Assembly (NCBI RefSeq): GCF_000024025.1
Contig: NC_013131.1
Coordinates: 9,714,229-9,778,228 of the forward strand
Origin: Catenulispora acidiphila DSM 44928
GTDB taxonomy: Bacteria; Actinomycetota; Actinomycetes; Streptomycetales; Catenulisporaceae
DNA length: 64,000 bases
Reading direction: 5' to 3'
Shown: positions 1 through 64,000 of the stretch, piece after piece
How the letters are laid out: each line of letters starts with the position of its first letter
Numbering within the stretch: the first letter of the stretch is position 1
Position numbers and translations under genes: made by a program
The notes under the pieces: model-generated
Databases searched by the model: none
What the model was told of the DNA's origin: nothing
The model's input: only the letters and a program-made list of their open reading frames with translations

Positions 1-417
1 GGATTCGACGTCGAACTCGCCGAGGTCCGCGATATCGAGGAGGCGGACTCGTTCGCGGAGGTGCATAGGGCACTGCGGATAGAGGCGGAGCAGGACCCGG
101 AGACAGTGCAGCACTTCGCGTCGCACGCAGTGCTCCTCAATCCGCGCGTCCATGCGTTCGTCGCGTACTTGGAGAGGAAACCGGCTGCCGCCGCCTTGGC
201 GTTCCGGCATGAGGACTCCGCCGGGCTGTTCTGGGTCGCCACCAAGACCTCCGCCCGCAAGCGCGGGCTCGGTGCGCTGGTCTCCGCTGCCGCAGTGGAC
301 GGCGCGTTCCGTGCCGGGGCGAAGAGCGCGACGCTGACCGCCACCGCGCTTGGCGCACCGGTGTACCGGCAGCTGGGATTCGAGCGGTTCTCGGGACGTG
401 CGCGGTATTCCTTCTAG
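1..417 (+). CDS. GNAT N-acetyltransferase, 5'-truncated by the window edge
   Basis: C-terminal 138 residues of a GCN5-related N-acetyltransferase. The frame stays open back to base 1, so the N-terminus is outside the window; a GTG at 61 is probably internal. The acetyl-CoA pyrophosphate-binding motif A reads RKRGLG at visible residues 86-91. It is followed by an Ala-rich helix, a β-strand (SATLTAT) and the usual terminal PVYRQLGFERF segment. The substrate cannot be told. A strong bidirectional hairpin separates it from the convergent aldolase gene. Confidence 0.85.
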   Translation, partial: GFDVELAEVRDIEEADSFAEVHRALRIEAEQDPETVQHFASHAVLLNPRVHAFVAYLERKPAAAALAFRHEDSAGLFWVATKTSARKRGLGALVSAAAVDGAFRAGAKSATLTATALGAPVYRQLGFERFSGRARYSF

Positions 418-426
418 GGAAACCGA

Positions 427-466
427 AAGCGGGGCGTACTCCTCAAATAAGGAGTACGCCCCGCTT
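427..466. terminator. Bidirectional hairpin terminator between GNAT gene and fbaA
   Basis: Perfect 17-bp stem (427-443 with 450-466) around a 6-base loop. It lies 10 bases after the GNAT stop and 27 bases before the end of the convergent aldolase gene, so it can serve both. No long T-run follows on either side. Confidence 0.85.
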
Positions 467-492
467 AGCGTTGTCTTCGCGGTCTCCGCGGA

Positions 493-1518
<1,026 letters not shown>

Positions 1519-1576
1519 CGCTGTTGTCTCCTTGGGTGGGACGGTCGCATTCGGATTAGCGCTGCTGGGGCGCAGT

Positions 1577-2323
1577 TTACCGGCTGCGGTGCCGGCCGCT
1601 CGATGCGACCGAATCCTGGTCGTCGGCCGGGTAGCCGGCGGGCGCGGCCGGGCCGGCCTTGCGGGACTTGCGCCACTCGAAGAAGATCGGCAGCAGCGAG
1701 AGCACCACGATGACCAGGGTGATCGGGATGATGTACTTGTCGACCTTGTCGGCGCTGATCACGTTGGACGCCAGCCGGCCCAGCAGCAGCACGCCGTCGG
1801 CCCAGATGACCCCGCCGATCAGGTTCGCCACGAAGAACTTCTTGGCGGGCATCTCCAGCACGCCGGCGACCGGGTTCATGAACGTGCGCACGACCGGGAT
1901 GAAGCGCGCCAGCACCACGGCCTTGGTCTCGCCGTACTGGTGGAACACCTCCTCGGCCTTGTCGACGTGCTTGCGCTTGAACAGGCGGCTGTCCGGCTTG
2001 TCGAACAGCGGCCGGCCGAAGCGCGCGCCGAGATAGTGCCCGAGCTGGGCTCCGGCCACGGCGCACACCGGCACCGCCAGCAGCAGCAGCGGCAGCGAGA
2101 GGTGGTGGCTGTTGGTCACGCCGGTGGACGTCTTGCCCGACAGGGTGAGCAGGCCGGCGATGAACAGCAGCGAGTCGCCGGGCATGAAGAAACCGATCAT
2201 CAGACCGGTCTCGGCGAAGATGATCGCGCAGACTCCGAGCACGGCGAAGTTGCCGAGCGCGTTGATCCAGTCCGTCGCGGAGATCGGATTGAAGGCCAGG
2301 AATTGGGCCATGGAGGAGGTCAC
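1577..2323 (-). CDS. DedA/SNARE-associated family membrane protein
   Basis: Integral membrane protein of the DedA (SNARE-associated/VTT) family. Members act in membrane homeostasis, and some are undecaprenyl-phosphate or phospholipid flippases. The 248 residues show the family pattern: an N-terminal re-entrant region (FAETGLMIGFFMPGDSLLF), the central RFIPVVRTFMNP-AG motif with conserved arginines, and two C-terminal hydrophobic helices. The start is uncertain: GTG at 2323 or ATG at 2311, neither with a clear ribosome site. The specific substrate is unknown. Confidence 0.9.
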   Translation of the reverse strand: MTSSMAQFLAFNPISATDWINALGNFAVLGVCAIIFAETGLMIGFFMPGDSLLFIAGLLTLSGKTSTGVTNSHHLSLPLLLLAVPVCAVAGAQLGHYLGARFGRPLFDKPDSRLFKRKHVDKAEEVFHQYGETKAVVLARFIPVVRTFMNPVAGVLEMPAKKFFVANLIGGVIWADGVLLLGRLASNVISADKVDKYIIPITLVIVVLSLLPIFFEWRKSRKAGPAAPAGYPADDQDSVASSGRHRSR

Positions 2324-2460
2324 AGGACTGAGGCTACCTTGTCGTTACTACAGCGTGTGGCAGATGGCGGGGGTGCGAACGGGTCCCGGCCTGGTCGGGC
2401 CGGGACTCGGGCGACGCGATGAGCCTGTGACCGGGTTGCTGGGCAGCCTCTCGGCGCCGG

Positions 2461-3360
2461 TCAGCTCGCTTGGTGCAGCGAGCCCACCATACCGAGCAGC
2501 GCCGAGTCGTACTCCGGGTCCACGGAGACGACCGCCGCGACCGCGAACGTGGTCGGAGCCGGTGCGCCGGGCGCGGCGTTGAGCTTCCACAGCATCGGCT
2601 GCACCCCGGAACCGGTATCGCAGGTCACGGCCCACTCGTCGTAGACGGCGGTCGTCGAGCCGGCGAGCGCGTACTTCGGCGAGGAGCGCAGGAGCACCGA
2701 GGTCTTGACCCTGTCGGAGTTCCCGGACGCCGCCGCCGGGCAGGTGATCGCCGAGGCGGAGGCCGCGCCGGCGGGCCACCAGCCGGTGTCCTTGGCCGCG
2801 GTGCTCAGCGGCCAGGTGGCCGCCGTGGCGGCGGACGCCAGGTAGATGCCGTCCACGCCGCAGGGCAGCGCCTGCGCTCCGGTTGCAACCGGAGTCGGCG
2901 CCGGGCGCGTCTTCAGCGTCACACAGCCGGTGGTGGCGGACAAGGAGGTGAGCTGCCAGCCGTCGGCGAGGGTGAAGCCGACCGTGCCGAGGTTCGAGGC
3001 GGTCCCCGCTTGTCCCGCGTTCTGCGCGGGAGTGGGGTTCGAGCCGGTCGGGGCGCCGCCGGTGCTCGGCGCGCCGGTCGACCCGCCCGAGGAGCCCGGC
3101 GAGACGGTGGCATTGCTGCTGCCGGAGTCCGACGGCAGCTGCGCACCGGCGACGACGCCGCCGGCCAGCGCGGCCGCGACGGTGACCGGTACCCACATCC
3201 GGCGCCACGACCACCAGGCGTCGCGCTTGGCCCGCACCCCCGCCGTGTGCTCGTTCGGCGGGATCCCGGGCCTGAGCGTGGAATGCGTGACGAGTTCACT
3301 GCGCGCCTGCAGCGCAGTACGCAGCCTCGTCTCGATTTCTAGCTCGTCCCGCTCTTCCAC
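2461..3360 (-). CDS. Single-pass membrane protein with Ser/Gly/Pro linker and extracytoplasmic domain
   Basis: No named family recognised. From a GTG at 3360 (preceded by TGGGGTG) the protein is 299 residues. It has a short acidic cytosolic N-terminus (ERDELEIETRLRTAL), seen in many actinobacterial anchored proteins, one transmembrane helix at about residues 56-75, a 50-residue Ser/Gly/Thr/Pro linker, then an extracytoplasmic domain with four cysteines (CVTLKTR, LPCGVDG, ITCPAAA, VTCDTG) that could form two disulfides. GTG codons at 3369 and 3423 are alternative starts. Convergent pattern with neighbours gives no functional clue. Confidence 0.7.
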   Translation of the reverse strand: MEERDELEIETRLRTALQARSELVTHSTLRPGIPPNEHTAGVRAKRDAWWSWRRMWVPVTVAAALAGGVVAGAQLPSDSGSSNATVSPGSSGGSTGAPSTGGAPTGSNPTPAQNAGQAGTASNLGTVGFTLADGWQLTSLSATTGCVTLKTRPAPTPVATGAQALPCGVDGIYLASAATAATWPLSTAAKDTGWWPAGAASASAITCPAAASGNSDRVKTSVLLRSSPKYALAGSTTAVYDEWAVTCDTGSGVQPMLWKLNAAPGAPAPTTFAVAAVVSVDPEYDSALLGMVGSLHQAS

Positions 3361-3501
3361 AGCCCGCACCCCAAAGTGTTGACACCTGATTAGGTTCTGG
3401 CAGGTAGACGCGCGAACCACCACGCTGGTTGCGTCGCGATCGCGCCTCTGGATCGAGGGCGCCTCGCGGCACCCGGCTTGCCCCTCTACACGTCCGTCTC
3501 A

Positions 3502-3559
3502 GTATCGAACATCAAGAATCTGTATCAAGCATTAAAATCTGCGTCAGACATTGAGATCC
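3502..3559. repeat. Three degenerate 19-20 bp tandem units at the pyrE 3' end
   Basis: Units at 3502-3521, 3522-3540 and 3541-3559 share the pattern (G)TATC..(A/G)CAT..(A)ATCT. The stretch is clearly more AT-rich than its surroundings, and the third unit contains the pyrE stop codon (3544-3546). Confidence 0.5.
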
Positions 3560-4119
3560 CCCAGCGTGTAGACCGTGTAGTAGGGCAATCCCTCAGCGGC
3601 GATCGCCTCGGCGGCGCCTGTCGCGCGGTCCACGATCGTAGCCACTGCCACTACCTCGGCACCGGCCTCCCTCAGCGTGCGCACCGCTTCCAGCGGCGAA
3701 CCGCCGGTGGTGGAGGTGTCCTCGACCGCGAGCACCCGGCGTCCGGCGACGTCCGGACCCTCGATGCGGCGCTGCATACCGTGCGCCTTGGCGGCCTTGC
3801 GCACCACGAACGCGTCCAGCGTGCGGCCGTTGCCGCCGGCCGCGGCCGCGTGCAACATCGCGGTAGCGACCGGGTCCGCCCCCATGGTCAGCCCGCCGAC
3901 CGCGTCGAAGTCCAGCTCGGCGGTCAGCTCCAGCATCGCGGTGCCGACCAGCGGTGCCGCGGTCCCGTCCAGCGTGATCCGCCGCAGGTCCAGGTACCAG
4001 TCGGCCTTGAGCCCGGAGGACAGCGTGACCTCTCCGCGCACCACCGCCTTGGCCTGGATCTCCTTCAGGAGGGCATCGCGGGCGGGGCTGGGGTGGGCGA
4101 CGATCGGCGCGTTGGGCAT
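3544..4119 (-). CDS. pyrE: Orotate phosphoribosyltransferase
   Basis: Converts orotate and PRPP to orotidine 5'-monophosphate, the fifth step of de novo pyrimidine synthesis. The 191-residue protein carries the type I PRTase PRPP-binding loop as VLAVEDTSTTGGSP, the LSSGLKADWYLDLR N-terminal substrate segment and the GLTMGADPVA loop. The ATG at 4119 is preferred; a TTG at 4137 in the same frame is an alternative. The gene stands alone and is not in a pyr operon, as is common in Streptomyces-like genomes. Confidence 0.93.
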   Translation of the reverse strand: MPNAPIVAHPSPARDALLKEIQAKAVVRGEVTLSSGLKADWYLDLRRITLDGTAAPLVGTAMLELTAELDFDAVGGLTMGADPVATAMLHAAAAGGNGRTLDAFVVRKAAKAHGMQRRIEGPDVAGRRVLAVEDTSTTGGSPLEAVRTLREAGAEVVAVATIVDRATGAAEAIAAEGLPYYTVYTLGDLNV

Positions 4120-4258
4120 GCCCCCAAGGGTAGCCAACCCGCCGCCGCCGCCGACTGCCTTCCTCAGCCTCTCGCCTCGGGCCGAGGACTGCGCTTAGGC
4201 TCAACCGGGTGAACGTCGTGTCCGAGCCGTGTGCTGTCGCCTGTTTTGGGAGCCTTCA

Positions 4259-5119
4259 GTGGCGATGATCTGTGCCGTCAGCTTCACCCGCTACGGCCGT
4301 CTCTATTACTACGCGCCAGGGTCCATCAGCCCGCACGTCGGCGACAAGGTACTCGTCCCCACCTCCGCGGGTCCCGAGGTGGCGGAGTGCATCTGGGCGC
4401 CCCAATGGGTCGACACATATGACGACGCGGGGATCGGCGGACTGGACGATCTCGTCGGCTTCGCCACCCCGGACGACTTGGCGCGCGACGAACGCAGCCG
4501 GGAGCGCCGCGCGCGGGCCCGCGTGGTCGCCAAGCGCCAGATCCGCGAGCAGGGTCTGCCGATGAAGGTGGTCGGCGTCGACTTCGTGGAGTCGGAGAAG
4601 CAGATCACCGTGTACTTCTCCGCTCCGCAGTACGTGGACTTCCGCGAACTGGTGCGGACCCTCGCCCGGGAGTTGGACGCGCGCATCGAGCTGCGTCAGC
4701 TCGGCGCCCGCGACGAGGCGCGCATCCAGGGCGGGATCGGACCGTGCGGACGGGACACGTGCTGCTCGACGTTCCTTAAGGACTTCGAGCCTGTGTCGGT
4801 ACGCATGGCCAAGGACCAGGACCTGCCGGTGAATCCGTTGAAGATCTCCGGTGCGTGCGGACGGCTTATGTGTTGTCTCAAATATGAGCATCCGCTCTAT
4901 GTAGAGACCAAGGCCAAGGCTCCCGCGCGCGGGGAGAAGGTCGTGACACCGGAGGGTCCGGGGCGGGTCGTCGGACTGAACGTGCCGTCGGAGACGGTGA
5001 AGGTGCGGCTGGACGAGACGGGGCGGACGTGCTCCTGCTCGCTCGCGTCGGTGTGCGGATCGCGGCAGGACTATGAGGGTTCGCGCAAGGACGGCTCTAT
5101 GCGGTGGGACGCGGAGTAA
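4259..5119 (+). CDS. ricT: RicT/YaaT-like PSP1 domain protein
   Basis: PSP1 C-terminal-domain protein of the YaaT/RicT family. In Bacillus, RicT belongs to the RicA-RicF-RicT complex, which carries Fe-S clusters and affects mRNA processing and development; the actinobacterial role is less clear. Two cysteine clusters match the family: GPCGRDTCCSTFL and SGACGRLMCCLKYEHP. Length is 286 residues. The GTG at 4259 is chosen because GGGAG lies 6 bases upstream and the conserved CAVSFTRYGRLYYY start follows. In many genomes this gene sits next to holB and tmk; here it is about 6 kb away. Confidence 0.85.
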   Translation: MAMICAVSFTRYGRLYYYAPGSISPHVGDKVLVPTSAGPEVAECIWAPQWVDTYDDAGIGGLDDLVGFATPDDLARDERSRERRARARVVAKRQIREQGLPMKVVGVDFVESEKQITVYFSAPQYVDFRELVRTLARELDARIELRQLGARDEARIQGGIGPCGRDTCCSTFLKDFEPVSVRMAKDQDLPVNPLKISGACGRLMCCLKYEHPLYVETKAKAPARGEKVVTPEGPGRVVGLNVPSETVKVRLDETGRTCSCSLASVCGSRQDYEGSRKDGSMRWDAE

Positions 5120-5252
5120 ATTCCTGCTCGGACATCCCTCTACCGGCTGTGACGCGGTGTGGAATCGGACGTTTCTGGATAGCTACCCTCAAACGATGCA
5201 CACCGGTCGTGTCACGCATAGCGCTCGCCGCGCTGTAGGAGGAGAACTGCCC

Positions 5253-6866
5253 GTGAATCCCAGTCCGACAGCACGGCGGGCCTTGGCGGTGGCGATCGCC
5301 GGCCTTCTCTTGACCACTGGGTGCGGCGGGAGTTCGCACGCGGCGCAGAAGCCTGCGGCGCCCGGGGGAAGCGCTTCGGGGAGCGCGACGCCGTCCACGG
5401 CGCCCGCGGCGTCCACCTCCAGCGCCGTTCCCGCGAACTTGCAGCAGTTCTACAGCCAGAAGCCGACTTGGGGGTCGTGCACCGCGGACAGCAGCGCTCC
5501 TGGCTGGACGTGCACGAAGATCACCGTGCCGCTGGACTACGCGGATCCGTCCAAGGGGACGACGTACATCATGGCGACCCGCAAGGCCGCCACCGGACCC
5601 GCGGACCAGCGCATCGGCTCGCTGCTGCTGAACCCCGGCGGCCCGGGCGGCGCGGGCATCGCGTACGCGCAGGACCCGAGCGTCGTCACCAAGGACGTCG
5701 CAGCACGCTACGACATCATCGGCTTCGACCCCCGCGGCGTCGGCCAGTCGGATCCGATCCGCTGCCTGTCGGACGACACCCCGGCGATGGACGAGTTCGT
5801 CTCCTCGGACCCGATGCCCCGCACCGACGCGCAGATCGCGGAGGTCGTCAAGGAGTCCCAGGCGATCGGCAAGGCCTGCGAGCAGAAGTCGGGCCGCATC
5901 CTGCCCTACGTCGGCACCCCCAACGCGGCCCGCGACATGGACGTCATCCGCGCCGTCGTTGGCGACACCAAGCTCCACTACCTGGGCAAGTCCTACGGAA
6001 CCTACCTGGGCGCCGTCTACGCGGGACTGTTCCCCCAGAACACCGGCCGACTGGTCCTCGACGGAGCCATCGACCCGACCCTGTCCGCCAAGCAGATGAA
6101 CATCGCCCAAGCCCAAGGCTTCGAGAAACTCATCCGCGAATTCGCCGCCAACTGCGTCACCCAATCCGGTTGTCCCCTCGGCACCGACAGCGCGACAGCG
6201 GTCGACAAGCTGATGACCTACCTGCAGTCCCTCCAGGACCACCCGGTCCCCACCCACGACGGCAACCGCACAGTCGACTACGGCCTGGGACTGACCGCAG
6301 TCCTCCAGGTGATGTACGTCCCCCAGTACTGGAGCGACCTCCGCGACGCCCTCAGCGCCGCCATGAACGGCGACGGCACCCGCCTCCTCCAGTGGGCCGA
6401 CCTCTACAACGACCGCACCGACGGCACATACGACAACCAGACAGACGCCAACATCGCCATCAACTGCCTCGACCGCCCCGACCCCGAAGCCCAGAACGCC
6501 CAGCAAATCGCCACCAAAGAGGTCCCGGACTACAAATCCCAAGCCCCCCTCCTCGGCGAAATGCTCGCCTGGGCCGACCTCTCCTGCGCCACCTGGCCAG
6601 TCAAACCCCAAACCCAACCAGCCCCCATCACCGCCCCCGGCAGCGCCCCCATCCTCGTCGTAGGCACCAAAGACGACCCCGCCACCCCCTACCCCTGGGC
6701 CCAAGGCCTAGCCAAGCAACTCCAAAACGGCCACCTCCTCACCTTCACAGGAAGCGGCCACACCGCCTACACCCGAGGCTCCCCCTGCATCGACAAAGCA
6801 GTAGACGCCTACCTCCTCCAAGCCACCCTCCCACCCCCAACCACCACTTGTGACGCCACCCCCTAG
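5253..6866 (+). CDS. Secreted lipoprotein α/β-hydrolase, tripeptidyl aminopeptidase (S33) family
   Basis: A 537-residue exported peptidase-like hydrolase. The GTG at 5253 follows a strong TAGGAGGAG site (5236-5244). The N-terminus has a signal peptide ending in LTTGC, so Cys24 is the probable lipidated residue. Catalytic elements in order are the oxyanion loop LNPGGPGGAG, the nucleophile GKSYGTYLG, the acid in GTKDDPATPY and the histidine in GSGHTAYTRG. A C-terminal TAP-like domain with cysteines follows. Related enzymes release N-terminal tripeptides from secreted proteins. The 3' half uses markedly more C- and A-rich codons than the 5' half. Confidence 0.88.
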   Translation: MNPSPTARRALAVAIAGLLLTTGCGGSSHAAQKPAAPGGSASGSATPSTAPAASTSSAVPANLQQFYSQKPTWGSCTADSSAPGWTCTKITVPLDYADPSKGTTYIMATRKAATGPADQRIGSLLLNPGGPGGAGIAYAQDPSVVTKDVAARYDIIGFDPRGVGQSDPIRCLSDDTPAMDEFVSSDPMPRTDAQIAEVVKESQAIGKACEQKSGRILPYVGTPNAARDMDVIRAVVGDTKLHYLGKSYGTYLGAVYAGLFPQNTGRLVLDGAIDPTLSAKQMNIAQAQGFEKLIREFAANCVTQSGCPLGTDSATAVDKLMTYLQSLQDHPVPTHDGNRTVDYGLGLTAVLQVMYVPQYWSDLRDALSAAMNGDGTRLLQWADLYNDRTDGTYDNQTDANIAINCLDRPDPEAQNAQQIATKEVPDYKSQAPLLGEMLAWADLSCATWPVKPQTQPAPITAPGSAPILVVGTKDDPATPYPWAQGLAKQLQNGHLLTFTGSGHTAYTRGSPCIDKAVDAYLLQATLPPPTTTCDATP

Positions 6867-6879
6867 CGTCAGGTACACT
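6848..6879 (+). promoter_or_regulatory. Candidate promoter of tRNA-Thr
   Basis: TTGTGA (6848-6853) and TACACT (6874-6879) lie about 36 bases before the tRNA. The 20-base spacing is longer than ideal, so this is a weak call. The upstream element overlaps the end of the hydrolase gene. Confidence 0.3.
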
Positions 6880-6914
6880 CGTGCACCGGCCCAAGGCGCA
6901 AGCCACCAGGCCCC

Positions 6915-6988
6915 GCCTCCTTAGCTCAGTCGGCCAGAGCGACGCACTCGTAATGCGTAGGTCATCGGTTCGATTCCGATAGGAGGCT
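6915..6988 (+). tRNA. tRNA-Thr (anticodon CGT)
   Basis: A complete cloverleaf can be drawn. The acceptor stem is GCCTCCT with AGGAGGC, the D-arm is GCTC...GAGC, and the anticodon stem is ACGCA with TGCGT around loop CTCGTAA, giving anticodon CGT that reads the Thr codon ACG. The T-arm is ATCGG-TTCGATT-CCGAT and the discriminator is T. CCA appears to be encoded at 6989-6991. A rho-independent hairpin follows within a few bases. Confidence 0.96.
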
Positions 6989-6992
6989 CCAC

Positions 6993-7030
6993 AAAAGGCC
7001 AGGTCAGATGTTTTCTGACCTGGCCTTTTT
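6993..7030 (+). terminator. Rho-independent terminator of tRNA-Thr
   Basis: A 15-bp perfect stem (6993-7007 with 7015-7029) with a 7-base loop, ending in a run of T. Confidence 0.92.
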
Positions 7031-7069
7031 GCGTGCTGGTACTGGCCTGGCGATCGGATGGGGGACTCG

Positions 7070-7726
7070 ATGAGCGCCGATGACATCCGGCAGACGGCGA
7101 AGGTGGGGTTTCGCAAGGATCTGAATTGGGTGAGCCTGCCGAATTCTTTTCCGTTTGGTAAGTGGGGGGATTCGCGGGAGTGGGTCGAGAATATGGCTGC
7201 GATGGTGTACTACGTCGGGCGGAGTCAGTTTGACGGGTCGCGGCCTACGCCGGAGTGGTTTATTCGGACTTGTGGGGTGATTGATGCTAGTTGGCGGGGA
7301 TTTGCGTCTGTGAAGAATCGCTATAAGTGTCTGTTGTTCCATGACGTTGATGCGCTGCCGGCGCATGTCGCTGTCGATGCTTACCTGGGGGATCTGCCGT
7401 GGGCTGAGGCGCGGGACATTTACGTTGGGGCGCATCACGACGAGGTTGTTGAGGGTCTGCGGGTTGAGGCCTTCGAGATGGCGGGGGCTGAGGCTGCCGT
7501 GCGGGCCGTGTACTTCACCGTGGGGGATCTGGAGACTCGTTCGCTGGTGGCTAGCTACAACTACGCGTTCCGGGCGGACGGTATGGATGTCCTTGTCCGT
7601 AGCACCTTTCCCGACCTCGGTCTTGTACGGGATGCGCTGCCTGTGCTCGACGAGTTCGTGCGGGGTATCACGCTCAGCTTCGGTGGGGACGCTGGGGCTG
7701 GGGCTGGGGCGGACGCCGGAGCGTAG
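7070..7726 (+). CDS. Hypothetical protein of atypical composition
   Basis: I do not recognise this 218-residue protein. It lacks a signal peptide or membrane helix, is rich in aromatic residues in its first half (for example SFPFGKWGDSREWVENM) and ends in a Gly/Ala tail encoded by GCTGGG repeats. Codon use is G/T-rich on the coding strand (many TTT, GGG, GTT), unlike the GC-third-position norm around it. Start: ATG at 7070 with GGGGGA 4 bases upstream, or ATG at 7058. It sits directly after tRNA-Thr, so horizontal acquisition is possible but unproven. Confidence 0.7.
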   Translation: MSADDIRQTAKVGFRKDLNWVSLPNSFPFGKWGDSREWVENMAAMVYYVGRSQFDGSRPTPEWFIRTCGVIDASWRGFASVKNRYKCLLFHDVDALPAHVAVDAYLGDLPWAEARDIYVGAHHDEVVEGLRVEAFEMAGAEAAVRAVYFTVGDLETRSLVASYNYAFRADGMDVLVRSTFPDLGLVRDALPVLDEFVRGITLSFGGDAGAGAGADAGA

Positions 7727-7749
7727 CGCAGGCGGCTATCGGCTTCCGG

Positions 7750-8202
7750 CTATGGCTGGTCGTCCTCCGGCGCGACGCGGGGAACCAGTGGCTCGACCTC
7801 GGCTTGAAGCAGGGGGTTGCCTAGGGGGTGGATGTCGCCGGCTTGGCGGAGGTAGCGCTGGGCTAGGACGAGGGTGCGGGGGAGGTTGAGTTGGTGGGTT
7901 TCGATGAAGACGGCTTCGGTGCGTTCGCCTTCGTAGGTGGTGTAGCCGTCGTAGGCGAGGGTTAGGGCTGTGGTGCCTGGTTGTGTTTGGGCTAGGTGGT
8001 CGCGGGCGGCTTCTAGGGTTTCGGGGATGTCGGCGCCGGGGGCTGCTGGGAAGCGGGTGAGGGTGGCGGTGCCGTCGGGGTGGCGGGCGAAGGAGAAGGG
8101 GGTGAAGGGTTGGTCGGAGAGTTGGGCGTTCTCCAGGGCGTAGTCCAGTGATGTGAACATGAGCTCTTTGGTGCTGTCCGCTGTGTCGTCCCAGATGGTC
8201 AC
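7750..8202 (-). CDS. Hypothetical protein
   Basis: A 150-residue soluble protein of no family I can name. A GTG at 8202 with AAGG 8 bases upstream is preferred; an ATG at 8160 is the alternative start. It has no Cys, no signal sequence and no obvious motif. Its predicted fold is mixed α/β, with the segment SLDYALENAQLSDQPFTPF near the start. The coding strand is C/A-rich. It is divergent from the DUF488 gene with 53 bases between them. Confidence 0.7.
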   Translation of the reverse strand: MTIWDDTADSTKELMFTSLDYALENAQLSDQPFTPFSFARHPDGTATLTRFPAAPGADIPETLEAARDHLAQTQPGTTALTLAYDGYTTYEGERTEAVFIETHQLNLPRTLVLAQRYLRQAGDIHPLGNPLLQAEVEPLVPRVAPEDDQP

Positions 8203-8255
8203 TCGGTCAGCCTTGCAGACCCGTTCGGTCGGCGGGCGGCTAATAGCCTGGCTGC

Positions 8256-8618
8256 ATGAGTGGCGACTATCGGGTGAAGCGGGCTTATGACGCGGCGGCG
8301 AAGGCTGATGGGAAGCGGGTCCTGGTGGACCGGTTGTGGCCGCGGGGGGTGAGCCGGGAGGCCGCCGAGCTCGATCTGTGGGCCAAGGACGCGACGCCCT
8401 CCAACGACCTGCGGAAGTGGCTGCACGGGCATCGCGACGAGTACGGCGAGTTCGTCGGACGCTACAACGCCGAACTTGACGGCGACGCGCAGCAGGCAGC
8501 CCTGGCGGAGATCCGCGCACTGCACGCCAAGCACACCGTCACGCTCGTCACCGCCGCCAAGGACGTCGACGACAGCCACGTGCCCGTCCTGCTCAAGCGG
8601 CTGCGGGAGGGCGAGTAG
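8256..8618 (+). CDS. DUF488 family protein
   Basis: A 120-residue protein of the DUF488 family. The family hallmarks RVLVDRLWPRGVSRE, the WAKDATPSNDLRKW segment and a histidine-rich GHRDEYGEF helix are all present, with a final VTLVTAAKD strand. The biochemical role of the family is not established. ATG start without a clear ribosome site, possibly leaderless. Confidence 0.88.
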   Translation: MSGDYRVKRAYDAAAKADGKRVLVDRLWPRGVSREAAELDLWAKDATPSNDLRKWLHGHRDEYGEFVGRYNAELDGDAQQAALAEIRALHAKHTVTLVTAAKDVDDSHVPVLLKRLREGE

Positions 8619-8696
8619 CGCGGAGGCGGCGACCCGTCGGCGGCCGTCTAAAGGCCCTGCGGTACAAAGGATGGGGAGCCTAGGGAGGGAATCCTG

Positions 8697-9152
8697 ATGA
8701 AGTTCCAGACCGCGATCGACATCGACGCCGCCCCGGCCACCGTATGGCGCGCCCTGACCGACGTGGAGTCCTGGCCCAAGTGGTCCGCCTCCATGACCTC
8801 GGTCGAGCGCCTCCAGCAGGGCGAACTGACCGTCGGCAGCACCGCGCGGGTCACCCAGCCGAAGCTGAAGGCCGCCGTCTACACGGTCACGGAGTGCGAG
8901 CCCGGCAAGTCCTTCGTGTGGGAGATGAAGGCGACCGGCGTGAAGGTCCGCGCCATCCACCTCGTGGAGGACCGGGGCGAAGGCCACGCACGCATGATCC
9001 TCGGCATCGAGCAGACCGGCGCGCTCAGCGGACTCATCAGCATGCTCTACGGCAAGCTCACGCGGCAGTACGTGACCATGGAGGCCGAGGGCTTGAAGAA
9101 GGCTGCGGAGGCAGAGGCGCAGACGTTGGAGTCGGGGACGGCAAGCGACTAA
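8697..9152 (+). CDS. SRPBCC (polyketide cyclase/dehydrase-like) protein
   Basis: A 151-residue START/SRPBCC-fold protein that would form a β-grip cavity for a hydrophobic ligand. The N-terminal pattern IDIDAAPATVWRALTDVESW PKW is diagnostic, followed by the GSTARVTQP and FVWEMKATGVKV strands and a long C-terminal helix. GGGAGGG lies 7 bases before the ATG. The ligand is unknown. It converges on the membrane XRE gene, 11 bases away. Confidence 0.85.
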   Translation: MKFQTAIDIDAAPATVWRALTDVESWPKWSASMTSVERLQQGELTVGSTARVTQPKLKAAVYTVTECEPGKSFVWEMKATGVKVRAIHLVEDRGEGHARMILGIEQTGALSGLISMLYGKLTRQYVTMEAEGLKKAAEAEAQTLESGTASD

Positions 9153-9163
9153 ACGACCGCGGG

Positions 9164-10459
9164 CTACTGCACAACAGCAGTGGTGTCGGGCTCCCAGTCG
9201 TTCGAGCTGGTGTCGTAGTCGTAGATCGGACGCCCCTGCGCGCCGCTGGTCTGGAACGGCTTGCCGTGATCGTCGATCCGGACTGTTCCGGTCCGGCTGC
9301 CACTACTCCAGTCCAGCTCCAGGTACCACGCTGCGTTCACCGTGTGCGCATGCGCATAGACGGTCAACACCTGCGGGTCGGATTCGGAAACCTCAAAAGG
9401 GAAGTCCTCTGCGCGCACCACATTGTCGCCCTGCTGCCCGGCCTTCGGACTCGCGAGTGGCCGGTCGGCGTCCAAGTTGATGCTGAACGACACGGGCATC
9501 AGACCGCCTCCGCATCCCGACGCCATGGAGTACGCGGACCACGGAAGCGGCGCGGCCTTACTGACCGTCCGGACATGCAGCCCTTGCAGCACCACCGTGC
9601 TCGAAGACGTCCCCTGGACCGACAGCTCGATCTTCATGGTCCCGGCCGACACGGCGCCCAGCGCACTGGCCCATCCCCGCGCATCCGCCTCGGTCGGCGG
9701 AGGAGGGACTTCGCCGGGCTTCTTGTTGAGCAAGTACCACTGCTCGCACTTGTCTTCCCACTGATAGGGACGGATGGTCACCGCTATAGGAGGAGCGGAC
9801 GAAGTGGAGGGAGAGGTCGAGGGAGAGGTAGAGGAGGAAGAGTTAGAGGGAGCGGAGCTGGCGCTGCTACCAGTGGCGGCTCCAGTAGAGGAGCTACTAG
9901 GGGCAGAAGCGCTAGGCGGACTCTGTAGAGAAGACGAACTCTGTAGAGGACTCGACGTCGAACTGCTCACTGTCGAAGCTGCGGTCCGGTCAGAGTTTGA
10001 TCCCGGAGATGAGGCAAACGCGACACCCGCAACAGCCGCTCCGACGCCCACCACGGCGAGCACGGCCAAGGCCGGAAGCAGACGTCGCCGCCTCCGTGAA
10101 ACCGGAGACGGAGTAGTCGCTATAGAGGAATCGCCAGAAGAGTCCTCTACGGGAGAAACCGGAGGCGCGGGAGGAGCGGGAGGAACAACGGAAACCGCCT
10201 CAGCAACCGTTGAGGAACGCGCCTCGCCCGCCGCCATCCACAGCCGATACAGCGTCGCCATCTCCGTGGCGGAAGCTCCGGTCAGCCGCGCGAACTTCTC
10301 TATGACGCCGTACTCCGGAGGCACCGTCTCCCCCTGCACATACCGGTGCAGCGTCGAGGTCCCCACATGCAGCCGCTTCGCCAAGACCCCATAACTGAGC
10401 CCTGACCGCTCCTTCAAATCCCCCAGCAGAGCGGCGAAATCCTCCGGCCCCGACACCAC
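9164..10459 (-). CDS. Membrane-spanning XRE-type HTH protein with extracytoplasmic domain
   Basis: A 431-residue one-component-style protein. Residues about 5-65 form a cro/C1-type helix-turn-helix (LSYGVLAKRLHVGTSTLHRY). An RRRRR stop-transfer patch and one transmembrane helix (LPALAVLAVVGVGAAVAG) follow at about 125-150. Next come about 70 residues of Ser/Thr/Pro linker and a C-terminal extracytoplasmic domain of about 200 residues with two or three cysteines. GTG at 10459 is chosen because GGGAGGT sits 6 bases upstream. The topology suggests a DNA-binding head controlled from outside the membrane; the signal is unknown. Confidence 0.82.
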   Translation of the reverse strand: MVSGPEDFAALLGDLKERSGLSYGVLAKRLHVGTSTLHRYVQGETVPPEYGVIEKFARLTGASATEMATLYRLWMAAGEARSSTVAEAVSVVPPAPPAPPVSPVEDSSGDSSIATTPSPVSRRRRRLLPALAVLAVVGVGAAVAGVAFASSPGSNSDRTAASTVSSSTSSPLQSSSSLQSPPSASAPSSSSTGAATGSSASSAPSNSSSSTSPSTSPSTSSAPPIAVTIRPYQWEDKCEQWYLLNKKPGEVPPPPTEADARGWASALGAVSAGTMKIELSVQGTSSSTVVLQGLHVRTVSKAAPLPWSAYSMASGCGGGLMPVSFSINLDADRPLASPKAGQQGDNVVRAEDFPFEVSESDPQVLTVYAHAHTVNAAWYLELDWSSGSRTGTVRIDDHGKPFQTSGAQGRPIYDYDTSSNDWEPDTTAVVQ

Positions 10460-10599
10460 GCGGTTACCTCCCGTCCCGGATCGGCGTCCCGTCCCGGTCC
10501 CTAATCCGCAGCTCATCGTACGGGAAACCGTCCCGCGCCCGCCTCAGAGGCCTCCCACCCCCCTCGCGGCCCGCCCCGGAACAGACAAGCTCCAGAGCC

Positions 10600-11358
10600 A
10601 TGACGAAGCGCATCACTCACATCGCCAAGCCGCTCCTGCCCGCCACCCTCACCCTCTCCGCCCTCATGAGCATGGCGGCCTGTGGCAGCGACTCCCCCAA
10701 GCCTTCCGCCGCAGCCAGCACGCCGAGCGTGAGCCAGTCCCAGCCGGGCACCGCAGCCCCGACACAGACCTCGGCGCCGAACGTGGCCGACACGTCCACG
10801 GGCACCCAGCAGCCCGCCCCGCGCACCGGATCGGGAACGGGAACAGGAAGCGCAACAGCGACAGCGTCGAAGCCCACCACCCCCAAGCCCCCGACTGCCA
10901 AAACCAGCACCGCCCCCGACTCCACCCTCCCCGGCGACTGCTCCGTCACCCACCTCAAGGGCACCGTCACCAACCTCGCCCGCCCCATCAACCACGTCCT
11001 GCTCACCGTGACCAACGCCGGCTCCACCACCTGCAGCCTGTACTACTACCCCGACCTGCGCCTCGACGCCGACCAGCAGGCCGTCACCCAGGCCGTGGAG
11101 GACAGCAAGCCGCAGGCCGTGGTCACCATCGCGCCGGGCGAGTCGGCCTACGCCGCCATCGGCACCTCTTCCGCCGACGGCTCCGGAGGCACTCCGCAGC
11201 TGGAGAAGCAGGTCGAGGTGTTCCTGGAGTCGCGGGACCAGTCCGGCTCCCTGCCCGGCACGATGACGCTGCCGCTGCCCGCCGGCACTTACGTCGACGT
11301 CGACAAGGCGTTCGTCACCTACTGGCAGTCGGACTTGCAGAGCGCCATCGCCTGGTGA
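10600..11358 (+). CDS. DUF4232 lipoprotein
   Basis: A 252-residue exported lipoprotein. The signal peptide ends in SMAAC with Cys28 as the lipidated residue. A 100-residue Ser/Thr/Pro/Lys linker leads to a DUF4232 domain starting at about residue 110 (CSVTHLKG, HVLLTVTNAGSTTCSLYYYPDLRL), with two cysteines likely in a disulfide. DUF4232 proteins are abundant in actinobacteria and their function is unknown. It is divergent from the membrane XRE gene, which could regulate it. Confidence 0.85.
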   Translation: MTKRITHIAKPLLPATLTLSALMSMAACGSDSPKPSAAASTPSVSQSQPGTAAPTQTSAPNVADTSTGTQQPAPRTGSGTGTGSATATASKPTTPKPPTAKTSTAPDSTLPGDCSVTHLKGTVTNLARPINHVLLTVTNAGSTTCSLYYYPDLRLDADQQAVTQAVEDSKPQAVVTIAPGESAYAAIGTSSADGSGGTPQLEKQVEVFLESRDQSGSLPGTMTLPLPAGTYVDVDKAFVTYWQSDLQSAIAW

Positions 11359-11469
11359 CCGACTGCCGGAGCCACGGAGACGGTTCGGCGGTACGGAGAA
11401 TCACCCGCGCCGCCGAACCACGGCACGCGTCCCCCCGCGTTCGAAAACACAGAGCACTACCGTGGTTGC

Positions 11470-14175
11470 ATGGAGTCATCACAGGTCGGGATCCGCGAGG
11501 TGCTCGCCATCCCCGACTTCCGCCGGCTGTGGACGGCTCTGTCGCTGTCCAGCCTCGGCGACTGGCTCGGGCTGCTGGCCCAGTCCTCGCTGGCGGCGTC
11601 CCTGGCCGGAGGCGGGTACGCCGGGCGCTCCTACGCGGTCGCCGGCGTCTTCGTGGTCCGGCTGATCCCGGCCGTGCTGTTCGGGCCGATCGCCGGGGTG
11701 GTCGCCGACCGGCTGGACCGGCGCTGGACGATGGTGGCCGGGGACAGCGCGCGCTGCCTGTTCTTCATCTCCATCCCCCTGGTCGGCTCCCTATGGTGGC
11801 TGTTCACCGCGACCTTCCTGATCGAGATCGCGGCGATGTTCTGGATCCCGGCCAAGGAGGCGACGGTCCCGAACCTGGTCCCGCCGCGGCTGCTGGAGTC
11901 GGCGAACCAGGTCTCACTGCTCACCGCCTATGGCACCGCTCCTATCGCGGCCGGCGTGTTCACCGTCCTGTCGCTGATCACGCGCGCACTAGCCGACCAG
12001 TGGACCTTCTTCACCGCCAAACCGGTCAGCCTCGCCCTCTACTTCGACGCACTGACCTTCCTGTTCTCCGCCCTGACTATCGCGCGCCTAAGGACCATCC
12101 CCGCGCGGTCCGCGACAGAGCGCGCAGCGGAGCGCCGCCACACCACCGACAACCGCTCCGTGCTCCGCACCCTCTTCGACGGCTGGCACTACCTCGGGGA
12201 GGACAGGCGGATCCGCGGTGTGATCATCGGCACAACCGGAGCCTTCGCGGCCGGCGGCGCGGTGGTCGGGCTGGCCCGGACCTACGTCGGCGACCTGCAC
12301 GCGGGTCAGGCGGCGTACGGCGTCCTGTTCGGCACGGTCTTCCTCGGCCTGGCCGCGGGGATGTTCACCGGGTCGCGGGTGCTCGCGGGGGTGTCGCGGG
12401 AGCGGCTGTTCGGCTCGGTGATCTTCGCCGCCGGGATCGTGCTCTGCGTGTTCGCGCTGGTGCCGATCCTGCTGCTCAGCGTGCTGTGCGCGCTCGTGAT
12501 CGGCTTCCTCGGCGGGACCGCGTGGATCATCGGGCAGACGATGCTGGGCCGCGAGGTGGCCGACGAGCTGCGCGGCCGGACGTTCGCCTTCGTCCAGTCG
12601 CTGATCCGGGTGACGCTGGTCCTGATCCTGGCCGTGTCCCCGGCGGTGGCCGGAGTGTTCGGCGCGCACACGCTAAGCGTTCCCGGCGTGTCGATCACCT
12701 ATGGTGGCGCGGCCATCACCCTTTTCGGCGCGGGATTGCTCGCGATGGGCGTCGGGTGGGTGGCGTACAGGATGATGGATGACGTGCCAGGGAAATCGTT
12801 GCGGAACGAACTGAAGGCGGCGCTTAAGCGCTCCGCCGCTCCGACGCGCGCCGGGGGCGCTGCGGAGACGGGGACCTCCTCCGGACCGGCGGTCGCAGCC
12901 GCCGGGAACCCGCTGCCGGAAGACACCGGGATCGAAAGGCCCGCACACGCCTACACCGGTACCTTCCTGTCCTTCGAGGGCGGCGACGGCAGCGGCAAGT
13001 CCACGCAGCTGGACCTGCTCGCCGACTGGCTGCGCGGGAGCGGCCACGAGGTGGTGGTCACCCGGGAGCCCGGGGGGACGCCGCTGGGCACCAAGCTGCG
13101 GAACATCGTGCTGGACGCGCACAACGCCGACGTCATCTCCCCGCGCGCCGAGGCGCTGATCTACGCCGCGGACCGCGCCGACCACGTCGAGCGGGTGGTC
13201 CGGCCGGCGCTGGAGCGCGGGGCGGTGGTGATCACCGACCGCTACGTCGACTCCTCCCTGGCGTATCAGGGCGCGGGCCGCGCGCTGTCAGCCCGGGAGG
13301 TCGAGCTGTTGTCGCAGTGGGCCACGCAGGGCCTGATGCCGGACGTCACGATCCTGATGGACCTGGACCCGCTCGAGGCCGCGCGGCGCCGCAAGACCCC
13401 GGCCGACCGGCTGGAGCTGGAGTCCGTGGACTTCCACCGCCGGGTCCGCAACCGCTACCTGGAGCTGGCCACGGCCGAGCCGGAGCGGTTCATCGTGATC
13501 AACGCCATGGAGCCGATCGAGCAGATCGCCGGACGCATCCGGGCCCGGCTGGAGGGCCGGATCCACCTGTCGAGCCAGCAGCGGAGTGAGGAAGCGGAGC
13601 GGCGCGAGGCAGAGCGGCGTAAGGCCGCTGCGGAGCGCGCCGTACAGATGGCAGAGCTCTCCGACGCGGAGCGCCGCCGGGCCGAGATCGAAGCCGAACA
13701 GCGGGACCAGGCGCAGCGCGAGCAGGAGGCGCGGGAGGCCGCGAGCCAGGAGCACCGGCGGCGCTTGGAGGAGGACGCGGCCAGGGCGGAGCGGGCGGCG
13801 CGCGAGCGGGTACAAGGCGCCGGCGACCTGTCCTCGCGGCTGGCGCCGAGCGACCGACCGACGACTCGGCCGACGGCTCGACCGCCGGAGCGCGCAGCCG
13901 ACACGCCGACGACGCGCTCTGCCACGCCCACTCCCCCGCCTTCGGCCAAGCCTCCGACTTCGGCAAAGCCTCCGACCTCGCCCTCCGGTTCGACTCCGAC
14001 CTCGATGTCCCACGCCGAGGAGATCACAGCGCCTCCCGTCCGCAGCGAATGGGAAGTCCCGGACTACGTCGCGCAGCCGGAGTTCGACGACGAGCCGGAG
14101 CAGGACGCGATGTCGATGGCGGACGAGCTGTTCGGAGCCCACCACAGGTCACGGCGCGGCGGTGACGACGCATGA
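11470..14175 (+). CDS. tmk: MFS transporter-thymidylate kinase fusion with coiled-coil tail
   Basis: A 901-residue fusion. Residues 1 to about 440 form a 12-helix major facilitator domain (start IPDFRRLWTALSLSSLGDWL, loop VADRLDRRW). Residues about 497-700 are a complete dTMP kinase: Walker A EGGDGSGKST with Lys510, TREPGGTPLG, the DRYVDSSLAYQG motif and the lid RRRKTPADR. It phosphorylates dTMP to dTDP. A charged Glu/Arg/Ala coiled coil (about 700-790) and a Pro/Thr-rich tail follow. MFS-Tmk fusions are known in Streptomyces. The ATG has no clear ribosome site. The gene overlaps holB by 4 bases. Confidence 0.93.
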   Translation: MESSQVGIREVLAIPDFRRLWTALSLSSLGDWLGLLAQSSLAASLAGGGYAGRSYAVAGVFVVRLIPAVLFGPIAGVVADRLDRRWTMVAGDSARCLFFISIPLVGSLWWLFTATFLIEIAAMFWIPAKEATVPNLVPPRLLESANQVSLLTAYGTAPIAAGVFTVLSLITRALADQWTFFTAKPVSLALYFDALTFLFSALTIARLRTIPARSATERAAERRHTTDNRSVLRTLFDGWHYLGEDRRIRGVIIGTTGAFAAGGAVVGLARTYVGDLHAGQAAYGVLFGTVFLGLAAGMFTGSRVLAGVSRERLFGSVIFAAGIVLCVFALVPILLLSVLCALVIGFLGGTAWIIGQTMLGREVADELRGRTFAFVQSLIRVTLVLILAVSPAVAGVFGAHTLSVPGVSITYGGAAITLFGAGLLAMGVGWVAYRMMDDVPGKSLRNELKAALKRSAAPTRAGGAAETGTSSGPAVAAAGNPLPEDTGIERPAHAYTGTFLSFEGGDGSGKSTQLDLLADWLRGSGHEVVVTREPGGTPLGTKLRNIVLDAHNADVISPRAEALIYAADRADHVERVVRPALERGAVVITDRYVDSSLAYQGAGRALSAREVELLSQWATQGLMPDVTILMDLDPLEAARRRKTPADRLELESVDFHRRVRNRYLELATAEPERFIVINAMEPIEQIAGRIRARLEGRIHLSSQQRSEEAERREAERRKAAAERAVQMAELSDAERRRAEIEAEQRDQAQREQEAREAASQEHRRRLEEDAARAERAARERVQGAGDLSSRLAPSDRPTTRPTARPPERAADTPTTRSATPTPPPSAKPPTSAKPPTSPSGSTPTSMSHAEEITAPPVRSEWEVPDYVAQPEFDDEPEQDAMSMADELFGAHHRSRRGGDDA

Positions 14176-15359
14176 GCGGCGACAGCGCAGCGTTCCAGCC
14201 CTATGGCGTCTGGACCGACCTGGTCGGCCAGGACCACATCAGCACCGACCTGGTCCAGGCGGCGCTCGGCAACGGCATGACCCACGCCTGGCTGCTCACC
14301 GGACCGCCCGGCTCGGGTCGGTCCACCGCGGCGCGCGCCTTCGCGGCGGCGCTGCAGTGCACGACAGCCGGCGAGCCGGGCTGCGGTTACTGCCTGGGCT
14401 GCCGGACCGTCCTCGACGGCACGCATCCCGACGTGCTCCAGCTCGCCACCGACCAGCTCTCGATCGGCGTGGCCGACACCCGCGGCCTGGTGCGGCGCTC
14501 GTCGATGACCCCGTCCTCGGGCCGCTGGCAGGTCCTGCTCATCGAGGACGCCGACCGGCTCACCGAGGCGGCCGGCAACGTCCTGCTGAAAGCGGTCGAA
14601 GAGCCCTCGCCGCGCACGATCTGGATCCTGTGCGCCCCGGGCCGCGACGACATGCTCCCCACGATCCGCTCCCGCTGCCGCCACCTGCTGCTGCGCACGC
14701 CGCCCTCGTCGGCGGTCGCGGAGATCCTGGTGCGGCGCGACGGAGTGGACCCGATCCGCGCCCGCGAGGCGGCGCGCGCTGCCCAGGGACACATCGGGCG
14801 CGCTAAGCGTTTGGCGACGGATGACGAGGCGCGGGCGAAACGCAAGGCGGTCCTGGCGCTGGCGTCGTCGCTGACCGACATAGGGTCGGCGCTGTCGGCG
14901 GCGCAGAAGCTGGTCGACGCGACCATCGCCGAGGCGAAGCACGACGCCGACGAGCGGAACGTCATAGAGACCGCGGACATGCGGCTCGCGCTGGGGTACC
15001 AGGAGGGGTCGCGCAAGGCGGTTCCCGGCGCCGCCGGAGCGCTGAAGGATCTGGAGTCGCGGCAGAAGAAGCGCGCGACCCGGATGCAGCGGGACGCTCT
15101 GGACCTAGCGCTGGTGGACCTCGCGGCGTTCTACCGGGACGTGCTGGCCGTCCAGCTCGGTGCGATCGGCGGTCCGGGCGGTGACGTCACCGAGCCCATC
15201 CACGACGACCAGTACGCGGCCGTGCGCAAGATCGCCGCAGCGGGGACGCCGGAGGCGACGTTGCGGCGGATCGAGGCGGTGCTCGCCTGCCGGAAGGCGG
15301 TGGAGCGGAACGTGGCGCCGCTGTTGGCGGTGGAAGCCATGGCCGTGAACCTGCGCTAG
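14172..15359 (+). CDS. holB: DNA polymerase III δ' subunit
   Basis: Clamp-loader δ' subunit of 395 residues that helps place the β sliding clamp on DNA. The AAA+ fold is evident, but the P-loop reads GPPGSGRST with Arg50 where an ATPase would have Lys, which fits the non-hydrolysing role of δ'. A four-cysteine zinc site follows (C-x8-C-x2-C-x2-C near CTTAGEPGCGYC). An SRC motif (TIRSRCRH) marks the trans-acting region. The start overlaps the tmk stop as ATGA, so the two are translationally coupled. Its 3' end overlaps the convergent AraC gene by 4 bases. Confidence 0.93.
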   Translation: MSGDSAAFQPYGVWTDLVGQDHISTDLVQAALGNGMTHAWLLTGPPGSGRSTAARAFAAALQCTTAGEPGCGYCLGCRTVLDGTHPDVLQLATDQLSIGVADTRGLVRRSSMTPSSGRWQVLLIEDADRLTEAAGNVLLKAVEEPSPRTIWILCAPGRDDMLPTIRSRCRHLLLRTPPSSAVAEILVRRDGVDPIRAREAARAAQGHIGRAKRLATDDEARAKRKAVLALASSLTDIGSALSAAQKLVDATIAEAKHDADERNVIETADMRLALGYQEGSRKAVPGAAGALKDLESRQKKRATRMQRDALDLALVDLAAFYRDVLAVQLGAIGGPGGDVTEPIHDDQYAAVRKIAAAGTPEATLRRIEAVLACRKAVERNVAPLLAVEAMAVNLR

Positions 15360-16348
15360 ACGGCCACGCGCCACGGACGTACCGCCGCTATAGGCGTGGC
15401 GTCTCTAGAGGCGCGTTCCCGATGCTCCTTAGGGCTGATCCCACGTACCCGCTTAAAGGCAGCGCTTAGCGCGAACGCACTGCCGTACCCGACTTGTTCG
15501 GCCACTGATGCGATGGTCGAAGCAGGGTCACGGAGTAGGTCTGCGGACAGCGCGAGCCGCCAGTTCGCTAGGTAAGCCATGGGCGGTTCCCCGACCTCTG
15601 CTGCGAAACGCCGCGCGAGGGCGGCGCGCGAGACGTGTGCGGCATCGGCGAGTGCTGCGACGGTCCAGGGATGCGCGGGGTCGTCGTGGATAAGGCGGAG
15701 CGCGGTACCAACCACCGGGTCGTCCTGCGCGCGGTACCAGGCAGGAGTCTCTACGTCGGGACGCGCCAGCCAGGTACGCAGCGCGACAACCGTCAAGAGA
15801 TCCAAGAGGCGGTCTAGCACCGCGTCCTGGCCGGGGGTGTCACGAGCCACCTCGTCGGCCAGCAGCGGGATCAACGGAGTGTCGCATTCGCCGTCGCGCA
15901 GCACCGCTAAAGCTGGGAGCGCGGAGAGCAGCGGTGCGCAGATCTCGCTGAGGACTTGGTACGTACCGGTGACCAGGACGGTGGCGCCGTCAGGAGCGTT
16001 GCCCCAGCTGCGCGTGCCCAGGGCGCGCATGTCGCCGAGGTCTTCGCCGTCGGGGGTGGTGCAGCGCTGGCCGGGGTGGATGACGGCCTGCGGCTGCGTC
16101 GCGGGGTCGTCGGCGAAGACGTACGGGTCCGGACCGCGCAGGATCGCCAGATCTCCCTGGTGGAGGCAGGTCGCCGTGGTGGAGGACTCCGGGTCGGGGA
16201 GCACCCAGGCGGTCCCCGAGATCACGGCGACCAGCGTCAGCGGCGCCTGGTCCTGCACGCGCAGCGACCAGGGCGGAGTGAGCAGGGAACGCAGGAGGAA
16301 GGCACCGTCGGCACGCGGCCCGTTGAGCAACCCGGCTATGACGTCCAT
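15356..16348 (-). CDS. AraC family regulator with cupin_6 sensor domain
   Basis: A 330-residue transcription factor. The N-terminal ~190 residues form an AraC-binding cupin-like sensor. The C-terminal ~100 residues hold two helix-turn-helix units (VAALADAAHVSRAALARRF and IASVAEQVGYGSAFALSAAFK) with the terminal GISPKEHRE. This cupin_6 type usually controls an adjacent oxidoreductase, and here it is divergent from the NmrA-like gene with 81 bases between, which probably holds the operator. Confidence 0.9.
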   Translation of the reverse strand: MDVIAGLLNGPRADGAFLLRSLLTPPWSLRVQDQAPLTLVAVISGTAWVLPDPESSTTATCLHQGDLAILRGPDPYVFADDPATQPQAVIHPGQRCTTPDGEDLGDMRALGTRSWGNAPDGATVLVTGTYQVLSEICAPLLSALPALAVLRDGECDTPLIPLLADEVARDTPGQDAVLDRLLDLLTVVALRTWLARPDVETPAWYRAQDDPVVGTALRLIHDDPAHPWTVAALADAAHVSRAALARRFAAEVGEPPMAYLANWRLALSADLLRDPASTIASVAEQVGYGSAFALSAAFKRVRGISPKEHRERASRDATPIAAVRPWRVAV

Positions 16349-16429
16349 ACCTCGACTTTAGACGATCGCTTATGGATATGTGGACTCTGGACCATTCTGC
16401 ATCTCACGCAGGACGGCTGTACTTGAGTC

Positions 16430-17305
16430 ATGACCACGAACGAGACCACGAACGAGACCACGGACAAGACCACAAACGAGAACGCAAACACCCCGGTGAT
16501 CCTCGTCCTCGGCGCGTCCGGCAAGACCGGCCGGCGGGTGGCCGATCGGCTGGAGACCGCCGGCGCAGCCGTGCGGCGCGGTTCCCGCTCGGCGAGCCCG
16601 CCCTTCGACTGGGAGGACCCGGCGACGTGGCCGGCGGCGCTGGAGGGCGTCGCGAGCGTCTACGTGTCCTTCTACCCGGATCTGGCCGTACCGGGAGCGC
16701 CCGAGGCGGTGGCGGCGTTCACCGCCGAGGCACGTCGCGCCGGGGTGCGGCGGGTGGTGCTGCTGTCGGGACGCGGCGAAGCGGAGGCGCAGCGGGCCGA
16801 GGAGGTCATCGCGGCGGCGGGGATGGAGTGGACGGTGGTGCGCGCCAGCTGGTTCGCGCAGAACTTCTCCGAGGGCGCCTTCCTGGACGCCGTGAACTCC
16901 GGAGAGGTGGTGCTGCCGGTCGGGGACGTCCGGGAGCCGTTCATCGACGTCGAGGACATCGCCGACGTCGCGGTCGCGGCGCTCACCGAGGACGGACATC
17001 ACGAGCAGGTCTATGAAGTCACCGGTCCGCAGCTCCTGACGTTCGCGGAGGCGGTGCGCGCTATAGCGGAGGCCTCAGGACGCGAAGTCGCCTTCACATC
17101 GGTTCCGCTGGACGCGTTCACCGCGTACCTCGCGGAGGCGGGCGAGGCACCGGAAGTGATCGAGATGCTGGCGTACCTCTTCGCGGAGGTACTGGACGGT
17201 CGCAACGCATATGTGACCGACGGAGTGAAGCGCGCTATAGGGCGACCGCCAAGGGACTTCGCGGACTACGCGCGCACTGCGGCTGCCAAGGGGGTCTGGA
17301 AGTGA
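16430..17305 (+). CDS. NmrA-like/atypical SDR NAD(P)-binding protein with repeat N-terminus
   Basis: A 291-residue atypical short-chain dehydrogenase of the NmrA/HSCARG kind. The dinucleotide motif is VLGASGKTGRRV, followed by PFIDVEDIADVAVAAL and a C-terminal substrate region. Such proteins sense or use NAD(P)H; the substrate is unknown. The first 18 residues are a low-complexity TNET repeat encoded by four 12-bp tandem units (16433-16480), and the conserved fold begins only at about residue 22. It is coupled to the DUF1772 gene by a GTGA overlap and is probably controlled by the divergent AraC regulator. Confidence 0.88.
   Translation: MTTNETTNETTDKTTNENANTPVILVLGASGKTGRRVADRLETAGAAVRRGSRSASPPFDWEDPATWPAALEGVASVYVSFYPDLAVPGAPEAVAAFTAEARRAGVRRVVLLSGRGEAEAQRAEEVIAAAGMEWTVVRASWFAQNFSEGAFLDAVNSGEVVLPVGDVREPFIDVEDIADVAVAALTEDGHHEQVYEVTGPQLLTFAEAVRAIAEASGREVAFTSVPLDAFTAYLAEAGEAPEVIEMLAYLFAEVLDGRNAYVTDGVKRAIGRPPRDFADYARTAAAKGVWK
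16433..16480 (+). repeat. Four 12-bp tandem repeats in the NmrA-like gene
   Basis: Units at 16433-16444, 16445-16456, 16457-16468 and 16469-16480. The first two are identical (ACCACGAACGAG) and the others differ by one to two bases. Twelve is a multiple of three, so copy-number change would lengthen or shorten the N-terminus without breaking the frame. Confidence 0.85.
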
Positions 17306-17856
17306 AGACGCGTGTGAACGGAAGCGGCGTTCTCGCCGCCGCGACGGTCGTGACCGGTCTCATCGCCGGGGTCTACTACGCCTTCGCCTGCTCGGTGATG
17401 CTCGGACTCGGCGCCTCCGGCGACCGCACCTTCATCGAGGCGATGCAGAACATCAACAAGAAGATCGAGAACCCGGTCTTCTTCCTGACCTTCTTCGGCG
17501 CGCTCATCCTGCCCGCCTGGGCACTGCGCACCTACCGCCAAGACCGCACACTGCGCCTGTGGATCGCCGCCGGCCTCGTGCTCTACACGATCGGTCTGCT
17601 CACGACGATGGCAGTCAACATCCCGCTGAACAACCAACTCGCCGCAGCAGGCGCCCCGGCAAGAATCGCCGACCCCGCCGCCGTCCGAGCCCGCTTCGAG
17701 GACACCTGGAACATGTGGAACATCGCAAGGGCACTGCTCAGCACCGGTGCCGCAGCCTGCCTGGCGCGAGCGCTGCTGCTGGCCGGCTGGCGCGGAGAGA
17801 CACAGCGGGCTGAGGCTGAGGCGCCGACTGCATCGCGGATGTGGAGCGCTGTTTGA
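17302..17856 (+). CDS. DUF1772 (anthrone oxygenase-like) membrane protein
   Basis: A 184-residue integral membrane protein with four hydrophobic helices: one near the N-terminus (VVTGLIAGVYYAFACSV), two in the middle and one near the C-terminus. The NIPLNNQLA and FEDTWNMWN motifs are typical of DUF1772, a family that includes fungal anthrone oxygenase-type proteins. The GTG start overlaps the NmrA-like stop by 4 bases. A strong hairpin follows. Confidence 0.85.
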   Translation: MKTRVNGSGVLAAATVVTGLIAGVYYAFACSVMLGLGASGDRTFIEAMQNINKKIENPVFFLTFFGALILPAWALRTYRQDRTLRLWIAAGLVLYTIGLLTTMAVNIPLNNQLAAAGAPARIADPAAVRARFEDTWNMWNIARALLSTGAAACLARALLLAGWRGETQRAEAEAPTASRMWSAV

Positions 17857-17879
17857 CCCGTATTAGGGGGTGGCTAAGG

Positions 17880-17924
17880 AAACGGCTCTGTGGGATTCGC
17901 TAAGGGAATCCCACAGAGCCGTTT
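17880..17924. terminator. Long perfect hairpin after the DUF1772 gene
   Basis: A 19-bp perfect stem (17880-17898 with 17906-17924) with a 7-base loop, 23 bases after the stop. Its symmetry allows function in both directions. Confidence 0.88.
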
Positions 17925-18154
17925 CGCTTGTGCGTCAGTCCATAGTCGCGGCCCACGCCGCCAAGGCCTCGAAGTCCGCCGCAACCAAGCCCGATCGCCG
18001 GATCGACCTGGTGGAGCAGCGCGGGTCCGCGGCCAGCTGAGAGCGGGAGTTCGGGAAGACCGAGAACCGGGCCTACGCATTCGTTAACGTCAGCTCGTGG
18101 CCAGGGCCAGGCCGAACCAGCAGCGGATTGACTCGCTGGGAAGTCGCGCCATAA
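17925..18154. other. Intergenic region with a possible decayed reading frame
   Basis: No confident gene. On the minus strand a frame ends at a TGA (17935-17937) and reads back about 46 codons (for example RRSGLVAADFEALAAW) to an in-frame TAG near 18075 without a start codon. Its protein-like composition suggests a gene remnant, but I recognise no family. Confidence 0.3.
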
Positions 18155-18511
18155 TCACGCCGCTGCGACGCAGAACGGGTGTCCCTCCGGGTCGGTGAGG
18201 ACGGTCCAGCGGTCGGCGCCGGGTTGGAAGTCGGGGAGCTTTGCGCCGGCGGCTAGGAGGTGCTGGATGGCCTGGGGCTTGTCGGGGGTCTGGAAGTCCA
18301 GGTGGGCGTGCTTGGCTGGGTCGGGCCAGGCGGGTGGGCGGTAGTCGGGGACGTGTTGGAAGGCCAGGGTGATGGGGCCTTCGCCGACGTAGACGAAGGT
18401 TTCGTCGGTGTCGGTGACGGGCCAGCCGGTGGCGTTGCTGTAGAAGGTGGCGAGGGCGACCGGGTCGGCGCAGTCGAACATGATCGTGGTGAGGGTCAGT
18501 GGTGCGTTCAT
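18155..18511 (-). CDS. Glyoxalase/VOC family protein
   Basis: A 118-residue vicinal-oxygen-chelate fold protein with two βαβββ repeats. Signatures are MFDCADPVALATFYSNATGW at the start, the HLDFQTPDKPQAIQHL second module and DPEGHPFCV at the end. Metal-ligand candidates are the His in HLDF and a C-terminal His or Glu. The role (resistance, dioxygenase or glyoxalase-like) cannot be told. The ATG at 18511 has no strong ribosome site. It is divergent from an AraC regulator gene that may control it. Confidence 0.88.
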   Translation of the reverse strand: MNAPLTLTTIMFDCADPVALATFYSNATGWPVTDTDETFVYVGEGPITLAFQHVPDYRPPAWPDPAKHAHLDFQTPDKPQAIQHLLAAGAKLPDFQPGADRWTVLTDPEGHPFCVAAA

Positions 18512-18634
18512 GGGGATGAGGGTGCGCTGCGCGGGTGGGGATCGTCTTGAAGATTCTTGCGGGTGCGACGGACTGTCTTGGGCTGTGCCGCACTGTCGGT
18601 ACCGGCACGTAGCGTCGATCAGGTGCAGAACGCC

Positions 18635-19456
18635 ATGACGCTCGCTAGTCGGCCCGAGTTCTCGGTGCACGCTGTGGACTGCTTCGGCGGGAGCGCTGGT
18701 TGGTCGGGCGCTGAGGAACACCAGACGCGTCGGCTGGTACTGATCCGCGAAGGGCGGTTCCGGCGGTGGACCAACGGGGTCGAGACCGATCTGGACGCGA
18801 CCACCGCATACGTGTCGATGCCCGGGGAAGAGGAACGGTTCGCGCATCCGGCGGGCGGCGACCAGTGCACATCCGTGGGATTCTCTGGAGAACTCTGGGG
18901 ACGGCTTCCTATAGGGCGCACCGTATATGTAGACGCGCGTATTGAGTTCGCACATAGGCGCCTACTGGCAGCCGCCGCTACCGGAGATGCGGACTACGCG
19001 ACCGCCGAAGAACTCTTAAAGCTCGTCGCACTGGCTGCCGGTTACACATCGGAATCCGTGATCGGAGACGGCGTATTAGCGGCGGCCGCGCGGGAGGCGG
19101 TCCTGGCCGATGTCCCCGAGGCTGCGACGCTGTGTGGGCTGGCGGGTCTTTTGGGCGTCTCGCCGTTCCGGCTCAGCCGCGTGTTCTCGCGCCAGACCGG
19201 AGTTTCGCTGACGCGGTACCGCAATCGGGTCCGCGTCGGGCGGGCGATGGACCGGCTCACCGGCGGCGAGACGGCGCTCGCCGATCTCGCGCAGGACCTC
19301 GGCTTCGCCGACCAGGCGCACCTGACGCGGACGGTGCGCGATCACGTCGGGCACACGCCGGTGGCGTTGCGGCGGTTGTTGTCCGGCGGGCTGGACGGGC
19401 CGGGCACGCCGAGCAGGTGGGACACGCCGAGCAGCTGGGACACGTCCAGCGCGTAA
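18635..19456 (+). CDS. AraC family transcriptional regulator
   Basis: A 273-residue regulator. The N-terminal half is a cupin-type sensor (LVLIREGRFRRW, SMPGEEERF). The C-terminus has two HTH units (LCGLAGLLGVSPFRLSRVF and LADLAQDLGFADQAHLTRTV) and the usual HVGHTPVALR. ATG at 18635 with AGGTG upstream is chosen; a GTG at 18623 is possible. The last 17 residues are a TPSRWD/TPSSWD/TSSA repeat made by three 18-bp DNA units (19405-19458) that run into the stop. Confidence 0.87.
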   Translation: MTLASRPEFSVHAVDCFGGSAGWSGAEEHQTRRLVLIREGRFRRWTNGVETDLDATTAYVSMPGEEERFAHPAGGDQCTSVGFSGELWGRLPIGRTVYVDARIEFAHRRLLAAAATGDADYATAEELLKLVALAAGYTSESVIGDGVLAAAAREAVLADVPEAATLCGLAGLLGVSPFRLSRVFSRQTGVSLTRYRNRVRVGRAMDRLTGGETALADLAQDLGFADQAHLTRTVRDHVGHTPVALRRLLSGGLDGPGTPSRWDTPSSWDTSSA

Positions 19457-19458
19457 CT
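19405..19458 (+). repeat. 18-bp tandem repeat at the end of the AraC gene
   Basis: Units start at 19405, 19423 and 19441. The first two differ by one base and the third is degenerate and holds the stop codon. Confidence 0.75.
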
Positions 19459-19473
19459 CGCGCGCACGCAAAA

Positions 19474-19504
19474 GCCCCGCAGGATCACATCAATCCGGCG
19501 GGGC
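19474..19504. terminator. Hairpin between convergent AraC and GntR genes
   Basis: 12-bp stem with one mismatch (19474-19485 with 19493-19504) and a 7-base loop, 17 bases after the AraC stop. Confidence 0.75.
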
Positions 19505-19559
19505 CGTATGCGCGCTCTTCACCTTCGATCCCCCGATCAGCAGGAGGGCTTGCCTGCTC

Positions 19560-20393
19560 CTACACGCGGGCCGACTGCGGCATCGGCGTCCGCACGCCGT
19601 GCCGGTTCAGCGGGACCGTCGCGGCCTGGCCCTGGCGCAGCGGCTGCGCGCCGGGGGCGGTGGCCGGCGCCGGGACCGGGGCGCCGGGCGCCGCGGGCGA
19701 GCTCGTCGGCGCCGGGACCGGTGCGGAGCCGGCCGGGGCGCCCGGGCCCGCGGCGACCGTGGCGTGCGCCGCCTCGGCCAGCAGCAGGCGGAGCTTCATC
19801 GTCTCGATGAGCTTGGCCGGGTTGTCGTCCTGGCCGCCGTGCGGGACGTCGATGGTCTCGATGACGCAGCGCGCCACCTCGTTGCCCGCCGCCTCGGCCA
19901 GGGTGCGGGTGAAGGCCGTCGCCGCCTCGTGGAACGGACCGGGGTCCTCCACGGCGGCGCGCATGCGCTCCAGGGCCGCGGCCAGCTGCTCGCGCTGGGG
20001 CGGGTGGACGCGGCGGGCGGCCAGCTCGGCCATCAGCGTCAGCAGGGCCGTGCGGACCTCGCCGAGCTCGGCGACCAGCTCCGGGGAGGATTCGTACTCC
20101 AGCTGCACGCTCAGGACCAGCGGGTCGAGCAGGTTCCACTCGGCCTTGGGGCGGACCGTGGTGCCGCGGCCGTGGCGGATGCGCAGGACGCGCTTCTCCT
20201 CCAGGGCCTTGAGCGCCTCGCGCAGGATGGTACGGCTGACCGCGAACTCGGCCGCGAGCGCCGCCTCCGGGGGCAGATCGGTGCCCGGCGGGAACTCGCC
20301 TTCCAGTATGCGCAGCAGCAGCCGCTCGACGACGGCGTTGGCGAGGCGGGCGGGCCGGATGACCCGGTGGACATTCCATCCCTCGACATACAT
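19560..20393 (-). CDS. GntR/FadR family transcriptional regulator with Pro/Ala-rich tail
   Basis: A 277-residue regulator. Residues 10-75 are a winged HTH (LPPEAALAAEFAVSRTILREALKAL and KRVLRIRHGRGTTV). An FCD-type helical effector domain follows but seems incomplete: after EVARCVIETID the usual second half with metal-binding histidines is not evident. A 60-residue Pro/Ala/Gly-rich tail takes its place. ATG at 20393 with GAGGAG 11 bases upstream. FadR-type regulators usually sense small carboxylates; the target is not shown here. Confidence 0.85.
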   Translation of the reverse strand: MYVEGWNVHRVIRPARLANAVVERLLLRILEGEFPPGTDLPPEAALAAEFAVSRTILREALKALEEKRVLRIRHGRGTTVRPKAEWNLLDPLVLSVQLEYESSPELVAELGEVRTALLTLMAELAARRVHPPQREQLAAALERMRAAVEDPGPFHEAATAFTRTLAEAAGNEVARCVIETIDVPHGGQDDNPAKLIETMKLRLLLAEAAHATVAAGPGAPAGSAPVPAPTSSPAAPGAPVPAPATAPGAQPLRQGQAATVPLNRHGVRTPMPQSARV

Positions 20394-20531
20394 GCTGCTG
20401 GTGCTCCTCGATCGTGCTGCTGCGTCACTGGCCGTCGCGCGGTTTTGCCCGGCGTCCAGGCATCCGGTGTGATGTACCGACTTGCGCGCCAATGTACGAG
20501 CCGAGGTCTACTCAAGGCAGCTATCTGAGGG

Positions 20532-21371
20532 CTATTCCATCCTAAATGATGAATCCGCGCCCGGCTTGTCGGCGCGGTGGCGGCGGCGACGCTTGATCAG
20601 CAGGAACAATGTCAGAGCCGTGATCAGCGGAAGCCAGCGGTTCTTCTCGTAACGGCCGTTCCAGACCGCCGCCAACGGGTCCTTGGAAAGGGATTCGTCG
20701 CGGATCGGCGAGGCCGCGGAGACGGCGGGTTCGGCCGGTTCGGCGATCTTCTCGGATTCCGATTCAGATGCCTTATTCGCCGGCGCGGCGGCCGGAGGCT
20801 GGGTTGGTGCGACCGGCTCGACCGCCACGACAGGTTCGGTCGCTTCGACTGCCGCAACCGCAGCACCCTCATTCTCCGCGTCGCGATACGCGGCGGCCAG
20901 CATGTCGATCCACGCCGCGCCCAACGCCGCGACCGCGCCGTGCCAGTCCTGCCGGTTGAACTCCAGGGCGCGCCCGGACAACTCCAGCTCCGGCACCACC
21001 GAGATCAGCGTCCGCTCGCCGGCGGCGCCGGCCTGCGCCAGCGTGACCCGCAGATACCCGGCCAGCGCGCCGTTCCCGCGCGCCTGCGCGGCGTCCACGG
21101 CGATGTCCAGCGTGCCCTTCTGCGCCTCGGCACCCGCTATGCAGGCGGTGCCGCGGTAGGTGATGGTGGCCCCGGCGCCGCCGGCGCCCACCCGAAGCTT
21201 CAGCCGGCCGGCGACGACGTCCCCGGCGACCCCCTCGGGCCCGTCGGCGGGCGGCACGGCGTGCACCGCGTCGACCGTCAGCCCGGGCACGGCGCGCGCC
21301 ATCTTCTCGGGATCGGTGAACGCCAGCCACATAGTCCGGTGCCGCACTGGCACCTCGACCTCGAACGCCAT
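20532..21371 (-). CDS. Membrane-anchored SRPBCC/CoxG-like protein
   Basis: A 279-residue protein. Residues 1-155 form an SRPBCC fold of the CO-dehydrogenase-subunit-G type (FEVEVPVRHRTMWLAFTDPEKMARAVPGL). An acidic, Ala/Pro/Val-rich linker follows, then a C-terminal transmembrane helix (WLPLITALTLFLLI) and a KRRRRHR cytosolic anchor, giving tail-anchored topology. The ATG at 21371 has a GAGGGGGTGGG site. No cox genes are near, so a link to CO oxidation is not supported. The ligand is unknown. Confidence 0.78.
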   Translation of the reverse strand: MAFEVEVPVRHRTMWLAFTDPEKMARAVPGLTVDAVHAVPPADGPEGVAGDVVAGRLKLRVGAGGAGATITYRGTACIAGAEAQKGTLDIAVDAAQARGNGALAGYLRVTLAQAGAAGERTLISVVPELELSGRALEFNRQDWHGAVAALGAAWIDMLAAAYRDAENEGAAVAAVEATEPVVAVEPVAPTQPPAAAPANKASESESEKIAEPAEPAVSAASPIRDESLSKDPLAAVWNGRYEKNRWLPLITALTLFLLIKRRRRHRADKPGADSSFRME

Positions 21372-21443
21372 CGCGTACCCACCCCCTCGCCGGGAAGTCA
21401 CCCGCCGGCCCGCCATCATGCGGACCGCGTGCCTGGTGGCACG

Positions 21444-22208
21444 TTACCAGCGCTTGGACATCCCGCGGCTGACCTTGGTGACCAGATTCCGGGGGACGAG
21501 CTTGGCCACGGCCGTGAGCGCCTTGTACTGCACGCTCGGCACGCTGACCGCCACGCCCCGCCGCAGGTCGCGCAGGGCGCCCTCGACGATCTCGTCGGCC
21601 TCCAGCCACATCCACCCCGGGATGTCGCCGGTGTCGATGTCCGCGCGCTCGTGGAACTCGGTGTGGGTGAAGCCCGGGCAGACCGCGACCACGCGCACGC
21701 CGGTGCCGTTCACCTCGGCGGCGACGGACTCGCTGAAGTTGGTGACCCAGGCCTTCGCCGAGCTGTACGTGCCGCGCGGCACGAAGCCGGCGACCGAGGA
21801 GACGTTGATGATCGCGCCCTTGCCGCGCTCGATCATGCCCGGCAGCGCCGCGCGGGTCAGCCGCAGGACCGCGCGCACCAGGACGTCGAGCATCGTCTCC
21901 TCGTCTTCGACGGGATGCGCCAGGAAGGCGCTGCCCTGGCCGAAGCCGGCGTTGTTGACCAGGACGTCGATCCCGCGCAGCGGGTCGGCCAGGCGGTCCT
22001 CGACCAGGGCCCGGCCCTCGACGGTCGCCAGGTCCGCGGACAGGACCTCGACCCGGCCCGCTCCCAGCAGACTGAGTTCGGCGGCGGCGTTCTCGAGGCG
22101 CTCGATGTTGCGGGCCACGAGCACCAGGTCATAGCGGGCCGCCGCGAAACGGCGGGCGAACGCGGCACCGATGCCGGCCGTCGCCCCGGTAATCAAGGCC
22201 GTCGTCAT
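21444..22208 (-). CDS. Short-chain dehydrogenase/reductase
   Basis: A 254-residue classical SDR that would use NAD(P)H. Visible motifs are TGATAGIG (cofactor), NNAGFG, the catalytic Ser in NVSSVAG and YSSAK with the Tyr and Lys, then CPGFTHTEF. The C-terminus (VPSVQYKALTAVAKLVP) resembles DltE/YqjQ-type SDRs. The start overlaps the stop of the upstream DUF2617 gene as ATGA, so the two are co-translated. Confidence 0.92.
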   Translation of the reverse strand: MTTALITGATAGIGAAFARRFAAARYDLVLVARNIERLENAAAELSLLGAGRVEVLSADLATVEGRALVEDRLADPLRGIDVLVNNAGFGQGSAFLAHPVEDEETMLDVLVRAVLRLTRAALPGMIERGKGAIINVSSVAGFVPRGTYSSAKAWVTNFSESVAAEVNGTGVRVVAVCPGFTHTEFHERADIDTGDIPGWMWLEADEIVEGALRDLRRGVAVSVPSVQYKALTAVAKLVPRNLVTKVSRGMSKRW

Positions 22209-22783
22209 GGCCTCAAGCCTGGCATGCCCCCTCCGGCGCCACCAGAGGGGGGTGCCAGGTAGAGGACCGTCCTGGTGGCGACCACGTCCCCGCCGCCCCC
22301 GGCGTGCGGGTAGGTGTGCCAGGTGCGCCACAGCACGCCGTGCAGCCCCGACGGGAGCGGTTCGACGACGACCGCGGTGACGGCGTCGGGGCTCGCGGGG
22401 AAGACGGCGATGGTGGCGTCAGGCAGCGCGTCAGCGTAGTCGCGGAGCGCGGAGGCCCACGCCGGGAAGTGACCGGTGTCGACCTCGCGGACTTCGCAGC
22501 GGACTTCGTAGTGGTAGCCGTCGTCGAGTTCGCGCTCTATGGCGATCGGCAGCGGACCGGGGGCGGCGTCGCGGCAGGCGACCGTCTCGCGGCAGAGCAG
22601 CAGGCCGTGGCCGGCGGTGCGGACCAGGATCTGGTGCGAGGCACCGAGGATGCGGACTTCCACGTCCAGTCCGCCGACCGGATGCCGGCCGCTGTGCAGG
22701 GGAGGTTGGTCGGGGGCGTCCAGGGACCACGACAGCTCCGAGGCGCGGACGTCCCTATAGGGGACCGATAAGGGAGCGATCAC
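22205..22783 (-). CDS. DUF2617 family protein
   Basis: A 192-residue actinobacterial protein of the DUF2617 family, whose function is unknown. The family start is MIAPLSVPYRDVRA, read from a GTG at 22783, and the mid segment is LDVEVRILGASHQ. The ERELDDGYHYEVRCEV strand pair and the TWHTYP motif also fit. It is coupled to the SDR gene by a 4-base overlap. Confidence 0.8.
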   Translation of the reverse strand: MIAPLSVPYRDVRASELSWSLDAPDQPPLHSGRHPVGGLDVEVRILGASHQILVRTAGHGLLLCRETVACRDAAPGPLPIAIERELDDGYHYEVRCEVREVDTGHFPAWASALRDYADALPDATIAVFPASPDAVTAVVVEPLPSGLHGVLWRTWHTYPHAGGGGDVVATRTVLYLAPPSGGAGGGMPGLRP

Positions 22784-22899
22784 ACCCGATCAACGAGTCA
22801 GCCGCTGCCAACGTCACGAAGAAAGCCTATGGTCAGACGATTTGACGAGCGGGGTGCGGCGGCACAGCGACGGTATCCAGCCACTTTCCGCGAAAGGAA

Positions 22900-23343
22900 T
22901 CAGCGCCGACCTCGGCCGCGGCCCTTGCCCCTGCCCTTGGTCCCGCCGCCGCCGCCGCTGCCGCTGCCGTCGCGGCCGTCGCGGCCGTTCTCCTCGGGCC
23001 CGTCGAGCCCGACCTGGCGTCCGTGCTCGGTCTCCCGGTGCATCACCGCCTTGCGGCGTCCGACCATCGGCAGGCCCAGCATGCCGAGCCCGGCACCGGC
23101 CAGCGGGGTGTACAGCCACCAGCCGTGCCCGTCGGAGATCAGGGTGTTACGAAAAGGCAACAAGATGAGGAAGGCGGCCGCCCACAGGCCGATGCCGATC
23201 CAGATAACCTTTGCCTCGTTGATCTGCATCGGCTCCAGCTTGGGCCGGCCGGCGCGGCCTCTTTGCGCGGTGCGCCCGGACGAGTCACGCTCCGGCGTGG
23301 TCTCCGGTTCCTCCGCTCGGCGCCTGCGGCCCTGGGTTGTCAT
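22900..23343 (-). CDS. DUF2530 membrane protein
   Basis: A 147-residue protein with two transmembrane helices (IWIGIGLWAAAFLILLPF and WWLYTPLAGAGLGMLGL), which is the DUF2530 core. An N-terminal Arg/Glu-rich segment precedes it, and a Gly/Arg/Lys-rich tail (GGGGGTKGRGKGRGRGRR) follows. It is divergent from the NCS2 permease gene with 57 bases between. This pairing recurs in Streptomyces-like genomes. Function unknown. Confidence 0.82.
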   Translation of the reverse strand: MTTQGRRRRAEEPETTPERDSSGRTAQRGRAGRPKLEPMQINEAKVIWIGIGLWAAAFLILLPFRNTLISDGHGWWLYTPLAGAGLGMLGLPMVGRRKAVMHRETEHGRQVGLDGPEENGRDGRDGSGSGGGGGTKGRGKGRGRGRR

Positions 23344-23400
23344 GTGGACAGGATATCGGCGGTGTCGGCAGCACAGAATCACCAGGCGAGGAGTGGGAGC

Positions 23401-24831
23401 TTGTCAGTTCAGACGGGAAGCGCAGGCGGTCCCGGCGGGGTGGGCGTCCTGGAACGCGTCTTCAAGGTGCACGAGCGGGGATCGTCGTACGTCCGCGAGG
23501 TCCGCGGCGGTTTGGCCACGTTCTTCACCATGGCCTACATCCTGGTGCTGAACCCGATCATCCTGGGCGGGACGAAGGACAAGTTCGGCCACGTCCTGAG
23601 CCACACCCAGCTGGTCACCTCCACCGCGGTGGTGGCCGGCGTGATGACCCTGATCATGGGCATCGGCGGCAACCTGCCGCTGGCCATCGCCGCCGGGCTC
23701 GGGCTGAACGGCGTGGTGGCCTTCACCCTGGCGCCGACCATGTCCTGGCCGGACGCGATGGGCCTGGTGGTGCTGGAAGGGCTCGGCATCTGCCTGCTGG
23801 TGGTCACCGGCTTCCGGCAGAAGATCATGGACGCCATCCCGCTGGCCCTGAAAAAGGCGATCGGCGTCGGCATCGGGCTGTTCATCGCCTTCATCGGCCT
23901 GGTCGACGCCGGCTTCGTCGGCGCGGGCTCGGGAACGCCGGTCACCCTCGGCGCCGGCGGCACGCTCAAGGGCTGGCCGATGTTCGTGTTCTGCGTCGGC
24001 GTCTTGCTCACGCTGTCCCTGCTGGTGCGGCGGGTCCCCGGCGGACTGCTGATCTCGATCGTCACCACCACGGTGCTGGCCATCGTGGTCAACAAGATCG
24101 CCACCGTCCCGGACAAGGACTGGGGCACCATCGCCCCGAAGGTCCCCCACGGTGTGGTCGCGCACCCGGACTTCGGACTGCTCGGCAAATTCAGCCTGTT
24201 CGGCGGCTTCCACCATGCCGGCGTGATGACCGCGATCGTGTTCGTCTTCACGCTGATCCTCGCCGACTTCTTCGACGCGATGGGCACCATCATCGGCATC
24301 AGCGGCGAAGCGGGCCTGCTCGACGAGGACGGCCGGCTCCCCGGCATCGGCCGTGTCCTGTTCATCGACGGCCTGGCCGCCTCAGCCGGCGGCGCGGGCT
24401 CGGCCTCCTCCAACACCTGCTTCGTGGAATCGGCCGCGGGCGTCGGCGAAGGCGCGCGCACTGGCTTGGCGAACGTCATCACCGGCGCGCTGCTGTTCCT
24501 GGCCGCGTTCCTGACCCCGGTGCTGACCATCGTGCCGTCCCAGGCGGCGGCACCGGCGCTGGTCGCCGTCGGATTCCTGATGATGACCCAGGTGAAGGAC
24601 GTCGACTGGGACGACTGGGAGATCGCAGTCCCGGCCTTCCTGACCATCGCACTGATGCCGTTCACCTACAGCATCACCAACGGGATCGGCGCGGGCTTCA
24701 TCCTGTTCTGCGTGCTGAAGGTGGTGCTCGGCAAGGCACGCGACGTGAACTGGCTGATGTGGATCGTCGCGGCGTTCTTCGTGGTGTACTTCGCGCTGGA
24801 TCCGATCAAGCAGGCGCTGGGGATCGAGTAG
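23401..24831 (+). CDS. NCS2 family nucleobase permease (AzgA-like)
   Basis: A 476-residue membrane transporter of the AzgA group, which imports hypoxanthine, guanine, adenine or xanthine by proton symport. Family motifs are RGGLATFFTMAYILVLNP, GLGLNGVVAFTLA, ADFFDAMGTIIGISGEAGL and GSASSNTCFVESAAGVGEG. The start is a TTG at 23401 with GAGGAG 7 bases upstream; GTG at 23407 is possible. A hairpin follows the stop. Confidence 0.92.
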   Translation: MSVQTGSAGGPGGVGVLERVFKVHERGSSYVREVRGGLATFFTMAYILVLNPIILGGTKDKFGHVLSHTQLVTSTAVVAGVMTLIMGIGGNLPLAIAAGLGLNGVVAFTLAPTMSWPDAMGLVVLEGLGICLLVVTGFRQKIMDAIPLALKKAIGVGIGLFIAFIGLVDAGFVGAGSGTPVTLGAGGTLKGWPMFVFCVGVLLTLSLLVRRVPGGLLISIVTTTVLAIVVNKIATVPDKDWGTIAPKVPHGVVAHPDFGLLGKFSLFGGFHHAGVMTAIVFVFTLILADFFDAMGTIIGISGEAGLLDEDGRLPGIGRVLFIDGLAASAGGAGSASSNTCFVESAAGVGEGARTGLANVITGALLFLAAFLTPVLTIVPSQAAAPALVAVGFLMMTQVKDVDWDDWEIAVPAFLTIALMPFTYSITNGIGAGFILFCVLKVVLGKARDVNWLMWIVAAFFVVYFALDPIKQALGIE

Positions 24832-24844
24832 GGGTTCTGCGTGC

Positions 24845-24871
24845 GGCAGGGGTCTGAGTCAGACCCCTGCC
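24845..24871. terminator. Hairpin between convergent NCS2 permease and response regulator genes
   Basis: Near-palindrome whose arms at 24845-24857 and 24859-24871 are complementary; allowing a realistic 5- to 7-base loop, 10-11 pairs remain. It starts 14 bases after the permease stop and 10 bases before the end of the response-regulator gene. Confidence 0.8.
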
Positions 24872-24880
24872 ATCAGACAG

Positions 24881-25606
24881 CTACCGTCCCCGCGCCTTCA
24901 CCAGCCCGGTCTCGTAGGCCAGCACCACGGCCTGGACGCGGTCGCGGAGGCCGAGCTTCATCAGGATGCGGCCGACGTGGGTCTTCACCGTGGCCTCGGA
25001 CAGGAACAGTTTGCCGGCGATCTCGGCGTTGGACATGCCTTGCGCGACCAGGAGCAGGACCTCGTGCTCGCGGTCGGTCAGGACGGTCAGTTCCGGTGGG
25101 GCGGGTTCGCTCTCGGAGGGGAGCATCGGGGCGAACTTGTCGAGGAGGCGGCGGGTGGTGGAGGGGGCGACCACTGCCTCGCCGCTGTGGACGGCGCGGA
25201 TGGCGGCGAGGAGGTCCGGGGGTGGGACGTCCTTGAGGAGGAAGCCGCTGGCGCCTGCTTTGAGGGCTGTGAAGGCGTACTCGTCGAGGTCGAAAGTGGT
25301 GAGCATCAGGACTCGGGGACGTTCGCCGCGGACCACGATCTCGCGGGTGGCGGCGACGCCGTCGAGGCGGGGCATGCGGACGTCCATCAGGACCACGTCG
25401 GCCTGCAACCTGGTGAGCAGGTCCAGGGCGACTTGGCCGTCGCCTGCCTCGCCGACCACTGCCATGTCGGGCTGGCTGTTCAGGACCATGCGGAAGCCCG
25501 TGCGCAGCAGTTCCTGGTCGTCGACCAGGACGATGCGGATGGGGGCGGCGGGATCGGCGGATCCCGGCGCTTCGGTCGGTTCCGGCGTGGTCTGGCTCAA
25601 CGTCAC
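24881..25606 (-). CDS. LuxR/NarL family response regulator
   Basis: A 241-residue response regulator. The receiver domain starts after a 20-residue Pro/Ala lead. Acidic residues are in VLVDDQELLR, the phospho-acceptor is Asp75 in VVLMDVRMPR, and the conserved Lys is in GFLLKDVPP. The C-terminal LuxR HTH reads LTDREHEVLLLVAQGMSNAE followed by SEATVKTHVGRI. The GTG start overlaps the kinase stop as GTGA, showing a coupled two-component pair. The regulon is unknown. Confidence 0.93.
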   Translation of the reverse strand: MTLSQTTPEPTEAPGSADPAAPIRIVLVDDQELLRTGFRMVLNSQPDMAVVGEAGDGQVALDLLTRLQADVVLMDVRMPRLDGVAATREIVVRGERPRVLMLTTFDLDEYAFTALKAGASGFLLKDVPPPDLLAAIRAVHSGEAVVAPSTTRRLLDKFAPMLPSESEPAPPELTVLTDREHEVLLLVAQGMSNAEIAGKLFLSEATVKTHVGRILMKLGLRDRVQAVVLAYETGLVKARGR

Positions 25607-26946
25607 GGCTCCTGGGATTCGGGCTGCGGTTCGCTCGGGTCGGCGGACTCCGGGCCGGCGAAGGGCAGGATCGCCTCCACAGCGTAGCCGCCGCCGACAT
25701 GCGGTCCGGTGACGAGCGTGCCGCCGAAGACCGAGACCCGCTCGCGCATGCCGACCAGGCCGTGTCCCATGCCGTCGCCGGGGGCGGCCGAGCCGCGGCC
25801 GTTGTCCACGATGCGCAGGACCAGGCAGTCGTCGGTGTACATCAGCGCCACCGAGGCCTTCACCTGCGGACCGCCGTGCTTGCGGGTGTTGGTCAAGGAC
25901 TCCTGCACGATCCGGTACACCGCCAGCGCCAGCCCCGTCGGCATCTCCCTCGGCACGCCCTCCACGGTCAGCGACACCGGCAGTCCGGTCGAGCGCACCT
26001 GCTCCAGCAGGTCGCCGAGCTGCTCGATACCGGGCTGCGGGACGTAGGTTCCGGCGTCTTCGGCGGAGCGCAGCACGCCCAGCATGCGCCGCATCTCGGT
26101 CAGGGCGGTGCGGCCGGTCTGGGAGATCGCCAGCAGCGCCTTGCGCGCCGCTTCCGGGTCCTGGTCGAGCGCGTAGCCGGCGCCGTCGGCCTGGACCACC
26201 ATGACCGAGACGTTGTGCGCGACGACGTCGTGCAGTTCGCGGGCGATGCGGGCGCGCTCGGCGGCCGCGGCGATCTGCGCCTGTGCGTCGCGCTCGCGCT
26301 CCAGGCGCTGGGCGCGGTCCTCGAGGCGCACGTAGTACGCCCGGCGGTAGCGCATGGAGTCGCCGGCGACCCAGGCCAGGCCGACCAGCCCGGCGATGAA
26401 GACCGCGACGAACAGGAAGGTGACCCAGTTGATGTGGCCGGTGGTGTTGAACGGCGCCTCGCCCTGGTAGCACGCCCTCTGGCGCGCGGGCTCGGAGAGC
26501 TGGTCGCAGGGCTGCGGGTCGTTGTAGAGGTGCAGCAGCCCGAACTGGATGAGCGCGCCGACGTAGGTCAGCCCCATCGCCGGGATCGACCAGCGGCGCT
26601 GGCAGTAGGCGGCGACCGTGTAGAGGTAGATCAGATACGCCACGTCGGCGGCGTTGAAGGCGGCCGCCAGCGTGAAGAAGCTCAGGAAGGCCGCCACGGC
26701 GGCGACGGCGAACGTGCCGCGCGGCCACCGGCGCCGGAAGACCAGCGGCACGGTCGCGGCCACCATGAGCGGCAGGACCAGCAGCTTGCGCACGAGGCTC
26801 GGACTGTCCGAGGCGGCCAGCGACGCCAGCCCGATCAGCAGCAGGACGACAGCCGGGATGCTGTCGATCAGCTTCGGATGGCGCTGGATCCAGGCGTACA
26901 GGCGAGACACGTCTTCAGCGTAGGTGCGCGCCGCCGGTCCGGACAT
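25603..26946 (-). CDS. Sensor histidine kinase (HisKA_3/NarL type) with Cys-containing outer loop
   Basis: A 447-residue membrane histidine kinase. The N-terminal half has about five or six helices. A loop of about 30 residues between helices carries Cys147 and Cys159, placed to form an extracytoplasmic disulfide. A HisKA_3 dimerisation domain follows with phospho-acceptor His239 (ARELHDVVAHNVSVM), then the HATPase with ESLTNTRKH, VDNGRGS and GMGHGLVGMRERV. ATG at 26946 with GAGG upstream. It phosphorylates the coupled LuxR regulator. Confidence 0.92.
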   Translation of the reverse strand: MSGPAARTYAEDVSRLYAWIQRHPKLIDSIPAVVLLLIGLASLAASDSPSLVRKLLVLPLMVAATVPLVFRRRWPRGTFAVAAVAAFLSFFTLAAAFNAADVAYLIYLYTVAAYCQRRWSIPAMGLTYVGALIQFGLLHLYNDPQPCDQLSEPARQRACYQGEAPFNTTGHINWVTFLFVAVFIAGLVGLAWVAGDSMRYRRAYYVRLEDRAQRLERERDAQAQIAAAAERARIARELHDVVAHNVSVMVVQADGAGYALDQDPEAARKALLAISQTGRTALTEMRRMLGVLRSAEDAGTYVPQPGIEQLGDLLEQVRSTGLPVSLTVEGVPREMPTGLALAVYRIVQESLTNTRKHGGPQVKASVALMYTDDCLVLRIVDNGRGSAAPGDGMGHGLVGMRERVSVFGGTLVTGPHVGGGYAVEAILPFAGPESADPSEPQPESQEP

Positions 26947-27001
26947 GGCGCCTCGGGATGATCCGACGGTCATCCTCAGGTCGCATGACCAGGGCGGTAG
27001 C

Positions 27002-28039
27002 GTGGCCGCCGTGACGGAATGGCTGACGTGGCGCACCGCGATGGAGCAGGCCCTCTACGGTCCCGAGGGCTTCTACCGCAGGCCGGGCGCCGGACCCGCG
27101 GCGCATTTCCGGACCTCGGCGCACAACCCGGTCTTCGCCGAGGCCGTCGGCCGCCTCCTCCTGCGGGTGGACGAGCGGCTCGGCGCGCCGGCGCGGCTGG
27201 ACTTCGTGGACATGGCCGCCGGAGGCGGCGAGCTGACCGCCGGGGTCGTGGAGTGGCTGACGGCTGCGGCGCCTGAGGTGGCGGCACGGCTGCGGGCCGT
27301 CGCGGTGGACCTGAGGCCGCGCCCAGAAGGGCTGCCGGAGGCCGTGGAGTGGACCGGGTCCGCGCCGTCGGGGGTAGTCGGGCTGCTCATCGCGAACGAG
27401 TGGCTGGACAACGTGGTGTGCGACGTCGCGGAGGTCGGCGCGGACGGGGTCGCACGGATCGTGGAGGTCGATCCGGACAGCGGGGACGAGCGGGCTGGGG
27501 AGCTGCCGGACGCCGCGCAGCAGGCGTGGTTGGAGCGGTGGTGGCCGCTGAGCGAGGGCGGGGACTCCGCCGGTGCGCGCGCGGAGATCGGCCTGGATCG
27601 GGACGCGGCGTGGCGCTCGGTGGTGGACCGGCTCGAGCGGGGGGTCGCGGTGGCTGTCGACTACTCGCACACGGCGGCGGGCCGTCCGCGTTTCGGCACG
27701 TTGACCGGCTATCGGGAGGGGCATCAGGTACCTGCCGTGCCGGATGGGAGCTGCGACATCACGGCGCATGTGGCGCTGGACGCTTGCGCGGCGGCGCTGG
27801 ATTCGGCGGCGCTGGATTCGGGGGCGCCTCGGGATCCTATGGTCGAGACAGTGCTCACCACGCAGCGCGAATACCTGCGAGAGCTGGGCATCTCCGGCGC
27901 GCGGCCGGATTTGGCGCTCGCCGCGTCGGATCCGCTCGGGTATCTGCGCGGACTGAGCCGGGCGTCGGCGGCGGCCGAACTCACCGACCCGGGCGGGCTC
28001 GGCGGGTTCGGGTGGCTGCTGGCCTTCGCAGGCTGCTGA
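27002..28039 (+). CDS. SAM-dependent methyltransferase, MidA/COG1565-like
   Basis: A 345-residue class I methyltransferase of the MidA (NDUFAF7) group. The conserved opening WRTAMEQALYGPEGFYRRPG is present and motif I reads DMAAGGGELTAGV. A PNEWLDN-like segment (LIANEWLDNVVCDV) corresponds to the family's NE(F/L)LD signature. The mitochondrial relative methylates an Arg of complex I subunit NDUFS2; the bacterial substrate is not established. GTG at 27002 (AGGGCGG upstream) or 27011. A repeat of GCTGCTGAG crosses the stop codon. Confidence 0.85.
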   Translation: MAAVTEWLTWRTAMEQALYGPEGFYRRPGAGPAAHFRTSAHNPVFAEAVGRLLLRVDERLGAPARLDFVDMAAGGGELTAGVVEWLTAAAPEVAARLRAVAVDLRPRPEGLPEAVEWTGSAPSGVVGLLIANEWLDNVVCDVAEVGADGVARIVEVDPDSGDERAGELPDAAQQAWLERWWPLSEGGDSAGARAEIGLDRDAAWRSVVDRLERGVAVAVDYSHTAAGRPRFGTLTGYREGHQVPAVPDGSCDITAHVALDACAAALDSAALDSGAPRDPMVETVLTTQREYLRELGISGARPDLALAASDPLGYLRGLSRASAAAELTDPGGLGGFGWLLAFAGC

Positions 28040-28062
28040 GGCGCTGGTGGGGCGCTGCTGAG
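28032..28062 (+). repeat. Direct repeat GCTGCTGAG across a stop codon
   Basis: Nine-base copies at 28032-28040 and 28054-28062, 22 bases apart. The first includes the methyltransferase TGA. Confidence 0.55.
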
Positions 28063-28288
28063 CCGTTCGGCGTCAGAATCGAGGCTCGGCATCGCGCCGT
28101 ACCATCGATTTCCAGCCACTCGTCCGGCGACGAAGCGCCACCCCGCCCCCGGAACGGATCCGCCACCGTCGCAGCACCCGGATAACGCCTCCGCAACGAT
28201 CCGCGTGCCCGGGTTTCGCCACCCGTGTTTGGGATAGAGCGTCCGATTGCGCCCCGACTTTGTCAGACCCGCTCGCTAGAATGTGTGT
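28040..28288. other. Intergenic region
   Basis: About 250 bases between the methyltransferase and the SWIM gene. Apart from the GCTGCTGAG repeat at its left end I see no gene, hairpin or clear promoter. Confidence 0.4.
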
Positions 28289-29011
28289 ATGACAGCATTC
28301 TTCAGCAAGAAGGATCTGGAGCGGCTGGCCGGGCCGCGCGCCTATCAGCGGGGGGTCGCCTCCGTCCCGGCCGTCGACGGTCTCGGGACCTCGGGAGCGG
28401 AGATCACCGCGACCGTTTATGGTTCCGAGCCGTGGCAGGTGCGGTTGGACCGGCGGCCGGCCGGACTGGACTTCTCCTGCGACTGCCCGCGCGGCATGGC
28501 CGGCGACTTCTGCCGGCACTGTGTCGCGGTCGGGCTGGTGTACCTGGACGGGCCGGTCGAGAAGACCCGGAGCGCGGAGTTCGCCGCCGCGCAGCGGGAG
28601 ATCGCCGGACTGCGGCGGCTCCTGGGCATCCTGGACCGCGAGGATCTGATCGCCCTGCTGCTGGACACCGCCCACGACGACCACGACCTGCGCCGCCACC
28701 TCGCCGCCCGGGTCGACGAGCTGGTCACCCCGGGCACCGACGTCAACGACACCGAGCTGCGGCTGGCGGACGTGCGCGCCCTGACCGACCCGGCGAGCGC
28801 CATCCCCGTCTACAAGAAGCACATCGAGGCGCGGATAGCGGCCCGCAACCGCCGCGACTACGCCGAAGCCGCGCGCTATCTGCAGCACCTGAAGGCGGCT
28901 TACCAGCGCCTGCACCGCAAGTCCGAAGCCGTGGCGTACATCGAGGCCCTGCGCGCCGCCCACGCGCGCAAGCACAACCTCCTGGAGGAACTGGCCAAGC
29001 GCGGCTTGTAG
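28289..29011 (+). CDS. SWIM zinc-finger protein
   Basis: A 240-residue protein with a SWIM zinc finger at about residues 60-80: CDCPRG...FCRHCVAV, i.e. CxCx(n)CxHC, preceded by AYQRGVASV. SWIM domains bind DNA, RNA or proteins. The C-terminal half is helical and Arg-rich (HIEARIAARNRRDY, AYQRLHRKSEAVAYIEAL) and resembles TPR-like SWIM proteins of actinobacteria. ATG at 28289; GTG at 28283 is in frame. It ends in a strong terminator. Confidence 0.87.
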   Translation: MTAFFSKKDLERLAGPRAYQRGVASVPAVDGLGTSGAEITATVYGSEPWQVRLDRRPAGLDFSCDCPRGMAGDFCRHCVAVGLVYLDGPVEKTRSAEFAAAQREIAGLRRLLGILDREDLIALLLDTAHDDHDLRRHLAARVDELVTPGTDVNDTELRLADVRALTDPASAIPVYKKHIEARIAARNRRDYAEAARYLQHLKAAYQRLHRKSEAVAYIEALRAAHARKHNLLEELAKRGL

Positions 29012-29063
29012 CGCGAGCCTCACCGACGACCGGCGGCTGCCATGGGGCGGTGGCCGCCGGTCC

Positions 29064-29106
29064 GGCGTGGCCGGACCGGATTTCACGGTCCGGCCACGCC
29101 ACTTTT
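29064..29106 (+). terminator. Rho-independent terminator after the SWIM gene
   Basis: Perfect 15-bp stem (29064-29078 with 29086-29100), 7-base loop, then ACTTTTT. Confidence 0.93.
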
Positions 29107-29219
29107 TCATGACGGGGTAACGTCGGCGGCCGGCGGGCGGTCGCGCCTACCGGGGCGACACGAGCCAGAAACCCGCTCTTGCGCCGACACCGACGCGCGG
29201 AACCACAGACGAAGCCCGC

Positions 29220-30620
29220 CTACTGCTCGCCGTGCTCCGTCCCGTACTCGTCGTCGTGCGCCTCGGCATCGCCGTGTGCGGCGGCGGCCACCGCGGTCCG
29301 CTCGCGGCGCTTCATCAGGGCCCACCAGAGCACCAGGGCCAGGCAGACCGCGAGCAGGCCGGCGGCGACCAGGATGGTCGGGTTGCTGCTGGAGGTCGCG
29401 GCGTCGGGGGTGCTGGCTGCGTCGGTCGAGGAGGCCGGGGTGGTGGTCGGGGTCGTGCTGGGCGTCGCGGTGGGGGTGGTGGTCGGGGTGGGCGAGTCGG
29501 TGGTGGTCGGGGTCGCCGAGGGGGTGGAGCTGCTCGCTGTGCTCGAGGGGGTGGAGGGGGTCGCGGGCTGCTGGGGCGGCGGCTGGACGGTGAGGGTGCC
29601 GGAGGTGGTCGGCTGGGTTTCGAAGGTCAGGCCGAGTGCGTTGAGGGCCACCGCCACCGAGACCGGTTGGGCCGGCGCCGTGGAGGAGGGCTGGCTGGTC
29701 GGCTGGTCCGTCGGTTGGCTCGACGGCTGGCCCGGTGTGCCGAACGCCCCCGCGCCGACCGTCACCCGGACCGAGAACTGCGCCGTGCCGCCGGCGGGGA
29801 GCGTCAGCTGCGGGACCACCATCGCGGACATCGGGCTCGTGGCCGTGGCGTCGGACACCGAGACGGTGCGCCAGGCGCCGGTGCTGCTCTGCGCCTCCAC
29901 CTTCACGTCCGAGGCGTGCGAGACGCAGCCCGCGGAGCCTCCCGAACACAGCAGCAGCTTCACCGGGACGTCGCGCAGGCTCACGTCCGTCGGATTGGTC
30001 AGCGTGCCGGTGAGGACGATCGGCGAGCCGGCGCGCGCCGTGCCCGACAGTCCGGTGACCTGGAACGAGAGCCCGGTCACCGGCATGGTCGCCACGGCTG
30101 TCGCGCCATTGGCCGAGGCGCTCAGCTTCACGTCGTCGACCACCTTCGTGCCGGGCGAGAGCCGCAGCTTCAGGACCTGCGTGCCGTTCGCCGGAACGGC
30201 CACGTCGTCGGTGACCGTGAACGAGGAGCCGCCCGAGGGGATGCTCTCCGGCTGCCACGCGCCGCTTGCCTGGTCGTAGTGGTCCAGCCGCAGGGACGAG
30301 GCCGAGGCGCTGCTGCCCTCGGAGGTCAGCGTCATGGTCACAGTGCCCGTATAGCCCTGGCCGCCGACGTCGGTCGCCGTGACGTCGACCTCGCGCTCGG
30401 GCAGCTGCTGGTCCGGCAGGTCCAGCGGCAGCTGCGCGGGCGCCGTCATCGACAGCTGCACGCCGTTCGCCGCGACGCCGGACACTGTCTGCGTCTTCGG
30501 GGACGACGGGGGCGTGGCCACCGGGCCCGTGCCGTCCGCCGCCACCGCCGTGCCCGCCGCGAACGTCCCGGCGCCGACCACCATCAAGCCCGCCACGACG
30601 GCGCGAAGCCCTCGCCTCAT
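29220..30620 (-). CDS. Secreted, C-terminally membrane-anchored surface protein
   Basis: A 466-residue exported protein. It has an N-terminal signal peptide (RRGLRAVVAGLMVVGAGTFA, cleavage near AVAA-DG). About 270 residues of β-rich Ser/Thr/Val repeats resemble actinobacterial DUF11/NEW3-type domains. A Thr/Ser/Pro stalk, a C-terminal helix (TILVAAGLLAVCLALVLWWAL) and a KRRE anchor with an acidic tail follow. AGGGGT lies 5 bases before the ATG. A cell-surface or envelope role is inferred only from architecture. Confidence 0.8.
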   Translation of the reverse strand: MRRGLRAVVAGLMVVGAGTFAAGTAVAADGTGPVATPPSSPKTQTVSGVAANGVQLSMTAPAQLPLDLPDQQLPEREVDVTATDVGGQGYTGTVTMTLTSEGSSASASSLRLDHYDQASGAWQPESIPSGGSSFTVTDDVAVPANGTQVLKLRLSPGTKVVDDVKLSASANGATAVATMPVTGLSFQVTGLSGTARAGSPIVLTGTLTNPTDVSLRDVPVKLLLCSGGSAGCVSHASDVKVEAQSSTGAWRTVSVSDATATSPMSAMVVPQLTLPAGGTAQFSVRVTVGAGAFGTPGQPSSQPTDQPTSQPSSTAPAQPVSVAVALNALGLTFETQPTTSGTLTVQPPPQQPATPSTPSSTASSSTPSATPTTTDSPTPTTTPTATPSTTPTTTPASSTDAASTPDAATSSSNPTILVAAGLLAVCLALVLWWALMKRRERTAVAAAAHGDAEAHDDEYGTEHGEQ

Positions 30621-30839
30621 ATCCGACCCCTGACCGCCCCGCGGCCCGTCCGCACGGGCCTCCCACCACATAGACGCAGGGCGGCACGGCGCGTTGCCTG
30701 TCCCCCTCCTTCCGTCACCGAACCGTGATCGACGCCCGCGCGGGTGGCCTCCGAGCTGCCCGCGCAGCTGCTCACCGGATGCCCACCGGATGCCCGCCGA
30801 CCGGTCGCGGCACCGGCACCGACCGGGGCGCCTGGCACA

Positions 30840-32012
30840 ATGACCGGCATGACCTCCCAGCAGCTGACCGAGCGCGTCGCGGGCACCGGAACGGGCCTGG
30901 AGACCACCGACATGGTGCTCAACATCGGCCCGCAGCACCCGGCCACCCACGGTGTGCTGCGCCTGCGGCTGGTCCTGGACGGCGAGCGCATCGTCTCGGC
31001 CGACCCGATCATCGGCTACATGCACCGCGGCGCCGAGAAGCTCTTCGAGGTCCGCGACTACCGGCAGATCATCGTGCTGGCCAACCGGCACGACTGGCTG
31101 TCGGCGTTCGCCAGCGAGCTCGGCGTGGTGCTGGCGGTCGAGCGGATGCTGGGGATGGAGGTCCCCGAGCGCGCCACCTGGGCCCGCACCCTGCTGGCGG
31201 AGCTGAACCGGATTCTCAACCACCTGATGTTCCTGGGCTCCTATCCCCTGGAACTGGGCGCGATCACGCCGATCTTCTACGCGTTCCGCGAGCGCGAGGA
31301 GATCCAGGCGGTGATGGAGGAGATCTCCGGCGGCCGCATGCACTTCATGTTCAACCGGGTCGGCGGGCTGAAGGACGAGCTGCCGCTGGGCTGGACCGAC
31401 CGGGTCCGGGCGGCGATCGCGACCGTGCGCTCCCGGATGTCCGACATCGACCGGCTGATCACCGGCAACGAGATCTTCCGGGCCCGCACCCGGGGCGTCG
31501 GGGTCCTGACCCCCGAGCAGATCGCGGCGTATGGGGTGTCCGGGCCGATCGCCCGCGCCTCGGGCGTCGACTTCGACCTGCGCCGCGACGATCCCTACCT
31601 GGCGTACGGCGAGCCGGAGGTGCGCGAGAAGCTGAAGGTCGTCACCGGCCGCGGCGGCGACTGCCTGGCGCGCTTCGAGGTGCTGCTGGAGCAGGCGTAC
31701 AACTCCCTGGACATCGCCCAGGCCTGCGCCGACAAGCTGGACACGCTGCCCACCGGGCCGATCAACCAGCGGCTGCCGAAGATCCTGAAGGTTCCCGAGG
31801 GCCACACCTACGCCTGGACCGAGAACCCGCTGGGCATCAACGGCTACTTCCTGGTCTCGCACGGCGACAAGACCCCGTGGCGGCTCAAGCTGCGCTCGGC
31901 GTCGTTCAACAACATCCAGGTGCTGGCCGAGGTGCTGCCCGGGCATCTGGTGTCGGACATGGTCGCGATCCTGGGATCGATGTTCTTCGTGGTCGGCGAC
32001 GTCGACAAGTGA
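30840..32012 (+). CDS. nuoD2: Orphan NADH dehydrogenase subunit D paralogue (NuoD2)
   Basis: A 390-residue homologue of the complex I 49-kDa subunit. It retains [20 protein letters not shown] with His33 and His37, [12 protein letters not shown], the [11 protein letters not shown] segment and the terminal VGDVDK. No other nuo genes are near, so it cannot form complex I from this locus; Streptomyces carries a similar lone nuoD2. The canonical RxDY quinone-site tyrosine is Trp86 (NRHDWLSAF). The ATG at 30840 or 30849 has no clear ribosome site. Confidence 0.9.
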
Positions 32013-32019
32013 GCGCGAA

Positions 32020-32047
32020 GAGGTCCCGCCGGCCTCGGCGGGACCTC
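32020..32047. terminator. Hairpin after nuoD2
   Basis: 11-bp stem (32020-32030 with 32037-32047), 6-base loop, 7 bases after the stop, between convergent genes. No T-run. Confidence 0.8.
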
Positions 32048-32080
32048 TCACGGCGAAAAGCTCAGCGGGCTTGAGGAACC

Positions 32081-33241
32081 TCAGCCGGTCCCGGTCTCCC
32101 GGTGCTCGATCCTGGCCATCTGCTGCGTCTCGTCGTACATCGTCAGGTCCACCGGCGCCGCGTTGGACGTGGACGCCGTGCCCTGATCCGTGGCGAGGTA
32201 GGGGCGGTAGAGCCGCTCCGGGGGCACCGGGCGGGCCTGGGGCAGCGACGGGGGCAGGCCGTCGGCGCGCTGGCGGGGCATGACCACGCCGGGCACCGTG
32301 TACGGGTCCCGGCCCGGGCCGGCGACCTCGCCGGCGACGTCGAAGCCGACCTCGTCGCGCACCGCGAGCACCGCCGAGCGCAGCGGCCGCGGCTCGGCGG
32401 CGGGCAGCGCGGCAGAGAGCTGCGGCTCCGGCGCGCGGACCGGCACGGCGGCGGCGGGGCGCAGGTCGATCTCGGCGCCCGCGGGGGTCGTGGCGTACGT
32501 GGTCGCGCCGTAGCCCTGGTCCGTGAACTCGGCATAGTCCACGTAGTCGGTGTAGGCGGCGTACTCGGTCTCGTAGGCCGGGACGGCGTCGTAGACCGGC
32601 TGCGCGGCGTAGGCCGGGTCGTATTCGAGCTCGTAGGCACCCGTGCGGGCGGCCTGGTAGCTGGCGAAGGCGTGGTCGTGCACCGACACCGGCTCGAACT
32701 GCTGCGCCGGCTCGAAGGGCTGCACCTGGGCGAAGGACTGCACCGCCGAGCGGGTCAGCTCGGCCGCGGCGGTGGTCTGCTGGACCCACGCCGAGAGCAC
32801 CGCCAGATCGTGCTCGGCCCGCACCCGCGCGGCCTCGGAGGCGTCGGCGCGGAGCTGCTCCTCCTTGGCCCGCTCCTCGAACAGGACGACCGTCTCCTCC
32901 GCGGCGAGCGCGTCGGTCTTCAGGTCGGAGATCTGCTTGTCCCGGCGCGTGGTCTCATACCGGAGCTCGGCGGCGTGGTCCTCGCGCAGGGTGGCGACCA
33001 GCTCGCGGCGGGTCGACCGGTCGCGCCGGGCGGCGAACATCGCCACGGAGGAGAAGACCGCGCCGGCGGCGGCCATGCCGACGCCGAGCCGGAGGTGGAG
33101 CGGATCGCTCCAGACGAGCGTGGTCGCGATGCCCGCGGCCGCGCCGGTCAAGGACGTGGTGGTGGCGACGATCGAGGGCCATGCCGGGCCGGCTATGTCG
33201 CCCCCGCGTCGCTGGGCCTGGAGCTGCCGAGCGTGACGCAT
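32081..33241 (-). CDS. Two-helix membrane protein with coiled coil and disordered tail
   Basis: A 386-residue protein of no named family. Two adjacent transmembrane helices lie at about residues 24-65 (ATTTSLTGAAAGIATTLVW and LGVGMAAAGAVFSSVAMF). A charged coiled coil (about 70-140; RETLREDHAAEL-like and LFEERAKEEQLRADASEAAR) and a long Tyr/Ala/Asp/Pro-rich disordered region follow. The architecture resembles scaffold-like membrane proteins of mycelial actinobacteria. The ATG at 33241 has no clear ribosome site. Confidence 0.72.
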   Translation of the reverse strand: MRHARQLQAQRRGGDIAGPAWPSIVATTTSLTGAAAGIATTLVWSDPLHLRLGVGMAAAGAVFSSVAMFAARRDRSTRRELVATLREDHAAELRYETTRRDKQISDLKTDALAAEETVVLFEERAKEEQLRADASEAARVRAEHDLAVLSAWVQQTTAAAELTRSAVQSFAQVQPFEPAQQFEPVSVHDHAFASYQAARTGAYELEYDPAYAAQPVYDAVPAYETEYAAYTDYVDYAEFTDQGYGATTYATTPAGAEIDLRPAAAVPVRAPEPQLSAALPAAEPRPLRSAVLAVRDEVGFDVAGEVAGPGRDPYTVPGVVMPRQRADGLPPSLPQARPVPPERLYRPYLATDQGTASTSNAAPVDLTMYDETQQMARIEHRETGTG

Positions 33242-33416
33242 GGCCGAACAGTACTGGCTGCGCCCTCGCACGGACAAGCGAAACGTACGAGCGATACCGG
33301 GCACGCGGATATCAAGATCTTGCAAATGGGCAGGGATCCGACATACCCGGCCATTCACGAGGTCGATCGAGGACGAATCAGGGGAACGAGTCAGGCGGCC
33401 GAATCATCGGGACGAA

Positions 33417-34041
33417 TCAAGAACCTGATCGGTTCGAGGTGCGGCGGACCGGAAAGGTCCCGTCGGGGCGGTTGCGCACGGGGCGGGCCGCCGTCGCCGA
33501 CTTGCTCTTGCTGCCGTCCTTGGGCAGGCCGTCCTCCGGACCGCTCGGCGGCACGCGCAAGACGTACTCCAGGAACAGCGCCGCGGCGACGAGGGCCAGG
33601 CCGCACAGGACCGTGATGCCGCAGACGATCGCGCGGGTGCGGTAGACGTCGATGTCGAGCTTGCCGAGCAGGAACACCCCGTAGCCGGCATAGACCCCCG
33701 AGACGATCGCCCCGACCATCGAGGACGCCTTCGCGAACATCACCGCGCGCGCCGCCTGCAGCGGGTCCAGCGGCTTGGCGGCACGCTGCCCGGGCAGGAT
33801 CGGCGGGGTCGGCTCCCCGTCGAGGAGCCGCTGCACCGCCTCCCGCTGCGCCTTCAGCCGCGAGCGGAAAGGCCAGCGCGGTGGCCAGCATGATGACGGC
33901 GAGGATCGCCGGGGTCAGCGGGGCGGAAGCCGGGACGCCGGGCGGGGTGCCGTAGTGCGACCAGAGCTGGACGCCGCCATAGGACAAGGCGCCGACCACG
34001 AGGAACGCGACCGCGAGTGCCAGGGGACGTGTGGGCTTCAC
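33417..34041 (-). pseudogene. DUF3180 membrane protein, apparently frameshifted
   Basis: A four-helix DUF3180 protein normally found beside folK. The N-terminal half (GTG at 34041, VKPTRPLALAVAFLVVGAL to MLATALAFPL) is in one frame. The continuation (RSRLKAQREAVQRLLDGEP, then FAKASSMVGAIVSGVYAGYG to the TGA at 33417) is in another. The switch falls at 33852-33870; either two bases are missing or one is extra compared with an uninterrupted frame. The C-terminal part is well conserved in sequence, so a sequencing error, a recent mutation or a programmed frameshift are all possible. Confidence 0.75.
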
Positions 34042-34440
34042 AGGGTCCACGGTACGCGGATCGTGGCGGGGGAGGCGAGCCGCTGCGCCCGAGGCGCCCG
34101 GCGGCGTCGCCCCACGCTGCGGCCGGCGCCGCCCAAGCCGCCGCGCAAGGCGCTGACCAGGGGCGGAGCCGGAGCCGGGCGACACGCCCGACGGAATGGG
34201 CGCGGAGGTGGCGGAAAACCGTGGTTGGCGACGCGAGGGCTGCTGAGGGCGGCGGCTCGAAATCGACGGCCCGCAGCGGCGGTGATGACGAAACCGCCTT
34301 TGGCAGCAGGGGAAGCAGCCGCCACAGCAGTCACCACTCCCGCACAGCTCCGACTGTCACCGTGCGTCCGACTGCCACCGCGCGCTGACGTCCGGCTACG
34401 CCCCAGCGGCGGCCACGTTTCCGGCAGCCGAGCCACGCGC
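34042..34440. other. 399-base gap between folK and the DUF3180 gene
   Basis: Very GC-rich. On the minus strand a frame is open from 34481 to 34038 but its translation is Arg/Pro/Ala-rich and not protein-like. I see no supported gene, RNA or hairpin here. It lies downstream of folK, so it may hold the DUF3180 promoter. Confidence 0.4.
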
Positions 34441-34995
34441 CTACGGCAGCAGCAGTTCCAGATCGTCCCGCCGCGCCGCACCCTGCGCCGCCGCCCCGCC
34501 GAGCGCGGCCAGCAGGTCGGCGATGGGTCCGGCGCCGGTCAGGACGTCATCAGGGCGCGCGTCGTGCCAGGGGGCGAGGACGAAGGCGCGCTGCGCTGCT
34601 CGCGGGTGCGGCAGCGTCAGCTCCGGGTCGTCGGAGACCAGGTCGTCGACCTGGACGATGTCGATGTCGATCGTGCGGGCGCCCCAGTGGATCTTGCGGG
34701 TGCGGCCCAGGGCTTCCTCGATCGCCTGCGTGCGCATCAGGAGCATGTCCGGCGGCAGCGCGGAGGTCACACCGAGGACCGCGTTGAGGTAGTCGTCCTG
34801 GGGGTCGGCGCCCTCGGCCAGCAGCGGGGCGGTCTCGTAGACCGGGGACAGCCAGGCGATGGCCAGGGTCGGGGTGTCGGCTAAGGAGTCGATCGCGGAC
34901 TGCAGGTTGGCCAGGCGGTCGCCGAGGTTGCCGCCGATCGCCAGGACGGCGGTGTGGACGCGGACGGCGCTCTCGCCGGTGGCTGCTTCGCTCAT
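34441..34995 (-). CDS. folK: 2-amino-4-hydroxy-6-hydroxymethyldihydropteridine pyrophosphokinase
   Basis: Transfers pyrophosphate from ATP to 6-hydroxymethyl-dihydropterin, the step before DHPS in folate synthesis. The 184-residue protein shows AIGGNLGDRLANLQSAI, the SPVYETAP strand, NAVLGVTSALPP and the diagnostic WGARTIDIDIVQVDD with metal-binding aspartates, then LPHPRAAQRAFVL. The ATG overlaps the folB stop as ATGA. Confidence 0.95.
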   Translation of the reverse strand: MSEAATGESAVRVHTAVLAIGGNLGDRLANLQSAIDSLADTPTLAIAWLSPVYETAPLLAEGADPQDDYLNAVLGVTSALPPDMLLMRTQAIEEALGRTRKIHWGARTIDIDIVQVDDLVSDDPELTLPHPRAAQRAFVLAPWHDARPDDVLTGAGPIADLLAALGGAAAQGAARRDDLELLLP

Positions 34996-35426
34996 ATCGC
35001 CGACCCGCCGTTCTCCGGCGGGCGCGCCGTCGCGACCGCCAGGTCCTCCCGCGTCCGGACCACGGTCACGGTGACGTCCTCGAACGGCACCGTGATCGGC
35101 GCGTCCGGCTTGTGGAGGGTGATCTCGACCTCTTCCACCAGCGGGTACTCCAGGCACGCCGCCGCCATCCGGGCCGCCAGGGTCTCGATGAGGTTGACCG
35201 GCTCGCCCTCGATCAGGGCCACGATGCGCTCGGCGACCTCGCCGTAGTTCACCGTGTCCGCCAGCGCGTCGCTGGCGGCGGCACGGCTGGTGTCCAGACC
35301 CAGCGTGACGTCGACCATGAACGTCTGGCCCTTCTCCCGCTCGCGCTCGAAGACCCCGTGGTGGCCGCGCCCGCGCAGCCCGTGGACGGTCACCCGGTCG
35401 AGCCGCTTCGTGTGAGTAGACATCAT
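34992..35426 (-). CDS. folB: Dihydroneopterin aldolase
   Basis: Cleaves 7,8-dihydroneopterin to 6-hydroxymethyl-dihydropterin and glycolaldehyde. The ~144-residue protein carries the family motifs LRGRGHHGVFEREREKGQ, the active-site NYGEVAE segment and LIETLAARMA. The start is one of the ATG codons at 35423, 35426 or 35435; none has a good ribosome site. Coupled to folK by a 4-base overlap. Confidence 0.93.
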   Translation of the reverse strand: MMSTHTKRLDRVTVHGLRGRGHHGVFEREREKGQTFMVDVTLGLDTSRAAASDALADTVNYGEVAERIVALIEGEPVNLIETLAARMAAACLEYPLVEEVEITLHKPDAPITVPFEDVTVTVVRTREDLAVATARPPENGGSAI

Positions 35427-35587
35427 GACGAACATACCGGGGCGTGCTCGGGCCTGCCGTTCCGGGATCGCCCGAATACCCGCCCGACCACCGGCCCGAG
35501 AACCGGCCCGAGCCGGCCGCGCCCATGATCGCCGGGGCTGACCTGCGCGGTCGGCTCCGGCTCCGGCGGTCCGGGAGGCTGCCGGCG

Positions 35588-36259
35588 CTACTCTTCGACG
35601 CTCTCCATCACCGCGGAGGCGTGGTGCATCCACAGCTGCCAGCCCTCGTCGGTGCGGCGGAAGATGTTGATGGTCGTGGCCCGGCCGCCGGCGATGAAGC
35701 CCGGGTCCTCCTCCGAGGAGCCGGCCGACATGTCGGTGATGATGTTCTCGGTCAGGCTGACCACCGCGATCCGGTCGACCACGTCGATCCGCACGTCGGT
35801 CAGGAAGAACTGCAGGAACGGCGTGTTCGCGCACACCACCGCCCACGAGCGCAGCACGTCCTCGCGCCCGAACACCGGCGCCCAGCCGGGATGCACGCAC
35901 TGCACCGAGGCCTCGAACGGCCCGGACAGCCAGATCGCGCCCAGCCGGTCCAGGTCGCCGGCCTCGGCGGCGGCGTAGAACTCCTCGTTGGCCTCGGTGA
36001 TCGCCTCGATGTCCGCGGCCACCTGCGGCGGCGGGCCCTCGGGACCGGCGGCGAAGGTACCGAACTCCTCCTCGAAGCGGCCGAAGTCCCCGAAGCCGTC
36101 CTCGCCCGCGCCGCCCGATCCGCCGGCAGCACCGGCCCCGCCGACAGGACCGCCGCCGGCCGCGTCCGGACCGCCAACGTTCTCAGGGCCGCCGGGCTTG
36201 GACTCACCGGGCTCGGACTCGCCGGGCTCCCCCACGCCGCCGAACTCCCGGGCGCTCAT
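35588..36259 (-). CDS. NTF2-like (SnoaL-type) protein with Gly-rich N-terminus
   Basis: A 223-residue protein. Residues 1-80 are a Gly/Glu/Pro-rich low-complexity region. Residues about 85-215 form an NTF2-like cone (ANEEFYAAAEAGDLDRLGAI, CVHPGWAPVFGREDVLRSW, GRATTINIFRRTDEGWQLW) of the SnoaL_3 kind. It is conserved next to folP in Streptomyces-type genomes, but no folate role is proven. The start overlaps the folP stop (ATGA). Confidence 0.88.
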   Translation of the reverse strand: MSAREFGGVGEPGESEPGESKPGGPENVGGPDAAGGGPVGGAGAAGGSGGAGEDGFGDFGRFEEEFGTFAAGPEGPPPQVAADIEAITEANEEFYAAAEAGDLDRLGAIWLSGPFEASVQCVHPGWAPVFGREDVLRSWAVVCANTPFLQFFLTDVRIDVVDRIAVVSLTENIITDMSAGSSEEDPGFIAGGRATTINIFRRTDEGWQLWMHHASAVMESVEE

Positions 36260-37137
36260 CGCGCCGCCGCCAGCGCCGCGGCCACCCGGACCGCGTCCAG
36301 CGAGCCGAGCGCGTCGTGCGCGCGCACGCCCCAGGCGCCGGACGCGGCCACCAGGGCGGACAGCGCGCTCGTCGCGGAGTCCCGGCCGTGGGCCGGACGG
36401 ATCCCGCCGGCCTGGTCGGCCAGCAGCCGGCCTAAGAAGTTCTTGCGAGAAGCGGCGATCAGCAGCGGACGGCCGAGCGACTCCAGCTTCTCGATATGGG
36501 CCAGCAGGGCCCAGTTGTGGTCGGCGTTCTTCGCGAAGCCCAGGCCCGGATCCAGGATCACCTGGTCCTCGCCGATGCCCGCGGCCAGAGCCTCGTCATA
36601 GCGCGCCTGCAACTCTTCTATGACTTCCTTCACCACGTCGCCGTACACCGCACGGGTCTGCATGTCAGTGCTGTGCCCGCGCCAGTGCATCAAGATGTAC
36701 GGCACGCCGGATCCGGCCACGAGCGGGAACATCTCCGGATCGGCCAGGCCGCCGGAGACGTCGTTGACGATCACCGCGCCGGCGTCCAGCGCAGCCGCGG
36801 CGGTCGAGGCGCGCATGGTGTCCACCGACACCCGCACCCCGGCGGCGGCCAGCTGCTCGATCACCGGCAGCACCCGGTCCAGCTCCTGCTCGGCGGTGAC
36901 CCGGGCGGCGCCGGGGCGGGTGGACTCCCCGCCGACGTCGACCACGTCCACCCCGTGCCGGTGCAGGCGCAGGCCGTGCGCCACGGCCTTGGCGGTGTCG
37001 CCGTCGGCGTAGTACTCGCCGCCGTCGGAGAAGGAATCGGGCGTCACGTTCACCACGCCGAACACGGCGCAGCGTCCGAAATCCGGCAGACCGCGCACGG
37101 TCTGGCTGCGGTTGAGGGGGCGGCCCTGCGCGTCCAT
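36256..37137 (-). CDS. folP: Dihydropteroate synthase
   Basis: Condenses 6-hydroxymethyl-dihydropterin pyrophosphate with p-aminobenzoate; this is the sulfonamide target. The 293-residue TIM barrel shows GVVNVTPDSFSDGGEY, VDVGGESTRPGA, SVDTMRASTAAAAL, NDVSGG, the LMHWRG strand and ILDPGLGFAKN, then the SRKNFLGRLL loop. It lies 9 bases after the DUF2156 gene and is coupled to the NTF2-like gene. Confidence 0.96.
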   Translation of the reverse strand: MDAQGRPLNRSQTVRGLPDFGRCAVFGVVNVTPDSFSDGGEYYADGDTAKAVAHGLRLHRHGVDVVDVGGESTRPGAARVTAEQELDRVLPVIEQLAAAGVRVSVDTMRASTAAAALDAGAVIVNDVSGGLADPEMFPLVAGSGVPYILMHWRGHSTDMQTRAVYGDVVKEVIEELQARYDEALAAGIGEDQVILDPGLGFAKNADHNWALLAHIEKLESLGRPLLIAASRKNFLGRLLADQAGGIRPAHGRDSATSALSALVAASGAWGVRAHDALGSLDAVRVAAALAAAR

Positions 37138-37146
37138 GGTGAAAGC

Positions 37147-39582
37147 CTAGCCGTTCGCGGCCTTCTGTCCTCCCGGCCCGCGAAGCGCGGCCACGGGCTC
37201 GGCGACCGGGCGCTTCGCGGTGTTCTCGGCTTTGCCGCCGGCCCGGTAGCCGGGCTTGGGCTCGGGCTTGGACCCCGGCTTGTTCTCGGCTGTGTTCTCG
37301 GGCTGGTTCTCCGGCTCCGGCTCGTTCTCCGGCTTGGTGCCCGGCTCGCCGTCCGCCTTGCCCTCGCCGTCCGCCTTGCCCTCGGCGTCGGCCTTGCCCT
37401 CGGCCTCGTCGCAGTCCTCGCGCTCAGGGCACTCGCCGTCGAGGTCGTCCAGCTCGCGCTCGTCCCGGTCCTTCTTCGACCAGGGCAGGCCCGGCGGGAC
37501 GATGAAGCCCTCGGCCTCGGCGTACGCCAAGCCCACGCGCGGGATGTCTCGGGTGTTCTTGAACGCCACGAACCGCGGCACCCACTCCGGCTGGAACTTC
37601 GAGTTGAACTTGTACAGCGACTCGATCTGGTACCAGCGCGAGAAGAACACCAGCGTGGAGCGCCACATCCGGGTGATCGGGCCGGCGCCGAGCTTCTCGC
37701 CGCGCTCCAGCGCGGAGCGGAACACCGCGAAGTTCAGCGACGCCCGCACGATCCCCAGGCCCTTGGCCGCCTGCATCGCCTTGACGATCAGCAGTTCGTT
37801 GAGTCCGGGCTCTGCCTCGCGGTCGCGCACCATCAGGTCCAGGCTCATGCCGTCGGTGCCCCAGGGCACGAAGTTGATCAGCGCCCGGACCTCGCCGTCC
37901 TTGGTCGCGGTCGCGACCACGCACTCGGCGTCGCCCGGGTCGCCGAAGCGGTCCGGGCCCAGCGCCATCGAGAAGCTGCCGCGCTCGCTGGAGCCGCGCC
38001 AGGCCTCGATCCCGGTCTTGATCAGCTCGACCTCGGCGCGCGGGATGTCCTTGAGCCGGCGCACCTGGCACTCATAGCCCTGACGCTCGACCCGGTTCAC
38101 CATCTGCCGCACGTTGCGCATCGCGCGGCCCTCCAGGCTGAACCTGTCCGTGTAGCAGATCGCCTCGTCGCCCAGCTCCAGCGCGTCCAGGTCGGCCTCG
38201 CGGCACCACACCTCGCCGCCGGTCTCCGAGCAGCCGACCACCGCCACCACCCAGGCGTGCCGGTCGGCCTCCTCCACGTACACCTTGATCGCGCCGGGCC
38301 AGGCCTCGGGGTCGCCGATCGGGTCGCCGGAGGCCAGCATCACGCCGGAGACCACGCGGTAGGTGATCGCGGCCTTGCCCGAGGGCGACCAGATCACCGA
38401 CTTGTCGCGGTGGGTGGCGAAGTAGGCCAGGGAGTCCCGGCGGCCCTGCTTGGCGATCAGCTCGCGCAGCCGCTCGTCGTCCTCGGCGGACTGCCGGGCG
38501 ATCGGCTCGGCCGGGCGCAGCATCAGGTAGCCGACGATCAGCGCGGTCATCAGGCCCAGACCGCCGAGCAGCGCGGCGACCAGGTCGTCGGTCGCGCCGC
38601 GTTTGAAGTTGACCGGGCCGTCGATGCCGATCAGACCCAGGGCGACGTGCTGGAAGCGGACCCAGACCGTCGGGTCGCTCTCGATGTGCTTGCCCTGCCA
38701 GTACATCAGGGCCATGCCGGCGGCGAAGGAGAACGCTGCCAGGAGCACGAAGGCGCGCAGCGCGCGCCAGCGCGTGTACGGGTCGCCGAGGGCGTAGAAC
38801 TCCTCGCGGTAGACCAGCAGCAGGACCAGCACCACGATCGTCAGGACGATCTGCACGCCCAGGTAGTGCGTCGCGGCCTCGCGGTCCTCGCTGCGGAACG
38901 AGCGCACGAGGTGGAAGACCACCACTGTGATGAGCAGTACGACCGCCACCCACCAGGCCCGCTTCTTGCGGCGCTTGAGCGCGTGCGCGATCAGCACCAG
39001 CAGCACGCCGGACATCAGCGTGGCCGCGGCGGCCAGGTTCTGCACCTCGGTGGGCACCTTGAGGCTGATCGAGTGCACCCGGGAGTGCCGGAAGCCCGGC
39101 GAGATCGCCGAGGCGATGTTGCCGAAGCCGGCCAGGTAGGTGATGAACGCGACGAGCCGCGGCACCCAGTTCCGACGCGGCGGCGGCTGGACCGCCGCCG
39201 TATCGGACGGGGGCGGCTCGGTCTTGGAGGTCATGGCTTTGGCCCGAGTCATGTTGGAGGGACGTTCGAGGGCACCGTGCAGGTTGTCACTGGGGCTGTC
39301 AGCGTCCGCCGACGCGGCGGATCGGACCTGATTGTGCCCCTCGCCGGCGGACGCCGGGGCATCCTTCGGCAAATCCCCGGCAGCGCCCGCCAGTCCTGTG
39401 GCCTCACTCCGGCGCTTACCCGCCCGGGGGGACTTGACGCGCGATCCGGCACCGCCGGCAGCGTCGCCGTCACCCGATCCGGGGCAGCCCGGCTCGGCAG
39501 CCGGATCCGGGCACGCCGCGGCGGCTTCGGCTGAAGTGGGGACAGGCGGAGCGGCGGTCGGCCGGGCTGAGCGCGCGCTCAC
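37147..39582 (-). CDS. DUF2156 phosphatidylglycerol lysyltransferase-like membrane protein
   Basis: An 811-residue MprF/LysX-C-like protein: 6-7 N-terminal membrane helices, then a DUF2156 GNAT-like transferase domain ([23 protein letters not shown]-like strand, [30 protein letters not shown]). A C-terminal acidic and Pro/Lys repeat tail follows. Relatives transfer amino acids from tRNA to phosphatidylglycerol or help lipid flipping; no lysyl-tRNA synthetase domain is present here. The GTG at 39582 overlaps the folE stop (GTGA) and gives a 110-residue disordered lead; ATG at 39252 or 39234 would give the core protein. Confidence 0.85.
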
Positions 39583-40283
39583 CGGCCCAGGATCAGGCTC
39601 ATCGCCTCGGCACGGCTCGCCGGGGCGAGCAGCTGCCCCCGCACCGCCGAGGTCACGGTCTTCGCGCCCGGCTTCCTGATCCCTCGCATCGACATGCACA
39701 GGTGTTCGCACTCCACAACGACGATGACCCCGCGCGGCTCCAGGATGCGGACCAGCGCGTCGGCGATCTGCGTCGTCAGGCGCTCCTGGACCTGCGGCCG
39801 CTTGGCGTAGACGTCGACCAGCCGGGCCAGCTTCGACAGGCCCGTGATCCGTCCGTCCACCGAGGGAATGTACCCCACGTGGGCCACTCCGTGGAACGGC
39901 ACGAGGTGGTGTTCGCAGGTGCTGTACACCTCGATGTCGCGGACCAGCACCATCTCGTCGTGGCCCAGGTCGAAGGTCGTGGTCAGCACGTCCTCAGGGC
40001 CCTGGTGCAGCCCGGCGAATATCTCGCGGTAGGCCCGCGACACCCGCGCCGGGGTCTCCTTCAGACCCTCGCGGTCCGGGTCCTCCCCGACCGCCAGGAG
40101 CAGTTCGCGGACCGCGCGCTCGGCACGCTCGGCGTCGTAGCCGGAGACCGCGCGGCCCAGGTCCGGCGCCGCCTGCCCGGGCTGGCCGGCGAGGCTGACG
40201 CGGGCGATGCCGCCTCCCGGGTCGCTCGCGGCCCGGGAGGCGGCATCGCCGCCGCGCTGGTTCTCGGTGGTGCTCTCACTCAC
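39579..40283 (-). CDS. folE: GTP cyclohydrolase I
   Basis: Converts GTP to 7,8-dihydroneopterin triphosphate, the first step of folate synthesis. The 234-residue protein has zinc ligands Cys123 and His126 ([10 protein letters not shown]) and Cys196 ([11 protein letters not shown]). It also shows [20 protein letters not shown] and the PQVQERLT segment. The ATG overlaps the ftsH stop (ATGA). Residues 12-27 are encoded by a 19-bp perfect inverted repeat that lies outside the conserved fold. Confidence 0.96.
40203..40250 (-). promoter_or_regulatory. 19-bp perfect inverted repeat in the 5' coding part of folE
   Basis: Arms 40203-40221 and 40232-40250 are exactly complementary around a 10-base loop. 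In the mRNA the hairpin spans bases 34-81 of the folE coding region. No T-run follows, so a classic terminator is unlikely. Its place next to the ftsH-folE overlap suggests an effect on translation or mRNA stability. Confidence 0.7.
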
Positions 40284-42298
40284 TGTTCGGGCACCGTGTC
40301 CGTCCGGCCGATGATGGCGTCGGTCACGGTCCCGTTGGCGGCCGAGCGGGCCGCCTCCAGCTCGCGCGGGGTCTGCACCGGCGGGCGGGTCTGCAGGGTA
40401 CGGCGCGAGGAGCCGATCCAGGCCGGGCGCTGCGGGCGCTTGGCCACCGGGGCGAAGATCGCGGCGATCTGCTCCTTGTTCAGGGTCTCCTTCTCCAGGA
40501 GCTCCAGGACCAGCTGGTCCAGGATGTCGCGGTACTCGACCAGGACCTCCCAGGCCTCGTCGTGCGCGCTCTCGATGAGCCGCTTGACCTCCTCGTCGAC
40601 GATCGAGGCGATCTCCTCGGAGTAGTCGCGCTGGTGGCCCATGTCGCGGCCCAGGAAGACCTCGCCGGTCTCCTTGCCGAACTTGATCGGCCCGAGGCGC
40701 TCGGTCATGCCGTACTGGGTGACCATCGAGCGGGCGATGTTGGTCGCCTTCTCGATGTCGTTGGACGCCCCGGTGGTCGGGTCGTGGAAGACCAGCTCCT
40801 CGGCGGTGCGCCCGCCCATGGCGTAGGCCAGGTTGTCCAGCATCTCGTTGCGCGTGGTGGAGTACTTGTCCTCCTCCGGCAGCACCATGGTGTAGCCCAG
40901 GGCGCGGCCGCGGGACAGGATCGTCACCTTGTGCACCGGGTCCAGGTTCGGCATGGCGTGCGCCACCAGGGCGTGGCCGCCCTCGTGGTAGGCGGTGACC
41001 TTCTTCTCCTTGTCGCTCATCAGGCGGGTGCGCTTCTGCGGGCCGGCGACCACGCGGTCCACCGCCTCGTCCAGCGCCTCGTTGTCGATGAGCTTCTTGT
41101 CACCGCGCGCGGTGAGCAGCGCGGCCTCGTTCAGCACGTTGGCCAGGTCCGCGCCGGTGAAGCCGGGCGTGCGCTTGGCCAGCGAGCTCAGGTCCACGCC
41201 CTGCGCCAGCGGCTTGCCCTTGGAGTGCACCGCCAGGATCTGCTTGCGGCCCTCCAGGTCCGGCGCCTCGACCGCGATCTGCCGGTCGAACCGGCCCGGG
41301 CGCAGCAGCGCCGGGTCCAGGATGTCCGGGCGGTTGGTCGCGGCGATGAGGATCACGCCGCCCTTGACGTCGAAGCCGTCCATCTCCACCAGCAGCTGGT
41401 TCAGCGTCTGCTCGCGCTCGTCGTGGCCGCCGCCGAGCCCGGCACCGCGGTGCCGGCCCACGGCGTCGATCTCGTCGACGAACACGATCGCCGGGGCGTT
41501 GGCCTTGGCCTGCTCGAACAGGTCGCGGACGCGCGAGGCGCCGACACCGACGAACATCTCCACGAAGTCCGAGCCGGAGATCGAGAAGAAGGGCACGCCG
41601 GCCTCGCCGGCCACGGCGCGGGCCAGCAGCGTCTTACCGGTTCCGGGCGGGCCGTAGAGCAGCACGCCCTTGGGGATCTTGGCGCCGATGGCCTGGAACT
41701 TCGCCGGGGCCTCCAGGAACTCCTTGACCTCCTGGAGCTCCTCCACGGCCTCGTCGGCGCCGGCCACGTCGGCGAAGGTGGTCTTCGGCGTGTCCTTGCT
41801 CACCAGCTTGGCCTTGGACTTCCCGAAGTTCATCACCCGGGAGCCGCCGCCCTGCATCTGGTTCATCAGGAACAGGAAGACCAGGGCGATCAGGACGAAG
41901 GGCAGCAGGGTGATCAGGATGCCGACGAAGGCGTTCTGCTTGGCCAGCGACACGTTGTAGCCGGACCTCAGGCCGCCGCCCTCCTGCTGGGAGGTGTTCA
42001 GAGCGGTGGCGATTTCGTTGCCCTGCTGGTCGTTCAGGTAGGTGGCCCTGAGGTCGGAGGAGCCCTGGGCCTGGGCGACCGGGCCGTTCGGGTCGACCTT
42101 CACCTCGATCGAGGAGCCCGACCCGCCGATCAGCTTGGCGGAGACAACCTGGTTCTTGTGGATGGCGTCCAAGACGACGGAGGTGTCCACGGACTTGGGT
42201 CCGCCGGCCGAGGAGACCAGCTGCATGACCGCGAGGACCGCCACGACGGCCAGGACGACCCAGATCACTGGGCCTCGGAAGTAACGCTTGACGTCCAT
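40280..42298 (-). CDS. ftsH: ATP-dependent zinc metalloprotease FtsH
   Basis: Membrane-bound AAA+ protease that degrades misfolded or regulatory membrane and cytosolic proteins. Of 672 residues, two transmembrane helices (about 11-29 and 124-147) flank a periplasmic-side FtsH-ext domain. Walker A is GPPGTGKT at 216-223, Walker B is [11 protein letters not shown], the second region of homology includes RPGRFDRQ, and the zinc site is HEGGH at 438-442. ATG with AGAGGA close upstream. It heads the folate gene chain, and a cluster of 10-bp repeats precedes it. Confidence 0.97.
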
Positions 42299-42517
42299 CG
42301 ATCCTCTACGACTCGTGCTAGCTGTTCACGGCGGGGGTGTGGGTGCGGGTCCGTCTCGGGTGTCAGTTCATGATGCAGTTCATGGTGCCTGGTTCATGAT
42401 GCGTTTCATGATGCGATTCATGATGCCTAACGACCGTACGCGGTCACTGCGTTCCCGCGCGAGGCACCCGATGAACCCACACTGCTCCCAACGTGGGTTA
42501 CCCGAGTGTCATTCCGC
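42299..42517 (-). promoter_or_regulatory. ftsH leader region
   Basis: 219 bases between hpt and ftsH. It contains the five-fold 10-bp repeat (42367-42426), and an AT-richer stretch near 42428-42540. A promoter for ftsH is expected here but no consensus hexamers stand out. Confidence 0.45.
42367..42426. repeat. Five 10-bp direct repeats upstream of ftsH
   Basis: TTCATGATGC at 42367-42376, 42393-42402, 42405-42414 and 42417-42426, with one-mismatch TTCATGGTGC at 42379-42388. Spacings are 12, 14, 12 and 12 bases. Each exact copy contains the palindrome TCATGA. The array ends about 69 bases upstream of the ftsH start. Confidence 0.85.
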
Positions 42518-43072
42518 CTACGAACTGTATACGTGCGGCGCGAGTGTGCCGATGAAGGGCAGACCGCGGAAGCGCTGGGCGTAGTCCAGGCCGTACCCGA
42601 CGACGAACTCGTTCGGGATGTCGAAACCGACGTACTTGACGTCGATGGCGACCTTGGCGGCGTCGGGCTTGCGCAGCAGCGTGACCACCTCCAGCGAGGC
42701 CGGGCGGCGCGAGCGCAGGTTGGACAGCAGCCAGGACAGGGTCAGCCCGGAGTCGATGATGTCCTCGACCACCAGCACGTGCCGGTCCTGGATGTCGGCG
42801 CCGAGGTCCTTCAGGATCCGCACCACGCCGGAGGACTTGGTCCCCGCGCCGTAGGAGGAGATCGCCATCCAGTCCATCTCGGAGTCGATGTGCAGCTCGC
42901 GGATCAGGTCCGCCATCACCACCAGCGCGCCGTTCAGCACGCCGACCAGCAGCACTTCCTTGCCCTGGTAGTCGGCCTCGATAGCGCGGGCGAGCCCGGC
43001 CACTTTGGCCTTGATCTCGTCGGCGGGGATGAGGACCTTCTCCAGGTCCTGGCCCATGTCCTTGTCGTCCAC
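42518..43072 (-). CDS. hpt: Hypoxanthine phosphoribosyltransferase
   Basis: Purine salvage enzyme that makes IMP and GMP from hypoxanthine or guanine with PRPP. The 184-residue protein has the PRPP loop VVEDIIDSGLTLSWLL (EDIIDSG at 103-109), the flexible-loop SSYG motif, VGVLNGALVVMADLIREL and VVGYGLDYAQRFRGLPFIG near the end. GTG start with GGGACC upstream. It follows tilS by 23 bases, the common tilS-hpt-ftsH order. Confidence 0.95.
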   Translation of the reverse strand: MDDKDMGQDLEKVLIPADEIKAKVAGLARAIEADYQGKEVLLVGVLNGALVVMADLIRELHIDSEMDWMAISSYGAGTKSSGVVRILKDLGADIQDRHVLVVEDIIDSGLTLSWLLSNLRSRRPASLEVVTLLRKPDAAKVAIDVKYVGFDIPNEFVVGYGLDYAQRFRGLPFIGTLAPHVYSS

Positions 43073-43095
43073 GCTGCGGTCCCGTCGTGCGTCGC

Positions 43096-44172
43096 TTAAG
43101 CCGGCATCAACAATCCGGCCGGGGCGGGGTCCTCCGCCGGCTGGCCGGGATCGCTCCGGTCCGCGCCGCCACGGCGCAGCGCACCGGATCTCTCGAAGGC
43201 CAGCTTTCCATACCGGCGGGCCGCCGCGACCGCGCTGGGCAGGTGCAACGGTCCCTGGCCGCGCCAGTCGGTCAGCAGCCGGTCCAGCTCCTCGATGTGG
43301 ACGGCGGCCAGGTCAGAGCCGGGACACCCGGCCCGCAGCGCGGCCAGGCGCAGCACTCTGCGGCGCACGGCGGTGGGCAGGACGGACAGTTCGGACACGT
43401 CGAGGTAGTGGGACAGATCACAGTCGCCGAAGGGTTCCAGGAGCCTGTCGAACTCCCGAGCGGCCCACGCGTCGAGCGCCTCGGTGTCCTCGCGCAGCAT
43501 CTTCGCCGTCCGCGCCAGGGCTTCCGGTATCCCCGGACCGAGCGCCGCGGACAGCGCCGGGATGGCGGCGTGCCGGACCCGGGAGCGGGTGTAGGCGGGG
43601 TCGGCGTTGTGCGGGTCGTCCCAGGGCTCGAAGCCCTCGGCGGCACTGGCGGCCACGGTGGTGGCGCGCGGCAGGTCCAGGAAGGGGCGCGCGTAGCGGC
43701 CGGCCTGCGCCGGCATCCCGGCCAGGCTGCGCGCGCCGGAGCCGCGGGCCAGCCCGAGCAGGACGGTCTCGGCCTGGTCGTCGCGGGTGTGGCCGAGCAG
43801 GACGGTGGCCGCGCCGAGGCGCTCGGCGGCGGCGTCGAGCGCGCCGTAGCGCGCGACGCGGGCCGCGGCCTCGGGCCCGCCGTGTCCCTCGACCCGCACC
43901 GACAGGCTCTCGACCGGATCGAAGCCCAGGCTCGCCAGGAAGCGGACGACACGCTCGGCCTGCGCGGCCGAGCCCTCTTGCAGGTTGTGGTCGACGGTCA
44001 GGCCGCCGAAGCGCAGGGAGAGCCGGGGCGCGACGAACGCGGTGGCGCAGGCCAGCGCGATGGAATCGGCGCCGCCGGAGCAGGCGACCAGGACCAGGCC
44101 GCCGGGGGCGAGGCCGGAGAGGGTCTTGCGGACGGCCAGGCGTATCGCGGCGACGGCGGGGGCGGGACCCAT
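43096..44172 (-). CDS. tilS: tRNA(Ile)-lysidine synthetase
   Basis: Modifies C34 of tRNA-Ile(CAU) to lysidine so that it reads AUA. The 358-residue protein shows the N-type ATP pyrophosphatase P-loop SGGADS at residues 32-37, [30 protein letters not shown] and [12 protein letters not shown]. The ATG at 44172 has AAGGAG 7 bases upstream; longer in-frame starts are unnecessary. Confidence 0.94.
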
Positions 44173-44332
44173 GTTCGTACTCCTTCGTGCGTTGAGACGC
44201 ATTTTTCCGTGAGCAACGACGCGATCCCCCTCAGGTCGCGGCGACACTCCCGAGGCTCACTCGTACGGCGTGGCGCGCGCGTTCCACCTGGGCATTTTCC
44301 GCTTTTCCGCCGGGCTTTCCGCCCGCGCCGGC

Positions 44333-45388
44333 CTAAGGCCGCACCCGCGCCAGCCAGGCTTCCGGGTCGTGGATCTCGGCCCGGGTCGGCAGCGTGTTCG
44401 GCGAGGTCCACACCCGGTTGAAGCCGGACATCCCGGCCTGCTCGACCACGGCGCCGACGAACCGCGCGCCGTCCCGGTACTGCCGGATCTTGGCGTCCAT
44501 GCCGATCACCCGGCGCACGATCGCGTCGATGCGGCTGGCGCCCTTGGCCCGGCGCTGCCCGAACTTGCGGCGGATGTCCCCGACGCTGGGCACCACCTGC
44601 GGTCCGACGCCGTCCATCACGAAGTCCGCGTGTCCCTCCAGCAGCGACATCACCGCGACCATCCGGTCCAGCACCGCCACCTGCTGCGGGGTCTGCACCA
44701 GCTCGGTGAGCGGACGCCGCTCGCCACCGTCGCGCCGCGCCTGGGCCGCCTCGCGGACCCGCTTGGCCAGCGCGCCGGGATCGGTGTCCATGCCGGCGAT
44801 GAAGGACTCGATCTCGCCCAGGATGTGCGCCCGCAACCACGGCACGGCGGCGAACTGCGTGCGGTGGGTCTCCTCGTGCAGGCACACCCACAGCCGGAAG
44901 TCGTCCGGCTTGACCTGCAGCTCCCGCTCCACGCTGACGATGTTCGGGGCGACCAGCAGCAGCCGGCCGGGCTCCTGGAAGATCTCGTACTGCCCCAGGA
45001 TCCGGTGCGACAGGTAGGCCAGCAGGGTGCCCAGCTCCAGCGCGGTCGCCTTGGGACCCAGCGCGGCCAGCCCGGACGGCGGCACGCCCTCGCGCTTCTC
45101 GTTGAGCTTGCGCGCCAGCGGCTCGGTGACGATCTTGAAGCCCTCGGCGTTGGCCTTGATCCAGCCGGCCCGGTCCACCACGAGCACCTGCGGCTCGGTC
45201 AGGATGGTGCCCTGGTTGGCCAGGCCGGTGAAACCCGCCACATGCTCGCGCGACTCGGCGGCGTACCGGCGCAGGTCCGCCACCGTGGCGGCGGCCTCAG
45301 CCGCGGAGGTCGCCGGGCCCGGCCGCACCAGGCGCTGCGCCGTCGTCACCGCAAGTTGCCAGTCGACCAGCTGCGCTCTCGCCGTCAT
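44333..45388 (-). CDS. Zinc-dependent metalloprotease-like protein (DUF2342)
   Basis: A 351-residue protein of the DUF2342 family, often annotated as coenzyme F420 biosynthesis-associated or zinc metalloprotease. The metal motif HEETH is in WVCLHEETHRTQF, and a downstream Glu in SLLEGHADFVMDGVG is the likely third ligand. It is conserved between dacB and tilS in actinobacteria. The actual substrate is unknown. About 160 bases separate it from tilS. Confidence 0.88.
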   Translation of the reverse strand: MTARAQLVDWQLAVTTAQRLVRPGPATSAAEAAATVADLRRYAAESREHVAGFTGLANQGTILTEPQVLVVDRAGWIKANAEGFKIVTEPLARKLNEKREGVPPSGLAALGPKATALELGTLLAYLSHRILGQYEIFQEPGRLLLVAPNIVSVERELQVKPDDFRLWVCLHEETHRTQFAAVPWLRAHILGEIESFIAGMDTDPGALAKRVREAAQARRDGGERRPLTELVQTPQQVAVLDRMVAVMSLLEGHADFVMDGVGPQVVPSVGDIRRKFGQRRAKGASRIDAIVRRVIGMDAKIRQYRDGARFVGAVVEQAGMSGFNRVWTSPNTLPTRAEIHDPEAWLARVRP

Positions 45389-45468
45389 GGCTCTCAGGCT
45401 ACGTGGCGGCGCCGGTGAAACCTAGATCGGATCGCGGCAAATCGGCCGCCCGAGGGCTCGTGGCGGCC

Positions 45469-46365
45469 TCATCCGGCGGACCGCGACGCCGCTGCCTGCC
45501 CCGTCACCGCCAGGTAGTGGTCGGCGATCGCGTCGGCCGTCGTCGTCCACACCCCGGGGTGGTTCACCACATACGCCAACGCCTCGTCGAGGTAGCGGGT
45601 GCGGAACGCCTGCCCGGTGATGAACGGATGCAGGGCCAGCGCCATGACCCGCCCGGAGCCGTCGGCGGCGTCCTCGTACAGCTGGTCCACCTGGTCCTTC
45701 ACCATCTGCACGAAGTCCGGCCCGCTCAGCCCTTTGCTGACGAAGACGCCGATGTCGTTCAGCTCCACCGAATACGGCAGGCTCAGCAGGCCCGGGACGT
45801 TGGTCGGGTAGGGCTGGTCGTCGTTGGTCCAGTCCAGGACGTACTCGACGCCCTCGGCCGCCAGCAGCTCCGGGGTGTGGAAGGTCTCGATCAGTCCCGG
45901 ACCCATCCATCCGCGCGGCTTGACCCCGGTGGCCTGCTCGATGGTGCGCAGGACCTCGCGGATCTCGCCCTGCTCGACGTCGCGCTCCAGCCCGGTGAAC
46001 AGGTGGCTGTTGCTCGCGCCGTGCCCGAGCCAGGCCCAGTCGCGCCGCACGCCGGCTTCGATGATCTGCGGGTAGCGCGCGGCGACGTCGGAGTTCAGCA
46101 GGGCACTGGCTTTCACGCCGTGCTTGTCGAGCAGCTTGATCTGCCGCCAAATGCCGACGCGCGGACCGTAGTCGCGCCAGCCGTAGTTGAGGCTGTCGGG
46201 GGTGAGCGCGGTGGTGCCCTCGTAGGTCGCGGTCCCGGGGAGGTCGACGTAGAAGTGTTCGATGTTGAGGCCGACGTAGAACGCCACCCGGTTTCCTCCG
46301 GGCCAGCTCAGCGGCTCGCGCTCGGTGATGGGACGATAATCGTAGAGTTCGATGTCCTGGCTCAT
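45469..46365 (-). CDS. Polysaccharide deacetylase family protein (PuuE/allantoinase-like)
   Basis: A 298-residue NodB-like deacetylase of the PuuE or peptidoglycan deacetylase-like branch. Clues are the WPGGNRVAFYVGLNIEHF start, YGPRVGIWRQIKLLDKHGVKA, the GHGASNSHLF segment and MALALHPFITGQ. There is no signal peptide, so a cytosolic amidase-type role is likelier than cell-wall action. The gene is divergent from a MerR regulator with 64 bases between. Confidence 0.87.
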   Translation of the reverse strand: MSQDIELYDYRPITEREPLSWPGGNRVAFYVGLNIEHFYVDLPGTATYEGTTALTPDSLNYGWRDYGPRVGIWRQIKLLDKHGVKASALLNSDVAARYPQIIEAGVRRDWAWLGHGASNSHLFTGLERDVEQGEIREVLRTIEQATGVKPRGWMGPGLIETFHTPELLAAEGVEYVLDWTNDDQPYPTNVPGLLSLPYSVELNDIGVFVSKGLSGPDFVQMVKDQVDQLYEDAADGSGRVMALALHPFITGQAFRTRYLDEALAYVVNHPGVWTTTADAIADHYLAVTGQAAASRSAG

Positions 46366-46429
46366 GCGACCATGGTCGAACCTTCACACGGATGTGAGGG
46401 TCAAACGGCGAGCCTGTGAGGTGGGTCAC

Positions 46430-46831
46430 ATGCGCATCGGTGAACTGGCGGAACGCACCGCCACCAGTCCGCGTCTGCTCCGGTACTACGAGGAGCAGGG
46501 TCTGATCCGGGTCGCCCGCTGCGCCAACGGCTACCGCGACTACGACGCGGCGCTGGTCGACCAGGTCGCGCACATCCGCGGACTGCTGGACGCCGGGCTG
46601 TCCACGCGCATCATCAAGCAGATCTTGCCCTGCCTGAACGAGCCGAGCGAGATCCACTTCGCGGACGCGACGCCGGAGATCATCGCCACCCTGGAGGGTC
46701 ACCGCGACCGGCTGGCGGAGCGGATCGCGCTGCTGACGCGGAACCACGACGCGATCGCGGCTTACGTGGGGTCGCTGAAGCAGTGCGCGCTTGGGGTGGA
46801 GCGCGCGGAGGTCGCGGAGGTCGCGGCTTAG
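46430..46831 (+). CDS. MerR family transcriptional regulator
   Basis: A 133-residue regulator. The winged HTH MRIGELAERTATSPRLLRYY is at the N-terminus with EEQGLI, and a dimerisation helix and a coiled coil follow (LEGHRDRLAERIALL). It has no CxxC metal signature; it has a Cys in the HTH wing region, one in ILPCLNEP and one near the end. ATG at 46430 with GAGGTGG upstream. It probably controls the divergent deacetylase gene. A 26-bp tandem repeat crosses its stop. Confidence 0.88.
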   Translation: MRIGELAERTATSPRLLRYYEEQGLIRVARCANGYRDYDAALVDQVAHIRGLLDAGLSTRIIKQILPCLNEPSEIHFADATPEIIATLEGHRDRLAERIALLTRNHDAIAAYVGSLKQCALGVERAEVAEVAA

Positions 46832-46881
46832 TAGAGCCCGCAAAGGTCGCGGCTTGGTAGAACCCGCAGAGGTCGCGGTGG
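46818..46881 (+). repeat. 26-bp tandem repeat across the MerR stop codon
   Basis: Units at 46818-46843 and 46844-46869 (23 of 26 bases identical) and a partial third from 46870. The first contains the TAG at 46829-46831. A short GGAGGTCGC repeat precedes it. Confidence 0.8.
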
Positions 46882-46989
46882 CGAGGTGGCCGCCAGCGTT
46901 GCGCGCCGTGCACATACCGCTGCGCGCTAGTGGTCGGTCTCGCGGCGCAGACACAAGGCGGCGTAGTCCTGGCCTTCCTGCCCAGCCCT

Positions 46990-48516
46990 CTACCCAGCCG
47001 GCGGCGCAGTCCCTCCCCCGCAGCCGCATCCCGCCAGCGTCGTCGCCAGCCGGTCCACCGCCGCGCGCGCGGCGGTGGAGTCCGTAGCCTCGTCGGCCAT
47101 CAGCGAGAACACCAGCAGCTGCCCCGAGCTGTCGCGCACCAGACCGGCCAGCGTCACCACGCCGGTCAGCGAGCCGGTCTTCGCGCGCACCAGGCCGGCG
47201 CCCGCGAGCGACGGCGCCGTCGTGTAGCGGCCGTCCTCGTCGAGCGTGCCGGTGAAGCCCGCGACCGGCAGGCCGGTCAGTGCCGCGCGCAGCTCTGGAT
47301 GGTCGTCCGCCGCCGCGGTCGACAGGACCTTGACCTCGAAAGCCGGGGTGATGCTGTCCTTGCGGGACAGGCCGCTGCCGTCCAGGACGTTCAGGCCCGT
47401 CAGGTCCAGGCCGAGCTTGCCGAGCTGGTCGCGGACCGCCGCGACGCCGCCGTCGAAGGTCGCCGGCTTGCTGTCGGCCAGTGCGACGTGCCGGAGCAGC
47501 GACTCGGCGAGGTCGTTGTCGGAGACCGTGAGCATGTGCTCGACCAGGTTGGCGAGCCGCGGCGAGGTGACGCGCGCCAGTTCGGCGCCGGAGCCGGCGG
47601 AGGCGGTGGCGGGCTTGCCGGTCACCTGGACGCCGTGGGCCGCCAGCCGCCCCGCGAAGTCCACCGCCGCGAGGGCTGCCGGGTCGGTCACGCGCGGGCT
47701 CAGATCGTTCGCGGCCTTCGCCCGCCCCTCGTCGACCATCAGCCCGGTCACCGGTGCCACGTTGCCGTCGGTGTAGTCGGGGGACCACGTCGGGTTGAGG
47801 CCCGGACCGCTGAAAACGGAGGCGTCGTAGCCGAGTGTGACTGATTTCACGCCCTTCGCCTGCAGGGCCGCGGCGGTGCGCGCCGCGAGATCGTCCAGCG
47901 AGGCCGGCTGGTAGCCCGGGTCGGAGGAAGGGCCCTGCGTCGACAGTGTCGGGTCACCCCCTCCGACCAGCACGATCGTCGGCGTCGCAGCGGAATCCGG
48001 GCCCTGCACCACCCGGGTCGCGAACCGGTCGTCCGGGCCGAGCGCGGACAGCGCGGCGACCGCGGTCACCACTTTGTTCGTCGAGGCCGGCGCGAAGCCG
48101 TCGGCGGCGTGCTCGTCGAACAAGAGCGCCGGCGAAGCGGGGTCGGCGACCGCGATCCCGACGTGCTTGCCGAGCCCGGGCGCGAGCGTCAGCGGCTGCA
48201 GCGCGCCGGCCAGCTCGGCCGCCGTCAGCGCCCCGCCGGGCTTGTCACCTGCGAGAACAGGGGAAAGAGCGGCTCCGGCCGGGACGTGCGCCGGTCCGGC
48301 CGAGCGGGTCGAGGGCGCCGCCGAGGACGGCGCGAGCGAACCCTGCGACGTCCGCGCGACCGGGACCGCCCCGTCCCGCGAGGCGTCCGCCCGCTCGCTC
48401 ACCCGCTGTCCCCCGGACCACGGCCCGGCCGCCCACACGCAGCCCGCGGCCAGTACGATCCCGAGCGCGGCTGACACAATGGCGGTCGGCAGCGTTCCCG
48501 GCACCTGTCTTGCCAC
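46990..48516 (-). CDS. dacB: D-alanyl-D-alanine carboxypeptidase/endopeptidase (PBP4 family)
   Basis: A 508-residue secreted class C penicillin-binding protein that trims or cleaves cross-linked peptidoglycan. It has an N-terminal signal anchor (about 10-30). The catalytic SxxK is Ser145-Lys148 (PASTNKVV), SxN is in TVSDNDLAES and KTG is in RAKTGSLTG. The large insert between SxxK and SxN is typical of PBP4. The GTG at 48516 has AAGGAG 8 bases upstream. It is divergent from ppa. Confidence 0.94.
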   Translation of the reverse strand: MARQVPGTLPTAIVSAALGIVLAAGCVWAAGPWSGGQRVSERADASRDGAVPVARTSQGSLAPSSAAPSTRSAGPAHVPAGAALSPVLAGDKPGGALTAAELAGALQPLTLAPGLGKHVGIAVADPASPALLFDEHAADGFAPASTNKVVTAVAALSALGPDDRFATRVVQGPDSAATPTIVLVGGGDPTLSTQGPSSDPGYQPASLDDLAARTAAALQAKGVKSVTLGYDASVFSGPGLNPTWSPDYTDGNVAPVTGLMVDEGRAKAANDLSPRVTDPAALAAVDFAGRLAAHGVQVTGKPATASAGSGAELARVTSPRLANLVEHMLTVSDNDLAESLLRHVALADSKPATFDGGVAAVRDQLGKLGLDLTGLNVLDGSGLSRKDSITPAFEVKVLSTAAADDHPELRAALTGLPVAGFTGTLDEDGRYTTAPSLAGAGLVRAKTGSLTGVVTLAGLVRDSSGQLLVFSLMADEATDSTAARAAVDRLATTLAGCGCGGGTAPPAG

Positions 48517-48610
48517 TCAGGTCACTCCTTGATCTCGCGAACTCTGTCGTCACCGCCTGTCTGGGCGACACTAGTAGCAGCACCTGAAAGCGCGGAAACG
48601 AGGAAAGACC

Positions 48611-49120
48611 ATGGAGTTCGACGTTCTCATCGAGATCCCCAAGGGCCAGCGCAACAAGTACGAGGTCGACCACAAGACCGGTCGTATACGGCTGGACCGG
48701 ATGCTTTTCACCTCGATGGTCTACCCGACGGACTACGGGTTCATCGAGGACACCCTGTCCCTGGACGGCGACCCGCTGGACGCCATGGTCCTGCTCGACG
48801 AGCCGACCTTCCCCGGCTGCCTGATCCGCTGCCGGGCGATCGGCATGCTGAACATGGCCGACGAGGCTGGCGGCGACGACAAGATCCTGTGCGTCCCGGC
48901 GACCGACCCGCGCTTCGAGCACCTGCGGGACTACCACCACATCTCCGAGTTCGAGCGCCAGGAGATCCAGCACTTCTTCACCAGCTACAAGGACCTCGAG
49001 CCGGGCAAGGAGGTCCACCACGCCGAGTGGCAGAACCGCTCCCAGGCCGAGACCGAGATCCGGCGCTCCTACAAGCGTTTCGAGGACCTGCCCGAAGAGG
49101 AGAAGGTCCACCACCTGTAA
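48611..49120 (+). CDS. ppa: Inorganic pyrophosphatase
   Basis: Soluble family I pyrophosphatase, 169 residues. It hydrolyses PPi to drive biosynthesis. Signature [14 protein letters not shown] holds the metal-binding aspartates. The [15 protein letters not shown] and [13 protein letters not shown] segments match the family. GAGGAAAG upstream of the ATG is the ribosome site. Followed by a strong hairpin. Confidence 0.97.
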
Positions 49121-49181
49121 GCGGGTGACCGCCGCTTCGGTCCCGGCCCGGACCGGCGCGGCGGAGGGATGAGAACGTCGG

Positions 49182-49214
49182 AGCCCCCGGCGGGAGCGGA
49201 TCCCGCCGGGGGCT
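49182..49214. terminator. Hairpin terminator after ppa
   Basis: 14-bp perfect stem (49182-49195 with 49201-49214), 5-base loop. It lies between ppa and the convergent monooxygenase-like gene and may serve both. Confidence 0.87.
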
Positions 49215-49264
49215 TCGCGGTGCGTGGGGAGTGTGCGTTGGTGCGAGGCACAAGCCCCAGCGGC

Positions 49265-49555
49265 TCACCGCTCCTGAAGCACCGTCCCGTTCAGCGCCAC
49301 GTTCCCGTCGGCCATCGACATCGCGGCGAAGGCCTCCGGCGTGTTCGGCAGATCGGCCAGCGCCGCGCCCATCTGCTCGGCGCTCTCCCAGACCCACACG
49401 TCCGAGTAGCTGCCGTCCTCCAGCCGGGCCAGCCGGGTCGCGGTCAGCGCCGGGTGCTTGGCCCGGACCGCGTCGATCACGGCCGCCCGCCGGGTGCTGA
49501 ACTCGTCGAACTTCTCGGGGCTGACGCGGTAGTGGTGGCTGCGGATCGCGGTCAT
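49265..49555 (-). CDS. Small dimeric αβ-barrel (ABM/NIPSNAP-like) protein
   Basis: A 96-residue protein with the ferredoxin-like dimeric barrel pattern of antibiotic biosynthesis monooxygenases (HHYRVSPEKFDEFSTRR, LEDGSYSDVWVWESAEQM). No cofactor motif, as expected for the fold. GAGGAG 7 bases before the ATG. It is 11 bases downstream of the ArsR regulator, so they form an operon. Confidence 0.8.
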   Translation of the reverse strand: MTAIRSHHYRVSPEKFDEFSTRRAAVIDAVRAKHPALTATRLARLEDGSYSDVWVWESAEQMGAALADLPNTPEAFAAMSMADGNVALNGTVLQER

Positions 49556-49566
49556 GGTCGGGCTCC

Positions 49567-50634
49567 TCATCGGGCGGCGTCGTCGTCTTCATCTCTCTGA
49601 CCCCGGCGCGCCCCGGAATGTGACAGCCCCGGCGGAGCGATTCCCGCCAGCGAGTCCCCGAGCGGACTGCGCGCGTAGAGCACGCTGCGGCCGTGCCGCG
49701 CCCGGGACGTCAGCCCGGCGTCGAGGAGCACCTTGAGATGCTGGCTCACCGCCCCGGGCGTGACCCCCAGCTGCCGAGCCAGCTCGGTGGTCGACACCGG
49801 CTCGCCGAGCATCAGCAGCATCCGCGCCCGCGGCGCCCCGAGCAGCCGCTCCAGCGCCGGTCCGGCCGGCGGCGGGACCACGCGCTCGGCCATCGTCCCC
49901 AGGCCGCGCGCCGGATAGAGGATCCACGCCGACAGCGTCGGCTCGATCATGCTCAGCGCACCGTGCGCGAAGCAGGTCGGCGCCAGCAGCACGCCGTGCC
50001 CGGTGGCCGGCACGTCGTACTTCGGGACGGCGGCGGCGTACGCGGAGGCGTCCCAGGTGATCCTCAGCCGCCGGCCGTCCCAGCTGAGCCGGTCCCCCAA
50101 CTCGCCGAACAGCGTGCCCGCACCGCGCTCGACGAGCATCCGGGCCCGATAGACGATGTCGGACTCCAACACCGACCGCGCCCGCGGCCACCACTCCGGC
50201 GCCAGGCAGGTCTCCCAGTACGCCTCGAACTCGTCCGCGATCTCGGCCAGCAGCCCGGCCGGATCGCGCCGCCCGCGCAGCAGCCGGGCCGGGACGGCAC
50301 CGTCGATCTTGACGAACGTCTGCTCCAGCTCCGGCCAGATCCGCTCCACCGGCGTGGCCCGCAACGTCGCCAGCTCCCGGTGGAAGTCCGGCCACGGCGT
50401 CGTCGGGCGCGGGGTGAGGAAGTCGGGGATCCAGCGCCAGGAGCCGACGAGCGCGGTCAGCAGCTCGGTGTCCAGGCGCTCGAAGGCGGGGCGCATGCGG
50501 TTGAACAGCGGCACCTGCTCGGCGTAGTAGCCCGGGTGCGTCCACATACGCAGGCTCATGCCGGTCTCCAGGAGCGCCGAACAGGCGAAGGAGGTAGCGG
50601 CGAGTTCGTCCAGGCCCAGTTCGACCGTGATCAT
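49567..50634 (-). CDS. ArsR-type regulator with DUF5937 domain
   Basis: A 355-residue regulator. The N-terminal ~250 residues match DUF5937 (VELGLDELAATSFACSALLE), and a C-terminal ArsR winged helix reads STTELARQLGVTPGAVSQHLKVLLDAGL. It lacks Cys-pair metal sites, so the signal is unknown. GGGGGA lies 4 bases before the ATG. It is divergent from an MFS exporter gene with 56 bases between, the usual arrangement for this group, and so probably controls it. Confidence 0.88.
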   Translation of the reverse strand: MITVELGLDELAATSFACSALLETGMSLRMWTHPGYYAEQVPLFNRMRPAFERLDTELLTALVGSWRWIPDFLTPRPTTPWPDFHRELATLRATPVERIWPELEQTFVKIDGAVPARLLRGRRDPAGLLAEIADEFEAYWETCLAPEWWPRARSVLESDIVYRARMLVERGAGTLFGELGDRLSWDGRRLRITWDASAYAAAVPKYDVPATGHGVLLAPTCFAHGALSMIEPTLSAWILYPARGLGTMAERVVPPPAGPALERLLGAPRARMLLMLGEPVSTTELARQLGVTPGAVSQHLKVLLDAGLTSRARHGRSVLYARSPLGDSLAGIAPPGLSHSGARRGQRDEDDDAAR

Positions 50635-50690
50635 TCAGTCCCCCACTGAATCGATTCCGGGGACGATGCTAGCCGGGATGTGCTGAGCGC

Positions 50691-51980
50691 ATGACTACGG
50701 CTTCCACGCGGCCACCGGGGACGGACTCGGGCGCGGCTTCACTTCCCCCGCCGCCGAACCCGCGCCGCCGGCTTGAGATCGCGACGTTCGTCAGCAGCTT
50801 CGGGAACGGCCTGTACCTGACCGTCGCAGCCCTCTACTTCACCCGGACCCTCGGCTTCGGCGCCTCGCGGGTCGGCGTCGTCCTCACCGTCGCCGGGCTC
50901 GCCGGGGTGCTGGCGAGCCTGCCGGCGGGGCGCGCGGCGGACCGGTTCGGGATCAAGCCGGTGTACACGCTGCTGCTCCTCGCCGAGGCGGTGACCCTCG
51001 GCGCGCTGGCTTTCTGCACGTCGTTCTGGGCGTTCGCGGTGGTCGCGTGTCTGTCCACAGCTGTGGATCGCGCGGCGTCGGCGGTGCGTCAGGCGTTGTA
51101 CGCGCAAGCCTTCAACCCGGAGACGCGGGTCGCGGACCGAGCGGCGATCCGGGCGGTGACGAACGTGGCGATCGGCGTCGGAGCCGCAGCCGCCGCGCTG
51201 GTGTTGCAGGCGGACAGCCGGTGGCTGTTCCAGGCGGCGATCCTGAGCAACGCGCTCAGTTTCGTGGGCGTCGTGGTGCTGTTGCCGGGGATCGCGCTGC
51301 GCGAGCCGGTGCGCGAGTCGGTGAGCAAGCCGGTGCGTGACGCCAAGATCCCTGACGCTCCCGCTTCCCGTCGTTCCACGAGGATCCGCGTAGCGCGCTC
51401 CTACCAAGCGGTCTCGGCGCTCAACGCCGTCATGACGCTCCAGTTCGCCTTCTTCGACATCGGCCTCCCGCTGTGGCTGCTCCAGGACACCCGCGCGCCG
51501 CGGTTCATGGTCTCCGGGATGCTGATCCTCAACACCGTGCTGGTCGCGCTGTTCCAGGTCCGCGTGGCGCGCGGGGTGGCGGGGATCGCGGCGGCGGCGC
51601 GGGCGACGTGGGTCGGGGCGCTCATCCTCGCCGCCGCGTGTGTGGTGACGGCGTGCGCCAAGGGACTCTCACCGGTCGCGGCGGTCGCGGTGCTGCTGGT
51701 CGCGGCCCTGCTCCTGACCGCCGGGGAGATGCTGAACCAGGCCGGCGCCTGGACCCTGAGCTACGACCTGGCCGACGAGCGCGCGGTCGGGGCGTATCAG
51801 GGTGCGTTCAACGCCGGGACGGCGGCGGGGCAGATGGCCGGGCCGCTCGTGGTCACGCAGACCGCGATCCGGCACGGGCTGGCCGGGTGGGCGGTACTCG
51901 GCGCGGTGTTCGCGCTCGCCGGGCTGGCGATGGCGCCGGTCGCGCGGTGGGCGGCCGCCGCCCGGCGATCCGAGCCCTGA
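50691..51980 (+). CDS. MFS transporter
   Basis: A 429-residue major facilitator with 12 predicted helices. The loop 2-3 motif is LPAGRAADRFGIKPVY, and LSTAVDRAASAVRQALYAQAF is the family's helix 4-5 segment. It resembles drug or metabolite exporters; the substrate is unknown. It is paired with the divergent ArsR/DUF5937 gene. A 15-bp tandem repeat crosses the stop. Confidence 0.9.
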   Translation: MTTASTRPPGTDSGAASLPPPPNPRRRLEIATFVSSFGNGLYLTVAALYFTRTLGFGASRVGVVLTVAGLAGVLASLPAGRAADRFGIKPVYTLLLLAEAVTLGALAFCTSFWAFAVVACLSTAVDRAASAVRQALYAQAFNPETRVADRAAIRAVTNVAIGVGAAAAALVLQADSRWLFQAAILSNALSFVGVVVLLPGIALREPVRESVSKPVRDAKIPDAPASRRSTRIRVARSYQAVSALNAVMTLQFAFFDIGLPLWLLQDTRAPRFMVSGMLILNTVLVALFQVRVARGVAGIAAAARATWVGALILAAACVVTACAKGLSPVAAVAVLLVAALLLTAGEMLNQAGAWTLSYDLADERAVGAYQGAFNAGTAAGQMAGPLVVTQTAIRHGLAGWAVLGAVFALAGLAMAPVARWAAAARRSEP

Positions 51981-52014
51981 CACCACGGACCCTGACACCA
52001 CGAACCCTGACACG
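51975..52014 (+). repeat. 15-bp tandem repeat across the MFS stop codon
   Basis: Units CCCTGACACCACGGA (51975-51989) and a one-base variant (51990-52004), then a partial third. Fifteen is a multiple of three, so a second TGA lies in frame 15 bases after the first. Confidence 0.85.
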
Positions 52015-52084
52015 CCGGCTGGCAGGCGGCGCCCGCTCCCGGCTAGCATCGGGCCCTCCGCGACCGGCGAGAGGGACCGCAGCA

Positions 52085-52858
52085 ATGAGCAAGTACCGGG
52101 TCAACGTCTGCCTGCCGCCGTCGGCGCTGACCGACGTCGAGGGCGCGCTGGCCGAGGCGATGGCGCCGTTCGACATGAACCGCGGCGAGTCCTTCGACCC
52201 CGACGCGACCTGGGACTGGTACCGCGTCGACGCCGGCCGCCAGCGCTTCGCCGTCCAGCCCCGCCACGACGGCGACCCGCGCCTGATCCACGCCGACCCG
52301 GTCATCGTCGGCACCCCCCACGAACCCCTCCGCTGCGACGGCGGCCCGCGCGGCCTCCTGGACTTCGACGCCTGCCGCCGAGCCGCCCGCGCCGAGGCCC
52401 GGACCTACTGGCAGGCCCAGCACCGCGACTTCGAGCGCCTGGTCGCCGACCACCCGCCGGCCGAACCCCTCACCGCCTTCCTGGCCCGCCACGCCGCCGA
52501 CCCCGAGGGCTACCCCCGCACCGAGGCCGTCGCGGACCACCACGCGCAACCCCTCATCAAAGCCCTGAACCACAAGTCCGTCTTCGAGCGCTACCCGAAC
52601 CTCGGCGCCTGGGTCCTCGGCCCGGACACGGACCCGATCACCATCTACCGCCGCGACGCCGAGCACAGCTTCGAACTCGCGGAGACCTGGGCCGTCGCCC
52701 GCGCCGCGCTCCTGACCCTCGAGGGCGAGTGGATCGGCATCAAGCCCTACAGCGACGACGCGGACGAGGAGAGCGACACCTTCGCGCGCCGGTCCACCGC
52801 GTACCTCGAGGAGCTGGACGAGGATTGCCTGGTCGTGCGGCTGTTGTGCCACTGCTGA
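52085..52858 (+). CDS. Hypothetical protein
   Basis: A 257-residue soluble protein I cannot place in a family. The start MSKYRVNVCLPPSAL and the acidic C-terminus (SDDADEESDTF) are notable. It has several Cys (residue 9, mid and a terminal CHC) and many His/Asp/Arg. GAGAGGGA sits 8 bases before the ATG. It follows the MFS gene by 104 bases. A 23-bp duplication crosses the stop. Confidence 0.78.
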   Translation: MSKYRVNVCLPPSALTDVEGALAEAMAPFDMNRGESFDPDATWDWYRVDAGRQRFAVQPRHDGDPRLIHADPVIVGTPHEPLRCDGGPRGLLDFDACRRAARAEARTYWQAQHRDFERLVADHPPAEPLTAFLARHAADPEGYPRTEAVADHHAQPLIKALNHKSVFERYPNLGAWVLGPDTDPITIYRRDAEHSFELAETWAVARAALLTLEGEWIGIKPYSDDADEESDTFARRSTAYLEELDEDCLVVRLLCHC

Positions 52859-52893
52859 GGCGCTGATGCGTGATGCGCTGAGGCGGTGATGCG
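52854..52893 (+). repeat. 23-bp-spaced direct repeat across a stop codon
   Basis: Seventeen-base copies at 52854-52870 and 52877-52893 differ by one base. The first contains the TGA at 52856-52858. Confidence 0.75.
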
Positions 52894-52917
52894 GTGTGCT
52901 TGGCGGCGCGATCAGCC

Positions 52918-53391
52918 TCACGCCTGCGCGAACCACGCAGCTTCCCCGCCGTCGAGATAGCGCTTCACATAGGCCTGATGCCGCGCCGGCAGCTCGGGCA
53001 GGTCCGCGATCGGGAACCATCCCACGTCGACCGACTCGTCGTCGTTGACCCGTGCGGAGCCGCCGGTCGGGGTGCAGACGAAGACCACGTCCATGAACAC
53101 CGTCTCGTCGCCGTTGGGGTGCGTGAACTGCCCTGTGGCGTCCACCGCCAGCACGCGTTCGGCGCGCGCCGTCACGCCGGTCTCCTCGTCGATCTCGCGC
53201 ACGATGCCCGCCGCGGGCTGCTCGCCCGGGTCCAGGCAGCCCGAGACGAGGGTCCACTCGAGGGTGTCGGCGCGCCGGACCAGGAGCACCCGCTGCTCGT
53301 CGTCGACCACGAGGCCGGTGACCCCGGGGAGCCACAGGAGGTCGTGGCCGATCTTCGTGCGGATCGCGACGATGAACTCGGGAATCGGCAT
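52918..53391 (-). CDS. Nudix hydrolase
   Basis: A 157-residue pyrophosphohydrolase. The Nudix box is GCLDPGEQ...REIDEETGV, with the metal-binding Glu residues in REIDEE. The upstream strand is GVTGLVVDDEQRVLLVRR. The substrate (nucleotide, sugar or coenzyme) is not told by the sequence; the short length and the FVCTPTGG strand fit housecleaning members. Confidence 0.93.
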   Translation of the reverse strand: MPIPEFIVAIRTKIGHDLLWLPGVTGLVVDDEQRVLLVRRADTLEWTLVSGCLDPGEQPAAGIVREIDEETGVTARAERVLAVDATGQFTHPNGDETVFMDVVFVCTPTGGSARVNDDESVDVGWFPIADLPELPARHQAYVKRYLDGGEAAWFAQA

Positions 53392-53486
53392 GCTGCCACG
53401 CTATCGGCGCGCGACTGTAGGTTCCGTGTTTCGCTGTCCCATGGCGATGCCGTGAACTGCTCGTACCTAGGGGTCCGGTCCTTGTG

Positions 53487-54059
53487 TCACCTTGATCGAT
53501 CCGCGGATCGTGTCATTTCCTCAGGGGCGGCCTTGCGGGCTGCGTAGGCGCGGGATTTGACCCGGTTGCCGCATACGCGCATGGAACACCACCTGCGGCT
53601 GTGATTCTTCGACAGGTCCCAGAAGACGAGTTCGCAGGTGTGCTCTGCGCAGCGTTTGAGGCGTAGGGCGTCGCCGGTCAGACGCAGCTGCGTCCAGGTC
53701 AGGGCGAGGGTGGCGAGCGGTTGCTGTGACTGTGGCAGTCCCGGGCTCGGGCTGAGCGGGGCATCCTGGATGCTCGCGTGCAGCGGCAGGGCGCGTAGAA
53801 CCGCGTCGGCCGCCTCGACGGCGTCGACCGCGGGGCTCACCCCGACGTTCACGCCAAGCTCTTCGCGGATACCGCCTCGCAGCGCGAGGTACTGGGCGTG
53901 CACCTCGGGGTCCAGGTGCAGGTGGTGCTCGAGCAGACCGTGCGCGAGGAGCCAATCGGCCAGCCTGCCGGGTGTATCGAGGGCGTCGGTGCCGTACTCG
54001 AGGTTGAGCGAATTCGCGAACGCCTCGATCAGTTGAGCGGTCGGTGGCGGTTCGAGCAC
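53487..54059 (-). CDS. CGNR zinc-finger/ABATE domain regulator
   Basis: A 190-residue protein. The N-terminal ~130 residues match the ABATE stress-response domain (ANSLNLEYG). The C-terminal CGNR zinc finger reads RWCSMRVCGNRVKSRAYAAR with upstream Cys in KRCAEHTCELVF, four zinc ligands. Such proteins bind DNA and often flank an exporter. The GTG at 54059 has GGAAGGGG 7 bases upstream. It is divergent from the EamA transporter gene. Confidence 0.9.
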   Translation of the reverse strand: MLEPPPTAQLIEAFANSLNLEYGTDALDTPGRLADWLLAHGLLEHHLHLDPEVHAQYLALRGGIREELGVNVGVSPAVDAVEAADAVLRALPLHASIQDAPLSPSPGLPQSQQPLATLALTWTQLRLTGDALRLKRCAEHTCELVFWDLSKNHSRRWCSMRVCGNRVKSRAYAARKAAPEEMTRSADRSR

Positions 54060-54212
54060 GGGTGCACCCCTTCCCGAGGCGTGGCCGAACGGGGCCTTGA
54101 AACCCAGGTTACACCGGCTATCGCGATGACCGGTTGTCTCCGCGGGTCTGGCCGTGCAAGACTCCCAGTCCGAGGAATAACCAGTGAAGCAAATAGATGG
54201 TTAGGACGTGCC

Positions 54213-55163
54213 ATGGGTGGATCGCTGCTCGTCACCATCGCGATCACGCTGCAGGCCCTGTCGAACGGGCTATTGTCGGACCACCTCAGCGGCGCCGAGA
54301 GCGTGCTGCTCTCCTTCCTCGCCTTCGGCACCTCAGCGCTCGTGTTCGGCCTGGCCACCAGATTTCGAGCGAGCGAGGACCGTCAGCCGCTACGCGGTGC
54401 GCGACTTCGGCTGATGCTGCTGCTCAATGTGGCCACCGCCGTGACGTTTCTCGGTTTCTACTGGTCCCTCTCGGTGATCCCGGCGCCCCTGGCTTCCGCG
54501 GTCGAGACGGGCATCGGGCCACTCGCCCTGGCCTGCCTGCTGATCCGGCGCTCCGGCGGCGTGCGCCGCCTGGTCGAGATAAGCCTTGGCGCGCTGTCCC
54601 TGCTCCTGGCACTGCTCGCGGGATGCCGGATGGCCTCGAACGGCCGGGTCGAATCCCCGGCGTTGCTGCTGGGCGGGGTGGGGATCGCTGCCGTCGCCGG
54701 GTGCTCGGCGGCAGGGATCGCAGCCCTCTCACACCGCCTTGGCCAACTGCGCGTCTCTCCCGCGCAGGTAACCGCCCACCGTTTCCACCTCACGTATCTG
54801 CTTGCGCTGGCAGTTCTGGTGTCCGGCAGCCGACCTGCGGGCGGTTGGGCCGGGTCGAGCGTCGCATTCATCGCGGCGGTCGCGGTGCTCGGCGCAGCCC
54901 TTCCCCTGTACGTGCTCCAGATCGGCATGCAGCGCACCGCGCCCCTGGTGGTGACGCTGATGGCCTCCGCCGTACCCGGCCTCACCTATCTCATGGCATC
55001 GCTCGTCGGGCGGCAGGGCTTCGACATCGTCACCTTCGTCCTGTTCAACGGGAGCCTGGGCGTCGCCTTCCTGGGGCCCGTCCTCGTCCGGCGGCTTCCA
55101 CGCACGGCGGCAGACGTCACTCGAGCGAGCGGGCAAGCTGAGCTGCGGTTCCGCGAAGCATGA
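54213..55163 (+). CDS. EamA/DMT family transporter
   Basis: A 316-residue membrane protein of the drug/metabolite transporter superfamily with ten predicted helices in two EamA repeats. The first repeat runs LVTIAITLQALSNGLLSDHL to LSLLLALLAGC, and the second ends near FLGPVLVRRLP. Substrates may be amino acids or small metabolites. TAGGA lies 6 bases before the ATG. It is probably controlled by the divergent CGNR regulator. Confidence 0.86.
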   Translation: MGGSLLVTIAITLQALSNGLLSDHLSGAESVLLSFLAFGTSALVFGLATRFRASEDRQPLRGARLRLMLLLNVATAVTFLGFYWSLSVIPAPLASAVETGIGPLALACLLIRRSGGVRRLVEISLGALSLLLALLAGCRMASNGRVESPALLLGGVGIAAVAGCSAAGIAALSHRLGQLRVSPAQVTAHRFHLTYLLALAVLVSGSRPAGGWAGSSVAFIAAVAVLGAALPLYVLQIGMQRTAPLVVTLMASAVPGLTYLMASLVGRQGFDIVTFVLFNGSLGVAFLGPVLVRRLPRTAADVTRASGQAELRFREA

Positions 55164-55240
55164 CCCAAGGGACCAGCGGGGGCCACGGAAATTCGGACGG
55201 GGACATGGAAACGCGGAACCGACAGCGGCCGGGCCCGCTT

Positions 55241-56509
55241 TCACGGCCGTCCGTAGAAGCTGGGCGGGCCGTTGATCCACAGCGACTGCTGCTCGACCAC
55301 GCCGCCGGGGTGCGGCGCCTGGATGATGCGGTCGTTCCCGATGAAGATCGCCTCGTGGTAGATGGTGTGCGGGTCGCTGGGATCCTCGGCCCAGAAGACC
55401 AGGTCGCCGGGCCGGAGCTGGTTGTAGCTGAGCGAGTGCATCGCCAGGTACTGCCACTGCGCCGGGTGCGGGAAGGACCAGCCGCCGGCTTCCAGACCGC
55501 GCATCGCCAGGCCTGAGCAGTCGAAGACGTCCGGACCCGCGCCGCCCCAGACGTAGGGCTTGCCGAGCTGCGCGTAGATGTAGGCCAGCATCTGGCGGAC
55601 GGCGCCTTGGGCGTACGGCACGGGACCCGCCGACACCGAAGCGCTCGGCGTCCACGTCCCGCCACGGCCGTTCGACGAGGTATGCGACTGCGTGTGCCCC
55701 GCCCCGGCAGGGGACGCCGCAGCCGCTGCCGCCTGCCGAGCCGCCGCCTGCTGCGCCGCGAGCGCCGCCAGCCCGGCCTCGCGCTGCCGCTCCAGCCCGA
55801 CCTCGACGCCCTGCGCCGCCGCCAGCTGCCGCAGCAGCCCGTCCTGCTGCGCCTGGATGCCCGCGACCTGGCTCTGCGCGTCGGACGCCGCCGTCCGCGC
55901 CGCGCCCAGCGCGCTCTGCGCCTGCGCCTCCGCGCGCCGCTGCTCGGCCGCCGTCTGGTCGGCGCCGCGGCGAGCCGCCGTCGCGGCCGTCGTCGCCTGC
56001 CGGGCGTCGGTCACCGCCAGCGCCTCGGCGGCGTCGTGGTTCGCCAGCGCCTGCCGCTGGACGGCGAAGTCGTGAAGCGAGCCGGCGCGCAGCAGCGTCA
56101 GCGCCGCCGCCATGTCCGGGCCCTGCCGGTACGTCGCGGCGGCGAAGGCGCCGAGCCGCTGCTCGGCCTGGTGCTGCGCGTCCAGCGTGGTCGCGGCGCG
56201 GGTCCGGGCGGCGTCGGCGGCCCGCGCCGCGGCCGCCGCCTGCGCCACGGCGGTGTCGTACGCCTCCGCCGCCAGCCCGGCGCGCGCCTGGAGCGAGTGC
56301 AGGCGGCCGTTCGCCGCGTCCAGCGCCTGCTGGATCTGGGCCGCGGCCGACTGCCGGTCGCTGACGGCGGCCTTGGCCCGGTCGATGTCGCCCTGGCCGG
56401 GGACCACCGGGGTTCCCGGGTCGGCATGCGCCGCGGCACCGAGCAGCGCCACGGTCAGGACCGTGGCCGTGACGAGCGTCGCCCGCCGGCCGTGCCCGCG
56501 ACCCCGCAT
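55241..56509 (-). CDS. Secreted NlpC/P60 peptidoglycan hydrolase with coiled coil
   Basis: A 422-residue exported cell-wall endopeptidase. A signal peptide (about 1-29) is followed by a ~190-residue Ala-rich coiled coil (RipA/PcsB-like), a Ser/Gly linker and an NlpC/P60 domain (about 295-422). The catalytic Cys331 is in FDCSGLAMRG, the His in YHEAIFIG and a third polar residue in APHPGG. GAAGGAG precedes the ATG. The 182-base leader holds a small hairpin (56555-56576). Confidence 0.93.
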   Translation of the reverse strand: MRGRGHGRRATLVTATVLTVALLGAAAHADPGTPVVPGQGDIDRAKAAVSDRQSAAAQIQQALDAANGRLHSLQARAGLAAEAYDTAVAQAAAAARAADAARTRAATTLDAQHQAEQRLGAFAAATYRQGPDMAAALTLLRAGSLHDFAVQRQALANHDAAEALAVTDARQATTAATAARRGADQTAAEQRRAEAQAQSALGAARTAASDAQSQVAGIQAQQDGLLRQLAAAQGVEVGLERQREAGLAALAAQQAAARQAAAAAASPAGAGHTQSHTSSNGRGGTWTPSASVSAGPVPYAQGAVRQMLAYIYAQLGKPYVWGGAGPDVFDCSGLAMRGLEAGGWSFPHPAQWQYLAMHSLSYNQLRPGDLVFWAEDPSDPHTIYHEAIFIGNDRIIQAPHPGGVVEQQSLWINGPPSFYGRP

Positions 56510-56691
56510 GCCGAACTCCTTCCGCGCCGCCCGAGTGAGTGAGTGTCCGAATGGCTGTGGGATGAGCTACCCACAGTCATGGGCGACCTTTCATCACAAA
56601 AAGCGCGTATCGCGGCAGGCGTGGTCAGAGAGTCGGAGGTTTCCACCGAACGAGGGAATCCAGGAGGGCACACCCCGCCCCGAAAGGAAGA
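56510..56691 (-). promoter_or_regulatory. Leader of the NlpC/P60 gene
   Basis: The leader contains a 7-bp stem (56555-56561 with 56570-56576, 8-base loop) and a run of GAGTGAGTGAGTG. NlpC/P60 genes of actinobacteria are often under c-di-AMP (ydaO-type) riboswitches, but I could not fit that consensus here. Confidence 0.35.
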
Positions 56692-57246
56692 TCACAAAGT
56701 TCTGCGGTACCGCGTCTCGTCCAGCACCTCGGCGCCGGCCTCGAAGCCGGAGACCCCGCCGTCGTGCCGCCACCCGGTGTGCTCGTAGAACGCCCGCGAC
56801 GCCCCGTTGGTCGCCAGCACCCACAGCGTCGCCTCGCGGTACCCCTCGTCCCGCAGCCGCCGCAGCGCGACATCCTGCAACCGCGCCCCGACCCCGAGCC
56901 GCCACATCGCGGGGTCGACGTATATGGCGTACAGCTCCCCCACGCTGCCCTCGCTCTCGTCGGCATCCCGGCTCGGACCCACCGAGGCGAACCCCGACAC
57001 CACCCCGCCGACCTCGGCGACCAGCACCGCCACCCGCCGCGCCGCCCGATCGACCAGCATCCGCCGCGCACTGAGCACGAACCCGTCCACGGACAACCCG
57101 GCCAGATAGTCCGCCGGCATCAACCCCGAATACGCAACCTGCCACGCCGCATGCCGCACCCGCCCGATCCCCTCGGCATCCCCCGCCACCGCCTCCCGGA
57201 CGACGACGCCATGGGCCGGCCGCGTGCTCGAACTCATGCGCGTCAT
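56692..57246 (-). CDS. GNAT N-acetyltransferase
   Basis: A 184-residue GNAT. It shows VVREAVAGDAEGIGRVRHAAW, ELYAIYVDPAMWRLGVGARL (motif A with acetyl-CoA loop) and ATNGASRAFYEHTGW. The ATG at 57246 or 57237 may be used. The substrate is unknown. It lies 51 bases upstream of the Uma2 gene end, with no coupling. Confidence 0.9.
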   Translation of the reverse strand: MTRMSSSTRPAHGVVVREAVAGDAEGIGRVRHAAWQVAYSGLMPADYLAGLSVDGFVLSARRMLVDRAARRVAVLVAEVGGVVSGFASVGPSRDADESEGSVGELYAIYVDPAMWRLGVGARLQDVALRRLRDEGYREATLWVLATNGASRAFYEHTGWRHDGGVSGFEAGAEVLDETRYRRTL

Positions 57247-57297
57247 TATGACCGGTCCGCTCCGCGCCCGGTCGGCGGAACGCGGCAAGGAAATCGA

Positions 57298-57930
57298 TCA
57301 GTCGTATTCGTCGAGCCTGGTGAAGTCGATGTCGATGTCGAACGGCACCGAGACCTTCAGCCGCTCGCCGAAAGTGCCGACCAGACTGTAGTCGCCCGTG
57401 AGCGGGTCAAGGACGTACACATAGGCGATCATCCCCTCGCCGTCCCGCTCGACGAGCCACAAGTTCTTGATCCCGGCTCGCGCGTACTTCGGCGACTTGA
57501 CCTCATGATCGCGCTCGACGGACTCCGGCGAGACGATCTCGATGGCCAGCGCGATGTCCTCGGGGCGATAGAAGGTCTCGCTCATGTCAGGGCGCATCGC
57601 CGAGGCGGCGACCACGAGGACGTCGGGCTCGGGCCGGTTCCGGTCGTCCAGCCACACGGTCATCTCATGGGTGACACGCCAGCCCTCCGGCGCGCTCGAC
57701 CGCAGCACCGTGCGGAGGAAGAACATCACCAAGCTGTGCCAAGCACCTTGCGGAGACGCGAAGACCAGGCTTCCGTTGAGCAGTTCGGTGTGAGCAGGGA
57801 GCTCAGCCAACCGCTCGAGGTCGGCGGAGGTGAAACCGCCAGCGGGAGGAATGATCCAACTCGGCCAATCCTCTTGAGCAGACGCTCCCGCAGACCATTC
57901 CGAAGCGGAGGGTGCGGCTGCCGAGCTCAT
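57298..57930 (-). CDS. Uma2 family (DUF820) PD-(D/E)XK nuclease-like protein
   Basis: A 210-residue protein with the Uma2/DUF820 core: PEPDVLVVAAS (catalytic Asp), AIEIVSPES (Glu) and KSPKYARAGIKNLWLVE (Lys), a PD-(D/E)XK arrangement. The family is common in actinobacteria and cyanobacteria and its cellular role is not settled. No partner gene is adjacent. Confidence 0.9.
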   Translation of the reverse strand: MSSAAAPSASEWSAGASAQEDWPSWIIPPAGGFTSADLERLAELPAHTELLNGSLVFASPQGAWHSLVMFFLRTVLRSSAPEGWRVTHEMTVWLDDRNRPEPDVLVVAASAMRPDMSETFYRPEDIALAIEIVSPESVERDHEVKSPKYARAGIKNLWLVERDGEGMIAYVYVLDPLTGDYSLVGTFGERLKVSVPFDIDIDFTRLDEYD

Positions 57931-57983
57931 GCCCCGATGCTACGAAAAGCAGCTAGATCGGCGCTTGGCATCACGGACATCAA

Positions 57984-58041
57984 GGCTTTTCTTCACTCGG
58001 AAGAGCGAAGAAAAGCCGACCGCGTTCACTCCTCGGAGTGA
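57984..58041. terminator. Paired hairpins downstream of topA
   Basis: An 11-bp stem (57984-57994 with 58007-58017, 12-base loop; A/T-rich on one side) and a smaller palindrome at 58026-58041. They lie 27-84 bases after the end of topA on the minus strand and likely end its transcript. Confidence 0.7.
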
Positions 58042-58067
58042 CGGCCGAACCGCCACCCCGACCTGCC

Positions 58068-60902
58068 CTACTTCGTCCCCGAATTCGCCGTCTTCTTCGC
58101 GGCGGTCTTCTTCGCGGCCGTGGCCTTCGCGGTCTTCGTCCCCGACGAAGCCGCCGTCTTCTTCGCGGCGGTCTTCTTCGCGGGCGCCTTCTTCGCCGTC
58201 TTCTTCGCCGGTCCCTTGGCGCGCTTCTCGGCGAGGAGCTCGTAGGCCCTCGCCGGGGTGATGTCCTCGACCGTCTCGCTCTTGGGGATGGTCACGTTGG
58301 TCTCGCCGTCGGTCAGGTACTCGCCGTAGAAGCCCGACTTGATCACGATCGGCTTGCCGGAGACCGGGTCCGGGCCCATCTCGCGCAGCGGCGGCTTGGC
58401 GGCGCCGCGGCCGCGGGCCTTGGGCTGCTTGTAGATCTCGAGGGCTTCCTCGAGGGTGATCGTGAAGATCTGCTCCTCGGAGGTGATCGAGCGGGAGTCC
58501 GCGCCCTTCTTCAGGTACGGGCCGTAGCGGCCGTTCTGGACCGTGATCTCCTCGCCGGATTCCGGGTCGGCGCCGACGACGCGCGGCAGCGACAGCAGCT
58601 GCAGCGCCTCCTCCAGCGTCACGGTGTCCAGGCCCATGTTCTTGAACAGCGAGCCGGTGCGGGCCTTCACCGCGTTCTTGCCGCGGGTCGGGGTGCCCTC
58701 GGGGAGGATCTCGGTGACGTACGGGCCGAAGCGGCCGGCCTTGGCCACGACCTCGAACCCGGTCGAGGGGTCCTTGCCGAGTTCGCGGTCGCCGCTGGGC
58801 TGCAGGAACAGCTCCTCGGCGAAGGCCGGGGTCAGCTCGTCCGGCGGCAGGTCGTCCGGGACGCTCGCGCGCTGCTGGGTTCCGTCCTCCAGGTTGCGCT
58901 CGATGTACGGGCCGAAGCGGCCCACGCGCAGGATGATGCCGTCCTCGCCCACCGGGAAGGAGTTCACCTCCCGGGCGTCGATGTTGCCCAGGTCGGTGAC
59001 CAGGTCCTTCAGGCCGCCGAGGTGGTCGAAGACCGCGCCGTCGCCGCCGCCGCTCTTCAGCGCGGCCGGGGCGGCGCCCGGCTCCTCGCCGGTCGGGCCG
59101 AAGTAGAAGCGCCGCAGCCACGGGACGCGCTGCGCCTCGCCGCGGGCGATGCGGTCCAGGTCGTCCTCCATGCGCGCGGTGAACTCGTAGTTCACCAGGT
59201 CGCCGAAGTGGTTCTCGAGCAGCCCGACCACCGCGAAGGCGATGTAGGACGGGACCAGCGCCGTGCCCTTCTTGAAGGCGTACCCGCGGTCCAGGATCGT
59301 GCCCAGGATCGTGGAGTACGTCGAGGGCCGGCCGATCTCGCGCTCTTCCATCTCCTTGATCAGCGAGGCCTCGGTGAAGCGCGCCGGCGGCTTGGTCGAG
59401 TGCCCGTCCGCGGTGACCTTGGTGGTGGTCAGCGCGTCGCCCTCGGCCACGGCCGGCAGCCGCTGCTCGGAGTCGTCCAGCGCGGCGTCCGGGTCGTCGG
59501 TGCCCTCCACGTAGGCCTTCAGGAAGCCGTGGAAGGAGATGATGCGGCCGCTGGCGCTGAACTCCACGTCCCGGCCGTCGGAGGCGGCGCCGCCGACCTT
59601 CACCGTCACGGTGTGCCCGGTCGCGTCCTTCATCTGCGAGGCGACGGTGCGCATCCAGATCAGCTCGTACAGGCGGAACTCGTCGCCCTTCAGGCCGGTC
59701 TGCGCCGGGGTGCGGAACGTGTCGCCGGAGGGGCGGATCGCCTCGTGCGCCTCCTGCGCGTTCTTCACCTTGGAGTCGTAGCGGCGCGGGACGTCCGGCA
59801 GGTAGTCGGCGCCGTACAGCTCGCGCACCTGGGTCCGCGAGGCGTTCAGCGCGGTGTCCGACAGCGTGATGCTGTCAGTACGCATATAAGTGATGTAGCC
59901 GTTCTCGTACAGGCTCTGCGCGACCCGCATGGTGCGCTTGGAGTCCATGCCGAGCTTGCGGCTGGCCTCCTGCTGCAGCGTGGTGGTCCGGAACGGGGCG
60001 TACGGCGAGCGCCGGTAGGGCTTGCGCTCCACGCCGCGCACGCTGAAGTCGGCGTCCCGCAGCGCCGCGGCCAGCGCCTTGGCGGTGACCTCGGTGAGGT
60101 GGGCGACGTTCTGGCTGCCGGACTTGAGCTGCCCGTCCGGTCCGAAGTCGCGGCCGGAGGCGACGCGCTTGCCGTCCACGGAGGCCAGCCGCGCCGTCAT
60201 CCCGCGCGGATCGCCCGGCGCCGGCGCCTTCAGGGTCTCGAAGGAGCCGGTCAGGTCCCAGTACTCGGCCGCGGTGAACGCAATGCGCTCCCGCTCCCGG
60301 TCCACCACCATCCGGGTGGCCACGGACTGCACGCGGCCGGCGGACAGCCCGGTGCGGACCTTCTTCCACAGCACCGGGGAGACCTCGTAGCCGTAGAGCC
60401 GGTCCAGGATGCGCCGGGTCTCCTGGGCGTCGACCAGCTGCAGGTTGATGTCGCGGGTGTTGCTGACGGCCTGCTGGATCGCCTCGCGGGTGATCTCGTG
60501 GAACACCATGCGCTTGGAGGGGACCTTGGGCTTGAGCACCTCCTGCAGGTGCCAGGCGATGGCCTCGCCCTCGCGGTCCTCGTCGGTGGCGAGCAGGAGT
60601 TCGTCGGCTTCCTTGAGCAGGTCCTTGAGCTTGGCGACCTGCTTGCGCTTGTCGGCGTTGACCAGGTACAGCGGCTCGAAGTCGCCGTCCACGTCCACGC
60701 CGAGCCGGCCCATGGAGGTGCCCTTGTACTTCTCCGGCACCTCGTCCGCGCCGGCCGGCAGGTCCCGGATGTGGCCGACGGAGGCCTCGACGGTGTAGCC
60801 CGCACCGAGGTAGCCCTTGATCGTCTTCGCCTTGGCCGGCGACTCGACGATGACCAGCCGGCGCGTCGAGCCGCGCGAGTCCGCTGAACCCTTGCCTGCC
60901 AC
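58068..60902 (-). CDS. topA: DNA topoisomerase I
   Basis: A 944-residue type IA topoisomerase that relaxes negative supercoils. An N-terminal TOPRIM (LVIVESPAKAKTIKGYL, ATDEDREGEAIAWHL) is followed by the catalytic Tyr339 in GYITYMRTDS. C-terminal repeats (GRFGPYIERNL, GRFGPYVTEIL, GRYGPYLKKGA, SGFYGEYLTDG) are the actinobacterial replacements of the E. coli zinc ribbons. A Lys/Ala/Thr tail of AKKTA repeats ends it. The GTG at 60902 has GAGGTAACG just upstream. Confidence 0.97.
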   Translation of the reverse strand: MAGKGSADSRGSTRRLVIVESPAKAKTIKGYLGAGYTVEASVGHIRDLPAGADEVPEKYKGTSMGRLGVDVDGDFEPLYLVNADKRKQVAKLKDLLKEADELLLATDEDREGEAIAWHLQEVLKPKVPSKRMVFHEITREAIQQAVSNTRDINLQLVDAQETRRILDRLYGYEVSPVLWKKVRTGLSAGRVQSVATRMVVDRERERIAFTAAEYWDLTGSFETLKAPAPGDPRGMTARLASVDGKRVASGRDFGPDGQLKSGSQNVAHLTEVTAKALAAALRDADFSVRGVERKPYRRSPYAPFRTTTLQQEASRKLGMDSKRTMRVAQSLYENGYITYMRTDSITLSDTALNASRTQVRELYGADYLPDVPRRYDSKVKNAQEAHEAIRPSGDTFRTPAQTGLKGDEFRLYELIWMRTVASQMKDATGHTVTVKVGGAASDGRDVEFSASGRIISFHGFLKAYVEGTDDPDAALDDSEQRLPAVAEGDALTTTKVTADGHSTKPPARFTEASLIKEMEEREIGRPSTYSTILGTILDRGYAFKKGTALVPSYIAFAVVGLLENHFGDLVNYEFTARMEDDLDRIARGEAQRVPWLRRFYFGPTGEEPGAAPAALKSGGGDGAVFDHLGGLKDLVTDLGNIDAREVNSFPVGEDGIILRVGRFGPYIERNLEDGTQQRASVPDDLPPDELTPAFAEELFLQPSGDRELGKDPSTGFEVVAKAGRFGPYVTEILPEGTPTRGKNAVKARTGSLFKNMGLDTVTLEEALQLLSLPRVVGADPESGEEITVQNGRYGPYLKKGADSRSITSEEQIFTITLEEALEIYKQPKARGRGAAKPPLREMGPDPVSGKPIVIKSGFYGEYLTDGETNVTIPKSETVEDITPARAYELLAEKRAKGPAKKTAKKAPAKKTAAKKTAASSGTKTAKATAAKKTAAKKTANSGTK

Positions 60903-61202
60903 CGTTACCTCTGCTTCCCAGCCTCTAGCCCCAAGGGATACGCGCTTGGGCGTACCCCGCACACCGCGGCGCGACACGTCGTCCGGATACCGCGACACCA
61001 ACGGAGAGTGACCGTACCTCAGCCGTACGTCTCCGCGCTGTCTACTGTGTCCTACTCGTTGTCTTGAATGGTCGGCGTACAACCGAACGTTAACCCGAAC
61101 TGGCGTATAGGACGGAACCGGAAAACACCAGAGGTGGGACGGATGTGACGCAGGACAACCGGTGTTGAGGGCATCGACGCTGATGGCGGGCCCGGGTGCG
61201 GC
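60903..61202. other. topA leader and upstream intergenic region
   Basis: 300 bases between topA and the methyltransferase gene, both on the minus strand. It holds a short inverted repeat (CCCAAG/CTTGGG, near 60930-60950) about 30-50 bases before the topA start. No gene is seen. Confidence 0.4.
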
Positions 61203-62693
61203 CTAGGCCACGGGGAACAGATAACCGTCCTCCACCAGCCCCCGGATGGCCTCGACGGCTCCGGTGCGCAGGCTCCGGCCGTCGATTCCGTAGCGTTCGC
61301 CGACAGCGTCCAGGATTTCCCCGAGCGGAGTCTCCCCGTCCGAGGCGCCGACCACGGCCGCGCCGACCGGGTCGATGTCCGCCGAGCGCATGAAGCCCTC
61401 CTGCTGGCTCAGCCGCGAGGAGTCGCTGCCCCAGCCGCTGCCGCCCTCGTACGTCGGGCGCGCGACCTGCTCCCAGCGCACGTCCGGCGCGACGGCCAGC
61501 TTGCGCCGCATGAGCTCCTCGTCGTCGGTGCCCCGCAGGAAGTCGTGCCGGGCGAACCAGCTGGGGATGTGCGGCCCGAGCGGCTGCTCCACCGGGTGCG
61601 AGATCTCCTCCAGCCGCATCAGCGGGCTCTCGGCGCCGGCGTTGTGCAGCGTGATCCAGCCGAAGCCGATCGCGCTGACCCGGTTCTGCTCGAAGTAGTC
61701 CAGCCAGGCGTCATAGCGCTGCGGGTAGTCCGGGGTGCCGTACTCGCCGGAGTCGCGCAGCCAGAGCTCGACGTACTCGGCCGGGTCCTGCGCCTCCCGC
61801 TGCACCACCCACGCGTCGCAGCCGGTGTCCCGCACCCACTCGGCGACCCGCTCGCGCCAGTCCACGCCGTCCACGTGCAGCCAGTTGGCCAGCACCTGGC
61901 ACCACCCGTCCTCGGCCAGGTGGCGGTGGGCGTTGCTGACCAGCCGGCGGCACACCTCGTCAGCCGGCAGCCCGGAGTCGCGGTAGACGAAGCGGCCGCC
62001 CTGAGCGCCGTTGTCCGGCGAGATGACGAACGGCGGATTGGAGACGACCAGATCGAACCGCTCTCCCTCAACCGGCTCAAACAGGGAACCCTCGCGCAGG
62101 TCGAACGGACCGACCCCGGAGAGCTGCTGCGTGAGCCGCGCCAGCTTGAGCGCCCGCGGGTTCCGGTCGCTGCCGACCACCCGCTCGACGTGCGTCGACA
62201 GGTGCAGCGCCTGCACCCCGCCCCCGGTCCCGACGTCCAGCGCGGACCCGAACTGGTCCCGAATGGTGAGCTGCGCCAGCGTGGTGGACGCACCCCCGAC
62301 CCCCAGCACGTGATCCTCGCGCACCGGATGGCCCTGCCCCTGCGCGTGCAGCCCACCCGACAGGTCGGAGACCAGGTACCAGTCATGCCCGTCATCGTCG
62401 CCATACGGCCGGATGTCGATAGCCGCCCGCACCTGCTCTCCATCAACCGCGACCAGCCCCGCAGCCACCGCCTCCGCAACCGGCAACGCCGCCTCGACCG
62501 CCTTGCGATCCACCGCCTGCTGCAGCAGAAAGAGCCGAACCAGACTCTCCACCGGCGAACCCCCAGCCGTAGCCCGCAGCGCCGGCACACTCTCGCTCCG
62601 AGCCAGCGCCGCATAAGCGAGCGGACCGAGGACCTCCAGGACCCCGTCCACGGTGTAGTCGGCCTTGATCAGGGCTTCGCGCAGCTTCTCCAT
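61203..62693 (-). CDS. Class I SAM-dependent methyltransferase (N5-glutamine/N6-type)
   Basis: A 496-residue protein. The methyltransferase core has motif I LDVGTGGGVQAL, VGSDRNPRALKLA, and motif IV VVSNPPFVISP, the NPP(Y/F) signature of N6-adenine, N6-rRNA or N5-glutamine methylation. An N-terminal helical domain (~130 residues) and a C-terminal ~120-residue domain are added. It is conserved near topA in Streptomyces-like genomes; the substrate is unknown. The ATG at 62693 is preferred over a TTG at 62711. Confidence 0.9.
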   Translation of the reverse strand: MEKLREALIKADYTVDGVLEVLGPLAYAALARSESVPALRATAGGSPVESLVRLFLLQQAVDRKAVEAALPVAEAVAAGLVAVDGEQVRAAIDIRPYGDDDGHDWYLVSDLSGGLHAQGQGHPVREDHVLGVGGASTTLAQLTIRDQFGSALDVGTGGGVQALHLSTHVERVVGSDRNPRALKLARLTQQLSGVGPFDLREGSLFEPVEGERFDLVVSNPPFVISPDNGAQGGRFVYRDSGLPADEVCRRLVSNAHRHLAEDGWCQVLANWLHVDGVDWRERVAEWVRDTGCDAWVVQREAQDPAEYVELWLRDSGEYGTPDYPQRYDAWLDYFEQNRVSAIGFGWITLHNAGAESPLMRLEEISHPVEQPLGPHIPSWFARHDFLRGTDDEELMRRKLAVAPDVRWEQVARPTYEGGSGWGSDSSRLSQQEGFMRSADIDPVGAAVVGASDGETPLGEILDAVGERYGIDGRSLRTGAVEAIRGLVEDGYLFPVA

Positions 62694-62723
62694 GGGTCCA
62701 TTGTCGGCCAAAAACGAGGCGGA

Positions 62724-63077
62724 TCAGTCGGTGGCCTTCGGGTGGCCGAGTCCGGCGAAGTCCAGCCAGAGCGTCCGCTTCACGACATCGATGTGGTACC
62801 AGATCCGTCCTGCACCGGTGACCTCGTACTGCCAATGCTCTATACGCACTCCACCCCTGACCACGAACGCGAGTTCGTACTTCAGTTGGTGGTGCCTGGC
62901 TGTTGGTTCCGTGGGCCTGGGATTCGAGCGGATCGTCTCATACGCCCGCCTCGTATTTCCCGGAGCCTTGCCGCACAAGTCCCGCCAGCCGTCGACCGAT
63001 TCGGTGTTCGCATACCGGATCCGCCACTCACCCTCGACTACCGGGGGTGCCACATCGTCGTGGCGTTTCGGGCTCAT
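62724..63077 (-). CDS. RelE/ParE-like putative toxin
   Basis: A 117-residue basic protein. Segments RIRYANTESVDGWRDLC, HHQLKYELAFVVRGG and HWQYEVTGAGRIWYHIDV resemble RelE/HigB-type mRNA interferases or their actinobacterial relatives (β-sheet with basic Lys/Arg and a C-terminal GHPKATD tail). It overlaps the upstream antitoxin-like gene as ATGA, the normal order antitoxin-toxin. Family assignment is by pattern only. Confidence 0.7.
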   Translation of the reverse strand: MSPKRHDDVAPPVVEGEWRIRYANTESVDGWRDLCGKAPGNTRRAYETIRSNPRPTEPTARHHQLKYELAFVVRGGVRIEHWQYEVTGAGRIWYHIDVVKRTLWLDFAGLGHPKATD

Positions 63078-63568
63078 CCGGCTTCCTGGCCCGGCTGAGC
63101 CGGCACATCCACCGGCCCGAAGTCGTCCTCTGGGGAGAACTCGCGCGTCAGCATCCGGTACAGCTCGGGGTCGGCGTGGATCTCGGCAGTGTGCTGCCAC
63201 TCGACGATCACCTGGGCGACCGGGCGCAGGTTGCGGATCTCGGCGGAGGCCCGGGCGACGCCGACGAGCTCGGCCAGGAATTCGTCGACGGCGGCGTCCG
63301 GAAGGAACCTCGTCCAGGCGAAGACGCCGAGCACCGAGCTGCGAAGCACCTCGGGCGCGGGCTCCCGGGCGATTATGCCGACCAACAGGCGGGTCGTGAC
63401 GTCGAAGATCTCGGCGTCACGCTCGGCACGCTCGGCGGCGACCAACATCAGATCCGGCTGGTTCCGACGCACTAGGCGCAGCGTCTCGGCCCGATCCAGC
63501 CGCGACGTGGTCTCGCGGGGATGCTGGATCAGCTCGGAGAACGGCACGGATTCACTGGTGGTCGCCAT
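63074..63568 (-). CDS. Phd/prevent-host-death-like putative antitoxin
   Basis: A 164-residue protein. The N-terminal PFSELIQHPRETTSRLDRA and a following β-hairpin resemble Phd-type DNA-binding antitoxins. An extended C-terminal part includes WTRFLPDAAVDEFLAELVG and VIVEWQHTAEIHADPELYRM. It is longer than the usual 80-residue Phd, as in actinobacterial members. It probably binds the adjacent toxin and autoregulates from the repeats just upstream of its start. Confidence 0.72.
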   Translation of the reverse strand: MATTSESVPFSELIQHPRETTSRLDRAETLRLVRRNQPDLMLVAAERAERDAEIFDVTTRLLVGIIAREPAPEVLRSSVLGVFAWTRFLPDAAVDEFLAELVGVARASAEIRNLRPVAQVIVEWQHTAEIHADPELYRMLTREFSPEDDFGPVDVPAQPGQEAG

Positions 63569-63569
63569 G

Positions 63570-63588
63570 ACTTCAAAAGTACTTCAAA
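63570..63588 (-). promoter_or_regulatory. Putative operator of the toxin-antitoxin pair
   Basis: Direct repeats ACTTCAAA at 63570-63577 and 63581-63588, 11 bases apart (one helical turn), with an AGTACT palindrome between. They lie directly upstream of the antitoxin ATG. Confidence 0.55.
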
Positions 63589-63620
63589 GGTCTGGCGTGC
63601 ACCACTGGGAATCACCCGAA

Positions 63621-63658
63621 ATGGGGCGCCCCCGACCCGAAGGCCGAGGGCGCCCCAT
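63621..63658. terminator. Hairpin between hppA and the antitoxin gene
   Basis: 11- to 12-bp stem (63621-63631 with 63648-63658) with a 16-base loop. It is downstream of hppA on the minus strand and separates it from the toxin-antitoxin pair. Confidence 0.75.
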
Positions 63659-63687
63659 TAATAGGAGAGAACTCCAGAAGCCGCCGC

Positions 63688-64000
63688 TCAGATCGACTGC
63701 GCGGAAGCCTCCATCGAGGTGTCCTCGTCGCCGTTGCGCGGTGCGCCGGGGGCGGCCGGGGCCGCTGCCTCGACGGCCGCGCCGACGCCGGTGACCGGCG
63801 TGGAGCCGGCGCCAGAGTCGCCGTGGGAGTCCGAGACGGCGATCGACTTGCGCTTGCTGTTCCAGACCGCGGCGACGATCACCAGGATCGCGGCGATGGC
63901 GATCAGGGCGCGGACCGCGGCGTTGGCCGAGGTGCCGATCGACAGCTGGACCACGGCGGGCGCGATCAGGAGGCTGACCAGGTTCATCACCTTGATCAGC
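63688..64000 (-). CDS. hppA: Membrane-bound proton-translocating pyrophosphatase, C-terminal fragment
   Basis: The C-terminal ~104 residues of an H+-PPase (HppA); the 5' part lies outside the window, and the frame is open to the edge. The LIKVMNLVSLLIAPAVV segment and the final helix (LIAIAAILVIVAAVW) are typical of the family, followed by a cytosolic tail of about 55 Ala/Gly/Ser-rich residues. The enzyme couples PPi hydrolysis to proton pumping. Its place near topA matches Streptomyces. Confidence 0.85.
   Translation of the reverse strand, partial: LIKVMNLVSLLIAPAVVQLSIGTSANAAVRALIAIAAILVIVAAVWNSKRKSIAVSDSHGDSGAGSTPVTGVGAAVEAAAPAAPGAPRNGDEDTSMEASAQSI

Follow-up and report, generated by a model that had tools for sequence, protein, structure and literature searches.

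What does a protein do whose putative DNA-binding head lies on one side of the membrane and whose large outer domain lies on the other, and why is its gene accompanied by a divergent gene for an exported protein? This question is raised by a locus of Catenulispora acidiphila, an organism whose genome is reported to comprise 10,467,782 bases and 9056 protein-coding genes (PMC3035231). The stretch of that genome which was analysed, 64,000 nucleotides in length, is referred to below as the window. The two genes and the parts of the regulator are as follows.

9164..10459, minus strand: regulator gene, 431 aa, with an XRE-type helix-turn-helix (HTH) head, a single membrane helix, a Ser/Thr/Pro stalk and an outer domain
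10466..10472, minus strand: sequence GGGAGGT, resembling a ribosome-binding site, six bases 5' of the regulator GTG
10250..10441, minus strand: HTH_31 domain (PF13560), residues 7-70 of 431 (Pfam scan, E 5.7e-15, over the cut-off)
10013..10081, minus strand: predicted single transmembrane helix, about residues 127-149, with RRRRR on the HTH side (hydropathy only)
9791..10012, minus strand: Ser/Thr/Pro-rich stalk, about residues 150-225, 71% S+T+P (by composition)
9167..9790, minus strand: outer domain, 208 aa, without a Pfam family, with a beta-sandwich model of modest confidence
10600..11358, plus strand: divergent partner gene for a DUF4232 (PF14016) lipoprotein, 252 aa (E 1.2e-27)

The ends of the regulator gene are exact in the window, with a GTG start at 10459-10457 and the last base of the stop codon at 9164. 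A longer alternative start, the in-frame ATG at 10516, would lead to a protein of 450 aa, but part of a conserved upstream element (see below) would then fall within the gene. Only one hydrophobic segment of the 431-aa protein exceeds a KD value of 1.6 (KD 2.47 over 19 residues, by hydropathy and not by TMHMM). Pfam, hydropathy and composition thus confirm the first-pass annotation, which had described an XRE HTH joined through one helix and a stalk of about 70 residues to an outer domain of about 200 residues. The divergence from a DUF4232 lipoprotein gene, also claimed there, is confirmed as well, the partner scoring 97.1 bits versus a curated PF14016 cut-off of 27. The intergenic region between the two genes is 140 bp long (10460-10599), and no sigma-70-like promoter or terminator was found within 10400-10700. 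In composition, the stalk-coding DNA (9791-10012, minus strand) forms a purine/pyrimidine-skewed stretch and the GC3 of the regulator gene is merely 0.72 in a genome of 69.8% GC. Of the neighbouring genes, a convergent SRPBCC gene downstream of the regulator (8697-9152, plus strand) ends 11 bases from it and matches the Rv0910 toxin family below the cut-off (32.2 bits versus 100), and in a 901-aa frame at 11470-14175 (plus strand) an MFS transporter (residues 13-382) is fused with a thymidylate kinase (residues 502-688).

The outer domain matched no Pfam model at E≤1, and comparison of the regulator with the sequences of solved structures gave no match below E 0.31. The outer domains of seven sequences can be aligned over their whole length, and an AlphaFold2 model based upon seven sequences is a beta-sandwich with a mean pLDDT of 63.4 and a pTM of 0.61. 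A Foldseek comparison of this model with the PDB found no match at E≤0.001, while a second structure comparison returned a TRAP-complex chain (Z 8.3, rmsd 3.4 over 103 residues) and ApaG-like domains (Z 6 to 7). As these matches are at the level expected of the common beta-sandwich, we assign no fold, and the structure prediction proposed in the first-pass annotation has yielded a model of modest confidence only. For the DUF4232 domain the structure model (pLDDT 50.1) was too weak for use, and no sequence of a solved structure matched it at E≤1. A possible homotypic pairing, in which the outer domain would be a relative of DUF4232, found no support (profile-profile probability 0.24%).

Of 99 genomes sampled from the Streptomycetales, the order holding Streptomyces, 85 have the outer domain at E≤1e-12, with 1 to 4 copies in each. 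Among the 14 genomes lacking it is one from the genus of the window. Four genomes represent other genera of the family; three of these also belong to the 14, and the fourth shows a weak match only. In a class-level sample, 18 of 197 genomes carried the domain, three of them outside the order (two with strong matches and one with a weak match at 2.9e-11). Among plasmids, 32 of 72,556 records gave matches, 29 of these from Streptomyces, and some matches cover the HTH alone or the outer domain alone. Three plasmid genes annotated as hypothetical proteins (L017 3944-4432, L018 3812-4552 and L020 3764-4450) match the outer domain partially; no HTH was seen on reading those of L017 and L018, and a second L018 gene (4539-5357) is similar by eye.

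Among 145 places found, the census of loci was restricted to those of more than 150 bits (137) and comprised 134 of them, leaving out G088:C767, G089:C307 and G023:C291 as well as the eight weaker places. The window, L002, L028 and L031 are counted in it, and L166 and L206 are not. Within it the orthologues retained both the HTH, which is in frame with the outer domain in 133/134 loci (in L129 it lies in another frame and is counted as lacking), and the membrane helix, which reaches a KD of at least 1.6 in 132/134 (L095 is at 1.29). The linker between HTH and helix and the stalk each have a median of 78 residues (133 loci). The architecture is more than a chance arrangement, because the seven outer domains align end to end and the full layout recurs in 132 of 134 loci. 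The same genome has a paralogue (C1:2322686-2323756, 44% identical) in which the HTH, the helix and the outer domain are all retained and whose gene likewise diverges from one encoding DUF4232. There are eight DUF4232 places in this genome (seven over the cut-off), and such an HTH was present in the examined flanks of only two of them, both beside regulators. At another locus, L005 (G000:C1:7625781-7629209), two adjoining genes (frames 1450-2226 and 1995-3182, plus strand) each show by eye an XRE-type HTH and a membrane helix; one apparently ends in a peptidoglycan-binding domain and the other in what we take to be a Cys-rich outer domain, and this pair may point to a larger group of regulators built from an HTH, a helix and an outer domain.

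The survey of orthologue neighbours suggested by the first-pass annotation covered 2.2 kb upstream of the regulator at the 132 loci with upstream DNA. An exported partner was found on the divergent strand in 116 of these, and on the regulator's own strand in none. The conserved link with DUF4232 that had been anticipated holds in part: DUF4232 accounts for 71 of the 132 loci, whereas in a sister clade it is replaced by a second exported family (45/132), and neither is seen in the remaining 16. What is constant at the locus is hence a divergent exported protein rather than DUF4232 itself. The partner models used for this tally were built from the neighbours of the first 92 loci, for which the count is circular; among 50 later loci that took no part in model building, 19 have DUF4232, 23 the second family and eight neither. 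When 86 divergent neighbours were scanned independently with Pfam, 52 proved to have DUF4232 and three had a PknH-like extracellular match, which was weak (best E 0.0018). The nearest called frame in the first 92 loci was divergent in 86 and tandem in six. Export motifs accompany both families, with a lipobox-like motif in 65/71 DUF4232 partners and an AxA-like motif in 45/45 of the second family. At three of the 16 loci with neither family (L082, L086 and L217) a third kind of exported protein, with a motif like RVADFYGAYIDA, lies upstream of the regulator; L185 is perhaps a fourth, on the basis of a similar signal-peptide start only.

A tree of 141 regulator sequences (133 plus 8 further loci) was constructed by a quick method, and 73 and 50 of these were labelled by the two partner families, respectively, with 18 unlabelled. 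The partner type changes only once on this tree, on a branch with an SH-aLRT of 99, as compared with a mean of 39.2 changes when the labels were shuffled. The single switch indicates a stable linkage between regulator and partner rather than repeated co-selection. Partner distances over 71 loci were more strongly correlated with those of the outer domain (0.71) than with those of the HTH (0.55), which is suggestive, but the comparison is confounded by shared phylogeny and we give it no weight.

The intergenic region contains a conserved element, a candidate operator, in two blocks.

10507..10537, minus strand: conserved upstream element CGCGGGACGGTTTCCCGTACGATGAGCTGCG, first block of the candidate operator
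10472..10490, minus strand: tandem half-sites GGGACG-N7-GGGACG, second block of the candidate operator, 44 and 57 bases after the first GGRAC

In a first set of 11 intergenic regions the first block reads GGRAC-N14-TGA in nine and has an N13 spacing in the two from Actinacidiphila, with SSTG following in each. The tandem GGRACG-N7-GGRACG is found about 43 bases further on, matching at 11 or 12 of 12 positions in seven of the 11 loci; in the other four it was not better than shuffles. A reading of the element as a simple palindrome was rejected, since the TGGAA-N3-TTCCA of some first-set loci is gone from the Streptomyces DUF4232-type loci. With a weight matrix built without the window, the window site ranked first over both strands of the 64 kb (10.2 bits, the next being 6.9). 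Its rank fell to 18th when all Catenulispora sites were withheld and to 25th when only Streptomyces plasmid sites were used, and it was second with a Streptomyces DUF4232-type matrix (-0.1 versus 0.3). In the first operator scan, in which nine training sites were included, 75 of 92 upstream regions reached at least 10 bits, as compared with 1/92 gene interiors and 13/1840 mono-shuffles. By partner these were 39/52 DUF4232-type, 26/27 second-family and 10/13 other loci, so that 13 of the 17 regions below 10 bits are DUF4232-type. A held-out scan at the same threshold gave 45/50 upstream regions, 0/50 gene interiors and 0/1000 shuffles, the 50 loci being relatives of the training loci and not independent events. 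By a regular-expression search the site was absent from 19/132 loci, and some of the sites so found are the downstream block instead of the first. The earlier idea that binding sites lie within 10460-10599 is strengthened by this element, as a candidate operator.

Which protein would recognize this element? The recognition helix (helix 3) of the HTH, STLHRY, and the GGAAC core of the element are both near-invariant across the two clades. Variation is seen at HTH residue 31, which is His in the DUF4232 clade and mostly Gly, Asn, Ser or Ala in the second-partner clade. Of the 67 His31 loci with a matched site, 57 read G..C, six G..G, three A..C and one C..G, and of the 46 loci lacking His31, 44 have a C..G site, a covariation that amounts to nearly one evolutionary split. 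One locus, L083, has the second partner and yet possesses His31, Ser33 and a G..C site, as if the site went with the HTH and not with the partner; this site is a weak one (6.7 bits), and L083 sits on a long branch. The variation of the element subtype with residue 31 is circumstantial evidence that the HTH is the likely reader of the element. In ten Catenulispora genomes the strict element pattern had 25 matches. Ten belong to regulator loci, and the 15 remaining ones are not above the 16 obtained with a reversed-pattern control, although diverged sites would escape this search. Hence, there is no sign in these genomes of a regulon beyond the pair, and control looks local.

An alternative reading of the same element, which we regard as unlikely, is that it is a promoter for a shared sigma factor, with an ECF-like GGAAC as the -35 and CGT as the -10 sequence, and that the membrane protein does not bind there. 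Most loci of the second-partner clade do read GGAAC-N17-CGT, which resembles an ECF promoter as the consensus is generally known, and the N14 spacing from GGAAC to TGA is kept in most loci. However, the DUF4232 clade, including the window, mostly has CCT or GCT in place of CGT (L031 retains CGT), GGRACG-like half-sites recur at +42 to +44 and 13 bases further in seven of 11 first-set loci, and the tracking of residue 31 by the element subtype points to the HTH.

Based upon these observations, we consider it fairly probable that the protein is a single-pass transmembrane transcription regulator, forming a separate family, which binds the element between the pair, so that an envelope signal, possibly by way of the partner, is passed on to the expression of both genes. 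The XRE-type head would bind the conserved element in the 140-bp divergent region and thereby set transcription of both its own gene and the exported-partner gene. With the stalk keeping it at a distance from the membrane, the outer domain would read an envelope condition, and the exported partner would most likely join in this reading, either as a bound co-sensor or as the quantity that is sensed. Regulator and partner would thus form a feedback loop confined to their locus, with no regulon beyond it. Binding of the element by the HTH, control of both genes and contact between outer domain and partner are the steps that we infer from sequence comparisons. A more specific form of this proposal, which we offer tentatively and hold to be somewhat doubtful, is a co-component class of the Streptomycetales, in which an XRE-headed membrane regulator would have the shared divergent promoter as its sole target and its outer domain would bind a dedicated exported protein. 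The product would then report the state of the envelope to its own promoter, and the two clades would each be locked to their own partner family. If the general proposal is correct, the pair would be a minimal and portable switch leading from the membrane to the DNA, for which an operator is predicted, and it would give a first clue to what DUF4232, a domain of unknown function, does.

Two other modes of signalling were considered. In a regulated-proteolysis scheme, to which we assign a low probability, the outer domain or the partner would trigger cleavage and the freed head would act as a soluble repressor or activator; the long linker and the long exposed stalk (both with a median of 78 residues, as above) are compatible with it, but no positive sign of it emerged from the domain, hydropathy and composition analyses of the regulator. 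A thiol-disulfide switch appears more doubtful still. Here, two invariant cysteines of the outer domain would sense a redox or metal state and the partner would merely be a regulated product. The two residues, Cys238 (9746-9748) and Cys316 (9512-9514), are kept in 134/134 loci, and a C-x-C pair is added to the outer domain in about 0.9 of the loci of the second-partner clade. However, both cysteines lie in or beside low-confidence parts of the outer-domain model, and invariant cysteines in exported domains are commonly structural.

Lastly, RodZ possesses an XRE-like HTH (an HTH_25 head), one helix, an outer beta domain and a RodZ C-terminal domain. A RodZ-like scaffold role on this pattern, with the HTH binding a cytoskeletal or division protein and the outer domain engaging the cell wall, is very improbable, as neither the HTH_25 nor the RodZ C-terminal model matched the regulator at E≤1 in the Pfam scan, STLHRY is near-invariant, a conserved upstream DNA element accompanies the gene, there are up to four copies per genome as well as plasmid copies, which would be odd for RodZ, and a divergent exported partner is present.

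The preferred reading, a membrane-tethered regulator acting on the element of its own locus, can be compared with several known systems. The head of CadC is an OmpR-type winged helix. In the regulator a Pfam scan at E≤1 matched HTH_31 and weaker HTH models and found no winged helix of this type, so that the CadC-like character proposed in the first-pass annotation applies to the layout, which is one-component and membrane-tethered in both (CadC is named in PMC10140157 and PMC10269533), and not to the head, which is XRE-type. Transmembrane transcription regulators (TTRs) are defined by a predicted DNA-binding domain and a predicted transmembrane region in one protein (PMC10269533), and the regulator has both a DNA-binding domain (HTH_31) and at least one transmembrane region (by hydropathy), sharing with TTRs the single-pass, one-protein layout. 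TTRs also answer extracellular information with a change in transcription, as the regulator would in the reading preferred here. That survey covers the whole class, and in the part of it available to us no such family, partner or operator is described (PMC10269533). A literature search, the coverage of which excluded most subscription papers, found no paper with the word DUF4232 and, among the papers listed, none on such a regulator-partner pair. The kind of regulator is thus already known, whereas a family that combines this partner rule with this candidate operator is undescribed as far as these searches go, and it suggests a little-studied route by which genes would be controlled straight from the cell surface.

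BcrR has an XRE-type head and several membrane helices and lacks a large outer domain. The regulator shares this type of head and differs in having a large outer domain and one membrane helix, no more than one hydrophobic segment being seen over KD 1.6. As a one-component transmembrane regulator encoded beside its target, BcrR of Enterococcus faecalis (PMC3968067) resembles the arrangement proposed here. In the XRE-DUF397 pairs of Streptomyces an XRE regulator also has a dedicated neighbour, the DUF397 gene located downstream (PMC10364602), whereas our regulator has a convergent SRPBCC gene in that position and a membrane helix of its own. In layout the regulator resembles the co-component systems VtrA-VtrC, ToxR-ToxS and TcpP-TcpH, which combine an N-terminal DNA-binding domain, one helix and a C-terminal outer domain with a dedicated exported partner encoded alongside; these partners share an operon arrangement, are lipocalin-like and form obligate heterodimers (PMC10140157). 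The regulator has the same order of N-terminal HTH, single helix and C-terminal outer domain. It differs from these systems in its XRE-type head, in having partners from two unrelated families and in the placement of the partner, which is divergent in 116 of the 132 loci and never on the regulator's strand, in place of a shared operon.
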